DNA of 64,000 bases from positions 31,023,313-31,087,312 of the forward strand of contig OX388312.1 of assembly GCA_947579605.1 (NCBI GenBank), given 5' to 3'. Under the pieces are notes generated by a model. The model was not told where the DNA came from. It saw only the letters and a list, made by a program, of their open reading frames with translations, and made no database searches. Positions 1 to 64,000 of this stretch are shown here, one piece after another; positions within the stretch are counted from its first letter, which is position 1, and every line of letters begins with the position of its first letter. This DNA comes from Athripsodes cinereus. Taxonomy: Eukaryota > Arthropoda > Insecta > Trichoptera > Leptoceridae. Both the position numbers and the translations under genes were made by a program.

Positions 1-165
1 AAAATCAATAGTGAAAAGTAAACAGTGTTTTGACAATATCAAACATGTTAAAAATGTCTTTTCATTAAATTTAAAATAGGCGCGTTAAAGTTGTGAAAAT
101 AAATTTTAATATAAGTTTAAAAATGTTATATTATGACACTGATTTGTGTCTTTTCAAACAATGCC
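1..165. repeat. MITE-like repeat fragment (family A)
   Basis: The segment shares a recognisable stretch with 35975-36060 (a 'gcgttaaagttgtgaa' core followed by 'ttttaatataagttt'). Its opening 'agtgaaaagtaaacagtgt' resembles the arms of the hairpin element at 16357-16592. It therefore looks like one end of a dispersed, non-coding palindromic element cut by the window edge. No protein is encoded. Confidence 0.35.
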
Positions 166-2400
166 TTTTCACAATGTGAACACGCAAATCCTAGAACATA
201 CAAACCGTTAGTTATACGTCTTTTTTGCCGATGCCTAATATTTTCATTCAGAAGAATGAGTGGATTTAAGAGGAGTTTGTGCATAGAATGCCTGTAAATA
301 AGTTCCGATGTAGAATAAATGTGTGATGAAAAGACGACAAAGAGGATATTATAGTTATCTGAAGGAGGGGGCGTATAGTTTATTCTATTGAATAAACTTA
401 ATACCTACCTCAAACATAAACTTCATACATACTTCTTCAGGTTTTCACATCAAACTTCTCAAGATAACGACAGCACGCTTGCCGAATGCTCAAGGCAACA
501 TAAACTACAACATAATGATCCCGTTCACCAGGAAAAAGTTCATTTATAGACGAGTACATATTTATTCTACACGTGAATTATTACTGTTATACCATTACGA
601 AATTTCTCAGCTATTAGACAGCAGACTAACTTCATGTGACTAACACGCTAGTTTTCCTCTCTATGTCAATAAATTAAAACATTCATAATTGATGGAACTT
701 CCACCGCTGAACTTTATATGTCAAATGTCTCATTCGAGATTTGCGAGTGTAAAATAGAGAGACCTATTCTTTCTACGAAATATTATCAATAAACATATAA
801 ACAAATAAACATCTTGTCTCTGAAGAGATTTAGTGAATATTGAGTAATATTCTTTATAACATTTAATGTTCCTAATTCGATTGATCTTCCAAAATGAAAA
901 AGAAGCAAGGCACTAATGACTCTTAAGCAGCATTATGCTAACTTATTTGAAGGCTTATTTTCGAGAGCTTCCGATCGTATTATCTTCATCGTTTTATTTA
1001 CTTATTTATGTTTGGGTATATATTTGCGAGAGAATAAATAATAATACAATCTCCTCTGTTGATATTATATTTATAATGTAAATAAGATATGAAAGGTAAG
1101 CAAATTTTCGCAAAAGTACGAAAACATGTTATGTTTTAAATTTATTTAGGCACGTTCCATTCTATTCTATTTCACAAAAGGAAACACGTATACATAAGTA
1201 GCACTTGGCCATCTTTGTATTATTCGTGAATAGGTTTCTAAAAACGCACATTATGTAAATATTTCCCATATTATAAAAAAAGTCTTCATCTTTTTGGTCA
1301 TTCCCTCAGTGCTGAGGACTGTGATCATAATTTGTCAACAAAAAATTTCTAGTGTAAATAAAATGTCTCCAGTGACTGATACTCAGTCCATCGTATCAGT
1401 GCGCGCCCCTTAGTCCTGTTGTCCTCCTCACCTCCGGTTAGAACAAGCTTCTGCAGGTTGTCTGGCCCTCTTCGTGTGATGAACTTTAAGTACTTTAAGA
1501 TACGGCACACACATATTATAATAGTGGAGAGTCGTTTCATTATTTTAAGTTCTGCGAAGATGGAAAACTTTATTTCCATGGTATTATAAGTATCATTTTC
1601 TTAAAACCCTGCACTGAGACCATAACAGTTTTTGGTCAAGGCGATCTCAGCAGGAAAAAATAAAGAATAACAAGAAAGCAACAAAGAGAGAGAACGAGAA
1701 AAGGGAAAAGTATTAATAAGAATATAAAATTCATAAAATAATTTTAAAGTCTTGCCGACAGGTAAATCGGGATAATTTTTGTGCAGCTGTTAATTATTAT
1801 TATGGTGAGCGCAGTAAACGTCTCCAGCACCACGTTTCGAAAGCAGTTATTCCAGTTGAGATTTAATCGTCCAGGTTTCGGTTACATTTAACAATATGCA
1901 AAAGACAAGTGATTTAACCAGTACATAATATAATGTATTATACAGACACAATATGTTATTTTATTTTATTTTCAAAAATAAATCAATTCTATATTATTAT
2001 GCTTTCGATATTCTAGACTCCCAAGTGGATTTTCTGAGAAAAATCCTGCAAAATCTCCAAGCTCATAAATATTTTTTGAACAAGGGTTGTTTTAAAGGCG
2101 ATGAAATGGAGTGGAGATCATTACATTAAATAAACAATATTAGGTTTATGTATCTCTCTCAGTGGCGTGTCTAGAGGTTTCATATTGGATAGGTCCAACC
2201 TCAACATAAAGTTAGGACATAAGTATACTGTTAAAAACAATGGTTCTATTTCACTTTTGAAGTTAATTAAATAAATGTAATAATTGATTCCATACTAGAC
2301 ATCCACGAGCTGAGCACTATCAACGATGCTTTTCTTTGATAATCGTATGAGAACCGACGCGTTCATCACGTTTTATTAGAATATATAGTGATAAGTTAAT
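166..2400. other. AT-rich non-coding stretch
   Basis: No gene is supported here. The longest open frame (1349-1579, minus) has no recognisable motif. A fragment near 1610-1650 resembles 23050-23095 (both contain an 'acagtttttggtcaaggcgat'-like or 'acagcttttagccaatgcgat'-like string), so a dispersed repeat is present. At 2160 a lone 'agtggcgtgtctagagg' resembles the terminal inverted repeat of the element at 21621-22108. Confidence 0.5.
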
Positions 2401-2407
2401 AATATAT

Positions 2408-2507
2408 AAAGATATATCTGGGTTTTGTTATAAACCCAAATACAACCTTACTGTGAAAGGTGTATAAGGTTGTATTTGGGTTTATAACAAAACCCAGATA
2501 TATCTTT
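2408..2507. repeat. Inverted duplication of a SINE tail (43-bp arms)
   Basis: Two copies of the 3' body of the SINE seen at 8249-8429 lie head to head. The left arm is 2408-2450 and the right arm 2465-2507, perfectly complementary, with a loop containing 'ctgtgaaaggtgta'. A poly-A run follows at 2509-2525. Each arm carries the family signature 'ttgtatttgggtttataac'. Folded RNA from here would be a long perfect hairpin. Confidence 0.8.
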
Positions 2508-2699
2508 TTAAAAAAAAAAAAAAAAGTCATGCATATTTTTCCATACTGGGTCCATAAGTAGATACGTATATCTATCGATATGGACAAATAGCATAAAGCA
2601 GAAGAGCGTAATAAGAATTGTTAGTGTTCAAACAAATGATAAAGAATAGTTAGGTATATGTAACGTACGCATCGAATTCACTTGCGCAGTCCAACTTCA

Positions 2700-2945
2700 C
2701 TATATACATACTTTTCCCTTACGCCGTATCCCAAGTGCGGTAGGCAGAGACAACGGAACGCCATATAGATCTGTCCTCACATACTCTTCCTTCGCTCCTT
2801 TCACACTCATACAATTTCGCAAACACGCACGTCGATTTATCTTACTCAATGGCCGTCCTTGAGAATTTGATCTACATGATCAAGCCATGTAGTTCTCGGA
2901 CGCCCGCGCTCTCTCGCACACCTCTTTTCAGACAAGTATATCCTC
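2700..2945 (-). pseudogene. LINE endonuclease-RT C-terminal fragment (RTE/Craft-like), interrupted
   Basis: On the minus strand this is a decayed copy of the same C-terminal reading frame as 35655-35924: GRPRTTWLDH, VDQILKDG and the terminal cysteine/tryptophan-rich segment. It begins with the family's 3' end ('gccgtatcccaagtg' on +) at about 2722. Stops and substitutions make it dead. The copy is split at 2945 by the insertion 2946-3742 and resumes at 3743. Family knowledge: proteins ending in an RKRGRPRxxW motif are typical of insect endonuclease/reverse-transcriptase LINEs. The exact clade is inferred. Confidence 0.7.
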
Positions 2946-3174
2946 AAGATAATTGAAAAAAAAACACAATATGTAGTTAACTTCCAAATGACTTTATTAA
3001 CTTCGCGTACTAGTATTCGGAGACTCTCGTCTCCATCATCAGGCGATTAGTAAAAAAAACCTTTTTTACTAATCGCCTGATGATGGAGACGAGAGTCTCC
3101 GAATACTAGTACGCGAAGTTAATAAAGTCATTTGGAAGTTAACTACATATTGTGTTTTTTTTCAATTATCTTGA
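2944..3174. repeat. Long near-perfect palindrome (about 112-bp arms)
   Basis: The left arm (2944-3055) and right arm (about 3062-3174) are reverse complements except for a one-base length difference in an A/T run. The central loop is only a few bases. Each arm carries 'gcctgatgatggagacgag' and 'ctccgaatactagtacgcg'. Strings of the type 'ctgatgatg...' also occur in the inverted repeat at 46110-46162, hinting at a shared element type. Confidence 0.85.
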
Positions 3175-3742
3175 AATGGACTTCCAACAAGTACCTTCGG
3201 TCAACACCGTCCCAGAACAGAGCAATCTAGTGGGACGGTGTAATTTCCCTGTCTTGCGTGAATCAATTAGCGACGTACACGATCAGGCGGGCCGGGGGTG
3301 GCCTGATATGTGACCCTATTTTATACAAAGACCAACATACCTAATTTATCCATTTTTTGGTCCCTATGAGAGCTGCCCCTGGCTCGCTCATCTGAGATCC
3401 CTATAGGGAGCCCATGATGAGTTTGATAAGAAGAAAGAGTGGTATGTGTTGTCCATAATAATTTAAAATATATTGTGAAAATTGTCAAATGTACCTATTG
3501 TAAGAGGGGAAATAAAAGAATTTCATTCATTCATTCATTCATTCATTTCATTTCATTCATTTCATTCATTTCATTCATTTCATTCATTTCATTCATTTCA
3601 TTCATTTCATTCATTTCATTCATTTCATTCATTTCATTCATTTCATTCATTTCATTCATTTCATTCATTTCATTTCATTCATTTCATTCATTCATTTCAT
3701 TCATTCATTCATTTCATTCATTCAACAACATTAATGTTTTAT
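2946..3742 (+). mobile_element. Nested non-LTR-type insertion with 12-bp target duplication
   Basis: The insertion is flanked by identical 12-bp copies of 'aagtatatcctc' (2934-2945 and 3743-3754). Reading across the duplication restores continuity of the host LINE fragment, which supports a single insertion event. The inserted DNA consists of a long palindrome (2946-3174), a non-coding body (3175-3520) and a 3' microsatellite tail (about 3522-3724). A variable-length target duplication and a simple-repeat 3' tail fit target-primed reverse transcription. The palindromic 5' part could reflect an inverted 5' end or a Penelope-like terminal repeat. No coding domain is visible. Confidence 0.7.
3522..3724. 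repeat. 9-bp microsatellite (TTTCATTCA)n
   Basis: About 22 units alternate TTCA and TTTCA steps with local 4-bp variation at both ends. It forms the tail of the insertion at 2946-3742. The open frames reading serine/phenylalanine/histidine repeats are artefacts of a repeat unit divisible by three. Confidence 0.9.
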
Positions 3743-3865
3743 AAGTATATCCTCTTTGTTATTATTTCCTTTTCCATTCGCTTGACATGACTAAACCATC
3801 TCAATTTATTTACACGAATCCTATTCACAACACTTTTTTTGCATGTACTCATTCTTTTTTATTTT
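3743..3865 (-). pseudogene. Continuation of the split RTE/Craft-like LINE fragment
   Basis: After the insertion the host fragment resumes. The + strand reads 'tcgcttgacatgactaaac', matching the equivalent position of the copy at 8144-8250 ('tttccacatgcccaaacc'). On the minus strand this is the segment ending in a [W/H]xGHVxRM-type motif upstream of RIYL. It is non-functional. Confidence 0.6.
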
Positions 3866-4690
3866 AAATAATTGGATTGATTTTATTTGACTGCACGATA
3901 TTTTAGTACCTATCTATCTTTAATTATCACGTTATTTTATTATGCTGAATTAAAAGTTCGAAAATCACAGGTCAAGCTCTGTTTTTCGGTTTACGTGGAA
4001 AACACACCACTAGTGATTTTCGTACTAAGGGTAATATGAACAATCTTACAAATATGATATTTTAACACAATGACACGAACATTGATAGACGAGACACATT
4101 ATTGTTTATGGACCCTAATATTTTTTATGGAGATTTTCTTGGAAAAAGGATGTTGTATTTTTGATGGATGGATAGTACTTTAAATATACTATTGAAATTA
4201 TTTATAATATTTCACTACCCGACAGTAACAAAATCAATCATCTATGTATGTTGTCAAGAATAACAAATGATTATTTTAAATTTACAGTCAACCGAACCCC
4301 CGCGTCACGTCTAGTGTACACTAACGTAAATACACTAAACTTGATAAAACACGAAAGAAAAAAATGGAAATTATACAAATTCACTTTTGTATTTCAAAAA
4401 ATAAACACAAAATTAATACAAACACGTTCTAGGGAACGGATATACCTATTTCTGTTCTCACAACCTGAAATACAATCTCATATCGTCGACGTTAAAATTT
4501 AAATACAAAACTAAGGTTACTTTGTGTCAATAACAATATAAACCTTTTTACTAGTGAAAACTATTTAATATTAAGATCACGTTTCATTTGACTTTGATAT
4601 TATCAAAGGAGTCCTAAGTAATAGGGTAAGGCTGTGCCAGAATTTCTACTAATTCCTCATAAAATGTTTCATAATAATAAACAACCTTCA
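3866..4690. other. AT-rich non-coding stretch
   Basis: No gene, RNA or repeat structure could be assigned. The open frame at 4248-4502 shows no family motif and is probably chance. Confidence 0.4.
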
Positions 4691-4695
4691 AGGTA

Positions 4696-4870
4696 CTAAA
4701 TTATATACATATACAAATAGCTACTGATAAATAAAGTTGACGTGAAGTTCTCCTTCAGCCATCTTCTCCATATTATTTTCCATTCTTCTCTTCCTTGTGC
4801 CAGTCCCGCCGATATCCACCAGTTAATATCTTCTGGGGCCTCTGTAAAGTAGAGTATCCGAGAGAGCTAA
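4696..4870 (-). pseudogene. LINE RT C-terminal fragment
   Basis: The minus strand reads FTEAPEDINWWISAGLAQGR, followed by EEWKIIWRRWLKENF and a stop at 4696-4698. The 'A(Q/R)xRExWxxxxRRW' pattern just before the stop is the usual C-terminus of insect endonuclease/reverse-transcriptase LINEs. Only the last 55-60 codons remain, so this is a 5'-truncated copy. It differs clearly from the family at 35655-35924. Confidence 0.55.
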
Positions 4871-5029
4871 AAACGTATCGTGTTAGGAAAGCTCATTACT
4901 AAACAGGACATTTGATTTATTTGACATTAACTAATTTATTTTTTACATACACCTTGTTTGGCATTAACCAATTTAAGTATTTTATTATATTATTTAATAC
5001 ATACACCTTATTTATTATATATCTCATTA

Positions 5030-5215
5030 GTAGTTTTTATTTTAGCATCTTGTTTTTATATACTTTTATCTATATGTTTTTTCTATTGTTTTATTTTTAT
5101 TTTTTTTATTTTTTCGGGTTGGCTGGAAGAAATCGCATATGCGATAAGCCCGCCTTTTGGTAGTCTATTGGAACAAAAACATGTACACATTATAAATATT
5201 GATGCCAATAAAGCT

Positions 5216-5254
<39 letters not shown>

Positions 5255-5257
5255 TTT
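5030..5257 (+). repeat. Non-LTR retrotransposon 3' UTR fragment with (TTTA)n tail
   Basis: The sequence from 'tagcatcttgttttta' through 'cgggttggctggaagaaatc' and 'cgataagcccgccttttgg' recurs at 48072-48180 and, in part, at 28510-28545. It ends in (TTTA)n at 5217-5257. This block with 'gataagcccgcc' is a common 3' terminus of lepidopteran LINE copies (family knowledge). The open frames here are not genes. Confidence 0.6.
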
Positions 5258-5400
5258 GGAGTCAACCATTTCATTTTTTATTATATATTTTTTATACATA
5301 ATGTATATTAACGTGAAGTTATTTTGGGCCTTTAAGCCTTGAAATAACTTCGATAGAACGATATTTCTTCGTGAAATTGTAAATTGTTTATAATTGCCTG

Positions 5401-5659
5401 CACTGAGAAAAATACTCAAAACGAATCATTGGTACGGTACTATCAGATTAGGACCAGAGATCGTACAAACGATTCATTGGTATAAATCTATAATATTAAC
5501 TCTTCGCAAACAAATCATTGGTAAATTTACCAACAATTTGTTTGCGAATAGTTAATATTATAGATTTGTACTAATGAATCGTTTGTACGATCTCTGGTCC
5601 CAATCTGATAGTACGTACCAATGATTCGTTGTGAAATTTCGTTAATATTTTTCTCAGTG
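5401..5659. mobile_element. MITE, 259 bp, terminal inverted repeat CACTGAGAAAAAT
   Basis: The element starts CACTGAGAAAAAT and ends ATTTTTCTCAGTG. Almost the whole element is one imperfect palindrome: 'cgatctctggtcc' in the right arm pairs with 'ggaccagagatcg' in the left, around a centre near 5525. The flanks share only 'tg' (5399-5400 and 5660-5661 are tg and tg), consistent with a 2-3 bp target duplication. CACTG ends suggest a CACTA/EnSpm-like or Transib-like source, but this is not settled. It has no coding capacity. Confidence 0.8.
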
Positions 5660-7700
5660 TGACTATCCCAAGTGCCAAATCAATGGCTTATGGGTGATAA
5701 GAAAGAAAAAAGAACATCATCAGACCATCTCTTCAGCCTTTTCCTCTTTTCTCATCTAAAGGCCTCTGCCGATTAAATCAATTTCGTAAAAGTAAATAGT
5801 ACCATACCATACCATTACGGCATATCCCACAAGTGGGGTCCCTCGGCTAGCTGAACTTAGATACCCTCAGTGGTCATTTGCATTTAAATTACTTTTTTAT
5901 AGTTTAAATAAATAAATATCTTAAATGATAAGTGTAAATAAGATTAAAAAATAATAATAAATCATACGTATAACGAGAATAGGAAAGGGAAGAAAAAAGA
6001 CGTAAACGGGAGGATTTGCTGGGCTTAATTATTTTCGCGAAAGAAAAAACAGAAAAAAGCACATGTGAGAGATATATTGAAATGTATAAGTAGACTAGAG
6101 ACTGTTAATATTTTTATGAAATAATGATTTTAACGTTGAAGTACTGACGGTTGTAGAAAAAAGTGGGTGACTTATTTTTCTTTTCCACGAAACACGGAAT
6201 ATATTAAGTATAACTTTTCCATTATTATACAGGTACACTGTTTGACATTAAGTAGAATAAGCTTTTTTTTAATATGGAACACACAGCCCACATCGTGTGT
6301 ATATTGTGTTCCTTCAGGATCATAAAAGCTTTTATAAATGAAGGAAAATAACTTCTTGCTTGTAATATTATTAGTCGGCATATGGAATGCCATAACGATT
6401 TTCTTATGTACCTAATAATAAAAGCTGTTATTAGATATTTAATATAATGTATATTTAATAATATGGTCATATTAAAGTAAGGGGCAAAGAAATTAAATAC
6501 CAAAGACTGCCATAATATGATCTTAAAATAAATGCAAAGAGATATTTTGAGAATTAATATATTGAAGTTTTTTTTAACTTTTTATACACACTATTTATTT
6601 TTATTTCTGTTTACAATATTGTTTCGTCTCTTAATGAGACACTTAACAATATTGTATAGAGAAATAAAAATAAATAGTGTGTATAAGAAAGTTAATGTTT
6701 TTAAAGAAAATAATGAATGAAAAGTTTTATTTTATCAATTCTTATTAGGATATTCGTGATCAGCGTATATTTATCAATATAAATAACATTTATTAAAGTG
6801 CACCTCACACATGCATGTTCCCAAATAAAATTAATAAAAATACTTAGAAGGGTCATTGTTTTAAGAGAATGAAGTATTTTTCTGTGTGAGTCACTGATTG
6901 ATATATTATTTATTTCCAAAATTTGGTTCATATTTTTTAGCCGCGGTTTTTTTCTTGACGACTTTTAATTAGAAAGCTTAATATATGCTATAGTTGAATG
7001 TATTCATACGTTGGTCATTTTAAAATCGTTTATTTTTGTTATTTTAATATTCCTAAATCAACAAAAATGTTTTTAAATTCATTGACTTTGTAATATTTCC
7101 TGAAATTTTCGAAATCCTTGCAAAAACATTTGTGACATAGGTACTCAAAAACGGTGAAAGCCAATTAAAAAAAAAATTCATCAACAATCATAAAAAATAC
7201 TCGTTCCTGGACTCTCGATATTCATTTGGTAATGAGAGGGTTAAAAATTAATGGAAATATCGCTGGCTTGCAAGAGCAATGACATATCTCAGAAATGTAG
7301 TTCTGAGACAAACACATTTGAAGTTTATAAACATTTATAATGCTTTATTGTAAAAAAATATTCCCGTGTTATTTAAAAAAAATCTTACAAGACAATGTTA
7401 TTTGAAACAACTAAGGTGGCGGTAGTGAGGTTTTTATTTAAATGTAAGGTAATTGAGCTAAATTCTGTACGATAGTGTGATAATAAATTATCAATAAACA
7501 TATTACAAAATACAATATCCATGCGCAGAAAACTTTTTTCTTCGCCTTCGCAAAATCCAAATTCAATCCAATTAAATGGGCACTCTGTTGAAGTAGGTAA
7601 GTGATAAACTTGCATAAGAAGACGTAGTAACGACACATGTACTCGTACTATCTCTCTCGCACCGGTAGAGATAATGTTGAAGATTAGAGACAACATAGAT
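5660..7700. other. AT-rich stretch with repeat scraps
   Basis: At 5812-5850 the string 'cggcatatcccacaagtggggt' (in two pieces) resembles the ends of the repeats at 15918-16110 and 21138-21335. Short inverted segments occur at 6575-6690, where 'cactatttatttttatttct' mirrors a downstream 'aataaaaataaatagtg'. No gene is supported. Confidence 0.4.
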
Positions 7701-7724
7701 ATTGATAAATCAATGATCTATAAC

Positions 7725-7780
7725 ACTTTTCTCTCTCTCTCTTTTTTTGGCATTGCACCCAATATTAATATTATAACACT
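7725..7780 (+). repeat. Dispersed repeat copy with (CT)n
   Basis: A (CT)n run followed by 'tttggcattgcacccaatat' is repeated at 9500-9540, where it reads 'tttggctttgcacccaatat'. Both lie in the same orientation. The pair indicates a short dispersed element whose remaining limits I cannot define. Confidence 0.5.
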
Positions 7781-7924
7781 TTTCAGCATTCGCAGAAAAA
7801 AGACCATCACCATCTTAATTTTATGGAGTGATACAGCACAATGTAATCACCATTATTGTTAATGTTGTTACATTATTTTACAAGAAATTCGTGCAGCGTT
7901 ACCAGTTTAGTATACATTACTACC

Positions 7925-8247
7925 ATCACGCCGCTTCCCTCACGGGCTAGGCAGAAAGGATCGAGCGCCACTTACTTCTATCCTTGCATACATCTTTCGC
8001 TTCCGTCACTGTCATACAATTCCTCATACATACTCTCCTGTTCAATGCGCTCAACACGTGACCGTCCTGTAGGATTTGATTTCAAATCTTGCCATTTGAT
8101 ACTCGAACGTCCACGTCTCCGAGCATTATTCCTCTCAGTCAAATAAATCTTCTTGGTCATTCTGTCCTCATTCATTCTTTCCACATGCCCAAACCATTGT
8201 AACTTATTTACATTCATCCTTGTAATCACACCAACTTTCATTCGTTC
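7925..8247 (-). pseudogene. RTE/Craft-like LINE C-terminal fragment
   Basis: The minus strand reads QWFGHVERMNEDRMTKKIYL, then GRSSIKWQDLKSNPTGRSRV and a degenerate C-terminus. WxGHVxRM followed by a basic RRRGR patch is typical of the last part of insect endonuclease/RT proteins. It is about 100 codons long and 5'-truncated. A SINE (8249-8429) adjoins its upstream side, so the longer open frame across the junction is a false fusion. Confidence 0.7.
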
Positions 8248-8248
8248 G

Positions 8249-8429
8249 AGTTCGTCGGTAGCCTGGAGGTAGAGTCTCGGCCTCCTGAACAAGGGGTTCG
8301 GGGTTCGATCCCAGGTGCCGGCAATCTCCCCTTTCACGACACAAGCTTTTAGTAGCTTACTGAGAAAGATGTATAAGGTTGTATTTGGGTTTATAACAAA
8401 ACCCAGATATATCTTTTTTAAAAAAAAAA
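8249..8429 (+). mobile_element. tRNA-derived SINE (family 1), complete copy
   Basis: The head contains an A-box-like 'ggtagcctggaggtagag' region and a B-box 'gggttcgatccc' at 8301-8312. The body carries 'caagcttttagtagcttac' and 'ttgtatttgggtttataac', and it ends in T/A-rich 'atatcttttttaaaaaaaaa'. Other copies: full-length at 26208-26384 (minus) and partial ones at 2408-2507, 25897-25980, 31993-32060 and 47605-47709. The A/B boxes predict RNA polymerase III transcription, with mobilisation by a LINE. Confidence 0.85.
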
Positions 8430-8439
8430 TCTATTCTAT

Positions 8440-8706
8440 CTATCTATACCCTCACGCCGTGTCCCAAGTGGGGTAGGCAGAGAGAACGGAACGCCAAACA
8501 GATCTATCTTTACACACTTCCTTCGCTTCCTCCACATTCATACAGTTCCTCATACACGCACGTCGGTTCCTCTTACTCAACACGCGGCCGTCCTTGAGAA
8601 TTTGATCCACGTGATCAAGCCACGTGGTTCTCGGACGCCCGCGTTTCCTCACACCCTTATCCACATTCCTTTCGTATATCACTGTTGCACACACGATCTC
8701 TCAGAC
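8440..8706 (-). pseudogene. RTE/Craft-like LINE C-terminal fragment, open frame
   Basis: The minus strand encodes KGVRKRGRPRTTWLDHVDQI, then LKDGRVLSKRNRRACMRNCM and VWRSVLSAYPTWDTA with a stop near 8452. It is nearly identical in protein to 35655-35924. After the stop comes the family's 3' end ('gagggtatag' on minus). Only the last ~70 codons are kept, and the upstream sequence diverges. Low divergence from the 35.7-kb copy suggests recent activity of the family. Confidence 0.75.
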
Positions 8707-8819
8707 TTTTACCACACATCCTTCTCAACTATCTCATTTCTACCGCATTTATTATACTTTCATCATTCTTTAACCATGTCCAAGTCTCACTTGCATACAT
8801 AGTGTTGGCACTAAGATAA

Positions 8820-9880
8820 CAGAGAGCACCAACCTTTTATCTTCGGTTGATACATTTGTATTTGCAATAATTATTGGTCGGATTGCAAGTCAATGTGAAA
8901 AATATAGTATTTTTGTATATTAACTCAAAACGAGAATTTTTCGTTTTATGACGTTGTTCTTGCAAGAGAGCGATAATTACATAGGCTTCATTATTATTAT
9001 TTGAGAACGTCGGCTGTTCGCAAATACCTTATTTGGATTTTCTTTTTTCAAATAAACACAATAAATGCCATCTGCCGAAATTTCGTACATCATCCGTTTA
9101 TTATTTTTAATAAAATTAGGTTTATAAGTTGTGCCCTCAGGGATAAAGTCGATCTCTAGTGGTATTTGCAGACGTCAGATTGCTTTTACCCTCTTCTCTT
9201 ATACTCATTCCAATAAAATAATGATGCAAGAATTATTTTTATCCTTTTTAAATTTGTTTTCCAACAAAAATATTCTGGATATCATCATCATCATCGCCTT
9301 CAACGTTCCTCTCGGGAGCACAGGGCAGAAACCAGCCTCCTCCATTCAGATCGTCTCTGTGCCAATCGCTTCACTTCTTTCCACGACATTCCCCGCGTTC
9401 TGATGTCGTATTGTAAAAGAAGGACGCCTGGATATCCCTAACTTTTTTTTCATTATTTTTATTTACTCATTCATTTCTGTACATTGATTACAAACAAACT
9501 CTCTCTCTCTCTCTCTTTTTTGGCTTTGCACCCAATATATGAGTGATGCTGCCATTATCAATCTATATGTATTATAATCCAAATCAAAAGTTCTCCAATA
9601 ATAATATAATAACAAACAAACTCATGGAGAAATATTTTCACGTTGAATACTAACAATGTTCAGAGGGAGAATTTATCACAAAAGCGCTATCTCTTCCAAC
9701 TAATTAAAAGTACATTTCTTTCATTTGTTTTTTGAAAATTCTCCCTTTTTTCTAAATTATCATGGTTTCTCTTAAAGTGTGCAAACTAGCGTGATAATTA
9801 AAACATTCATAATGGATGTCACACTTTTTCATTACTGAATTAACACAAAAAAAAAACATTTTTGACACATTTGTAGGTAG
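8820..9880. other. Non-coding stretch with one repeat copy
   Basis: Contains a copy of the 7725-7780 repeat at 9500-9540. The region 9290-9420 has a higher GC content ('ctcgggagcacagggcagaa') and may be a LINE fragment, but I could not assign it. Confidence 0.4.
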
Positions 9881-9889
9881 GTAACTATC

Positions 9890-9985
9890 ATGTAGATAAG
9901 CCCTTACCTTATCTGGTAGTGCTCTGGATGGGATTTGAATTCGCAACCCATCCTTATGGCATTGTATCCAGCATGAGATATTATT
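9890..9985 (-). mobile_element. tRNA-derived SINE (family 3) fragment
   Basis: On the minus strand a tRNA-like B-box region ('gggttgcgaattcaaatcc') is followed by 'cagagcactaccagataagg'. The same order, with 'cagggcgctaccaaataagg', is seen at 10078-10215 on the plus strand. The two copies lie about 90 bp apart in inverted orientation. Confidence 0.5.
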
Positions 9986-10077
9986 TCATACTCAGGTATG
10001 CTGGAGCGATACCTACAAATGAAACAGTCATTGTGGTATATACCTAACAGAGAATTTCGAAAGCTTTTAATATATTT

Positions 10078-10215
10078 CCTGGTAGCTTAATTGGACAAAG
10101 CACATCTCGCGATAAAGATAGGTTGCGGGTTTAAGTTCTGTCCAGGGCGCTACCAAATAAGGTGGCGTTATCTCTTCTTAGCCTTATTTGATAGTTTTGT
10201 ATGGTATAGTATGTA
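10078..10215 (+). mobile_element. tRNA-derived SINE (family 3)
   Basis: 'tggtagcttaattggacaaa' resembles a D-arm/A-box, and 'ggttgcgggtttaagttctg' resembles a degenerate T-arm/B-box. The 'ctaccaaataagg' body is shared with the inverted fragment at 9890-9985. The B-box is mutated relative to GGTTCGANTCC, so this copy is unlikely to be transcribed. Confidence 0.5.
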
Positions 10216-10259
10216 ACCTCATATAATAGTTAATTGTATAAGAAAAAAACTCACGTAAA

Positions 10260-12440
10260 TGTGTACAATAACTTTTTTTTTTAAATTTTATTTTAAGCAA
10301 ACAAACAGTCAAACAGAATACATTACAAGATATAAGTTACATAGTAAGTTAACCAAAACAGTTTGCAGTAATATTACAAGTTTTTAGTTGACATATAATA
10401 TAAATTTTAATAATGGAAAAGTGCTATTATTTAAAGTTAGTATGTACGATTCTTAACAAGACTAAGTATCTTATATTTGTAGAAAAAAATTAAACTTATA
10501 ATGGAGCGCTCATGAAGGAGGAAAAGGGAAGGGAAGGAAAACCATTACAGCAGAGTCATCCTCTTATTAAAGTCTCAAATATTTGAGACTTAAATTTAGA
10601 CTTAGTTAAGTACTTTCCATATTTTTTTATTTAACTGTGTGTAAAAATAAACCGACAACATTACGTCACAGCCCACAAGTTTGACAGTAGTACTTTCTAT
10701 GTGTAATAAAAATAAAGTAAAAAAACCTCCATGTGTCATATAGAATAAGATATTCCAGATTGCCACAGGTTTTATCAACACACTGAATTTGACATGTTAA
10801 ATTTCATACATAGGTACACCTTCATAATATAATGTAGGCTTTTAAAAAAGTATTCATAAATCATTTGGTGTGAGCAGAATGCCGTAGCCAAATATAATTA
10901 ATAAAAAGCTTTTAGCCGCACTACTGAAATAATGATAGAATGTGTTGCTTTTTTTTAAATTTGTACTTGTATAAAAAAGTTTTAATATTCTATAACAAAC
11001 ATAGCTGAATTATTTTTTGTTATTTATTATACCTTGATAAGACATGTCTTCAGTTTATAGGAGTAAATAAAGGGAATTTAGTATCCTGTCTCAGACAAGA
11101 GTTATGTATGTATTTTTTTTGAAACATTATTAGTTCCAAAGCTATTTTAAGAATACATATAAGCTCTCGCCCACATGCGTGGATGTATGTTGACATTTTG
11201 AAATGACTTTTTCAAACAATCGTATCACAACCAGCAGACGTATGTACAGTAAATAATATATTTATACCAACCCAAGGTAAATTACGATCTCTTTGTTAAT
11301 TGTTTTACTGAGAAAGTACCATTACATATTCAAAGGCACTACACCAAAACATAAAACATATAATAAAGACAGGTGTAACATTCAATGTACATAAATAAGT
11401 ACCCACTTGAGAATATTTGAAATGCTTATATTTCTTATGTTGTCATAAATTTTCATCAAATGATGTTGGTATAAATAGACGTTCTATTATAACAGTAAAC
11501 AGGTATAAGAACACTTATTATAATAATAAAGGTATAAATGTTATGTTTAAACGTTTTTATTCTCTCTTTTTTATTAGGCCAGTAAAAGGTTCTAAGCTAA
11601 ACACGTCGACATTGAAGGAGACTCATCGAGCACCCGGATAGCGCAGAAGTCTGGAGATTTTCATGTATTCGAATTCTACAGTCTACACACAACAATCAAC
11701 AAAACGCCGGAAACGCCATAATACAAAATAACAGAACATTTTCTTAACCAAGGAAATAAATCAACATTTAAGTAAAAAAAAAAAACAATAAATGAAAAAA
11801 ACAAATATTTTTTTAAAGAGAGCTGAGTTGAAGTGTCCATAAACTTCTTCTGGTATCCACCCTCGAGTATGTCGGCGAGAAAAGAAAAGTCCAGGACGAT
11901 TTTCAAGCACCGGGCTACATCGACAACCTTCACCGGGTGTTCCACTTATCTAGATGACTGAGTTTCTGCCCCATTCCAAGCGTACCCTTCGAACGCATCG
12001 CGAATGTCTTGCTTAATGATGGTAGAAAGAGAGAGAGAGAAAAAGGGAGAAATATGATCTATATCTTAACCGTTTTGACATCACACCAAAGTAGCTGACT
12101 TTTGATATATATTTTAAACAAAAATACTTTATTTTTTACCTACATATAAAAATTAATCATTCTTGATATAAAAAAAAAACTCTGGCAACAAAGTCCTTTC
12201 TATCAGAAAAGTAAACGTTTTGGATACAAAACATATTTTATAGGATTCACCATAATTACATGCTTTATAAGCGTATGAATGAATACACAAATTTATTTAT
12301 TTATTTCATATATTTACGGCGTTAGCCTTTGAAATGTTAACAATCATATTAAAAACAACAAAAAACTACACAATAAATGTGTCATATAAAGAACAGTATT
12401 ACTGGTAAAATAAGTGTATGTGAGATAATATATATATATA
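10260..12440. other. AT-rich non-coding stretch
   Basis: 10268-10560 looks like the antisense 3' end of a LINE (T-rich start, then 'tacaagatataagttacata' and a GC-richer 'aaaagggaagggaaggaaa'), which is inferred. A perfect 20-bp palindrome, AGTCTCAAATATTTGAGACT, lies at 10571-10590. Open frames at 11417-11641 and 11676-11945 have no recognisable motifs. Confidence 0.4.
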
Positions 12441-13168
12441 TATATGGACAATTTGTAAAGCGCCGTTTACTCATAACATGACCTCAAGGGCGCCGTTTAT
12501 CGTATCCATCACCCGAAACTTCCAGCAAAATGGTGTGTCTTCAGTCCTCTTTTAAAACTCTCTCCATTCACCTCCTCTCGCAGACACAGAGGCAGCTTGT
12601 TCCAACATCTGGGACCCGCAACACTAAACGCTCTATCTCCAAAGCCTGTTTTGCGAGATCGAGATGGCTCAACAAGTCTGCATTTTGCCTCACCCTGTGC
12701 TGAGCGAAGCATGAGCCGTCTTTCACTGATGGTCTCCATCTCGCACATCTCCGACAAATAAGATGGTAATACTCCCTTCAAGGCCGAAAACACCATCACA
12801 CATATCTTATACTCCACCCGTTGCTTTACCCTTAACCAATGTAAGTTGTGCAAGAGAGGAGTAATATGCTCAAATCTTCGACCTCTCAGAAGAAGTCTTG
12901 CAGCAGCGTTGAATACAGCCTGGATCCTATTCAATTGCACCATAGGAAGACCAAAGTACAGGCTGTTGCAATAATCCAGTCTGGAGACCACCAAGGCATT
13001 CACAAGTGTTCTTGCTGCATCAAGCGAAAGACAATCTCGGACCCTCCTTATCTGTCTCAGGCAATAGAAGCTAGAGCTCACCATCCCAGATATTTGGATG
13101 TTCATGGAGAGGGCCTTATCCAGGTGTACACCCAAGAATTTCACTGATTCCTGGTGATTAATAATTAA
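12441..13168 (-). pseudogene. CR1/L2-like LINE reverse-transcriptase C-terminus, 5'-truncated
   Basis: A single open frame runs from about 13165 to the stop at 12509 on the minus strand. Landmarks in order: KFLGVHLDKALSMNIQI, SSSFYCLRQIRRVRDCLS, SRLDYCNSLYFGLP, RIQAVFNAAARLLLRGRR, HITPLLHNLHWLRVKQRVEY, FGDRAFSVAGPRCWNKLP, and a C-terminal SFKRGLKTHHF. This is the region after the RT catalytic core in CR1/L2-type LINEs (family knowledge). The catalytic FADD motif and endonuclease are absent, so it is a 5'-truncated insertion. The frame is intact over ~210 codons, which suggests modest age. The 3' UTR includes a (TA)n run at 12430-12443. There is no real start codon. Confidence 0.85.
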
Positions 13169-14100
13169 TAATTATTATAAGTCAATCAAAAATATACAAA
13201 TGGATTTATTCGATATTTAAGCACCTCTGCATGCATTGTGCCATGATTAAACTCGATTGAATGTGAAATTGAGAACAAATTTGAGATTTCTCGATTTAAC
13301 AAGAAACCAATTTCAAAAATTCGAGTTTATTCGAATAGTTTCAAAATCCGAATACCTAATAACTAACCCTTATCTCATAGTAGCTTACGTAGGACGTACG
13401 TTTTTCTCTAGAATAGATAATATATTTATTTGCTTCAAATATATCCTAATCAGCAGATAGTAAATATTATTCTGAATAACATAAATAGTTTATTAAGAAA
13501 ATGAAATTGTATTTCTAAAAATAAACTTTTATTATTGAATACTTTAATTCTAGTATTATCGTTTTATTTATGACATATTTATTCAATAAACGGTTTATTA
13601 CACATCATGAAAAAATAAAAATAAACATTTCATATCGATTTAGCTGTTGTATCAAACATTCATATTAATCTGTGAGAGGTCAGTGCCGTTTATTGATATT
13701 CAATCATTAACTGAATATTTGCATATACATAGTAAGTTGGGTAGTAATATGCAAAACTAAAATTTGTATTTGCATATAATCTATTCATTAAAAATCACAC
13801 CTAAATATTTTTTGACATGACCAGGTCAAATTTCTGATCCAAAATAAAATTTCTACATGCAGACACGATTTTAATGTCAAGATCAAAATATATTATAATT
13901 TATTAGTTTTATATATTCACGTATTCTTTTTGTAATGTTTTTGTCCAGAATTTTATTATTCGGGACAAAAACAAATAATACAATGTCAAGGTGTGACCCC
14001 CTGTACATAATATGACCGTAAATTAAATGTGTATTTATTTCAGTACGTTCGTTGATGTGTAATAAAACAGTTATGTAGAGAAACTTAGGTTTTTTCAATA
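13169..14100. other. AT-rich non-coding stretch
   Basis: No coding, RNA or structured repeat feature was found. Short TTGAATA/TATTCAA-type strings are frequent but unordered. Confidence 0.4.
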
Positions 14101-14102
14101 CT

Positions 14103-14322
14103 TGTCTGAAAGAAAGGGTGTGAGGAAGCGTGAGCGTCCGAGATCAAGTGGATAAAATTCTCAAGGACGGCCGTGTGTTGAGTAAGAGGAACCGACGTGC
14201 ATGCATGAGAAATAGTATAAATGTGGAGGAAACGAAGGAAGTCTGTAAAGTTAGATCTATTTGGCGTTCCTTTCTCTCTGTCTACTCCACTTGGGACACG
14301 GCGTGAGGGTATAGTATTGTAC
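14103..14322 (+). pseudogene. RTE/Craft-like LINE C-terminal fragment with internal deletion
   Basis: Same family as 35655-35935: 'gaaagaaagggtgtgagga' then 'ctcaaggacggccgtgtgtt' and 'ttgggacacggcgtgaggg'. About 18 bp that encode TTWLDH in the other copy are missing after 'cgtccgagat' (near 14142), and frame-breaking changes follow. It ends with the family 3' terminus 'gagggtatagtat'. Confidence 0.7.
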
Positions 14323-15040
14323 AGTACTAAATAATATACTAATACTTTTTATGATAATATGCGTCCTTTCAGCGTGTTCTTCTATCTCAGAGATGAAACC
14401 GAGATATTGATAGTTGACAGTTTAACAAAAACTAATTTAATTAGTGTATTAAATTCATACTTAATTTTTTCATACTATATTTCGTTTTAATACTATGTTT
14501 AATACAATAGTTATAATTCAAATAAAAGCTAAAAGCTGTATATGTAGGTATGTGCAAATAGAATAAATCAATAGCTACCCGTTTATAAAGGCTTTCATCT
14601 CATCTCCTGGCTTCGTTAACTTCCCGCTATCTATCTATTAAGTAATTAAAAAAAACGATTTTATATTTTGATGATGTATCCAAATTTGAATAATTGCTAC
14701 CGATAGCAATCTTATAATAATTAGACGATAAAGTAAAAAAGAAAGTTCAAGATTTTTTATGACACCAAAATGAAAACGAAATATTCATACACTTTTGTAA
14801 ATAGTTTTTAAAGATACCGATTGCTTCTAATTTATTCTCTAAGCGTAGTCTGGCATGAAAGCAGAGACAATTATTACAAATACTTGGAATGATCTGTTAC
14901 ATATTGTACAGATTCAATAATAATACAAAGACACTTAATTTAAAATGAATAGTGAACAAAAAAGTTAGCAAAAATATTGAACTACGTGATAGAAAACAAG
15001 CACAACTTCGTTAAACGAAGTTTTTTGTATTTTAGTATAT
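14323..15040. other. AT-rich non-coding stretch
   Basis: Nothing assignable seen. A short perfect inverted repeat, 'aacttcgttaaacgaagtt', lies at 15004-15022. Confidence 0.4.
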
Positions 15041-15048
15041 GATGTAAA

Positions 15049-15160
15049 CTGGATGAATGTAGAGGAAGCGAAAGAAGTATGTAAGGATAGATCTATATGG
15101 CGTTCCGTTCTCTCTGCCTATCCCTCCTGGGACATGGCGTGAGGTATAGTATAGTATGTA
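15049..15160 (+). pseudogene. RTE/Craft-like LINE 3'-end fragment
   Basis: Only the last ~35 codons are present: 'tggatgaatgtagaggaagc' through 'tgggacatggcgtgaggtat', followed by 'agtatagtatg'. It matches the end of 35655-35935, so this is a strongly 5'-truncated copy. Confidence 0.65.
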
Positions 15161-15169
15161 AAGAATATT

Positions 15170-15305
15170 ACTCAATAGACACCTCATCCGCACAACCAAC
15201 AGACTGTGCAAACACCCTTTATTAGGAAACAGGAAAGGTGTTCCGATGCTTAGGAATCGGCACAAGCTGGTTTAAGTGCACTTTATCCATAGTGCGTTCA
15301 CCGTT
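15170..15305 (+). repeat. Dispersed repeat family B copy
   Basis: 'aggaaaggtgttccgatgct' followed by 'taggaatcggcacaagctgg' recurs with drift at 22895-22985 ('aggaaaggtgttcagatgtc') and at 43575-43640 ('agaaaggtgtcccaacgctt'). Reverse-oriented scraps lie at 19948-19990 and 42388-42440. The order (aggtgt, a short gap, then GAATCGGC-like and TTTAAGTGCA-like strings) is conserved. I do not recognise the element class. Confidence 0.55.
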
Positions 15306-15917
15306 ATAAAAGGCTGCGTTATAAAAAGTTTTTCTTTCTTTAGAACGGATCAGAAATAGCTTATAAGGACGTCAAATAAACTTTTCCATTTCAAACATTT
15401 TCATACTTTTATCCAGAAAATCCTAACACATTCTTATCCAATTTCATCACTTAAATGTGCTGAACTTCTTATTTAATCATTCTTTTTTTCAGAAAACTTT
15501 AGCACAAATCGAAGAAATAACTTATTTACATTCATCCCTTTTCTTATATACATCGATCTATCGCATATAAAGTTCAGTTGGTATCTGCAAGTTTTTTCAT
15601 ATACTTTTGTTAACTATCTTTATACTTAAAGTAAAATTCACACAATGAAACTTATGGTAGTTTAAAAAATTCCAAAATAAATTTAAAAAGTTATTGTTAT
15701 TATGGTACTACGTAATATTTTTTCACAGTTAATACCGTATAGAATGGCATATTATTTTGCGACTTTTTATTCGGTTCGTTTTCAAAATTATATTTATTTA
15801 CAGAGCTAACATCATAAATTTGTAAATACTAAATAAATACTTGATATCGTACTTCATAGTTTCTGTAATATTTCTATGAAGCACTCGCCAAAAAAAATGT
15901 CTCTCAATCTTATCCGT

Positions 15918-16110
15918 AAATTTTCGAATGTCTTGTAAAAGGCAGTTGTTCAAATAAATAAAGTCATTCTACATATGAAATTCAGCGATGAGGTTTGTCA
16001 CCCATCCTGAATGTGTTGATTTTTTGTTGGCACGGATAAGACGTATGTTTATTACATGCAGCTGGTCTTTTGGCCACCCCACATGTAGGATATACCATGA
16101 TGGTTCAATA
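15918..16110 (+). repeat. Dispersed repeat family C copy
   Basis: Starts 'ttttcgaatgtcttgtaaaa' followed by 'ggcagttgtt', continues 'agcgatgaggtttgtcaccc', and ends 'aggatataccatgatgg'. The copy at 21138-21335 is collinear and a more diverged one lies at 29160-29310. A ~190-bp non-coding element. Confidence 0.6.
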
Positions 16111-16356
16111 GTATAATAAAAGTAACTAACGCAACAATAATTTATAGTATTCTTAGCATTTACCACTATAAATCTACATACGAGCATGTATCTAAATGAG
16201 TAGGTACTATTAGAGAGGTGGGAGTTTATCTATATGGGGTTAGAAATGGATGGAATCATTTCATTTTGTGTTGAATGAAGAAGACAATGATGAGACAAAC
16301 ATATCAGTTTTAATAACTCTAAAGTTTGTACATTCACAGAGTGAAAATTCATTATG

Positions 16357-16592
16357 ATGATATTATACTTTAAATAACACACAGTTTACTTTTCACTAAG
16401 ATTTATTCAAATTTGGAGCGCTTTTGTCAATGTTAATAAATTGACATTTTCAAGAGAACTTCTCTTTTTGAGAAAAGAGAGTTCTCTTGAAAATGTCAAT
16501 TTATTAACATTGACGAAAGCGCTCGAGATTTGAATAAATCGCAGTGAAAAGTAAACTGTGTGTTATTTAAAGTATAATACTCGTATCATATC
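16357..16592. mobile_element. Long-hairpin MITE (family A)
   Basis: Two ~105-bp arms (left 16357-16463, right about 16475-16592) are reverse complements with scattered mismatches, separated by a short loop around 'ctttttgagaaaag'. Both arms contain 'acacacagtttacttttcac' and 'tgacattttcaagagaac'. Arm sequences resemble 1-40 and 36180-36250, so it is a dispersed family. No coding capacity; mobilisation would need a transposase from elsewhere. Confidence 0.8.
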
Positions 16593-17120
16593 AGTTTTAT
16601 ATTGATGTAAGTTTGTTAATGTGAAAAAGATTTCATTCTACTACGAAAATAATAATTAGTGAAACGTTTTCTTGTAGATGGGTTATTCATCAACCTTATA
16701 CGCTTTATTTATGTTATATAAAGTTTTTATTGCGAACTAGAAAATCAACCACGAGAATATCTTAAATGGAATAACAACTCGTGAATACTAATGAGGATAG
16801 ACATTGTAGGAAATTAGTTCTTTCATTGCTTCATATTTCCTAAATTTACTTTTATTCTTTTTTCCTCTTTTCAAACAGAAAAGGCTATGAAAATGTGAAT
16901 AAAAGTACGTAATAAGAATTGAGGAGTAAAGATATTTATGTTCAATTTTTTTTTTATAAAACTTCAGACATTATTCTAATTGATATTATAACCACTCTGT
17001 TTCAGTATATACCACTCAGGTCAGGTCAGGTCAATAATGTTTATTTATATTTACTCAAAAAAAATGTACAGTTTTATATTTCATAATACTTAATTCTGAC
17101 ATTTTCTCAGACGAAACCAA
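16593..17120. other. AT-rich non-coding stretch
   Basis: A threefold 'caggt' direct repeat lies at about 17020-17035. No gene seen. Confidence 0.35.
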
Positions 17121-17121
17121 A

Positions 17122-17220
17122 GGCCTAGTCAAAACATATTTTAGCGTTACATTTTCGTTTCGTTTTCTTTCGTATATTGACGACGTTGCGAGAAAGTGTC
17201 AATTTTCGTAGCTACTTTTA
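17122..17220. mobile_element. Fragment of TIR MITE family D
   Basis: 'ggcctagtcaaaacatattt' and 'agcgttacattttcgtttcg' match the left end of the complete element at 43814-43983 with a few substitutions. The right terminal repeat is not present, so this is a one-ended relic. Confidence 0.65.
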
Positions 17221-17678
17221 TATTTTGCACGTTTTAGAAAAAAAGCACAAAAATTGATTCTTCTCGACATTTTTGCAGAAAATTACAAGATATTATATTA
17301 TCGACAAAATAATTCTATTACTTATATCTATTTTGTTATTAAAAAATAAACTTATTTAATAACAACACAACGATGAAGTATTTAGGATGACCTTGTTCCA
17401 TTTGCTTGTAATTTTTCGAACAATTTTGAATGTTCGAAATATAAATTATTTAAGCATATTATCGTTTACCCACAGTGCAAATAGAACCTGCCATTTTAAA
17501 TCTTGTGTTGACATCTCTAAATTTCTATTTCTTTGTAAAAAAAAAATATTTTTTAGAAATAACACAAATAAGAAAAAATAATGCAGATTTCATGAAAAAA
17601 ACACCGTTTTTTCTAAAAAAATAACACCGCATCTCTAAAAATATGACTGATTCTAAAAAAAAGTATGTTAAAAAGATG
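17221..17678. other. AT-rich non-coding stretch
   Basis: No supported feature. Open frames at 17387-17581 and 17525-17716 are low-complexity. Confidence 0.35.
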
Positions 17679-18546
17679 TTTTTGGTTATACAGAATTTAT
17701 TTATAAAAATAGTCACCTTGTTAATGATATGGAGTTTTTGGTTATACAGAATTTATTTAAAAAAAATAGTCACCTTGTTAATGATATGGAGTTTTTGGTT
17801 ACACAGAATTTATTTATAAAAAATAGTCACCTTGTTAATGATATGGAGTTTTTGGTTATACAGAATTTATTTATAAAAAATAGTCACCTATTGTTAATGA
17901 TATGGAGTTTTTGGTTATACAGAATTTTTTTTATAAAAAATAGTCACCTATTGTTAATGATATGGAGTTTTTGGTTATACAGAATTTATTTATAAAAAAT
18001 AGTCACCTTGTTAATGATATGGAGTTTTTGGTTATACAGAATTTATTTATAAAAAATAGTCACCTATTGTTAATGATATGGAGTTTTTGGTAATACAGAA
18101 TTTATTTATAAAAAATAGTCACCTATTGTTAATGATATGGAGTTTTTGGTTATACAGAATTTATTTATAAAAAATAGTCACCTTGTTAATGATATGGAGT
18201 TTTTGGTTACACAGAATTTATTTATAAAAAATAGTCACCTTGTTAATGATATGGAGTTTTTGGTTATACAGAATTTATTTATAAAAAATAGTCACCTATT
18301 GTTAATGATATGGAGTTTTTGGTTATACAGAATTTATTTATAAAAAATAGTCACCTATTGTTAATGATATGGAGTTTTTGGTTATACAGAATTTATTTAT
18401 AAAAAATAGTCACCTTGTTAATGATATGGAGTTTTTGGTTATACAGAATTTATTTATAAAAAATACTCACCTTGTTAATGATATGGAGTTTTTGGTTATA
18501 CAGAATTTATTTATAAAAATAGTCACCTTGTTAATGATATGGAGTT
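17679..18546. repeat. 57/59-bp minisatellite, about 15 units
   Basis: Fifteen 'gatatggagtttttggttat' phases occur with ATG offsets at 17729, 17786, 17843, 17902, 17962, 18019, 18078, 18137, 18194, 18251, 18310, 18369, 18426, 18483 and 18539. Spacings are 57 (seven times), 59 (five times), 60 once and 56 once. The two main unit types differ by 'caccttgtt' versus 'cacctattgtt'. The 57-bp unit is divisible by three, so runs of 57-bp units make spurious open frames (MEFLVIQNLFIKNSHL), which the 59-bp units then shift. Confidence 0.95.
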
Positions 18547-18720
18547 TAGCAAATAAATGTACACTCAATAAACAAAAAAATAATACAATAAACTGTTCTT
18601 TTAAGAAATTATAGATACAAAAAAAAAACTTTATCTCTGTGGCAATGTTTAGGTGTACACAAGTAGATTGTCGTTTATAATTTTGACATAAAGCTCTATA
18701 TTGAAAGGACCCTCCACACA

Positions 18721-19191
18721 CCCGGATATCTCAGGAGTCAAAGACTCCTATTTATCCGCACTTGCAAACAAAAATTTGTCCTCACGGGCGAGCCATATGG
18801 GCAGCCTGAATGGCCGGCCGGCCAAATCCGCCTCGTGGGAATCTTTTAAACTACTGTAAAACTTTCAATATCCCCTTAAGGTAGAGAAACACCAATATTT
18901 ATATTTTTATTAAAATAATACAAGGATCCGAAATAAACACATAGGAAAAAAAAAATAACAATAAGTATACCCAATAATCAAAATTTGTTACAAAAAGCAG
19001 AAATATGATGTCCAGAAACTTTTAAGGATCCAATATAGAGAGCGCAGGAGTCACCGGTACCAGATTAATGTGAAAACTATTCTCCCTCCCGAAGGGGACA
19101 TCCCAACCAATGCTACTCTCCACCAAGGGAGATAGGACGCACAAGAACGAAAAACGAGTTCGCCACACGAAAAACCGCACTCCAAATCAAA
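18721..19191 (-). repeat. 3' UTR of R1-like LINE, ending in a double-stem palindrome
   Basis: This follows the coding end at 19192 on the minus strand. 19010-19191 matches 61402-61585 (plus strand) base for base with drift. The distal end (18721-18762) carries nested inverted strings: outer 'cggata'/'tatccg' and inner 'ggagtc'/'gactcc'. The same palindrome recurs at 22142-22182. Confidence 0.65.
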
Positions 19192-19716
19192 TCAACCTGC
19201 AGATTCACCCGCGTCTGCCGGAGGTAAACCCGGCAAACGCAGGAGGTCCCACCTAGATACCCAGGTATCTACAAACTTTCTGAAGGCTCTAAAATTCTGA
19301 GGACACAACAGAACCTCACCAAACCAAATAGGTCTGGGAGTCCCTTCACTCATTTCCTCGAACATCAGATCCCTAGCATCCGTCATCACCGGACACACCC
19401 AAAGGATGTGGTCCGCATACTGCTTCCCCATCCCACAAACACACCACGGGCTCTCCGAAAGCCCAAGATCAAAAAGCTTGCCCCTCAGGTCGCCGTGGCC
19501 CGTCACTAGCTGGACGGAAAAGTGGTCGAAGGACAGGAAATGCTTTCTCAATCGTTCACAAACATCTGGGAGAAAACTGTAGACTAATCTAGCAGTTCTC
19601 CCCCTATCCCATCTATCCTGCCAAACCTCCATCGTTTTCTGCCGCACCCTGCTGACTGCCCTATTAAATCCCCTTATTCCGGGTTCTGCAACAACAGACA
19701 TATCGAAATGTACAAC
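19192..19716 (-). pseudogene. R1/Jockey-like LINE ORF2 C-terminal region (cut by assembly gap)
   Basis: The open frame enters from the N-gap and ends at 19192. It reads VHFDMSVVAEPGIRGFNRAV, then a conserved QLVTGHGDLRGKLFDLGL, a CCHC-type zinc motif CVCGMGKQYADHILWVCP (C-x-C-x7-H-x4-C), and a terminal WDLLRLPGLPPADAGES. QLxTGHGxFRxxLxxFGL followed by a CxC...H...C finger is the signature of the region after the RT domain in R1/Jockey-group LINEs (family knowledge). The RT itself must lie in or beyond the gap. A related 3' end lies at 61342-61401. Marked pseudogene because only this part is visible; whether the element is intact cannot be told. Confidence 0.8.
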
Positions 19717-19916
19717 NNNNNNNNNNNNNNNNNNNNNNNNNNNNNNNNNNNNNNNNNNNNNNNNNNNNNNNNNNNNNNNNNNNNNNNNNNNNNNNNNNNN
19801 NNNNNNNNNNNNNNNNNNNNNNNNNNNNNNNNNNNNNNNNNNNNNNNNNNNNNNNNNNNNNNNNNNNNNNNNNNNNNNNNNNNNNNNNNNNNNNNNNNNN
19901 NNNNNNNNNNNNNNNN
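19717..19916. other. Assembly gap (200 N)
   Basis: Exactly 200 consecutive N, a conventional placeholder length, so the true gap size is unknown. It truncates the R1-like LINE frame on its left. Confidence 0.99.
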
Positions 19917-20088
19917 AATTGGGAATGTTACCCGGGTGTAAAGAGTACTCTTAACCAGCCTGTGTCGATTCGTAAGCATCGAGACTCTGTATCATGCTAT
20001 CCTTAAGGAAGTTCACATTGATGTATCACCACGTACACGCGGTATATTTAATATACCTAACTAGTATGTAACCTAATTCATTAGGTTG

Positions 20089-20155
20089 GACTAGTGGTTA
20101 ACACACTCGCCTGACAAGCGAGGGGTCGTGGGTTCGATCCTCAGTCTGGGCAAAA
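20089..20155 (+). repeat. tRNA-like sequence (pseudo-tRNA or SINE head)
   Basis: 'actagtggttaacacactcg' resembles a D-arm. The anticodon-like hairpin is CTCGC / CTGACAA / GCGAG, which would place GAC (Val) in the loop. 'gtgggttcgatcctcag' resembles a T-arm with B-box GGTTCGATCC. The acceptor ends (ggttgga... and ...tctgggc) do not pair, and D-arm and acceptor spacing are poor, so a functional tRNA is unlikely. It is probably a tRNA-derived SINE head or pseudogene. Confidence 0.55.
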
Positions 20156-20159
20156 ATAT

Positions 20160-20977
20160 TAATGTCCATTTTTCTGAGCAATTCAATGTGTGCGAGTCAT
20201 CTATAGTAGTTCAAAACTTAATTTGATTAAAAAATGTGACTTAACTAGTTACATTACTAACTTTCCGTTTAACGGATTAACAATTGGCGAGGTGTAACGA
20301 TTCATCAGAATACTTATGTTATTTTGACAGACGCACATAATAATAATAGTTAATAATAATATCCTTTGTTGTCACTAAAACCTTTTACAGTTACCCTGGT
20401 AACAAGAATCTTGTATTGTAAAGTGAATAACTGTAAGCTGTAAGGTAGGTACCCACTATACCCAATGTATTTGATGTGTGAACCTTTTGATAATATAACT
20501 TCATTCTAAACACATTCAGTTTTCAGACTATTCAATAATATTTCTGTTATTCGGAGAAAAATAACTCTATATCAAAATATATCATAATAGACCAGATTTG
20601 GTATAACTTGATCAACGTAATAAAATAACGTACATTATAGACATCGCTGTCTGTCTCAAATACACATAATATTCAAACAACCGTCGCAGAAAAAATACGT
20701 TAATATAGCAGGAGAAATGAAAACTTTTGGCAATCTAGGTCAGTCTATATAATACCTTTAGTTATGTCAGCTACAGGGGAAATTCCGAAATCTTCAATAA
20801 ATAGTTTTCAAAAACTTGATTTACCGGTTAATTAAACATAAAAATCCAAAAATCTATTATAATAAACACTTAAATATTGTTAGAAAGTTTCTGAATATAG
20901 ATATTTCAGGCACAATGCTGTTATTATTAACCCGCGGTTTTAACCTTATCCTGTATATCTGGATAGATGATAATTTT
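20160..20977. other. AT-rich non-coding stretch
   Basis: No gene or structured repeat recognised. Confidence 0.35.
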
Positions 20978-21025
20978 CAGTCATGGTCACACAAAAACTG
21001 TTAAATTTTTGTGTGACCATGACTG
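20978..21025. repeat. Perfect 20-bp-arm hairpin
   Basis: CAGTCATGGTCACACAAAAA (20978-20997) and its exact reverse complement (21006-21025) are separated by 8 nt. Either a remnant of a small palindromic element or a template-switch inversion. Confidence 0.85.
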
Positions 21026-21137
21026 ATCATATGGACACTTATCTGGTTGTATAATGCTGAGAAGTGTGAATGATCGGAGGGGGGGGTTCTTCCTGATTCT
21101 GACAGCATCTGCATAATTGAAATATCTGGTGGTGACA

Positions 21138-21335
21138 TATAAGTTTTCGAGTGTCCTGTAAAAGGCAGTTGTTTGAAAAAAAATGTCCATTTAACATATT
21201 AAATTTAGCGATGAGGTTTGCCATCCATCCGGAATGTCTTGATTTTATAAACGGCACGGAGAGGACAGCTTGCAAGTTTATTATATTCAGCTGATCTGCT
21301 GGCTACCCCACTTGTGGGATATGCCGTGATGGCAG
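21138..21335 (+). repeat. Dispersed repeat family C copy
   Basis: Collinear with 15918-16110: 'ttttcgagtgtcctgtaaaa', 'agcgatgaggtttgccatcc', 'ttgtgggatatgccgtgatg'. The 3' side ends in 'agtagtagtaagtagta'. Confidence 0.6.
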
Positions 21336-21620
21336 AGTAGTAGTAGTAAGTAGTACCATTTTAAAACATACCTAAGAGATTTAGGTATGGATCATTTGAT
21401 TATAGTGCGTTTTTCGTGATATCTTTGATGCAACGTTATCAAAATTGAAAGAAACGTTTTTTAAAATCCTTAACAAATCCTGAATCTCGTTGTGCATGAG
21501 CGGAGATTTGTTTTCTTCGCCTTCTCTCCTTTTCTCTTATTGCTTCTTGGTGCTCTTGTAGCTGCTGATAATTTGTACTCCATTGCGGTATGCACTGGGT
21601 GAAAATGTAATATTATTTTT

Positions 21621-22108
21621 CAGTGGCGTAACTGTAGGGAAGCTGGGCTGAAAATATGCCACGGGCCCCAGACCAGATGGAGGCTCCCGGTCTGAGAGGT
21701 CACGAGCTCAGGAGTAACCTAAAAAAAAATTTTTTTAGTAAAAATCAAATTATTTATTCAAGTACCTACTTAAAATCAATTAAAGATAGACACAACTAAA
21801 TATGCTATACAAATTCCAATAAATTACACTTTTGCGTAACAGTGAAAAGCTCGGAGAAAAGAATTTATTGATAAATATCTTGTTCGTATATTGTTGTTTC
21901 ATCAAAATTATTTAAGTAATCCTTTTAAATTTTTTTTAATATTTTTTACTAAAATGCACACAACACAAGTAATAACTAAAACTAAAACTGATGAGTAACT
22001 ACATACTTAAGTCATTTATCAAAATTAAATTAAAACGTGTCGATTTTTATTGGAGGGGCCTCGTCCAATGACTTTGCACGGGCCTCAGATGATATCGTTA
22101 CGCCATTG
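21621..22108. mobile_element. Non-autonomous hAT-like element, about 488 bp
   Basis: Termini are inverted: CAGTGGCGTAAC on the left and GTTACGCCATTG on the right (one mismatch over 12). The subterminal regions also mirror each other ('cgggcccc' near the left, 'acgggcctc' near the right). The flanking 8-mers ttattttt and ttcttgtt agree at 6 of 8 positions, compatible with a decayed 8-bp hAT target duplication. The interior is AT-rich with no transposase frame. CAGTGGCGTA ends are common among animal DNA transposons; hAT is the best guess. Confidence 0.65.
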
Positions 22109-22141
22109 TTCTTGTTGTAATGTTGAAATAGCTTTATTTCT

Positions 22142-22182
22142 CGGATATTTCAGGAGTCCAAGGACTCCTATTTATCCGTTTA
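22142..22182. repeat. Double-stem palindrome matching an R1-like LINE 3' end
   Basis: 'ctcggatatttcaggagtcc' followed by 'aaggactcctatttatccg' matches 18721-18762. It is a short relic of the same 3' terminus. Confidence 0.6.
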
Positions 22183-22199
22183 GGTGAAAAATTTATTAA

Positions 22200-25083
22200 T
22201 ATTTGAACTCTCTCTAGTCTAATACTACTATGCCAGTGTTGGCATCTCCGATCCTACCACTGTTCTTGTTGTATATGAAATCTGTTGTCACATATGCATT
22301 GTTAAACTGAAAATAAAAACAAATATTTATTTCACCACAAGTTTTTTATCGCCTCTCTCAATAAAAAAACATATAGTAGTTAGTAAAAAACATTTGTTTT
22401 AATTTTAAATTTTTCGACTTAAGCTCCGACACAATGTAATTCCAAAAAAAAACTGATTCCAAAACATTTCAAAATAAAATAAATTAAATTAAGAGGGTAT
22501 CTACAATTTACCGAGATCTTTTCTTTCTTTCTTTTCAGTAAATAGAATAAAAGTGCCTTTACATATTCATATAGCTGTAATGCCATTATACATACCTACA
22601 GACATTTTGCTTCTTTCGTAATACAAAAATCTTATTCAAATTGATTCTTTGTAAGAGCATTCGCTTGTTTACGAGAGATTTATTTCAAAATATCTCATTA
22701 TTTATGGCCTCGCTCCATACTCGAAATTTAAAATATTCATTTTATTTTAATTGTCAGTCTTGTTTTACAATAATGAATATTTTATTGAATTTGTAGATTT
22801 TCATTTTCATGGCCAGCAGACCTTTGATGTAAACACTTAACATTACTCAACGCCCCATCTCCACAATTAGCAGATTGTACTAGTTCCGTTAAGTAGAAAA
22901 TAGGAAAGGTGTTCAGATGTCTACGAATCAGCTTAGACTGGCGTATTAAAGTGCAGTTTCCCGTGATAACTTCACCAGTTCCTGTCACAAATAACTATTT
23001 TCAATAGATTGAGTACACATAATTATTATTATTGAAAATAAATCATGCTCTATTGCGGCCATTACAGCTTTTAGCCAATGCGATCCCAGATAAAACAAAA
23101 AGTTCACAAGTCTTTCCATTTTATTCACATATTCAGCGTGCATTGCGTTATTATTGTATTCGGGGCAATGTTATTTAATAATTGGACTGCCTTTGTCATT
23201 GGGGATACTGCAAGAATTTTGGTGTCCACAACATGTCAACTAATAGTAACCGTCTTTAGTGATTTCGTAAGAATGTTAATGAAACAGTAAAAAATAAAAT
23301 AAAATACTGGATTAAGTGTATAAAATGATTTTCAATGCGTGTGTTACATAAAATCGATTTTATCTAGAAAAAAGAGTGCGTCAATAAAATTAAAATAAAT
23401 AGTTAAGTATACGAGTATTTAGGTTACAAAAATGAGAAAACTAATCGCGTACTCACGAGAAATAGTCCCGAGAAAAAAGCAAATGTGACAACAGCTTGTA
23501 GGGACTTGAACAATAGAGCAAATAGCAATTAATCAATGTATCACGATTATTCAACGTCAGTTTTGCTCTAAAAAACAATAATTTACATATTTCTATAACA
23601 GGACACTCTCGGAAATTGATTCTGTCTTAGAATTATGTCGTTATTTCATAATTATTAACTTCTGTAAAAAATATAAGATCATACGCATGTACCGTAGAGA
23701 TTATTCTCATTACCTATATCATATTTATCCACATAATGATAATAATTATGCAAGAATGTACGCAGGCTAGTTGTCAGAGGTACTTTTTCTTATTACGCTG
23801 CCAGGCGACATAAACCTTCTGGTTTAATTTGTTATTATTAAATTTCAAAAATAATACTTAAGTATTTAAAATCTTAATCGTACAGCCACAAAACAAATCC
23901 AACCCAATTACCATTGTATAATAATAATAATACGGAATTTCTAATTTCTCTCTCGTCGCAAAATTATCCCAAACCCAACTCGAAATTAATAGAACGGGAT
24001 CCCAATCGTCAATACGGATTAAATTTAAAGCTAACCTTTCCCTTAAATCCTTGAACTTAAACAATCTACATTGTCCTCAATTGTGAGGGACGCGGCCTGT
24101 TACTTTTGTGTCCCCTTTTTGATTATGATAGATTGTGGTTCATTTAACTTTCGCTACTGTTGCCAGTAACAAACTTAATTTGATAGACGTGACTAATATA
24201 ATAATACATATCATGAATAACTGACATTATTAAAATTAATGAATGGCATACTGGCAATGTCTGCGAAAACAATTACATAGATAATTATTTGTAATATTTT
24301 ACATAGAACATTTAACTTTCTATTCACTCATATAACTCGAGTACATTATTTAGATAGTTTATTTATTTTATTTTTATACAATTCACGGCTATATACAATG
24401 AACGGTTTTATTTTTTATACTCTTTTCTGGACTCTGAATGGCCAAACCGACACTTTCAGAATCAATGTTGAATTCTGAGAAGGTAGTGTATTCTATTCCA
24501 TTTTCAAAGGCCATTCATTCGTGTACGAAGTGTCTCTTACTTCCCTTGAAAACTCATTGTGGTACCTTGCGGTAGATATATCTCTGCTGAACGAGAGAAC
24601 AGCGAAGCGTCTCTAAGAGTGCTACATGATCAAGAATATGCAGATGAATTCTTAAAATGCATCGTGCATTGTGACTAAAGATTTAATAATATTTTTTTCA
24701 GTTAGTTGGAAAAATCACTGAACAACTAATAATAGTCCCGCTTGTTTCCCTTATATAAAAATATAAGGGAAACCAAAAAGGTAGGTATCTATTTCATAAA
24801 TCGGGTTATTAATACCCTCACATTCTGGTGTTTGAGTATTTAGCAATCTCCCTCATTATTATGGTGTACGTGCTTTATTTAACAAACACATTCTGATGGA
24901 TAACATTACAGATAGTCTACTAAGTGCTTACGTCATTCTTTATAAATAATGAAAACCATACGTGGAATCGATATTAAATAAATTTGCAGGAAAAATTGGA
25001 AGCATTCGTTTGAAAATTAAGTAAATTTTAAACGTTTCAGTTCTTCATGCAGATTCTACAAAAAAAAAACATAGTAGGTATTC
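22200..25083. other. Mostly unassigned AT-rich stretch
   Basis: Contains a family B repeat copy at about 22820-22985 and a scrap at 23050-23095 related to 1610-1650. The open frame at 23078-23290 (70 codons) has a hydrophobic stretch but no recognisable family, and I do not call it a gene. Confidence 0.4.
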
Positions 25084-25506
25084 TTGGTTGTTGTATCTCT
25101 AAGAAAAAGTATTTCAATTGAAAGAGTATTTGAAAAAGTATTTCAAAAGCGTAAAGAGGAATTGTGGAAGCAGGAACTTGGCGACAATCCATGGATGATG
25201 CCATCCGAAAGCGCAAACACCGCGCATAGTCTGAGGTACCCCACGTGGAAGACACTGAACAGGCTAAGGGTTGGGGTGAGTAGGTGCAAAAGTAACCAGC
25301 AGAGGTGGGGCTTTTTGGATGAGGAGGACACTAGCTGTGACTGAGGGGAAGTGCAGAGTGATTCTCATTTATTGCAATGCCCGCTCATGCAGAATGCATG
25401 TAATGAGAGTGACCTATTGATGGCGAATGACAAGGTGATATACGTCGCTGAATACTGGAGTGGCAAAGTCTTAAGTCCGGACCCGAAAAGTAAAGTACCT
25501 AATTGA
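25084..25506 (+). pseudogene. LINE ORF2 C-terminal region with one in-frame stop
   Basis: The frame reads WKTLNRLRVGVSRCKSNQQR, WGFLDEEDTSCD, then TGA (25342-25344), then GEVQSDSHLLQCPLMQNACN and EYWSGKV, ending at 25504-25506. Across the stop the motif C-x-C-G-E-x-Q-(x)n-H-L-L-x-C-P is preserved apart from the second cysteine, which the TGA replaces. That is the zinc-finger-like segment near the C-terminus of Jockey/R1-type LINE proteins. One nonsense change in an otherwise open frame indicates a moderately young dead copy. Confidence 0.7.
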
Positions 25507-25890
25507 AAAAAAAAGTTATATTTTGTTCGAACTTAAAATCTTTGTTGATTTTTTATATCCCTATAAATTGAACATATAAAAGGGGTAAATGTAGGAGGCT
25601 ATGGGAGAAGGCAGTAGACTGATGGGCCGTCCAATGCAGAAAAAAAGATTGCAAGGGCAGGTTACGTGGATGGAGTGAAGAACTATGGTTCCCAGATGCA
25701 GCATTGGCCAGATTTCTTAGGAGGAAATAGCTAGGTATCGTGATAAACATACCTACTAAAACAAACGATAAAAGATGTACAGATGATGATGAAGTTAATA
25801 TGATTGAATCGAAAGGAGATGTATGATGGTACATATCTGAGTATAAGGTTATGTAATAAGTCTAATGATCGGCACATCTAATATTATCTG
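25507..25890. other. Non-coding stretch, possible LINE remnant
   Basis: 25600-25745 has higher GC and reads 'ggtagtgg'-free purine-rich sequence such as 'gcaagggcaggttacgtgga'. It may be degraded coding sequence of the adjacent LINE or an unrelated one. No clear frame. Confidence 0.3.
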
Positions 25891-25896
25891 GGGTAC

Positions 25897-25980
25897 ACAA
25901 GCTTTTAGCTTACAGTTAAAGATGTAGATGGTTGTATTCGGGTTTATAACAAAAATCCAGAAATATTAATAAAAAAAACA
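25897..25980 (+). mobile_element. SINE family 1 fragment
   Basis: 'cacaagcttttagcttacag' then 'ttgtattcgggtttataac' and an A-rich tail match the 3' half of 8249-8429. The tRNA-like head is missing (5' truncation). Confidence 0.65.
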
Positions 25981-26029
25981 AGATAAAAATCTTACATATC
26001 AAGAGTGCAGTTCTGTGAATATTCGTTTG

Positions 26030-26434
26030 GTGAAACCAGCAGGGCTACTCTCGACACAATCTAAATATGATCTTAATCTAGTCTTGATCTTAATCATAGG
26101 ACGCGCGAAGGGACTACTACGGTCAAACATACCGCGCTACTGCTACTGCGAGATCGGTATGCACGTATTTTTGACTAATAGTCACTTCGCGCGTCGTATG
26201 ATTAAGATTTTTTTTAAGAGATATATCTGGGTTTTGTTATAAACCCAAATACAACCTTATACACCTTTCACACTAAGCTTAAAGCTTGTGCCGTGAAAGG
26301 GGAGTTTGCCGGCACCTGGTATAGAACCACGGACCCCTTGTTCTGGAGGCCGAGACTCTACCTCCAGGCTACCGACGAACTCGATTTAGATCATATTTAG
26401 ATTTTGTCAAGAGTAACCCTACTGGTTTTATAAG
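26030..26434. mobile_element. Palindromic MITE carrying a nested SINE
   Basis: The outer arms 26030-26080 ('accagcagggctactctcga', 'aatctaaatatgatctt') and about 26385-26434 ('tcaagagtaaccctactggt') are inverted copies. An inner pair, 'ggacgcgcgaagggactact' (26099 on) and 'agtcacttcgcgcgtcgt' (26180-26197), also mirrors. The right half is interrupted by the SINE at 26208-26384; removing it restores a continuous palindrome of about 230 bp. Confidence 0.75.
26208..26384 (-). mobile_element. SINE family 1, complete copy nested in a MITE
   Basis: Reverse orientation relative to 8249-8429 and nearly full length: tail 'aagagatatatctgggtttt' at the left, B-box region 'tagaaccacggacccc' and head 'ctaccgacgaactcga' at the right. 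The B-box is mutated compared with the 8.3-kb copy. Confidence 0.8.
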
Positions 26435-27420
26435 ATATTAACTCAAAGTTAAAGCCAACTGCAGGTGTATTCCTAGAAAATATTATGTTTTGCGAAACTC
26501 ACCTCTGCAATATTCCAGTAATTTGTGTTTGCCATTTAACTTCCTAATGTTTTTCTTGGAAAGTTATTATTGCTTTCTACAATATAATAACAAAATAATG
26601 TTGCGAAATTTGATCAATGTAAATTATAAATTTCTGTACCTAACTTAAAATTAAATGTTTTCTTTATATTGTATTCAAATGTTTGCAATAATATTATACA
26701 TACACGTTATAACCGCGCGTACTGCAGAATTTCCTGATAACATTACAAATTATGTTTTGGGAACTTGTTTATACGAGTAATGTTATTAAATCAAATGTTT
26801 TCGTTACCTTACAAGTTATTTACATAATAGCATTTCTTCGATAAAATAAATTAAATGGATGTGAAACAACTTTAATTTGAAAAAATATACTCACAAAATA
26901 ACATCCATTTCTAAAGTTTGTTATATATTTTAATTTTGCTGTGGTTTTTGAACTGTTTTCTTCTTGTATAAACCTATGTTAAATTGTATGGAGTGTAGAG
27001 AAATTATATGTTTTGATGTAGATTGTATTATTAGTAAGGTATTTCATTTTGTTATTAAAAAAGGCAAAAGCCGTTTATAGTTTAATAAATATAATAAATA
27101 AAAAAAATTGCGTAATTGACGTCGAATTATAAAGATGATAAAAAATAATACTCCCTTAGCTGAAGTTTTCACATTAAAACAATACTATTAACAGCTATAA
27201 CAAAACCTATAATTTTGTACAATATAATGCGACAGACGTGCGGTCGTTTACTGTACCTTTGTAATAAAAAACAAATACCATTTTAAATCCACACAAAACG
27301 AGAGATTTGTTAATTGTTAATTGTCTTTATTACATTAAACATAGTCATAAACATTTTTTTATGAATTGTTATTTTGCTTTTCACAAAAAATATCGACAAA
27401 ATACTAAATAGCAGCGGCGT
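26435..27420. other. AT-rich non-coding stretch
   Basis: No gene, RNA or structured repeat recognised. Confidence 0.35.
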
Positions 27421-27422
27421 GC

Positions 27423-27666
27423 ATTTCATACATTTAAGTATGGTCTAATAATTATAATATTAATTTCATACATTTAAGTATGGTCTAATAATTATAATAT
27501 TAATTTCATACATTTAAGTATGGTCTAATAATTATAATATTAATTTCATACATTTAAGTATGGTCTAATAATTATAATATTAATTTCATACATTTAAGTA
27601 TGGTCTAATAATTATAATATTAATTTCATACATTTAAGTATGGTCTAATAATTATAATATTAATTT
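27423..27666. repeat. Perfect 40-bp tandem array, six copies
   Basis: Units begin at 27423, 27463, 27503, 27543, 27583 and 27623 with 'atttcatacatttaagtatg' followed by 'gtctaataattataatatta'. I see no differences between units apart from the first junction ('gcatttc' versus 'taatttc'). Perfect identity implies very recent expansion. There are no unique spacers, so this is not CRISPR-like. Confidence 0.95.
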
Positions 27667-27991
27667 ATTATTTATTAAAATATTTTCACGGCCAAAGCCT
27701 TTTTCATGTTGAACCCTTGTATACATACATGTACCTACACAAAGGGACGATCACTTTTTAAAAAAAGAGACAAACAATTAGATTAATAAAAAACGAGAGT
27801 TCAACATACCTACAGTGTAACAAAAAAGTACAAAATTGTCAAAAAAAAATTTGGTCAAGACAATAAAAAAAATATGAAAATGGTATAAAAAATGTCAATT
27901 GCACCATTTAGAAGCTTGTGCAAGAAACAAATGTCAAACATCTTCCTACGATTCTCAAGACTGAGGATACCAAGCTCGCTTATTAATATAA

Positions 27992-28165
27992 TCTTCTTAT
28001 ATATAAAAGGAAGTGGTGTGTGTTACAACACTTATAACCCAAGAATGGCTGTACCGATTTGAATGATCTCTGATTTGTTGGATTCTTCTCCGCCCGGAAT
28101 AAACTATAGGCTATTAAAACATCTTACAAATTCACGGTAAGAAAAAATACGAAGAAAATTATTTA
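27992..28165 (+). mobile_element. Possible Helitron-like 5' end
   Basis: Begins TCTTCTTATATATAAAAGGA, resembling the TC-TTATATATAAAA starts at 36980 and 40399. It continues 'ggctgtaccgatttgaatga', a string that also resembles sequence after the start of such elements ('aaccgatttgcctgattc' at 29700). No CTAG 3' end was identified. Confidence 0.4.
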
Positions 28166-29580
28166 CGCCATACATTTTTAATTTCAAAAATAAAAACAAT
28201 ATGGAGAGTTGTGGCGCTGTTAGCGCTCCCACGTCGCCTGTTGCATTGTGCTAAAATAATCCTTATGTTCTGCTGTATTAAGAATCAAATTACTATAATC
28301 AATATGAACATGGTGTGTCAAACTGATGAATTAATATTTTTTTACTATAAATCTGTCACATAAATGTGGACGTGCACAGATTATATTTGAAATTGTATTT
28401 TATTATTGCAGATGGAAAACTATTATTGAACCATAACTTGTGTTTTATAAAGGATAGGTATTATTGTGCTACGGTTATGACACCAATTTAAGAATTATTT
28501 AAGTAATCAAAGCTTATGCGATAAGCCTGCCTTTTGGTATTTTTTGTAAACATGATAATATATACTTATATACAACATAATATTATGCTAATCAAGTTTT
28601 TATTTATAAATAAGTTTTTGTGGTGTGTTCTATTCTCGTTAATTTCTGATGACTTCTGATAATATGTCGATTGAAATCTCAAGTAATTTTTGAGTATCTG
28701 ACTCGCACAATATATATTCTCAAGACCATTACATCGTTTACATGCTTTGTGCCAATGTGATATATAAATATATTGGCACAAGGCATGACCGATATGAAAA
28801 GTCATGTCCCCCTCAGAGTAAAATAGGTGGGTGCTTTAAGCTGTCAATTAAGTGTAGGTATGTTATAACATGTAAAGTGTCATAAACGTTCATATTGTAC
28901 CTAATTGAGGAAAGGTTGATAACAATAAACGGGTGTGATCGATAATGGTATAAGCTTAGAATATACTTTGACGTAAGTAGCTTAGTGTTCAAGTATCCCT
29001 TGCTTGTTTATAGATAATAGCCCGAGGTTTAACGGAGCACTTAAGAAAATTACTGTTTCTCATAATTTTATAAATAAACTTTACGTTCTTTTAAGTGATG
29101 CAAAGTAATCGATTTATTTTTGAGAATCCTGAAAAGGAAGGTATTTAAAAAAAAATAAAAACATTTCACATCCACAAGATTTGCCGCCATCTTGCATGTC
29201 TTATTTTTTTGTTGACAGAGAAAGGAGAGTTTGCATGTTTCTAACATTTATCTGATCTTCTAACCATAATCACCCCATTTGTGCGATATCTCGTGAAAGT
29301 ATATAATTTAAACATTATAAAATAAGATAAATAGAATATAATATATAGTTTTTTGAATAGTTTAAGGTTTGTAAATTGTTATTATGAAAGAATAAGCTTT
29401 AATGTGCTTAAAAGCTTGTAGAATGTTATGGAACTGGGCCATTTTAATGATACAAAGTCAATTAAAAACTAACGATTTCTTTTGAAAACTGAAGAGGTGA
29501 AAAATAATGTCAAGTTTCTGCTCTTTAAATAAGTATTTATAGAAGATATTATGTCAAATAGAGAAAAGAAGTTACGTCAA
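28166..29580. other. AT-rich stretch with repeat scraps
   Basis: 28510-28545 carries 'atgcgataagcctgcctttt', a relic of the LINE 3' UTR at 5030-5215. 29160-29310 is a diverged family C repeat. No gene is supported. Confidence 0.4.
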
Positions 29581-29589
29581 ATAAAGAAT

Positions 29590-29886
29590 TGAATTTTCAA
29601 AATTCACTTATGCTGCGTGTTTTTGTTCTTGTGTGTGCATGCACAACGGAGTATCAAATGAGTTGTCCATGTATGTCCCCTCATAACTTGAGAACGGTTG
29701 AACCGATTTGCCTGATTCTTTTTTTGTTGTGTTCGTAATTATTAGGAGACGGTTTGTATGATTTTTTTTGGAAAATCCATCGAATAAGTCAGAAATTTGT
29801 ATGAAAGTCCCATTTGTATGACGGTTCCCCTGTTACGTGTTGCCATACCAATTTTTTTTTAAATCACGCCGGGTAAGAACATCTAG
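29590..29886 (+). mobile_element. Helitron-like element, 3' end intact
   Basis: Ends 'cgccgggtaagaacatCTAG' followed by T, the Helitron CTAG|T terminus, with a GC-rich 'cacgccggg' just upstream. The body has 'ttgagaacggttgaaccgat' and 'gtatgaaagtcccatttgta'. The 5' end near 29590 is uncertain. Immediately downstream is a short tandem duplication of 'taatatataaatttcgga' (29889-29925). Confidence 0.5.
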
Positions 29887-30052
29887 TTTAATATATAAAT
29901 TTCGGATTTAATATATAAATTTCGGAGACATAACTTGGGTCGAATTCTATGGTCAGTCTTCTGGCTTTTGAATCTAGAACAATGTCATTTTCTGGGAATG
30001 AATATTTTATATCATTAATTGATTTAGGGTAACGTTGTGGTAGATTCTAAAA

Positions 30053-30124
30053 ATAATTACGAATGTTTGGAGTAAAAAAAAGTGGCATTGTAACGTATTT
30101 TTGACTCCAAACATTCGTAATTAT
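30053..30124. repeat. 21-bp-arm hairpin
   Basis: 'ataattacgaatgtttggag' plus t (30053-30073) is exactly mirrored by 30104-30124. The 30-nt loop contains 'gtggcattgtaacgt'. Confidence 0.8.
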
Positions 30125-30685
30125 AAATATTTAAATTGAGTAAATATGGTAGCTGGTTTTTTAAATGAAGCATGAAATTTGTTATCTTTTGTGTAATGAT
30201 GATGATGAATAGATAACTACCCATGTAATGTATTCGCTCCAGGTAATTTAAAAATATAACACTGCAGCGAAAACATCGTCTTATCCATGTTAGATTATAC
30301 TTGTATCATTATTATTTCCAATACTCCAGAAAATAAAGAGACGTTTCATATTAAACAATTATTTTCATGAAATGAAATCGAAAACAGTTAATAGATCAAT
30401 AATATAGATAGATATTTTGTTTCAAGTCACTAATTAAAATGTCATTTAATTAAACAATGAGACAATAAGAATATTCAGCAACTAAATTTAATTACTTTCA
30501 ACTAAATTCAGAAGTATCTTTTAATGAAGAAAATACTGATTAGAGAATCTGACATTCAAGACAGGCATTGAAATTATCTTTTATTACTATTTGAATATTA
30601 TTACATGGTGTTAATTGAACAGCTAAATCTTATCCAATCGAAATGTTGCATCCATTTTCATTTAAACATTTATTATCTACAATTT

Positions 30686-30880
30686 GATGGCAGTTGTGAT
30701 GCAGAGGTAACGCTCTTGTCTTTGAGTCACGAGATTTCGGGTTCAATCCCGGCCAGGACAAAATGAAGAACGGCCCTTATACAACTGTCCTGGGTCTGGG
30801 TGTTAAATGTTTATGTGTTTTGTGCACTGTATTAATGTATCGTTCATAAGTATCCATAATTTATTTATTTATTTAAAATA
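30686..30880 (+). mobile_element. tRNA-derived SINE (family 2)
   Basis: Head 'cagttgtgatgcagaggtaa' with 'ctcttgtctttgagtcacga' and the B-box region 'cgggttcaatcccggcc'. Then 'ctgtcctgggtctgggtgtt' and a (TTTA)n-like tail at 30863-30878. Other copies: 40016-40142 (minus) and a fragment at 61262-61300. The shared T-arm 'cgggttcaatcccg' can form a 5-bp stem. Confidence 0.75.
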
Positions 30881-31640
30881 ATAATACAAGATTCATATAT
30901 AAATTTGGGACATGCTCGATTTGTGTGAATTGTCATATATTGTATGGAACTGTCTCACATCATCCGAACTTTCATAAAGAGACAATTTATTTTCCACTAA
31001 AGCTCTACGGTTTTCATACAGTTATTCTTTCTTTTTATTTTCCTTGTTCCTTGTTGTTTTAAATCTATCGTGCCACTGTTTGCACTACAAACATTAACTG
31101 CATTTTTATTTTTAAGAGACACATATTTCTCTAGCTGCTCTATAATTTAATTTAAACTCAATACTTCTATTGCTGGCTCAGGGGAAAAGCAGTCGTAACA
31201 ATCTGTTTGTGTTGATTTATTTTCGCAGTCTCCTTCTTCAAATTCAAATAATAAATTAACAGTTTCATAACTTGAAACTGTTAATCTCAACGTAAAATCC
31301 CACGGAAAAAATAATCTCTTTTCCGTCCTGTGCCTCCGAAACGAGCTTTTAAATATAAAAAAGGAAAGCCTTTACTAGTAGTTGGTACTGAGATTTAAAT
31401 TACCATACAATTGTTTTGCTATAAACAGTCTTGTTATGATTTAACAAACATAATGTCAGTTAAGTTCTCGTAAAATATTCAATCAATGCACTTGACATCA
31501 AGTTATTGATATTGTTGATATTATTTCCTAGTTAAATACGTTAATAGATATACAATCTACTTCCGCGTTAAGCTTTGTGATCTAAAAAGTTATTATTATC
31601 TTTTTTTTCGAATGTTTCGTGATTAATACTGTGGAATTCC
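30881..31640. other. AT-rich non-coding stretch
   Basis: Nothing assignable. A short inverted repeat of 'taacagtttcataacttgaa' / 'actgttaatctcaa' type lies near 31255-31290. Confidence 0.35.
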
Positions 31641-31646
31641 ATATTC

Positions 31647-31783
31647 ATTATTAATTTAAAATAAAATAAACTTATTGGATTGTATTTTCCACTGGAATAA
31701 CCTTAGTTCCGAAAACGTTTTAACTCTAATTAAAGTTATTCTAGTGGAAAATACAAAGTTTATTTTATTTTAAATTAATAATT
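31647..31783. mobile_element. Hairpin element, about 137 bp
   Basis: Arms 'attattaatttaaaataaaa' ... 'gtattttccactggaataac' and the mirrored right side ('gttattctagtggaaaatac' ... 'ttttattttaaattaataat') pair along nearly their whole length. The centre is near 31710. This is a small palindromic MITE or foldback. Confidence 0.75.
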
Positions 31784-31992
31784 ATTATTATCGTTACCAC
31801 TAATGTGGTTTGCATCAAATTGGAAATGTCCTTTTTTATTTTGTGTAAACATAAATAAATTATAGATTAATGAAAATAAAACACTTATGTAATATATCTA
31901 TAAGTTACTTTATATATCGTGAGCCGGCTTTTAAAAGCTTCCGCTCTGATCATCAGACTAACGTATGCGCTTATTAACGTGTACGATTCAAT

Positions 31993-32060
31993 CAAAGGTG
32001 TCGGCAAACTCTTCTTTTACGAAACAAGCTTTTTGCTTACTGTGAAAGGTAAATATATGT
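31993..32060 (+). mobile_element. SINE family 1 fragment
   Basis: 'ggtgtcggcaaactcttctt' and 'gaaacaagctttttgcttac' match the middle of 8249-8429. Both the tRNA-like head and the distal body are degraded. Confidence 0.5.
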
Positions 32061-35029
32061 AATGTAAAAAAACAGAGATGTCTTGTGAAAGAAATAATAA
32101 ATAAAAGTGTAAAAACATGTGAAATACATCGTTTTAATTGATATACATATAAATCGTTAAATACCAGTATATATATACAGAAAGTTAAATGCATAAATTG
32201 ACAATATTTGTAAAAGAAGTAGATTTACTCGTACATACATGTGATCGTTTCTGTTTATTTTGTCCATAAGTATGAATGATTAATTATTAATACAAATTAA
32301 TTGTTTGCATTGGGCCGTTTTCATAATTCTAATCGATTCAAGAGCACTTTAATTTAGTTTCATGATAAAAAAAAATGCTACGATTGTCACAAATTTTGAT
32401 AAGATTCGGTTTCAATATCTCTATTTTCATTCTTCTACACTTAACATATCAAGCACTTAAAACAATAAATAACATTATAAGAGTATTTTAGTCCTAAAAA
32501 TAAAAACAATATTATTTTAACTTCTGCTTTAAGTGTCATCCATCACCGCGACGCCATGGCGACGTCGCTGGCTACGTAACCAAATAATGCGTTAATTCAT
32601 ATCGAAATTTATTGATGGATAAAATGTTAGGACTAGACTTTTTGTATTGTTGTAATGTTTTTTTTTTAATTCTACAATTTAACACAACTTAGGAAAACAC
32701 AAGGATTATCAATTTGGTAAATTTCACTTACTACAAACTACTAAGAAGATAATATGTCAATGTATTTAAACTATTAAGAAGATGTTCTTATTGTTATTAT
32801 CTCATCGTCTTTGTATTTAATTTTCAGACAAAACCTTACTTTTCCTTTGTAGACATGTGGTGCTTTTTTGAAATACGTTAAGCATACCACTAGGTTAAGG
32901 CAACTACAAGGAAGCTATTTATGTATACAAACTTTGGATGAGTTTCTCACGATACGAAAAAGTTCAAAAGGATATCGACAATGGAAAATAATTATTTTAT
33001 TTACTATCTGCATCAGACAATTTGTCTTTTAATGAATTTTATATCGATGAAAATGTCATATCTATATTTAGTATAAGCCGCGTATTAATCTATTGATTAA
33101 AGTGGAAAGGTTGTACTTATATATGAAAGCAGTTTAATAAAAGGTCTTTCACCATAACAAGGACGTTTCAACCCTCAGTTAATAGGGTCGTCTTTTGTTG
33201 TTTTGTTTATTTTGAAAAAAGTGATCTTTTGAGCTCCGTATAAGCACAAAGAATAAAAAAGTTCTTTTAGAAAAATAAACTAAACTTTTCTAATACATTT
33301 TATCGAAACTGAGCTATACGAGTATATTGTTGACAGAATAAATGAGATAGAGAAGGTGATTTTGGAAATAATTGACGATTGATGCCTCCGTAGTGTTTCC
33401 GGTAAGTAATAAGTCCGTCACTCTTTTTTTTGCTTTTAATTAAAAATGTTTAATTAAGTGACAAGCTACACCACCCTTACCATTCTGAAAGACTTATTTT
33501 TAACTATTTCGGAGAGGACTTTTGCATTCAATGTGTCAAATTATATTATATGTTAAATGTGTCTATGTTATTAAAAAAGGAGTTAAAATCAATACATGCC
33601 CGGTATATGAATGATCTCTGCAAATAGTTGATCGTGCAAATAGGTTATTTAATTTAAATTTAAGTCAGTGTTGTTCTGTTCTATTCCGTCGTGTAAGGCA
33701 GTTACTGTTATATTCAAATATTTAATAATTTAAAAACAAATGGAAAAAAATGCACAGTAGAATAATGCTTTTCACACCATCCACAATTTACAACTTTCTG
33801 ATTTAATATGATACTTAAACATTGGATGTATGTTTTCGTTCTGGCGTTGGTTTTATTTCTGCTTTCTGCTTTGCAAACGTCATGTTAACATACTATTTAT
33901 ACAGATTAATGCAGGTGTATCATGTTTTCACACGCTCGAACACTTGAAGAATTTATATTAAATTTATTTCATCCCCATATTTTATTATACATAGCTACAC
34001 ACTATTTAAAAAGATTTATTTTCATAAGTATCCATATATTAATATCATATTCCACGTCATTAAATTGTACTTCATGACTTCTACTTCTTTGACGAATATT
34101 GTTTTATTCTTATTTATGCAAAATTGATTTTTTGTTATTAATCTCTGGCACATAAATAAGTGATTGTTTCTTGTTTCTTTCAATAAGTTCGTGCGTTTAT
34201 TTGACTCTCGAATAAAACAAGTACAAAAAAATATTCTCCTACACGAGACTTGTCTCTATAAAGGGGATATGTTTCGAAAATAGTTTTAATTTAATATTCT
34301 ATGTATATTGTTGTATCTGTTCTGATTGTTATGTGTTCAATAATTTATCATTATTATTATACAGGAGTTTTTCATAATCTATCCATTGCAGACAACCCTT
34401 GCCTTTTATGAGGCATTAAAAAACTTACAAAAAACTTGGGAGACCTACTTTTCTAGGAACTTCTCGGGATTTATAGCATAACGAAATGCACGGTTTATAA
34501 TTTCCTCCCTTATTCATTATATATCCCAAAATTCTTTAAAACTGCATTGCTTGAATGAAGTAAAATGTTTATTAAAAAATATCTATTAACACATTCTATT
34601 TAAGCACTTATTCTGAAATAAGTTGATGTGAATTGTACTTAATTACTTATTCTATAGAACGGAAATTATGCTTTGAGACCTTTAAAGATCGTATACCTAC
34701 ACTGAAATAAAAGAAAAATCCGTTTCATAAGATCAAAGAACAAAATTTTATCGTCTTCAAATTACTGACCGCTTTTTCATAAATAAATACAAAGGAACAT
34801 GCATTATTTTCTATTATTTCTGTTCGTATAGGATCAGATATTCAATTTCAGCCGATGTCAAAAATCAATTCGTTTTTGAATAGAAAATTATATATTCCAG
34901 GCAGACACATTGATACCTATCCAACAATAGAAATATATATTTGCTTTTATAATATTAACTTTCGTACAACTTTTATGCAGTGAATAGTATTGCAAGCTGC
35001 GTTGAATTGTTAAACTCGTTGATACATAC
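32061..35029. other. Long AT-rich stretch without recognisable features
   Basis: Almost 3 kb with no coding frame above background, no clear repeat and no palindrome. A donor-like GTAAGT occurs at 33401 but lacks an identifiable exon. It could hold distal regulatory DNA, but nothing here shows it. Confidence 0.4.
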
Positions 35030-35349
35030 CACATACTTGTAAAGCTCTGAAAACATGTTGCCAACAATGCATTTTATTTAAAGTATGTAACTCTGTATTT
35101 GATACTCCTGAGCTTCTCGAGAAAATATGTATTCACACTCCCTCTAGAACTCGGGATAATAATTTATTTTATATGCCAGCTGCGAGTACAAATGCAGGGT
35201 TGCGTAGACCTCTATGCCGAATCACATCTTTCTACAATAATACGCTGACAGACGTCGATATATTTGGATTACCTCTGAATGCTTACAAGAGACAGGTATT
35301 CAAAAAACTTATTTCCACACTTTTAAATGAATCAGCAGGTACGCAGTAA
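35030..35349 (+). pseudogene. LINE C-terminal fragment
   Basis: The frame reads NSVFDTPELLEKICIHTPSR, TRDNNLFYMPAASTNAGLRR, PLCRITSFYNNTLTDVDIFG and LPLNAYKRQVFKKLISTLLN, ending at TAA 35347-35349. The pattern 'R..NLF..P...TN.G...PL.R....YN....DIF......(F/Y)K' is a familiar C-terminus of non-LTR retrotransposon proteins. There are no in-frame stops over ~95 codons, and no start or RT core. A (TTA)n run follows at 35391-35405. Confidence 0.6.
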
Positions 35350-35654
35350 TCTCCCCCTCCCCCTTTTTCTTTCCCCTTAATTTTTTTTCTTATTATTATT
35401 ATTATTGATTTGCGTTTTTGTGCTGGTGTGATGATTGAGTGAGCGTGCGTGACTGTGTATATGTGGGCATGTTGAGATGACCGGAATGTTAGGTACCTAT
35501 ATTTTTAAAATTAATTGTGGCGCATGGTATTGGATGATAGCTGATCTCTGAAAGATTAATCTTTTTCTAACTTTATATATGTAGTTATTGTCTGTTTTGG
35601 GCTTTTAACATTTATAAAATAAAATAAAAATAAGTAGTTTACAAAGTTTACAAA

Positions 35655-35938
35655 GTTGGGCATGTTGAACGAATGAACGAGGTAAGAATGACAAAGAGGA
35701 TTTACTTATCTGAAAGAAAGGGTGTGAGGAAACGCGGGCGCCCGAGAACCACGTGGCTTGATCACGTGGATCAAATTCTCAAGGACGGCCGCGTGTTGAG
35801 TAAGAGGAACCGACGTGCGTGTATGAGAAACTGTATGAATGTGGAGGAAGCGAAGGAAGTGTGTAAAGATAGATCTGTTTGGCGTTCCGTTCTCTCTGCC
35901 TACCCCGCTTGGGACACGGCGTGAGGGTATAGTATAGT
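35655..35938 (+). pseudogene. RTE/Craft-like LINE C-terminal fragment, cleanest copy
   Basis: An open frame VGHVERMNEVRMTKRIYLSE, then GVRKRGRPRTTWLDHVDQIL, KDGRVLSKRNRRACMRNCMN and VEEAKEVCKDRSVWRSVLSA, ending YPAWDTA and TGA at 35922-35924. The 3' end is 'gagggtatagtatagtat'. GHVxRM, RKRGRP and the terminal tryptophans are typical of the tail of insect endonuclease/RT proteins. At least eight relatives occur in this window, all holding the same last ~270 bp or less. 5' truncation is the rule for LINEs, but the uniform size is notable. Host function is not suggested. Confidence 0.75.
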
Positions 35939-35974
35939 ATAGTTTACAAAGAATCTATATCATCATATGATTTG

Positions 35975-36270
35975 TTAACTTTAAAGTTGGCGCTTTAACG
36001 TTGTGAAGATTCATTTTAATATAAGTTTTAAAATGGAATATTAAAATACTGTTTAATTTTCACATAGATTTTGTATTAAGTCAATATTAACAATATGAAA
36101 ACACCCCCTTTATAATTCCTTGTGTTCCATCCAATCCTTAGACTATAATATTGTAGGTAAGCGAAAGCGCTCGGCTATTTGTATTTAGTCATTATTAATT
36201 GACCAAATACAAAGTCATATGTGAAAATTAAACACTATTTTAATTTTAAATTTTAATTTTAAAACTTATA
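35975..36270. mobile_element. Palindromic MITE (family A), diverged
   Basis: Left part 'tactgtttaattttcacata' mirrors right part 'tatgtgaaaattaaacacta', and 'ttttgtattaagtcaatatt' mirrors 'attgaccaaatacaaagtc'. The left border matches 62-130. The palindrome is imperfect, so this is an older copy than 16357-16592. Confidence 0.55.
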
Positions 36271-36978
36271 TTGTTATTTTATATTAGTTCCTATTTTAAA
36301 AACTTGTGATTGTCAAAATAAATGCACGTCAAACAATGTTGCATAATTTTCTTTTATATTTTAATATACCAAATATGATCACAGAATTCCATACAAATAT
36401 AGTAACTAATTCCATACAAAACAGGATGGTAAACTATACTAAAAAATGAGTACGAAAATTTCACTTATATCTGTTTCGTGTAACTATTTAAACATTCCAC
36501 CCACTATTGAATGATTGTTATTATATGAAAAATGTCAGAAATATTGATGAATAAATTAGATAGAATTAGTCAATGTCAGTAACCGATGGTGCCTAAGTAC
36601 CTACTTGGTAAAGGTTTATTTTAAATTTTGACGACTTTATAAGGTTGACTTAGTAAAAAGAAATTAATTTTAGAATAAATATTATTGATATATCATTTGA
36701 TAACAAAAGCTCGATTCCCGGAATGAAACAAGCAATAAGATGAAACACTTAAGATATTGTGTAAGCAAAGACGACTGTTTACACAAAAGAACATAGTTTC
36801 TGGATACAAAAGAATATTTAATCCCTTCAAAGCTTTGTACCATCCTGTCATCTACCTTGCGATGTAAATTTGAAAGTCTACATTTCTAAACAATATTTTC
36901 AATAGGTAACAATGTTTGCAAAAGTCATTGACTTTAATAACTGGATGTGTCGGTCGCTGCGCATTGACATTTAGATAA
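36271..36978. other. AT-rich non-coding stretch
   Basis: No recognisable feature. Confidence 0.35.
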
Positions 36979-36979
36979 A

Positions 36980-37175
36980 TCTAATATATAAAATTCTCGA
37001 GTCACGGTGTTTGTTAACAGCTAGACTAATTATTGTAAAACTAAAACCAATTGTTTTTTCTTCCATAAACATATTTATTGTTTTTGGGAACTCTGCGTCC
37101 TAAAGTTTTGAAAAATATTTTTGGTCGGTCTTTAGATACATGGTTGAATTTTGCCTGACGTTTCTCGCTGGATTT
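36980..37175 (+). mobile_element. Helitron 5'-end fragment
   Basis: TCTAATATATAAAATTCTCG followed by 'agtcacggtgtttgttaaca' matches the first 40 bases of the complete Helitron at 40399-40728 ('tcatggtgtttgttatcata'). The rest diverges, and there is no CTAG end before the LINE fragment at 37176. Confidence 0.55.
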
Positions 37176-37560
37176 AACCTGACATCAAAAGGGCAAAATA
37201 TGCCACATCAATCTCCTCTTAGAGCGACTACACTGGCTGAGGGTGGAGGAAAGGGTGACATTCAAGGTTTGCCTTTTGGTCTACAAGCCTATTAACAAAA
37301 TGGCACCATCGTGCCTCACAGAGCTTTATCCCATTGACTCGACCACTAGAAGACCTCTGCGCTCTTCGGAACTGGCCGTGAATAGACTTACTGAGCCCAA
37401 TAGAGCCGGTAAGTCTAACTTATATGAGAGGGCCTTTGGTGTTTTTGGACCGGTTATGTGGAATCGCCTACCGGTGCTGCTGAGAGATAGTCAGACAGTC
37501 ACTAGCTTCAGAAGCAAATTAAAAACTGAACTCTTCACTGGCGCCCTTGAGACGGTTTAG
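37176..37560 (+). pseudogene. CR1/L2-like LINE C-terminal fragment
   Basis: After a TGA the open frame reads HQKGKICHINLLLERLHWLR, VEERVTFKVCLLVYKPINKM, APSCLTELY, RSSELAVNRL, YERAFGVFGPVMWNRLP and SFRSKLKTELF, with stop TAG at 37558-37560. The order 'I..LL..LHWL.V..R..FK......K......P.YL..L ... ERAF...GP..WN.LP ... SF...LKT.LF' is the CR1/L2 C-terminus, as at 12509-13165, but this is a different lineage by sequence. It is 5'-truncated with ~125 codons left. There is no real initiator; the frame is open by descent. Confidence 0.8.
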
Positions 37561-38940
37561 GGACACTTTAACGGCGTCAGAAATAAAATAAAATCATCCA
37601 AAATCATCATCATCATCAGCTGGACCGGTGGCAGGCTTCAGCGGCGCGGGTGTCGTGAAGCCATCAGGCGTCGATGAGCAAGTCGCGAACTTTGAAAATA
37701 TTCACCCCTTTTACTTGAATTTGGCAATATTATGAAATACTCTTATATTTTTCTTATGTAGAAATATTATATGGCTCTTGCCACCTTTGCATCATGGCTC
37801 TTGCCACCTTTGCATCATGGCTCAAGAACGAAAAATAGTGAGTTTTGATTTTTTTTTGAAAAAATATTATAGTTTTACGATTTTCTCACAAATGATACCG
37901 TACCTACACAAGCGAACTCATCAAAGTGTCGTATTCTCAGTAATACAGGAGAGACGATGGTCCTAGTTGGGTCATGCCAAATAGAGCACTATTCTTCCGT
38001 TTACAAGGGTTCTGACTAGTAGAGGGCAGAGTGCTAGGAATCTCGTGGGAAGAGTTGACATAATCGAGGCGGAGATGCTCTGAATAGGGAAGACAGGTTT
38101 CTGCTTTGTACTTATTCTTTAGGGTGACGTTGAAGGGTAGGGCGATGACAACGGTGACAGCAAACCTGATTGTAGAGTCTCAGAATGGTGAGACTCGAGT
38201 TCGATTCCACCCATTGCTTACTTGTTTTGATTTTCACGATACTAGCACATTGCTTTCTGTCAGGGTGTTTGTAGTGTATTTTTTGAATATACATTAACTT
38301 TATCTCTCAATCTCATCCTTACAGTTTTCTCAACCTTCCCTCGTAATGGTTTTTACAAAGGAAAATTATTATGATTATTAGTGCGTGGTGGTGCCGAATA
38401 TTTTCAGCCTGAATTTTCAACAGCTTTTAAACAGACAGCAATTTAATACGTATTAGTAGGAAATTATCATTTCTTTTATGTTTGTTATGGGCATAGAGCA
38501 GAATGAATTGTAACTTAAGGCTTAGGTATCCTCTATCCTCCTATTAGCTATACCTTTTCTAGTTAATTTCAATGTGTTTCAAAGATCAAAATACGTATAA
38601 CTGTCATGCAATGTTAGTAAAAAAAATATATAATATAGATCAATCTTTTATCTCGAGTTTAAGTTGTCGACTTCAATAAAAAATGGTACCAGTTTTCCAG
38701 AAAAAAAATCCTAAAAAAATCAAAATTAAAACTTGTACGAATCGCATCTCAAGTTCCCTTTATTGCACGTTTTTTTTTATTTTTTTGACTTATGGCATAT
38801 ATAAAAATCTACATTCTAAGTTGTGGACTTTCTTTAATATGCGTTATTTTTTTAATAAATTTCTAAAAACGTAAAATTGCACAAAAAGTATTTTCCGCCT
38901 ACCGAAATTTCCATACAAATTTAATACTTTCTGCCCTGCC
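37561..38940. other. Non-coding stretch with a short tandem duplication and a tRNA-like scrap
   Basis: 'atggctcttgccacctttgc' is duplicated in tandem (37771-37808). A (ATC)n run lies at 37596-37618. Near 38160-38220 'gagactcgagttcgattcca' resembles a tRNA T-arm and may be a SINE head, low confidence. Open frames at 38106-38297 show no family motif. Confidence 0.4.
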
Positions 38941-39540
38941 CATAGGGTGTGTCTAAAAATGTTAGTATCGAGTGAAGTGTTGGTGAGAGTGGACGTATCG
39001 CCTTTTTCGTGGCTATATTTGTGAGTTATTATTATCAGCGTTTCAAATAATCGAGTAAGATTACAGTCAGCCGTTTTGTAATAGGTAAGTGTCTAAATAT
39101 TTTTTTGTCTCCATTAACTTTTACACTGATTCTTGTTAAATGACATTTTTTTCTATCAAGATTCATTTATTTCGCGATGGAATTATGATAATTACAATTT
39201 TTTGTGTTCATTTACTACGCATAATATTTTCAAATTATTTTGATTACCTACAATATTATTTTGATTACCTCCGTATTACGAGATTAAATTCAATAAAAAA
39301 ATCTTAATTCAAAAAATATAATATTTTTAAATTTGACGCGATGTATTTGAAATACTTAACGTTTTTTTTTTTACAGATTTTATAAAGATTCAGTATGGGA
39401 AATTCGAAAAAATATTCCGGAAGACGAAGTACTATAAGGAGAAATCAAGGGAAACATATGCAAACATATGCAATTATTATTATTATGTTTTATTTTCTTC
39501 ACCCACTAATAAAGTACTTGTTACTGGTTTAATTCTTATT
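38941..39540 (+). other. Candidate small two-exon transcription unit (speculative)
   Basis: A consensus donor ATAG|GTAAGT at 39084/39085 is followed 290 bp later by a T-rich tract and acceptor TTTTTTTTTACAG (AG at 39375-39376). The second exon would contain a 45-codon frame from ATG 39395: MGNSKKYSGRRSTIRRNQGK followed by a hydrophobic end (IIIIMFYFLHPLIKYLLLV) and TAA. AATAAAG occurs at 39508. Basic head plus hydrophobic tail could suggest a membrane micropeptide, but splice-like signals occur by chance in AT-rich DNA. No homologue is recognised. Confidence 0.15.
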
Positions 39541-39951
39541 ATGCAATTTTAATAATACATATATAATTATTTAGAATATATAAAATAAATTATTCGAAAT
39601 AATTATCTCCTATTTGTTTACTTATAATTTTTTTTCTGTAACGTACCTACTTATTGACATAGACAATAAAACTCACTGTATAAAAATGAAATATTATGTT
39701 TTCTTTGTATGCCCAATAACAGTCATTCACTGACATCCATAATATGCGCAATATTAGCATATACCTACCTGCTTTCATTGATTCATTCAATTTTATTTAT
39801 TTACTATAATACATTTAGGTAACTCATTATTTTGTAAACTATTGTGTACAGGTTCTACTTAGTGTTTCATTTATACATTGATGCATTTATGTATCAATCT
39901 AGGTACAGTAATTTTATATAAATACTACTATGGATATAATACCTACTTGGA

Positions 39952-40198
39952 AATGTGGAACGAATGAATAAGGAAAGGATGAAAAAGAGGATATATTATG
40001 TACTTGTCTGTACATATATATGTAACACCCAGACCCAAAACACTTTGAAAAAGGTCATTCTTCATTCTGCTCTGGGCGGGAATTGAACCCGGTACCTCGT
40101 GACTCAAAGGCAAGAGTGTTACCTCCGCTTCACGCCGGCCGCTATTTTTTCTCAGCCTATCCCACATGGGACACGGAGTGAGGGTATAATATAGTATA
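39952..40198 (+). pseudogene. RTE/Craft-like LINE fragment split by a SINE
   Basis: 39952-40012 carries 'gtggaacgaatgaataagga' and 'aaaagaggatatattatgta' (ERMNKERMKKRIY in protein). 40143-40198 carries the terminal 'ctatcccacatgggacacgg' and 'gagggtataatatagtat'. A family 2 SINE in reverse orientation (40016-40142) sits between. The stretch encoding RGRPRTTW is missing, so the element was deleted as well as interrupted. Confidence 0.6.
40016..40142 (-). mobile_element. SINE family 2 nested in a LINE fragment
   Basis: Reverse of 30686-30820: 'taacacccagacccaaaaca', then 'gcgggaattgaacccggtac' (B-box complement), 'ctcgtgactcaaaggcaaga' and 'gtgttacctccgcttcac'. It lacks the (TTTA) tail. Confidence 0.7.
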
Positions 40199-40398
40199 TC
40201 CGCAACACTTCGCTGAAGGTTTAATTAATGCCATCAAAGAATAATAGTTTGAGGCGGTTTTATGTTTCTATTTGAAAGTACTTTATATCTCCAAAGGCTT
40301 TTATTGTAATTCAATGTAATATGTAATTAGGGGCTTTAATATAATTGTACCTAGTAATTTAAATATTTTCTAATATCATATTTCAAATTTGTATGATA

Positions 40399-40728
40399 TC
40401 TTATATATAAAATTCTCGTGTCATGGTGTTTGTTATCATACTCCTACGAAACGACTTGATCGATTTTGATGAAATTTTGTGTGCTTATCGGGTAGGTCTG
40501 AGAATCAGCCAACATCTATTTTTCACACCCCTTAAAGTTAAGGGTGGTCCACCCCGATTTTTCATTATTTTATGGACATTTTTTTTTATTTTTTATGGTG
40601 AGGCATAAAAAAATATATACAGCCTTAAATTTTCACCACTCTACCATCAACTCCTATTTTTTAATAGCGATATTAGTACATGGCATAATGTATAATTATG
40701 GCAAAACAACGATTGCCGGGTCAACTAG
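40399..40728 (+). mobile_element. Complete non-autonomous Helitron, 330 bp
   Basis: Starts TCTTATATATAAAATTCTCG and ends GATTGCCGGGTCAACTAG. It is inserted exactly between A (40398) and T (40729), as expected for Helitrons, which leave no target duplication. The GC-rich 'gattgccggg' just before CTAG is the usual position of the terminator hairpin. There is no Rep/helicase coding. The start is shared with 36980 and the 3' design with 29886. The open frames inside (40423-40783) are incidental. Confidence 0.8.
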
Positions 40729-40729
40729 T

Positions 40730-41686
40730 ATTTATATATTTTTTAATAAAATTTCAAATCACACACTCTTTTTCCATTACTGACGTATTTATTTCTTGAC
40801 TTGAAAACCATACTTAATTTTTTTCATTTTACAATTTATTTTAAGCCTAGGTATCTACATATTTCATTATAACGAAATAAAAAATACGAATGTTTTCTTC
40901 TACTATATGTCCTTTATTAAGTGACATTGTCAATCTTCTTTTGTCTAATATGAGACAAAAGACGTCTCTCTCGACAGTAAAACATAAAGATGAAGAAAAC
41001 ATATAAGTATGTATATTTAATATCGTTATGGAATTCACTACGTAAACACCGACACAGTGAATACTCGTAGGCATATTATAATTACTTTTAGTATAATTTG
41101 TCTGTTTGTGTAATCATTTAAAATTAAATTTTTAATACCTACACAATAAGTTTTATTCAAAAATTCTTAAACATTTTTTCATCAATTTATGTGCCTGTAT
41201 CAACAAACTGTATTGTACTATCTTCCGTCTAAAAGGCAATGTCGTGTAAAAGTGAATAAAAAAAATCAAGAATATTATTCACATATCGGAATTATTCTAC
41301 TGTACATTCATATGAGGGGGTTTTGAGAATTTTTCTAAAGGGGGGACGGAGGACGGTAGCTTAACTTTAAGGTTATTTCCATCACGATTGTCTTTTGTGA
41401 ATTTTTTAACGTAGCACACATATTTTTGCCATCAATTCTATAAATTTAGAAGATTTTTTCTCCACTTCTCTTATATTGTATTTTTTGTAGATGATTTTGA
41501 AATGTATAATTGATGTAACAATTTTCCATCTCATATATTTTTTTCTTTTTTTTTAATCTTTACTTTTGGTTTTAAATATTTACATAAACAAAATATGGAA
41601 ATAACAACGTATTACTGAATAAAAAAATATAAATGTTTCGAGACAGTTCACTGTACAATAAGCACTGTAGTGTGTTGAACTCTCAT
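40730..41686. other. AT-rich non-coding stretch
   Basis: No gene or clear repeat. Confidence 0.35.
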
Positions 41687-41800
41687 ACGGAAGTTTATTA
41701 AATATTTAAGGCTTATCTATATAAGCCTTAAATATTTAATAAACTTCCGTTTGTTTGTACATTTGTAATGTACATTTGTTCAAGTATCTACTTGAACAAA
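41687..41800. repeat. Cluster of perfect hairpins
   Basis: First hairpin 41687-41750: 30-bp perfect arms (ACGGAAGTTTATTAAATATT then TAAGGCTTAT) around a 4-nt loop, ctat. A second (about 41755-41775, 'tgtacatttgtaatgtaca') and a third (41775-41800, 'tttgttcaagta'/'tacttgaacaaa') follow directly. Three consecutive perfect palindromes in 115 bp are unusual for neutral DNA. Confidence 0.85.
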
Positions 41801-43755
41801 TATACATAAATCTAAGTGTGGAGGCGGCAAAATGGTCTTATATTTATTGTTGAGAAGAAAATAAAAAAAAATAAACAACCTGAAGAAATAAAATATTAAG
41901 TATCTTATGAGTTTAATATTACATTTTTTGTATTTAAAGACGTAAATAAAATAATACCTGATATATTAAAACATATAAGGTATTTGCTTTATGTGCAAGT
42001 AGATTATGTTATATATAAATATAAAGACAATCTGGTAGTTAATATATTTATACTTAGAAACTTGGAAAAATTGCCAAGCGTCCTGTGATATGGAACTAAA
42101 TAAATAAACGAATCAAATCGCAATATAAATTTAATATGGTTGATGTAAGATGACATATTAAACGCTCAAGAGTTGTCAAATATGATAGTTTGAAACAGTA
42201 TTTGGTGGACTTGGTGAACTAACAAAAATATGAAAACATATGAAGTGCTGTGTTGTGATAATATCGCTTCAAGAGTATATCAAAGATAAATGGACCAAAT
42301 AACTCAATATTAATTTAAAAAATGTTGTCATATAAATAAGATAAAATAATAATAATTACAAAATAATAAAATAAGAAAGTACCTAGACCAGCCTGAGCCG
42401 ATTCGTAAGCATAAGCAAAGGACACCTTACCAGTTTCTTAACCCTCGGCAACTGAGGTGGCTTTTTAGTTATTATTCTGCTGAGGAGTGGTCTGACAGAC
42501 ACTCATTTTAAGTTCCATTATTGCCATTACTTAAAAAGTTTTGATTATTTTTTTAGTTTTTTGTGAGTATTTGACATGTATGCTGACACTATTTGAAAAA
42601 ATATGATTAAAAAAAACAGATTTTAGAAATTACAAGAAATTTATTAATGCTAATAAAAAATCACCATTTTATAAAGAACAATTTATAAAAATTAATAAAA
42701 TGAAAAAAACACATAAAATAAAAAAAATAAGTAGAAATTTGTTTTCTGTTTACTTTTGTTAAAATGTAAAAAAATAATAAAAGAAATCGTTAGAGCGGTT
42801 TCTCTAAAAATCGGCTTCAAAGTGCGTCCTCTCAGTCCTGGCAAATGTGTGCCGAGCATTGTAGGCAGACATGTTTTTTGCATGCATAACGAGTAAATTT
42901 TTTCTTCCTTTCAATTAAATCGCACTGTTTTATCTTTCTTTTCAATTTACTCGTAAAAATTCTGAAAAATATTCTTTCACACGATGTCCCAGATTCGTTT
43001 TGTTCAGGGGCAGTTGGTAAATCTCGTCCTAAGACATGATTGCGCAATTCTCTTGGCAATTTTTCATTATACACCCGCTGTGTCGTAATAGGAAGAACAA
43101 GTTCCCTAGCAAGGCCTCAAATGAAATCTAGTCTCCATTTATTTAAGAAAAAAAAAATTATTGAAGTGATGTTAGGTAGACTCTATGAATTTACTGAATT
43201 ATGTGAGACACTATGAAAATATTAATATATTACTGACGTTAGGTCTAATAGACCCATCATTTATTACTGACGTGAGGTATATCAGACACCCATCAGCTAT
43301 AGATCCACACATGTAATCACAACGGCTGTCGTTACTGTACTGATGATTAAAGGAACAGAAATTAGGAAGCTACTGAGCGAAACGGAAAGGTTTTTTGAAC
43401 GGTTGTTACAAAAAAAAAGATTTCGCGGTGTCTGACAGACCTCACGTCAGTTGCAGAGGGTTAATAAAGGTTGTTAGGTAATAAAGGGATATTTTTGACA
43501 AAACCAATCAGAAACCTTGATTGGAGAACCATGTCTTCACAATGCAACATTGTGCAGAATCCAATCGGAAGAAGTGAGAAAGGTGTCCCAACGCTTACGA
43601 ATTGGCTCAAGGCTGGCCTAAGTGATCACTTTCGGTGTCCATGGACAACGCTAACCAATTCCACCATTCTCACTGTCACGATGTAAGGTCCACCAATCGA
43701 GAGACGTTTTATGTAAACCATAGAAGCAACCATCTTTTTGTGATCTCATGTATCA
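41801..43755. other. AT-rich stretch with repeat copies
   Basis: Reverse family B scrap at 42388-42440 and forward family B copy at 43545-43690. 43205-43290 has two spaced copies of a 'tattactgacgt' motif with 'agacccatca'/'agacacccatca'. No gene is supported; open frames at 42692-43074 (minus) have no known motif. Confidence 0.4.
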
Positions 43756-43798
43756 TGCATAACCAAAAATATCTTTTTGGGATATTTTTGGTTATGCA
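43756..43798. repeat. Perfect 18-bp-arm hairpin
   Basis: TGCATAACCAAAAATATC (43756-43773) is mirrored exactly at 43781-43798 with a 7-nt loop, 15 bp upstream of the MITE at 43814. Confidence 0.85.
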
Positions 43799-43813
43799 AA
43801 TGTGGGGCCTGTG

Positions 43814-43983
43814 GGCCTAGTCAAAACACATTTAAGCGTTACGTTTTCGTTTCGTTTTCGTTCAAACGCGAGAACGCGTCAATTTTAGCTAACATACACA
43901 AGTAGCTCTGAAAATTGACGCGTTCTCGCAACCTCGTCTTGTTTGAACGAAAACGTAACGCTTAAATGTGTTTTGACTAGGCC
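43814..43983. mobile_element. TIR MITE family D, complete, 170 bp
   Basis: The terminal inverted repeats extend about 40 bp: GGCCTAGTCAAAACACATTT then AAGCGTTACGTTTTCGTT on the left, mirrored on the right to GACTAGGCC. A second inner pair ('gagaacgcgtcaatttt' / 'aaaattgacgcgttctc') follows. No target duplication is obvious. A one-ended relative is at 17122-17220. The source transposase family is not identified. Confidence 0.85.
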
Positions 43984-44252
43984 TACTGGAGGGTTACTCA
44001 TGACACAATATAAATACAATCTTAATGATGTATTTTGATCTACATGTCTAAACCATTATTACTTATTTAAACGCATTCTACTCTTCTTGCATTCCCCCAT
44101 TTTTCAATATTCTCGTTCAGCTATCGCGTTAATCTATTTCAGACATTATTTTTTGTCCATTGTAAAATAAGAAAGTTTTCGTGCATGAAATTGTACCCTT
44201 TATCTAAATTCATAATTGAAGATTATTATGAAATTAAAAACACTGTTTCAAT

Positions 44253-44365
44253 CAAACTTTTGTGTTGTTACTGAAGATGTTCACACTAGTTGAAAACGTT
44301 ATAGGTAACGATAAGACAATTTATTCTCATAGGGGAATCAAGCTGTGTTTTTAATTTATTATAAT
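44253..44365. repeat. Possible Penelope-like terminal-repeat fragment
   Basis: 'gttactgaagatgttcacac' followed by 'tagttgaaaacgttataggt' and 'tgtgtttttaatttatta' resembles the kind of sequence that follows Penelope-like GIY-YIG ORFs in insects. It has a 'ctgatgatg'-type analogue at 46110 and 3066. The assignment is by pattern only. Confidence 0.3.
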
Positions 44366-44936
44366 CTTTTATAATGTATTTCTACAGAACTCTACTAGAA
44401 AATATAGAATATTTAATAATTCAAATTCAAAATTCAAATTCAAATATATTTATTAATTGATAATTACACAATTTACAACACCAATCATTTACTTATAATT
44501 ATACAGTAAGCAAAACAATTCATTCCCAGATACTTCAATACTTCAGATATATTTATTGAAAAACCTCAAGATAACGAAAATATTATTTTTAAATCAAGTT
44601 TCAATAGAATGTACATCAGAAAGATAATAATATTGCAAAATGTGCTATTTTTCTAAATCGATTTGGATATTAATGTCAACATCACTATCTCCAAGCTATT
44701 GCTTTTTTGTTTGATATATTTTGTTTTGAATAAAAACAAAATGAGTAGCCAATAATGAACTGACAGCATCAATATACTATGGTTATATGTGTACAATGAA
44801 AACCATCCGAAATGAGATGACATTCATAAGAAAATGAGCATACAATTGTATCGTATTATTTTGTCAAAGCAATAATTATCCTAATTATTGTTATCAAAGT
44901 ATTTGGTATTAAAATAATTTTCTTCTTTTGTTGCAG
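44366..44936. other. Upstream non-coding sequence of the receptor exon (probable intron)
   Basis: 44430-44520 ('aaattcaaattcaaatatat', 'caccaatcatttactt') looks like an antisense LINE 3' tail. The segment ends in a polypyrimidine-like tract and TTGCAG (AG 44935-44936), so at least its 3' part is probably an intron of the receptor gene. Confidence 0.45.
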
Positions 44937-45092
44937 GACTTAAACAATGACAATAATAGGACAATGAAATATCCAGGGAAAGTAAATATTCAAGAAATTA
45001 CAAAATAAAACATGAATCTCATGAATCGAAATTCATGGAATACATTCGCAGTATCATGTTTAAAAAATAGAAATTGATATAATAAACAAGAA
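44937..45092 (+). promoter_or_regulatory. 5' UTR part of receptor exon with three uORFs
   Basis: Downstream of the acceptor, three upstream ATGs precede the main start. ATG 44947 opens a 6-codon frame ending at TGA 44965-44967. ATG 44964 opens a 14-codon frame and overlaps that stop (ATGA). ATG 45012 opens a 21-codon frame, in phase with the receptor, ending at TGA 45075-45077, 15 nt before the main ATG. Such an arrangement is expected to lower translation from the main ATG. It depends on the acceptor being used. Confidence 0.5.
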
Positions 45093-45960
45093 ATGGCAAA
45101 TCAGTCTGTCTACAGTTGGCCCATCGCGGCGTCAAATGATTCACTGGATATTTTGCAAGAGAACTCCAGTGCAAATGAATTAAATATAAGTGATATAGAC
45201 ATCAAACGTACATGGAAGAATATGGAACCCATCCGAGATCCTCTCTTTATAGTAATCCCGATTTCGATTATCTACATTCTAATTTTCATCACGGGATTAG
45301 TGGGTAACGTTAGTACCTGTGTAGTAATATCAAGAAACAAATCAATGCACACAGCGACCAACTATTATCTGTTTAGTCTTGCCATATCAGATTTGTTGCT
45401 TCTGATAAGTGGATTACCACAGGAGATGTATTCCATATGGTACAGGTATCCTTACATTTTCGGTGAAGTATTTTGTATCCTACGTGGTCTGGCAGCAGAG
45501 ACATCGACTAATGCTACAGTTCTTACAATAACTGCTTTTACAATAGAACGTTACGTGGCCATTTGTCACCCCTTTTTGTCACATACAATGTCTAAGCTTT
45601 CCAGAGCTATTAAATTAATATTCATTATCTGGTTAGTGGCTTTAGCTTTTGCAATACCTCAGGCATTACAGTTCGGAGTTGTGTATCATGGTGAAAGTAC
45701 GGTGTGTACTCAGAAAATGGTTTTAATCGAACACTCGTTTGAAATATCGACTTTTCTATTTTTTGTGACACCCATGACATTGATTACTTTGTTGTACGCT
45801 CTAATTGGCTTAAGACTTCGAAGTTCCGACATGATGAAGAAGGAAAGACCACGAAAATACTCTGAAAGCAGCAAGACAGCAAGATCTAGTACTTCAGTCA
45901 AGTATTCCGGAACGAGAAAAGCGACAAGCCAATGTTCAAGACGAGTTCTTAAAATGCTTG
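45093..45960 (+). CDS. Pyrokinin/PBAN/CAPA-type neuropeptide GPCR, first coding exon (partial)
   Basis: This encodes 289 residues plus one base of a split codon of a seven-transmembrane receptor. The N-terminus has four N-glycosylation sequons (N3, N15, N24, N31). TM1 (about 51-76) has GxxGN with N72; TM2 has the LAISDLL motif with D100. C128 and C205 are the expected disulfide pair. TM3 ends in ERY (152-154), followed by VAICHPF. TM4 contains W180 and TM5 contains P227 and Y235. A basic, Ser-rich third intracellular loop ends RRVLKML. The run SLAISDLLLLISGLPQEMYS and YIFGEVFCILRGLAAETSTN is characteristic of insect pyrokinin/PBAN/diapause-hormone and CAPA receptors (neuromedin-U receptor relatives), which couple peptide ligands with FXPRL-type or PRV-type ends to G proteins at the plasma membrane. 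Which subtype it is cannot be settled here. The exon ends in G|GTAAGT (45960/45961, phase 1), so TM6-TM7 lie downstream. An in-frame TGA at 45075 supports the start; context gaaATGg is favourable. Confidence 0.9.
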
Positions 45961-45966
45961 GTAAGT
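45961..45966 (+). promoter_or_regulatory. 5' splice donor of receptor exon
   Basis: GTAAGT directly after CTTG at the end of the RVLKML-coding segment, a full consensus match. Reading through gives stops within ~27 codons (46038-46040), and the hydrophobic tail so produced has no TM6 motif, which supports splicing here. Confidence 0.85.
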
Positions 45967-47009
45967 TATTTTTACTTATTAATTGTATCGGCATTAACTT
46001 TGCAACACTTCATTTTAAATTATCAAATAAAATAAAATAAATATTTACTATTTTGTTTTGTGTTACTTTTGAGTAAAACTAATGCACGACCGGTTACGCG
46101 GACTTCGAGTTCGCATCATCAGGTGATGATCTATACTATAGATCAGCACCTGATGATGCGAATCAATCTCGATTTATTAAAATTTAAAATAATTTTCAAT
46201 TAACTTTATTTCAAAAGGCATTAACCGGCTCTCCTGTATGAATGTCTATGTCTTCGTTCATAAGCATGTATGTAGCTGAATCGCTAAATATTGTATTATC
46301 GCTCAAATATTTAAACTATGAATTCGTAAATAAGAACATACATAAATACTCACTCTACTAATGAGTTTGAGATATGGTTTGAAAGAATCATTCAAATAAT
46401 CTAATTGAAAATTTCATTAAAATTAAATTATATCTGTAGAACATTATTAATAAATATGTCTGTATTTATTTAGCAGACGTATATTATTTTACTAATAAAT
46501 GAAATTACTTACTTACTGAGCTCCAAACTTCAACACAAAAGCTCTGAGGGTGCAACAAACATTCAATGAAAAAATAATTTTTCATATTAGAAAATTTAAA
46601 AAGTTAAATTATTTTTATGAAATGGCCTGGCTCCGTCATATTTTGAAAATATCCAATGAAATGTTTAACTGGTAAACGATATAAATTATTTAAGAGGCAC
46701 ACAAAAAGTATTGCTAATTTTCACTGTGATTTTACATTGTGCATGATTTATTTATTTATTTTATTTATTTTATTCTTCTTGCACATCATCATTCATATAA
46801 CAAATAAAATAAAGCAGTATACACATGAAAAAATGTGATGATGTGCAGTGGCGAGATTATCACTGTATAGTGATTTCTTCCATCTAACCACGTCACATTA
46901 ACACTAAACACAAATAGAAATAATAATAACAAAAACACAAACATTAAAAAAAAATAGCCACACAAATTAGTTTGAAAAAAAAAAATGAAAAAAACTACAA
47001 TCCACACAC
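45967..47009. other. Probable first intron of the receptor, proximal part
   Basis: No coding exon recognised. Holds the inverted repeat at 46110-46162 and a low-complexity (TTTA)n-like run near 46750-46775. Confidence 0.45.
46110..46162. repeat. Inverted repeat TTCGCATCATCAGGTG
   Basis: 16-bp perfect arms (46110-46125, 46147-46162) enclose a loop that is itself mirrored ('gatctata'/'tatagatc'). The arm 'cacctgatgatgcgaa' resembles strings in the palindrome at 2944-3174. This may be a Penelope-like terminal repeat in inverted arrangement. Confidence 0.7.
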
Positions 47010-47435
47010 CTAACACTCCAAAGGGATCGGGAAGGGGTTAGGGGACGGATGCTGAGTTAGAAGACAATAAATACTTCTTGACGGCGTATTTAAACCCATT
47101 AAAAGATTGAGATATTCTATGAGAAGAAGGGAGATTATTCCAGCAACGAGCACCACATACTGAGAATGATTGTGAAAAGAAATTGGTGTTATGTGTAGGA
47201 ATTGCCAGAAGACGCTCGTTGTTGGAACGCAGTGGTAGACCATGGTTCGCTAGATACTCGAATTTTTCTTTCAAATGATGTGCATTGTAGAATACTAAAA
47301 AAACATTACTTATTACTTATGGAGCCCTTGCTGCATAAGGTCGTGCACGTAGACGGAGCCTATATGCGGCAGTGGGTGCCCCCCGTGGGTCTTGAACCAA
47401 ACAAAAAATTAAAAATGTCTTGAAACTGTTTCATA
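47010..47435 (-). pseudogene. LINE C-terminal fragment
   Basis: The minus strand reads LKEKFEYLANHGLPLRSNNE, RLLAIPTHNTNFFSQSFSVC, GARCWNNLPSSHRISQSFNG and FKYAVKKYLL, ending at 47038. 'L..RGLPLRS...RLLAIP.HNT..F..SFSV.GARCWNNLP......S...FK' is a recurrent C-terminus of insect CR1/Jockey-group LINE proteins. 5'-truncated at about 47300; sequence beyond has stops. Confidence 0.7.
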
Positions 47436-47451
47436 GTAAATCCTTCTAAAA

Positions 47452-47604
47452 TAATAATAATAATAAAAATCTTTATTGCACAAAAAACAAACATTAATAA
47501 AATATAAACATTGTAGAACCAGACAAATAAATTTGTGCAATGGGCGAGTTTATCGCGGAAGCGCGATATCTTCCAACTAACCCATATTGATAACTAACTA
47601 ACTG
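47452..47604. repeat. LINE 3'-tail-like segment
   Basis: (AAT)n at 47452-47466 is followed by 'aaaatctttattgcacaaaa' and 'gtgcaatgggcgagtttatc', then 'gcgatatcttccaactaa', which resembles 9680-9705 ('gcgctatctcttccaactaa'). This is the antisense 3' end of a widespread LINE type. Confidence 0.5.
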
Positions 47605-47709
47605 ATATTGTATCTGTGTTTTTGTTATAAACCCAAGTACCTACCTACAACTTTGTACACCTTTCAGAGTAAGCTAAAAGCTTGTCTCGTGAAAGGGGAG
47701 TTTGCAAAC
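47605..47709 (-). mobile_element. SINE family 1 fragment
   Basis: 'ttgttataaacccaagtacc', 'acacctttcagagtaagcta' and 'cttgtctcgtgaaaggggag' match the body of 8249-8429 in reverse. The tRNA-like head is gone. Confidence 0.65.
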
Positions 47710-48071
47710 TTGTAAAATGTAGTGAAAAACATATTAAATAATATGGAGCTTGATATTATATTTTCGATGCATTACTCGCTTACAATACCTGCATGAGAAT
47801 GTCAGTAGGTTGTGGGTATTTGTGTAATTTTGAATTTAGAAATGTGCATTATATATGAAGAGTGGAATTATGACGTATACATGACAACTCGACATTATGC
47901 ATTCACAAACAAATGCAATAATATTGGAAAACTATTCTTTTTATTTTCAAAATGAATAAGGGACAGAGTCGTCTATGTATATTATGTATATCTGACTATT
48001 GCATTTGTCTACTGATTATTAATACTCGTATTATACCTCGTCTATCAACTATATAGTTTTTTTAGTTTTTT

Positions 48072-48370
48072 TTAGCATCTTGTTTGGGGCTTGTTTTTAT
48101 ATACTTTTATCTATATGTATTTTCTAGTGTTTTATTTTTATTTATTTATTATTTTATTTTTTCGGGTTGGCTGGTAGAAATCGCTTGTATTAGTGTCTGT
48201 GTACGTTTATTTGAATCTTATTTACATGTACCTACTTACCTATTTAAAATTAATGGTAGTGTGCTGTTTTTGACATTGTTTTCTTTTTCTGTTGTGCATT
48301 GTTGGATTTTATTATGTTTTTTTTATTACTATGTTTGTTTAAGCTGATTCAGCCGTTGTATGAATAGATA
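48072..48370 (+). repeat. Non-LTR retrotransposon 3' UTR fragment
   Basis: 'tagcatcttgtttggggctt' through 'cgggttggctggtagaaatc' parallels 5030-5140. It continues for ~190 bases after 'gaaatcgc' with T-rich sequence. The open frame inside is an artefact of T-rich composition. Confidence 0.6.
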
Positions 48371-49210
48371 AATAATGTGTTGTTATCATAGTTAAAAGTC
48401 TTTGTAAATTGTGTGATGAATTGCCACAAAGTTGATAAAAATTAATTTAATAATCATAGATTTTCACATTGAGAATTCATGATTTTTTATTAGACATTAC
48501 ATTTTTTGCAGCATCGTGGCATATCTTACAGGTGAGCAAGCCAGTAGAACTACTGTATGTAATAAACACACAAGCCGTCTTCTCCGTGTGAACAAAAAAA
48601 TAAGGAACTCAGGATTCGTGGTAAATCTCACCGATGTGTTTAAAATGTAGAATTACTGTACTCTTTCGAATACCCACCTTTCACAGAAAACTTATGAAAA
48701 GGAGTAGGAGACAGATTCTTTGCAGGGTGTTCCACGAAAAAGTTAATATTATATTCTAGAATAAATGCAGTATCAAAAAAGTCAGGATTAAAAGAAAACA
48801 ATTAGAAATCTAAATAATGAAGCATAATCATTATACTTTTCTCGGGACAAGTAACTACGTGATGGACTAATTTATTAAAAATATTTATTTATACAACATT
48901 TAGGGGAGTTTGAGGCATACTTACGTGGGCATATTTCTGAAAAAAATATTTATTCAGAAGCATTATTAATTCAAAGTAAATTATAATATCTGTAAATTTT
49001 CAGCTAGTTTCAGTAGGTTGAGATCAAAGTTTCAAGATACCTTAAGCGGCTGGTAAAAATTTGGGAAATTCCTCTAACATTATTTAAATTAAAAGATTAG
49101 TCTTAATGTTACAAAGTCGCCTAAAAAAACGTAAAAATTATTTATGTAAGAATGTAAAAAATGTATACCAACTTTATGAATCTTAATAGTCATAACTTGT
49201 AATTGAATCT
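48371..49210. other. AT-rich non-coding stretch
   Basis: No gene. 49177-49200 ('cttaatagtcataacttgta') duplicates part of 49495-49518 inside the adjacent Penelope-like remnant. Confidence 0.35.
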
Positions 49211-49216
49211 TAATAG

Positions 49217-49606
49217 GTTTATTGTATTAGTTGTAAGGATTGTAATATGAAGTATATAGGCCAAACGAGTAGAGCAATTAAAACTCGCATTCAGGAACAT
49301 AACAGGGCATTTAGGGGTTTATCCGGATACTCGGAGATGGCAGACCATTGTGTCCAACATGAGCATTCTATTGACATGCAAGGTACTAAGGTCTTGCACT
49401 CCGAGTCTAAGATTAACAAATTGAATGCCTTGGAGATTCTTGAAATCCATAAAAATAAGAACAATTTGGTGAATATCCAAATACCATATGCATCTCTTAA
49501 TAGTCATAACTTTAAATTTTCTCTTCATCATACTTGCCGTTTGTTTTTGTCACATTGTCCACATGTATTAAAAAAATACTTACATACTTTCATATTTTCA
49601 AAGTAA
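49217..49606 (+). pseudogene. Penelope-like element GIY-YIG endonuclease domain (5'-truncated)
   Basis: The frame opens after TAG 49214-49216 and reads VYCISCKDCNMKYIGQTSRA, then IKTRIQEHNRAFRGLSGYSE and MADHCVQHEHS. It ends at TAA 49604-49606. VYxIxCxxCxxxYIGQTxRxLxxRxxEH is the GIY-YIG nuclease motif that forms the C-terminal endonuclease of Penelope-like retroelements (family knowledge). Y at the second half of the motif, the arginine of RIQEH and the C-x2-C pair are all present, so this piece looks undamaged. The RT is missing. It lies on the same strand as the receptor and within its probable intron. No sign of domestication. Confidence 0.75.
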
Positions 49607-50385
49607 TCCGTCACTTTTTGTGTATCCAATTAAATTCATACTTACTTTAATTTTCAATGCTTGAACTATGAAATTGTTTATTTATTAATTTTATTTTATT
49701 GCAACAGAGTCATACAGTTTATCTTACAATATAATATAATAACAGTATAACATTTATAATACGTAAACCAATCAAGACTCTACACATTACCAATACAGTA
49801 AGTACAAAAAATCAAATAAAATTACAGTAACAAAACATGTAGGTACATAAATGGCAAATTGATGGTAAATTGATAAATGACAAAATCCTAAAAATAGGCA
49901 CCTACAAGAAGAATAAAAGAATTTTTGAAAATTGGGTGTATATACATGTAAAATCAATCACACAGGTAAAAACGTAGGCATTAATGAAAATAAATAATAT
50001 ATAGGTATGTAAAATCAGTCATGCAAGTAAAATCATATAAAACCTTCAGCAATAACAAAAACAAGAAGAACAAAAGTTTAATAAATAATATCCGACGAAT
50101 TTTGTGGTATTAAAAAATAAAGATATTTTGTATAATGAAATATTCCATACATTTACAATGTCCGGACGTACCCGATTGCTATTAATGTAGATTTGATATT
50201 TAAGCTATGCATGGAATTAAAAAGATTCTAATTTATTAATAACACAAACTGATTTTTATTTTAATCCAACATAAAATATGCAAGGAGCTTTAAAAAAGCT
50301 TTCATATGATCTAGCTCCCACACCACAATCACTTCGTGATTTTTCAATTTTTCGTTAAAACCATATCTACCAGGTTACGTGATGT
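49607..50385. other. AT-rich non-coding stretch
   Basis: 49675-50010 looks like an antisense LINE tail ('attttattgcaacagagtca', 'cagtataacatttataatac'). 50290-50345 ('agcttt' mirrored around 'aaaaaagct' and 'gatctagctcccacaccaca') resembles an antisense LINE coding relic. Nothing firm. Confidence 0.35.
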
Positions 50386-50387
50386 TA

Positions 50388-51288
50388 TACACGGTGCGCC
50401 ATAAAAGTAATGAGACTGATTTTTTATTCACCAAAGTGTTTTTTTTTTACAAACATCAGCATTCTGCCTTTCAAAGTACTTCCTTTGGGCAGCTACACAC
50501 TATTGGAAGCAGCGCTGGAAGTCTTCAACCAGAATGGTCTTCAGGATGTCCGTTACACTCTTCTGGATGTTTTTTAAGTCCCGAAATGACGTTCTTTAAG
50601 GGCATTTTTCATTTAAAGGAAAAGAAAAAAGTCGCAGAAAATGAGGTCAGTTGAAAAAGGGGCTAAGGAACCACAAGAATGTCTTTTGAGGTCAAAAATC
50701 TTGAGAAATCCTTCTGTTCAATTCTGAGGTGTTTCGGCACCATTTTGGCACAGACCTTTCGCATTTGCAAATGTTTAGCCAAAATTTAATGAAGAATAAA
50801 TCTGTTCAACTTAAATTGTCACTCAACATTCTTAATGTTAAACGGCAGTCTGATCTCACAAGAGTGTTCACACGTTCGATGTTTTCGTCGGTTTTCGAAG
50901 TTGAAGGCCTCTTTTAACGTTCAACATGTTCTATGCCTTCCAAAAATAATTTGTGCCAGCAGAAAACTCAAGTTCGGGTTAAAGAATGTTAACCATAGGT
51001 CTGTATTAACTTTATAAACGTAACAATGGCCGATTCTCCAAGCTTAACATGATATTTAATGGGACAATGTTGCTCCAAATTCCGTCGTTCCATTTTCCGT
51101 GACGTTTAACCAAAACACAACTTCACTAATAGCAGTCCAAAAAATCTCATAGTTAACGGAATGAGTTGAAACTCGAACTGAAGTATGAGAGGATATTGAT
51201 ACACGTGCAACGTGTCAAGGACAAGAGCGCAGTATTACCAGATCGCTTGCAGTGTTGCCAGTCTCATTACTTTTCTGCCGCACCTTGT
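50388..51288 (-). mobile_element. Internally deleted mariner-type transposon, about 900 bp
   Basis: Terminal inverted repeats: ACGGTGCGCCATAAAAGTAA on the left against AAGGTGCGGCAGAAAAGTAA (reverse of the right end), both continuing 'tgagactg', about 30 bp with 4 mismatches, next to TA dinucleotides at both ends. On the minus strand the remnant reads MRKVCAKMVPKHLRIEQK (mariner linker), then directly DILVVPSPLFQLTSFSATFF (counterpart of the PHPPYSPDLAPCDFFLF region), MKNALKERHFGT and GSTLKG (C-terminus). The central segment with the first two catalytic aspartates is deleted, and the third (in SPDLAPCD) is mutated. Stops and frameshifts are present. Full elements are ~1.3 kb. Transposition would need a helper. 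Confidence 0.8.
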
Positions 51289-51289
51289 A

Positions 51290-51800
51290 TATTGCAATAT
51301 ATTTTGTGAGATATTATGAGTCTGAGGGTGCCCGACCTTTCCCTACTAAACACAGAACTGTACTTGGCAGGATTATTTCTGAGGAAATTTGTACGTTCTC
51401 TGTTTAACCACCAAGGAACAAAAGATGAAAATGAAATTAATCCATTCAGAACAACACCATGTCAATGAAGTAATCATTATCTATTACATTTTTACACACA
51501 ACCTTTCTGATTTGTTTATGAGGAACAAACATTGTGTTGTCAAAGTGTTAACGTCAAATATCTTTTGGATGAGAAACAGATACCCATATTTGCCGACAAC
51601 ATTATACATACATTTTCAAAACGATATCCAACTACATCAAACGAAATATTTTGTTCAAACTATTCCCTCAAGAAAATAATACGAACGGTATTGTACTGAA
51701 TGGAATATTGTTGTCAATGAGCTTTATGTAATAAGTCTTACAATGCAGTCTATTCTAATGGATTGCATATGGTACTTACATAGAAAATACCCAAAGGAAA
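51290..51800. other. Non-coding stretch left of the LTR element
   Basis: No recognised feature. The last four bases, GAAA (51797-51800), are the left flank of the LTR element and differ by one base from the right flank GAAG (60204-60207). Confidence 0.4.
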
Positions 51801-54294
51801 TGTTACGAGATCGTCCCTCCATGACGATCGCATCATTTCATTATACAAAATTATCAAAAGAGAAATTATCAAGAACATTTAAAGAAATGAATTTACATTA
51901 TTTATACATAAGAAAGTATATAATTTGGCTCGTAACCCCCAGCCTTCTATGTACAAAGCACATAGAAGACACATAGAATAGAAATTATATTATATAGAGA
52001 AAGTTTATAAAGAAAGTTACAGTTATATTTGCAAGTAAAACAGATTATTATATATTGGCTCAAGTTCATGTCTAGGTATGATTCTACTTAGTCTGTGCAA
52101 GAGAAATGCATTGTGTGTGGGTGACAGGTACATACTTCAATTATACATATTATACTTACGTAAAGTTCAGAGAATTCCCTATCCTTTGGTTTCATCATTT
52201 TCTTATGGTCATCTTATCATTATAGAATACATAGGTAATTCAAGCAATAATGTTTCTTCTGTTAGCATACTTTATATTGCAAAGATTCTACTTATATCTT
52301 TTCTTGAGTAGAATTATAGATATATATATCTCCAAGTAAACAATCAAAAATTATGTATTAAGTTCAAAATAAGATCTTCAAAAGTAATTCGTAGCTCCCA
52401 GGAAGATGATACAGTCTCTATAGCAAATTAGATCTCCATTCTGTTCCTCATTTACTGCTTAGCGAGACAGGGGAGACATCCCGCCTTAGATGGTCGAGGG
52501 TTCGAACCTCGACGACAAGATGATTCAAACTATAAATAGGTTATCTGAATTCCACTTACAAAGAGGCTAAGAAATGCACTTTAAACAGAATAGAAGCACA
52601 GAAGGTACTTGTAGGTATATATAAAATGGATTTCAACAGAAAGATAACGTATGGTAAGTGATTCACGTTTATTGTATAGACATATATTACATAACAAGAC
52701 AGTTATTTTCAAAGTAAATTTGTAGGGAACGACATTCCGCTCAATATGCAAAGTTATGAAAGTTATATCATATTCGGATTGAGACAATAAAACAAACAAT
52801 GGTAATTATCAAATAAACCAACCTTGGTATTATCAATATAAATCAATACCTGGTTTATCATATGGTCTATAAACAATTAAATGGAACCATTCATTCTTCA
52901 TTCAAACTCAAAATCTTAAATTATTACACAACGGAAAATAATATATATATCAGTTCAATGATAATATGAACTCTGTTACGGAACAAATATCATTACATAC
53001 AATATACAATAGTAATATAGTCACTTACAGATAGACAGGCGAATCGATACATTATAACACAAAGCCGAGTATGTTACTGGTGACGTATTTTGTACACTTT
53101 GACGGTAGAAGGCAGGATCGTGAAAGAAACATACTCTGATGTCGCTATGGCGGTCGCTGGTCATACCAAAGACGTACAGGGGTGCGTAGGTGGTGTCAGA
53201 ATCAGATAGATCCTGTCCTCAAGACGGAAGAGATCACTACTTCTCAAGAGGCATGAAGTATCTCATACGTTCCTACACTATCCTCAGTGTAAAATGTAGA
53301 AGGCGTCACTATTTCAATAGTCTGTCCAAACATATACGGCTGGTCATTTAATCACTCTCATAACAAGGGTCGTGACCAGAAAGTTAAGAGAGGATCATCA
53401 CGTTCTCATAGGAATGAGTGTTCATCGATAAACCACTGATGCGCAATATACAGACTCCCGCGTTGGAGAGGTAGTCGTTGCCGACCTCGGAACCCATTCA
53501 TGTTTTAATTAAATTTACATCACTGAGCAAGTATAAAGAATTGTTTAAGTGGTTTGTATGATTCCTAACATTGAATAGTTGTTCAGAAACAATGGATTAT
53601 CTAATTTCACACGGTTATGAATAATGGCGGCAACAGCAAAAACCACGCCCAAAACCAACATAACTGCTACATCACTCAAAATCTCCAAATGTTATCTTAA
53701 TATCACTTCAAATAACGTAATCTATTTAACTCAAAGGAAAAAACAAGCCTGTTCACAAAATTATTCTGTTTATTAATTACTATTAATTATTAATCGTTAT
53801 TATTGTTCCTTGATATTGGCGGTAAGATTGGTCGCGCACGTAAAACTAACACAGATTTTTAAAGTACATTATTAACGACACACAATTCGAATAGTTTTAC
53901 GTACAACAGAAGGCAACACACTTGTTTATCACATTATGAAGTTAAGTACTATTAAATAATTATCGTTAGTATTATTGTTGTGTCGGAGCTACGCAAGGCG
54001 GTTCGCAACTAAGGCGGGAAGGGACAAACCCTTCTTTCGTCCGACCTATGCCATGATTTGCGGGTAACTGATTTCAAAAGGACGCGAGCGGGACCAGGAA
54101 CGTGTAACGGTTATTCTTCAAGGGAATGAGAATCATACGATGTTGTGCCGTGTGCAGATCGAAGCACCAGCCAGTCACGTGTTCTTTGTAACGTACAATT
54201 ATTATTATTATTACGGAAGACTCACAGACAACAAATGACTGTAGGAACATTAGCCAGTATGAACTTCTCCGCAGCGATTATTTAATGCGTAGCA
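51801..54294 (-). repeat. 3' LTR of the element (2494 bp)
   Basis: TG...CA ends. It lies at the 3' side of the element, which reads on minus. It contains a tRNA-like T-arm (52493-52513) and small open frames that exist identically in the other LTR and have no known motif. GC-richer islands at 53090-53180 and 53990-54170. Confidence 0.9.
52460..52513 (+). promoter_or_regulatory. tRNA-like Pol III box pair inside the LTR (antisense)
   Basis: 'cttagcgagacaggggag' resembles an A-box and 'gtcgagggttcgaacctcg' plus 'ac' forms a 7-bp stem with a GTTCGAA loop, a perfect T-arm with B-box core GGTTCGAA. The same pair is at 58369-58422 in the other LTR. It is antisense to the element. Probably an ancient SINE head captured in the LTR; Pol III activity is untested. 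Confidence 0.45.
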
Positions 54295-54305
54295 TTCTCC
54301 CTTTC
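54295..54305 (-). promoter_or_regulatory. Polypurine tract
   Basis: On the minus strand GAAAGGGAGAA lies immediately before the TG of the 3' LTR, as required for plus-strand DNA priming. A second purine block (AAGAGGGG) lies about 5 nt further upstream. Confidence 0.8.
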
Positions 54306-54368
54306 GGCCCCTCTTGAAAATTTGAAGAGAAGCGACAAATTTTCAAGTTCCCCAATTATACAAAAAAA

Positions 54369-54522
54369 AATTGAGAACCACTACAAAAAATTGTTGAGAA
54401 CCACTGGTTACATGAAAAGATTGAATACCACTGGTCACATAAAAAAGTTGAGTACCACTGGTTACATAAAAAGTTGAGTACCACTGGTTACATAAAAAGT
54501 TGAGAACCATTGGATACATAAG
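54369..54522. repeat. 26-28-bp minisatellite in the internal region
   Basis: Six drifting units of 'ttgagtaccactggttacat' plus 'aaaaag' lie close to the polypurine tract. The open frame reading TSGTQLFYV-type repeats is incidental. Confidence 0.85.
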
Positions 54523-57500
54523 CAACTATATAGGTACCCAATTACAGACAAACAATTCAAAAAATGGTAGCTTATATACTATTACAATGTTTCTTACATC
54601 CTATAGCCCATTCAATTATTATTATTAAGCACTCGCGGTAAATTGCCCATAGTCAAAATTGATGCGAACTGTTTTCATATTTTGACTTACACTTCTTAAT
54701 AATAACACAAAATTCACTTTAGTTGTTTTAGTACGGGGCTCCTAACAAAAGTTTGAGAGCTACAATCATAACAATATAATAGTACATAGAGGTGTGTATA
54801 TATATAGACAGGTGCATATGTGCATGTATATGAAAAACACAGGTTATGAAAACAACAACTTTAAACATTTTACAATACAATCTTATAAGAAACTCAGGAT
54901 CTGTAATACGTTTCAATATACGGTTCGTTCTACATTGGTGATAAAAATTTTTTTTTAATCTATCAATACACGTACGTTTCATTAGTGGATTCATTTACTA
55001 CGATCGACGACAAGTTAACATTTTAAACATGACAAACATATAAAACATAAGTTACATACTTAAGAAGTTGGTTTACATCATTTTCGATTCCGGTTACATG
55101 TATCCAACAAGGGAAAAGTAACATAAAGGGATCTAAATAAATATAAACAATTTTGTATAGATGGAATTAGAGATACTACATTTACGCTTCATTTAACCCA
55201 TTAAGCTTAATAGCACTCATATACAAGTGATTTCATGTACCATGTACCATACAAAGATATTGGCAAAGCACAGAAAGAAATCATACATAATAAGGACATA
55301 TACATATTAGAAAAACAATTTACACGCAGACATGACATAATGGTACATCACGACGACTGCAATCACATTTACAGTAACCGATATTCATTATTGGCGTCAA
55401 ATCCTTCTACGCATATTACATAGACACAGTTCTCACACAGAGACAGATTTCTCACATAGAGATAATCTCAGAGGATCGTCATCCTCATACAGGCTTAATA
55501 CATGACAAATACATTGAACAACTTTCGATCTTTGCTACACAATATGCAAGTTACAAGTTCAATAAATTCTTTACATACATCATTATTCAAATTCAACATT
55601 TACTTCTTCATACAGGACTCACCTTTCATAAACAGATTCATACATCATCTTTATTCACTAACATACAATTAATTAAAATTATCCCATTGAATATCTGCAG
55701 CCAACATTCCACTACAGGTTTTATTCTGTGTCCTTCATAAGCCATTCCCGTTCAATGTCAAAATGTTCTATCACATTTTCCAATGTATTCAAGCAACATA
55801 AACAAACTTTTACACAAAGTTACAAAATTATATTATTCAACAAGGATATACTACATCCAAACATTTCCAATTACAATTCATAAGAGATTACTACGTGTCC
55901 CACACGGAATTAAACGTCATATAAACTCAAACTTCAAAATAATAGGTATGAACGATTAGCAATCACATTGTCTACATTCATCAAAAAGAGCATTACGATT
56001 TATCTTTCACACATCCAGATAACATCGTCTCTATATTGATTACACAAAAGTCACAAAAAAAAGTATTTAAACACATCTCTCCTACCACGGCTTTACATAA
56101 TACATAAACATAACTCATTTTTTATCAAAGAGCGTTCGTTAGTTTACCTTAACGGGACAATTCACTAAACGGACTCAGTTCTCAAATAAACAAGGCATAG
56201 GTTACTTCAATATGTCACGCTGATAATAAGCCGCAAAAGTCACATTATAACATTTCAAGAAAATTAATTACTCCACAAAAGATAACAAATTCCGAACACG
56301 AAGGGTTAATATTCAACAGCAAAAATTCTACATCGTTACATGGTTACTTCTTTAATTTCCAAAAAAATTTACAAAACATCATTTTATTATTTACGTTAAT
56401 GTCAAAATTTTCAACGATGGTCATCAAAGGGTTAACTGTTTCTTAACTAAATTAAAAATTCAGTTATAGTTCACAACTTGACATTAAAAAAATCAATTAT
56501 TATTCACAAAGGGTTGACAATTCGGTCATGCTTCACAAAGGGTTAAGTGTATTTATTTTTCAAATTTCGTGAACGGTCGTGAAGGTTTAACATTATTCAT
56601 TTCGATTTATTTTTTAACTTTAATTTTCTCAAAACAAAAATATTTGTTTAATATTATTCATCATTATTATTTCGTCACATCACTACGTACGCATATATAT
56701 ATTCTTATCAAAATTGTACTACGCATAATTTTACACAACAACGCTCATTTAATATTATTTCTCCCAGAGTTAAATAAAGATTTCTATTCCAAATGCAACA
56801 TTTTACTGTTTCAAAAATTTTAATTCAATTTAATATCAATTTTTTATTTCCAGTTTGAAAATGAATTTACTATTAAAATAACATTACAACAAAATTCTGT
56901 TTATCGGTAAAACAAAGTTCCTTGTACAAAATGGTTTACTATACCTATAACACTATGGGTACATATTATTTCGTTTCATTCCAATATTATTATTTTCAAC
57001 TATACATTTTACTAGCATTTTGGACTTCCGTTTCGCGCGTGAATATTTTTATTACATTATTGCGGTAGGTCTGTATGATGTCTCTTTCTCTCGCGGCGTA
57101 TAGGTATGTACCTACTATACGTTGTATAGACATGTATACTACCCGTTCGCACGCCGCTCGCTTCTCGCGATGCACAACTACGGTATAATATTATATCCAT
57201 CCTTACGGCGTTCGATATTATAGATACACACTATATCTTCGTTATATTATGTAGGTTGGTTTTACGATGTTTTGTTTACCGCTCAATACGAAACATTACG
57301 ATGGAATATTCTCTACAATACAATTCTTTCTCATACGGCATCGATTTTTTACTCCACATTATAACAATACTCGCGACAAACGTTTGCGCTATACACCAAT
57401 ACATTTTTTTTTTTTTTTAATACGAACATTTAAATTATTTATCTTACGATTCCTGTTTCATTTTTTAAAATTGTTTTCATATACATACACACATCAAAAT

Positions 57501-57631
57501 TATTACATTTTCAATTAATATCAATACACATAATTACACAATAAAGATAAGAATTCTGAACTTCACGATTAGGCATATTCACCACACAATACATTTAAAA
57601 TTTTAGGGTCTATGATTATCCAAATCATAAA
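54523..57631 (-). other. Internal region of the LTR element, no protein recognised
   Basis: About 3.1 kb of AT-rich DNA. Visible patterns: four spaced 'aagggttaa'/'aagggttga' motifs between 56300 and 56550 ('cacaaagggtt' twice), and a GC-richer block at 57005-57190 with many CG dinucleotides ('ctctcgcggcgtataggtat'). No zinc knuckle, DTG protease or YxDD motif was found in any frame. These features may serve packaging or replication but that is inference. Confidence 0.6.
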
Positions 57632-57671
57632 ATCCAGGACGAGCTGCCCAAATTAACACGATACGTCCTCG
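57632..57671 (-). repeat. Degenerate second copy of LTR end plus primer-binding site
   Basis: On the minus strand this reads 'gaggacgtatcgtgttaatt' followed by 'tgggcagctcgtcctggat', parallel to 'gggacgatctcgtaacattt' and 'tgggggctcgtccgggat' at 57689-57729. LTR terminus and primer site are thus tandemly duplicated with divergence about 57 bp apart. Confidence 0.65.
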
Positions 57672-57688
57672 TTCGCCCACATTGCTAC

Positions 57689-57706
57689 ATCCCGGACGAG
57701 CCCCCA
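57689..57706 (-). promoter_or_regulatory. Primer-binding site for tRNA-Pro
   Basis: On the minus strand TGGGGGCTCGTCCGGGAT, 18 nt, is the exact complement of the 3' end of animal tRNA-Pro including CCA (…CCCGGACGAGCCCCCA; family knowledge). It starts 3 nt (TTT) after the LTR end ...CGTAACA. This fixes the element's orientation and its 5' LTR. Confidence 0.9.
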
Positions 57707-57709
57707 AAA

Positions 57710-60203
57710 TGTTACGAGATCGTCCCTCCATGACGATCGCATCATTTCATTATACAAAATTATCAAAAGAGAAATTATCAAGAACATTTAAAGAAATGAA
57801 TTTACATTATTTATACATAAGAAAGTATATAATTTGGCTCGTAACCCCCAGCCTTCTATGTACAAAGCACATAGAAGACACATAGAATAGAAATTATATT
57901 ATATAGAGAAAGTTTATAAAGAAAGTTACAGTTATATTTGCAAGTAAAACAGATTATTATATATTGGCTCAAGTTCATGTCTAGGTATGATTCTACTTAG
58001 TCTGTGCAAGAGAAATGCATTGTGTGTGGGTGACAGGTACATACTTCAATTATACATATTATACTTACGTAAAGTTCAGAGAATTCCCTATCCTTTGGTT
58101 TCATCATTTTCTTATGGTCATCTTATCATTATAGAATACATAGGTAATTCAAGCAATAATGTTTCTTCTGTTAGCATACTTTATATTGCAAAGATTCTAC
58201 TTATATCTTTTCTTGAGTAGAATTATAGATATATATATCTCCAAGTAAACAATCAAAAATTATGTATTAAGTTCAAAATAAGATCTTCAAAAGTAATTCG
58301 TAGCTCCCAGGAAGATGATACAGTCTCTATAGCAAATTAGATCTCCATTCTGTTCCTCATTTACTGCTTAGCGAGACAGGGGAGACATCCCGCCTTAGAT
58401 GGTCGAGGGTTCGAACCTCGACGACAAGATGATTCAAACTATAAATAGGTTATCTGAATTCCACTTACAAAGAGGCTAAGAAATGCACTTTAAACAGAAT
58501 AGAAGCACAGAAGGTACTTGTAGGTATATATAAAATGGATTTCAACAGAAAGATAACGTATGGTAAGTGATTCACGTTTATTGTATAGACATATATTACA
58601 TAACAAGACAGTTATTTTCAAAGTAAATTTGTAGGGAACGACATTCCGCTCAATATGCAAAGTTATGAAAGTTATATCATATTCGGATTGAGACAATAAA
58701 ACAAACAATGGTAATTATCAAATAAACCAACCTTGGTATTATCAATATAAATCAATACCTGGTTTATCATATGGTCTATAAACAATTAAATGGAACCATT
58801 CATTCTTCATTCAAACTCAAAATCTTAAATTATTACACAACGGAAAATAATATATATATCAGTTCAATGATAATATGAACTCTGTTACGGAACAAATATC
58901 ATTACATACAATATACAATAGTAATATAGTCACTTACAGATAGACAGGCGAATCGATACATTATAACACAAAGCCGAGTATGTTACTGGTGACGTATTTT
59001 GTACACTTTGACGGTAGAAGGCAGGATCGTGAAAGAAACATACTCTGATGTCGCTATGGCGGTCGCTGGTCATACCAAAGACGTACAGGGGTGCGTAGGT
59101 GGTGTCAGAATCAGATAGATCCTGTCCTCAAGACGGAAGAGATCACTACTTCTCAAGAGGCATGAAGTATCTCATACGTTCCTACACTATCCTCAGTGTA
59201 AAATGTAGAAGGCGTCACTATTTCAATAGTCTGTCCAAACATATACGGCTGGTCATTTAATCACTCTCATAACAAGGGTCGTGACCAGAAAGTTAAGAGA
59301 GGATCATCACGTTCTCATAGGAATGAGTGTTCATCGATAAACCACTGATGCGCAATATACAGACTCCCGCGTTGGAGAGGTAGTCGTTGCCGACCTCGGA
59401 ACCCATTCATGTTTTAATTAAATTTACATCACTGAGCAAGTATAAAGAATTGTTTAAGTGGTTTGTATGATTCCTAACATTGAATAGTTGTTCAGAAACA
59501 ATGGATTATCTAATTTCACACGGTTATGAATAATGGCGGCAACAGCAAAAACCACGCCCAAAACCAACATAACTGCTACATCACTCAAAATCTCCAAATG
59601 TTATCTTAATATCACTTCAAATAACGTAATCTATTTAACTCAAAGGAAAAAACAAGCCTGTTCACAACATTATTCTGTTTATTAATTACTATTAATTATT
59701 AATCGTTATTATTGTTCCTTGATATTGGCGGTAAGATTGGTCGCGCACGTAAAACTAACACAGATTTTTAAAGTACATTATTAACGACACACAATTCGAA
59801 TAGTTTTACGTACAACAGAAGGCAACACACTTGTTTATCACATTATGAAGTTAAGTACTATTAAATAATTATCGTTAGTATTATTGTTGTGTCGGAGCTA
59901 CGCAAGGCGGTTCGCAACTAAGGCGGGAAGGGACAAACCCTTCTTTCGTCCGACCTATGCCATGATTTGCGGGTAACTGATTTCAAAAGGACGCGCGCGG
60001 GACCAGGAACGTGTAACGGTTATTCTTCAAGGGAATGAGAATCATACGATGTTGTGCCGTGTGCAGATCGAAGCACCAGCCAGTCACGTGTTCTTTGTAA
60101 CGTACAATTATTATTATTATTACGGAAGACTCACAGACAACAAATGACTGTAGGAACATTAGCCAGTATGAACTTCTCCGCAGCGATTATTTAATGCGTA
60201 GCA
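57710..60203 (-). repeat. 5' LTR of the element (2494 bp)
   Basis: Nearly identical to 51801-54294. It would carry the promoter for minus-strand transcription through 57709-54295. The tRNA-like arm lies at 58402-58422. No confident TATA box assigned among many AT-rich candidates. Confidence 0.9.
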
Positions 60204-60380
60204 GAAGCTAAGGCGGAATTCATCAACTGATTCACTCTACATAGATAGAAGCTGTTCATCAAAAGTGAACACATTTATACACATTTTTCATCCAATGTTA
60301 TCACTGCCATGTCAATACTCACGGTCGTGTTGTTTGTGGTTTGGCATATTTTAGTAAAAAAAAACATTTAAAAATATTGA
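60204..60380. other. Right flank of the LTR element
   Basis: Single-copy-looking sequence starting GAAGCTAAGG. Nothing else seen. Confidence 0.35.
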
Positions 60381-60665
60381 TCTACACCCTCACGCCGTGT
60401 CTCAAGTAAGATAGTAAAAGAGAATGGAATCCATATTGATCTATACTTCTGTCTCCTCTTCTACATTCATCCAATTTCTCATATATCCACGTTGATTTCT
60501 TTTACTTGAAACATCGCCGGTTTGAGAATTTGACCCATGTGGTCAAGTCATGTTTTTTTTAATTATGTGTTTTTCACGACCCTTCTTTCAAATAAATACA
60601 CTATATTTGTCTTCTTTCATCGTCCATTCGCTTCACATGTCCAAAACATCGTAACTTTATCATGT
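60381..60665 (-). pseudogene. RTE/Craft-like LINE fragment, old copy
   Basis: 'caccctcacgccgtgtctca' at its 3' terminus, then recognisable but heavily mutated positions ('gagaatttgacccatgtggt', 'cattcgcttcacatgtccaa'). The GRPRTTW-coding region is replaced by T-rich sequence near 60550. It is more diverged than 8440-8706 or 35655-35938, so the family has been inserting over a long period. Confidence 0.6.
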
Positions 60666-61260
60666 CTGCATCGTATAAAAGGAATTGAAAATAAAAATCA
60701 AGTAATCACGCAACAACGCGTTAATTTTGTTTGTGATTCCGACATTCGCTACTGATTCACAGAGAAAAAGAAGAATAATAGGAAAAAATGTTTATGGTCG
60801 CTTCAGTAAAAGGTCATTATTCCGATTGATCACTTCAAATGAATATTCTGTTGATAGATCATCCAAAATCTTTCAAAATTGATAAATCACATCTAGGTTG
60901 GATCATTTTAAGTGAAAAGTGTCAATAGACGTTTCACCCTGAGTGATCAGTCATAGTGACGAGTCTGGACAACCCTTAAGAGATGTAGTACAAACTTTTG
61001 TGCATACATGCCCACTCGTAAGTATCTAATGTTTGTAGTATGCAGGTACATGATTTAAATTCATGCAGCTTGTTCAAATGCATACATAATGCCGCATTTA
61101 TACCTCATGAAGCCTTTTACATAACAAAGTCGTAAGATAACATAACATAACATACATAGACAATTCACACAGATCGAGCTAGTCCCAAACTAAGATGAAT
61201 CTTGTATTATGGGTACTAATACACACGATACACACATATATAATGCACTACACACATAAA
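60666..61260. other. AT-rich non-coding stretch
   Basis: Short string 'gatcattttaagtgaaaagt' and similar; no gene or clear repeat. Confidence 0.35.
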
Positions 61261-61261
61261 C

Positions 61262-61300
61262 ATGTAACACCCAGACCCAGGACAATTTGAAAAAGATCTA
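61262..61300 (-). mobile_element. SINE family 2 fragment
   Basis: 'gtaacacccagacccaggac' then 'aatttgaaaaagatc' matches the distal part of 40016-40050. It adjoins a 25-bp scrap of the RTE/Craft-like 3' end ('tactataccctcataccc', 61308-61325). Confidence 0.55.
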
Positions 61301-61329
61301 TCATACTTTACTATACCCTCATACCCCAA

Positions 61330-61590
61330 GATGCTTTTAGGTGGGACCTCCTGCGTTTGCCGGGCTCACCTCCGGCTGATACGGGTGAATCTGTAAGTTG
61401 ATTTGGTTTAGAGTGCGGTCTTTCGTGTGGCTAACTCGTTTTTCATTCTTGCGCATCCTTTCTCCTTTAGTGGAGAGTAGCATTGGTTAGGATGTCGCCT
61501 TCGGGAGGGTGAATAGTTTTCATATCACTCTGCTACCGGTGACTCCTGCGCTCTCTATCTTGGATCCTTAAAAGTTTATGGACATCATAC
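61330..61590 (+). pseudogene. R1-like LINE 3' end (last codons and UTR)
   Basis: The frame reads WDLLRLPGSPPADTGESVS with stop TGA at 61399-61401, matching WDLLRLPGLPPADAGESAG at the end of 19192-19716. The following UTR matches 19010-19191 in reverse, including 'gtgactcctgcgctctctat'. It is a strongly 5'-truncated copy of the same family, on the opposite strand. Confidence 0.8.
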
Positions 61591-63100
61591 TTCTTCAGGC
61601 TCAACATAGAAATTATAACGTAAACGATGAAAAAATTATGGCCAAATTACAGGCATAAATGTAGTAGATATTACTAGGACCACTTATGCTCCCCCTAACC
61701 CACGCCCACCACAGCACCCTCGAAGCATCCAATGAAACTCTAGAACCTGAGAACTCCGATAGGTTTCTGGAAAACAGGAAGAGCCCGATAGACAAGGTCC
61801 CAGGAAGAGGGAATTCCAAGCACAACCAGATGTGTAAACATATTATTATATATACCATAGTATCTTACATCTCCGCAATGAAGAATTGTTGACTCCATAT
61901 TCCTGGACATTTTAGTCTTTTTTCTATGTACGGACGGTTTCAGGAGAGATATGAAGACTAATTCGTTCACAAAGTTTTATATAAGACACACTTTTACCTA
62001 AAATTTATTGGCAAAGACTGAATATAATATGCTGAACACGCATTATTAATATTTTGTTATTCTTATTGTTAATTGACTCTATTATCATTTTACCTTTCTG
62101 ACGATAGCTGTTTAATTGATACTGTATAGTTTCAAAAATGGACATGGGTTTTTATTCCAAATGTTGTAAATTACAATTTACAATATATTATTTTACATAA
62201 GTCAATATTATTATAAAAAAAGCGAACTCCTTTACACAACTCACAATAAAATATAAAATGCTAACAACCGTTTTATGTAAAACACTCGTAGGCCTAATTT
62301 TCCACTAAAAAGGGTAAGAATTTGCCACTTTAAAACAAAAAATCTGTATACTAAATTTCAATGTTATCTGAAAAATTTTCAGAAAAAAATAATTAAAATT
62401 TTTGTTCTCAGGGTAACAAAAGAAATAATGAAAGTCCTGTTTTATTTTATTTTGCGATTTAAACAGCATTATAAAATAATTAGAATGTAATGGTACTGGC
62501 CATCTTGAATTTAAAACATTTTTCATTATTCCACCACAAACGGTTTAAGGTTTCACAATATAAAAAGGCAAACTGGCAATTTCAGGTATTTTCGACGAAA
62601 AAATAAATATTCCGAGATGAAAATTTTCAACAAGATTGCTGAATGTAATATAAACAAAGAAAGAATTATTTACTTATGTTTTATTGGTTGTTCCGTTGTT
62701 ATGTACCTTCTTGAAATATTCTTTTTAAACCGTGTATGAATGAGAATATTCCTTGAATGAAAATAAAAATCTGTAAATACCTACATTTTCATTAAAAATA
62801 TACAACCTTATTCGGTTTTTTGTGTCGGTGTTTAGGTAGTAGAATTTCATAATGAAATAAAAAAAAACAAATGTTTTCCAATTTTGATTGACATTGTCCT
62901 TGACCTTATAAGATAAAAACAATAAAGAAGGACATTTTTTTTAATTTGAACTTTTTCGGAACAATAATATTATGTTCATATTGATTTAAGGACAACAATC
63001 TAGAGATGAGTTGCTATATATTTATTAGTTTTATCATCAAAAAAATAGTGAAACAGTTTACAATAATAAAGTTTTTAAAAAAAATAAAACAGTGTTCAAT
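61591..63100. other. Unassigned stretch
   Basis: 61690-61830 is GC-richer than its surroundings ('cctaacccacgcccaccaca', 'ccaggaagagggaattccaa') with open frames on both strands (61613-61970), but no motif is recognised; it may be an unknown repeat. The remainder is AT-rich and featureless. Confidence 0.35.
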
Positions 63101-63103
63101 ATT

Positions 63104-63128
63104 ACACACACACACACACACACACACA
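63104..63128. repeat. (AC)n microsatellite
   Basis: About 12 perfect AC units. Confidence 0.95.
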
Positions 63129-63179
63129 TTAATATAGAGTTTCATCATGTATCTAATTAGAAGTTTATAACGTTTAACG

Positions 63180-63900
63180 TGAGCTCCCGTGGTAGTACTT
63201 TGCCACGGCTAGCTTGGGGGCCACGTTACAAGAAAAGTTCCTCTTAAGTAGGTGGGTACTAATATACAAAAATAAAAAAAAATATTATAATTATAATAAT
63301 AAATACGATTTATTCAAGGGAATAAATTATATGCATGGACCAATGTAAAATAAACACAAACAATAACACTGACGTGTTCACACAGTAAAAAAAAACACAT
63401 GTAAGTACTATTATCATATAGTAATAGAATATAAGTAATGTACAAAAATTATAAATAAAAAACAATTACTTCTTCGATGCGCTGGCTAAACGCGAGGGCG
63501 CGACCCTCAGCGATTGTAGTACAATTAACACAATGTCTATATATGTGTCACGAAGAGTCCAGTTGCAGTGCACAAATATAGTTCCCGATGAACAACTTCA
63601 CAATGGAATATTTTATCAATAGTCTATTAATCACTCGTCGAATATATGATATTGCAATCAAATTAAAAAAATAGTCTCAGATGATAGTAATGAAATTCAC
63701 TTTTCAATTTATTTCTCACTTTCGATGAATCACTTCTCACTTAGGTATTTGTATATCGTAAATACCTAGCAGACAAGGCGAGTACTATATCGGTGTTACG
63801 CGCACGGATGTTGAAAAACTTCTGAACCCTCGTCCTTGAACTGCGCTGGCTTATATAGTTCTCCGGGGCGGCAGACAGAGACAGAAATAAAATTGTTCTG
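63180..63900 (-). repeat. Possible LTR-like segment with a TATA box
   Basis: On the minus strand 'gaactatataagccagcgca' (63852-63871) is a good TATA context followed by a GC-richer leader 'gttcaaggacgagggttcag'. At the other end 'cttgtaacgtggcccccaag' contains TAACG|TGG, which could be an LTR end plus primer site. No second copy lies in the window, and the 18-mer does not match a tRNA I recall. Alternative: a host promoter transcribing on the minus strand. Confidence 0.25.
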
Positions 63901-64000
63901 TCTCCTTCTATGTCCTTGTACTTTTCTTCAATGGCATTATAAAATAGTATGTATTTTAAATTTGATTGCTTTATCATAATATGAAGAATATTAAAATGAT

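What the first reader, a model, noticed from the sequence alone, without database searches (positions are those of the whole stretch)
51801..60203. Young, complete, protein-less LTR retrotransposon with very long (2494 bp) LTRs in an insect
Seen: equal-length direct repeats with TG/CA ends, a perfect tRNA-Pro primer site on minus, a polypurine tract, and a 3.4-kb internal region without gag/pol. Only two differences between LTRs were found by eye, so it inserted recently and must have been mobilised in trans. Elements of this design (LARDs) are described chiefly from plants. A 2.5-kb LTR is unusually long for insect elements. This may be an undescribed family.
Basis: partly seen in the sequence, partly recalled or inferred. 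Interest (0 to 1): 0.9.

Follow-up and report, generated by a model that had tools for sequence, protein, structure and literature searches.

The report
Insect protein-less retrotransposon with likely helper
An 8.4-kb mobile element that makes no protein, recently copied into this insect chromosome, belongs to a large young family whose likely helper, a coding Ty3/gypsy element, is also in the genome, and its members swap promoters and carry stacked start sites for DNA copying.

Summary
Confirmed. Window 51801-60203 is a minus-strand LTR retrotransposon: two 2,494-bp LTRs with 2 mismatches, a primer site perfectly complementary to this genome's tRNA-Pro, a polypurine tract, and a 3,415-bp interior without gag/pol or coding signal. 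Its polypurine-LTR junction occurs 294 times in the 716-Mb assembly. Of 20 other copies fetched, 16 show exact 4-bp target duplications; the window copy matches 3 of 4. A likely helper exists: a Ty3/gypsy element sharing LTR start, polypurine region, primer-site type and much of the LTR middle, with open gag and pol (42 scored pol hits at 99-100%, 41 without stops). So it is LARD-like, analogous to mouse ETn/MusD. The host is an insect; the lepidopteran guess is doubtful (one gene). Mobilisation was not tested.

The parts
57710..60203 (-). 5' LTR (element reads on the minus strand), 2,494 bp
   Evidence: Self-alignment 99.92% with the other LTR; TGCTACGCATTAAA start shared by relatives and helper
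51801..54294 (-). 3' LTR, 2,494 bp
   Evidence: As above; two mismatches to the 5' LTR
57689..57706 (-). Primer-binding site, 18 of 18 complementary to tRNA-Pro; 3-nt spacer 57707-57709
   Evidence: tRNA-Pro genes of the same genome
57632..57650 (-). Second, imperfect primer-site unit (TGGGCAGCTCGTCCTGGAT), preceded by an LTR-end-like stretch
   Evidence: Same type is interior-most in 22 of 39 junctions; no tRNA gene with the matching 3' end among the 18 pattern hits
57611..57629 (-). Leader hairpin, 7-bp stem and 5-nt loop
   Evidence: 5 of 7 pairs with changes on both sides in 8 distinct sequences
54295..57709 (-). Non-coding interior, 3,415 bp
   Evidence: No codon periodicity; no gag/pol match, no Pfam match above cut-off; 90-95% identical in the scored copies
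54393..54521 (-). About five copies of a 26-bp repeat near the PPT; the helper has related repeats there
   Evidence: TRF; helper alignments
54295..54413 (-). Interior end shared with the helper (76% over 132 columns)
   Evidence: 19 of 19 interiors match the helper's 3' non-coding stretch here at 71-77%
54295..54316 (-). Polypurine tract CAAGAGGGGCCGAAAGGGAGAA
   Evidence: its junction with the LTR found 294 times
52321..53899 (-). Middle of the 3' LTR shared with the helper's LTR (83%); the same stretch in the 5' LTR is 58230-59808
51797..51800 (.). Target duplication, left copy GAAA
   Evidence: 4-bp size defined by 16 other copies
60204..60207 (.). Target duplication, right copy GAAG (3 of 4)

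Best explanation
It is a young copy of a non-autonomous, LARD-like LTR retrotransposon family in an insect. The LTR makes an RNA; the Gag and Pol of a resident Ty3/gypsy family (type L029) package that RNA, start copying from tRNA-Pro at the leader and from the PPT at the other end, and integrate it with a 4-bp duplication. Shown: anatomy, multi-copy state, recent insertions, target duplication, presence of a recent helper family with open gag and pol that shares LTR start, LTR middle, PPT region and primer-site type. Inferred: trans-mobilisation itself, co-packaging of two different RNAs, and selection on the non-coding interior.
For: Anatomy. 294 PPT-LTR junctions, control 0. Exact 4-bp duplications in 16 of 20 fetched copies, 3 of 4 in the window copy. 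LTR-body mismatches 18 of 41,626 in 17 copies, gap columns not counted. Helper: gag with Retrotrans_gag and zf-CCHC, pol with RT, RNase H, integrase, both open; 42 scored pol hits at 99-100% (the query copy included), 41 without stops; LTR and PPT sharing; a perfect tRNA-Pro PBS 1,864-1,868 bp upstream of at least 4 listed pol copies. In the LTR-middle tree the two helper LTRs do not pair, and each one's nearest neighbour is a non-coding copy. U5-end differences in 6 of 17 copies fit template exchange.
Against: No RNA, particle or transposition data. The helper's LTR ends beyond the first 14 nt and its leader differ from those of the non-coding family. The window copy and the one helper copy examined have only 3 of 4 target bases matching; in 4 of 20 fetched copies no duplication was resolved. 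RNA structure along the interior, which PMC7215508 names as a LARD trait, was not seen. Another coding family could supply the proteins; only one was examined.
Confidence: 0.85

Rival explanations
1. A simple internal-deletion derivative of the helper.
For: Shared LTR middle, LTR start, PPT region.
Against: Apart from the last 120-150 bp the interiors show no match at E<=1e-4 to the leader or 3' non-coding stretch of L029, and none to its gag/pol at E<=1.
Confidence: 0.05
2. The interior codes for an unrecognised protein.
For: The interior is far more conserved than the LTRs. An antisense frame of 120 codons recurs in at least 5 of 19 copies. One 69-aa piece gives a weak Pfam hit (E 5.6e-4, 20.4 bits against a cut-off of 26).
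Against: No codon periodicity in any of 61 windows (lowest p 0.11); only 160 of 976 gap runs are multiples of three; the longest frames vary between 114 and 163 codons and lie mostly on the antisense strand.
Confidence: 0.04
3. Assembly or segmental duplication that only looks like an insertion.
For: The window copy lacks an exact target duplication.
Against: Many dispersed copies with different flanks and exact 4-bp duplications.
Confidence: 0.02
4. Interior uniformity reflects a recent recombinational sweep of one interior across old LTR lineages, not selection on sequence. (This competes only with the selection part of the best explanation.)
For: Interior distances are tight (2.8-6.1%) and weakly correlated with LTR distances (r 0.23); trees conflict.
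Against: Diversity within the interior is very uneven (0.007 to 0.135 per 100-bp bin), which suggests constraint; the coding helper shows the same interior-LTR contrast.
Confidence: 0.45
5. A Helenus-type TRIM with a tRNA promoter in the LTR.
For: 4-bp duplication as in animal Helenus (PMC10886601); a B-box-like GGTTCGAACC in the window LTR.
Against: 8.4 kb against at most 1,263 bp in that paper; the 10-mer is in 1 of 17 LTRs and in neither helper LTR stretch; no tRNA match even at E<=5.
Confidence: 0.01

Closest known systems
LARD elements of grasses (Sukkula type, Kalendar et al. 2004)
   Same: Interior domain without coding capacity, conserved group, assumed dependence on another element (passages of PMC7215508; the 2004 paper is not held, so its LTR and interior sizes of several kb are recalled)
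   Different: Insect host; likely helper identified; no RNA structure found along the interior; mosaic LTRs and stacked primer-site units
Mouse ETn/MusD and VL30/MLV
   Same: Non-coding LTR element mobilised by a coding element (passages of PMC6466679); most common PBS mismatched to its tRNA in ETn, MusD and IAP (passages of PMC7472051)
   Different: Ty3/gypsy helper with no further open frame of 120 codons or more after pol, tRNA-Pro, 2.5-kb LTRs, stacked primer-site units
Culex cqUNK non-coding LTR elements
   Same: Insect LTR elements without coding capacity (passages of PMC3286476)
   Different: LTRs of 208-337 bp and 5-bp duplications in the table rows seen; authors found no master copy
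Helenus and other TRIMs
   Same: Non-coding; 4-bp duplications in animals (PMC10886601: abstract, introduction, part of results, discussion)
   Different: Miniature size, tRNA-derived promoter in the LTR

Membership tests
LTR retrotransposon | Two near-identical LTRs with TG/CA ends, PBS, PPT | tested here: met
   Some other copies end in TA rather than CA
LTR retrotransposon | Target-site duplication | tested here: met
   Family: exact 4 bp in 16 of 20 fetched copies; window copy 3 of 4
LARD | Kilobase-size interior without coding capacity | tested here: met
LARD | Interior conserved between copies | tested here: met
   Mean distance 4.7% over 136 pairs of 17 copies
LARD | Conserved RNA secondary structure | tested here: inconclusive
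   34 interior windows per strand: mean z +0.49 sense, +0.10 antisense, 12 shuffles each; one antisense end window reached z -5.4. A leader hairpin does covary
LARD | Mobilised by an autonomous partner | not testable with these tools
   Likely partner present with open gag and pol; movement in trans not tested
TRIM/Helenus | Under about 1.3 kb with tRNA-like sequence in the LTR | tested here: not met
   8.4 kb; limits from PMC10886601
Ty3/gypsy (helper) | Gag with zinc knuckle; Pol order RT, RNase H, integrase | tested here: met
   for L029 only

The most novel reading that the evidence does not exclude
The family uses a previously undescribed leader: one to three stacked cassettes, each an LTR-end-like stretch plus a mostly degenerate tRNA-Pro primer site, followed by a conserved hairpin. 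Choosing among cassettes would shift the LTR boundary and its integration end, and degeneracy might evade tRNA-fragment silencing while still allowing priming, driving rapid LTR turnover on a fixed interior.
Probability: 0.3. Interest if true: 0.8.

Novelty: new variant of a known kind. Interest (0 to 1): 0.6.

Why it matters
It pairs, inside one insect assembly, a large recent non-coding LTR family with a recent coding family that is its likely helper, so questions studied with mouse ETn/MusD (what must be shared for hijacking, how primer sites balance priming and silencing) become testable in insects. The contrast of one interior on many LTRs, and the U5-end differences between the two LTRs of one copy, give a sequence-only readout of template switching between packaged RNAs.

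Tried and rejected
ARAGORN and Rfam at gathering scores gave nothing in the window; the element at E<=5 gave only two chance snoRNA matches, one per LTR. The tRNA-like B box of the window LTR was dropped because the exact 10-mer is absent from 16 other LTRs and two helper LTR stretches. RNA structure along the interior: no general signal. IMG/VR scan for the PPT-LTR junction: 0; 26 stretches matched a GPCR peptide pattern there, 0 confirmed. A regular expression for primer units missed the commonest type and was replaced by a motif list. Not reached: a count of helper PPT junctions; the empty-site search was never sent.

Literature searches for stacked primer sites found nothing relevant in what was listed (0 papers; 10 of 5,321 listed); for insect LARDs or partners. 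These cover the held library only.
Full report
What is there. On the minus strand, window 60203-57710 is the 5' LTR, 57709-54295 the interior and 54294-51801 the 3' LTR. The LTRs are 2,494 bp each and differ at two positions. After a 3-nt spacer the 5' LTR is followed by TGGGGGCTCGTCCGGGAT. The genome holds 18 places with the tRNA-Pro T-arm/acceptor pattern, 17 of them GTTCAAATCCCGGACGAGC; of four stretches fetched, ARAGORN called tRNA-Pro in three (the fourth, 91 bp, gave no call), and one read directly gives the complementary 3' end. The PPT abuts the 3' LTR.

Target duplication. In 16 of 20 other fetched copies a 4-bp direct repeat flanks the element exactly. The test required an LTR-end-like motif and the repeat together, so it is slightly circular, but an exact 4-mer at a motif-defined end is expected about once in 256. 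In L011 and L012 no qualifying end was found; in L025 and L027 only one LTR start was seen. The window copy has GAAA/GAAG, 3 of 4; the helper copy has ATGA/ATGT, 3 of 4. I do not explain these two mismatches.

Copy number and age. The 25-nt PPT-LTR junction occurs exactly 294 times, reversed control 0. LTR bodies of 17 copies differ at 18 of 41,626 positions, gap columns not counted; 8 of 17 have no mismatch. With a recalled insect mutation rate near 3e-9 per site and generation the mean is roughly 70,000 generations, and the window copy (2 of 2,494) roughly 130,000.

Non-coding interior. No gag/pol match in 19 interiors and 17 LTRs (positive control: pol finds L030 at 99%). Ten interior pieces of 68-120 aa from the window copy give no Pfam family above cut-off; one gives two families below it. 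Over 19 interiors no window shows codon periodicity and gaps are not in threes; the longest stop-to-stop frames are 114-163 codons, mostly antisense, and a 120-codon antisense frame recurs in at least 5 copies.

The helper. Searching with the LTR showed LTR pairs 9-13 kb apart that share only the LTR middle. L029 has open frames of 373 (gag) and 1,091 (pol) codons. Its LTR starts with the same TGCTACGCATTAAA, its PPT region is 76% identical over 132 columns, and its LTR middle is shared at 75-86% over 60-64% of 14 of 17 non-coding LTRs; the second helper LTR, L030, gives 79-87% over 54-70%. Genome-wide, 42 pol hits were scored out of 2,443 candidates: 99-100% identical, 41 without stops. As only top candidates are scored this is a floor for recent copies and says nothing of old ones. 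Of 73 perfect tRNA-Pro sites preceded by TT (a floor, since L034 is missed by that pattern) at least four lie 1,864-1,868 bp upstream of listed pol copies, by comparing. In the protein collection no relative among the best 120 of 1,677 listed is more than 57% identical over the RT-RNase H part. L030 is a second helper copy interrupted by another open frame of 1,205 codons that I did not identify.

One interior, many LTRs. Among 17 copies (136 pairs) interiors differ by 2.8-6.1% (mean 4.7), LTRs by 1.4-45% (mean 21, median 13.8); LTRs differ more in 134 pairs, correlation 0.23. The upper LTR values come from unalignable middles: three LTR types exist among the 17, type A in 14, L015 with L024, and L016, sharing 21-33% of their length between types, chiefly the ends; L011 and L025, outside the 17, also match only at the ends. 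L023 and L026 have LTRs 1.4% apart but interiors 5.2% apart. Trees of LTR middle and interior conflict with support above 90 for these copies; the split that parts the two helper LTRs has support 86, while the exact place of L030 is weak (51), and each helper LTR is nearest to a non-coding copy. This is best read as frequent recombination, between non-coding copies and with the helper. The helper shows the same contrast (pol region 96.6%, LTR about 84% between L029 and L030). Whether interior uniformity is selection or a sweep stays open.

Stacked primer sites. Of 41 junctions inspected 39 could be anchored; 18 have one primer-site unit, 17 two, 4 three (only 190 nt inspected, so a floor). Units follow LTR-end-like stretches. 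In L015, L017 and L028 both LTRs end at the second unit, so the first has become part of the LTR; in L024 and L026 the 3' LTR does so. The interior-most unit is type A in 22, B in 10, E in 5 and perfect in 2 of 39. A perfect tRNA-Pro site occurs at some place in 6 of 39. No tRNA gene matching type A was among the pattern hits. The pattern parallels mouse ETn, MusD and IAP, whose commonest sites are mismatched to their tRNA, read there as evasion of tRNA fragments (passages of PMC7472051). The helper leader also has two such units. The hairpin after the sites keeps pairing through changes on both sides in 5 of 7 pairs; covariation score and percentage paired exceed all 500 shuffles and all slides, the count of doubly changed pairs was reached by 17 of 500 and the number of further pair types by 296 of 500. 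The structure was drawn from these sequences and the variants fall into few groups, so events are few.

Template exchange. Mismatches between the two LTRs of a copy are 19 of 1,020 in the last 60 nt against 18 of 41,626 elsewhere (binomial p 2e-21, overstated because differences cluster within copies). Six of 17 copies contribute: four with several differences (L018, L022, L024, L026), two with one (L013, L020), and the shift of units in L026 adds gaps. Both LTR ends normally descend from one template (recalled); the hotspot fits exchange with a second RNA near the second strand transfer. That mechanism is inferred.

Host. The pyrokinin-1-receptor-like exon at 45078-46040 finds Timema, cockroaches, termites, crickets, beetles, wasps and mosquitoes among named hits; none of the names in the best 120 of 1,742 is lepidopteran, though most rows are unnamed. 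Against this, three lepidopterans are among the few named RT relatives at 52-53%, but mobile elements are poor guides to hosts. One gene does not fix the order.

Noticed in passing
window 45078-46040 (+): Exon of a pyrokinin-1-receptor-like GPCR; named relatives are polyneopteran and other insects, no lepidopteran name in the 120 listed.
   Followed up: partly
window 17678-18547: Tandem array with a unit of about 58 bp, copies roughly 95-100% identical.
   Followed up: no
window 60346-60644: Dispersed repeat right of the element, with relatives at 8409-8625, 14149-14314 and 35656-35932 (69-71% identity).
   Followed up: no
window 49217-49606 (+): Short open frame with a partial GIY-YIG domain, possibly a Penelope-like remnant (recalled).
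   Followed up: no
window about 19650-19950: 200 unknown bases, an assembly gap.
   Followed up: no
L027 (G000:C20:8594460-8604450): A family copy whose interior match stops after about 3.0 kb; its LTRs lie 12 kb apart, suggesting a nested insertion.
   Followed up: no
G000:C10:27610429-27619871: Two interiors 5,970 bp apart with identical match scores, suggesting tandem elements sharing an LTR.
   Followed up: no
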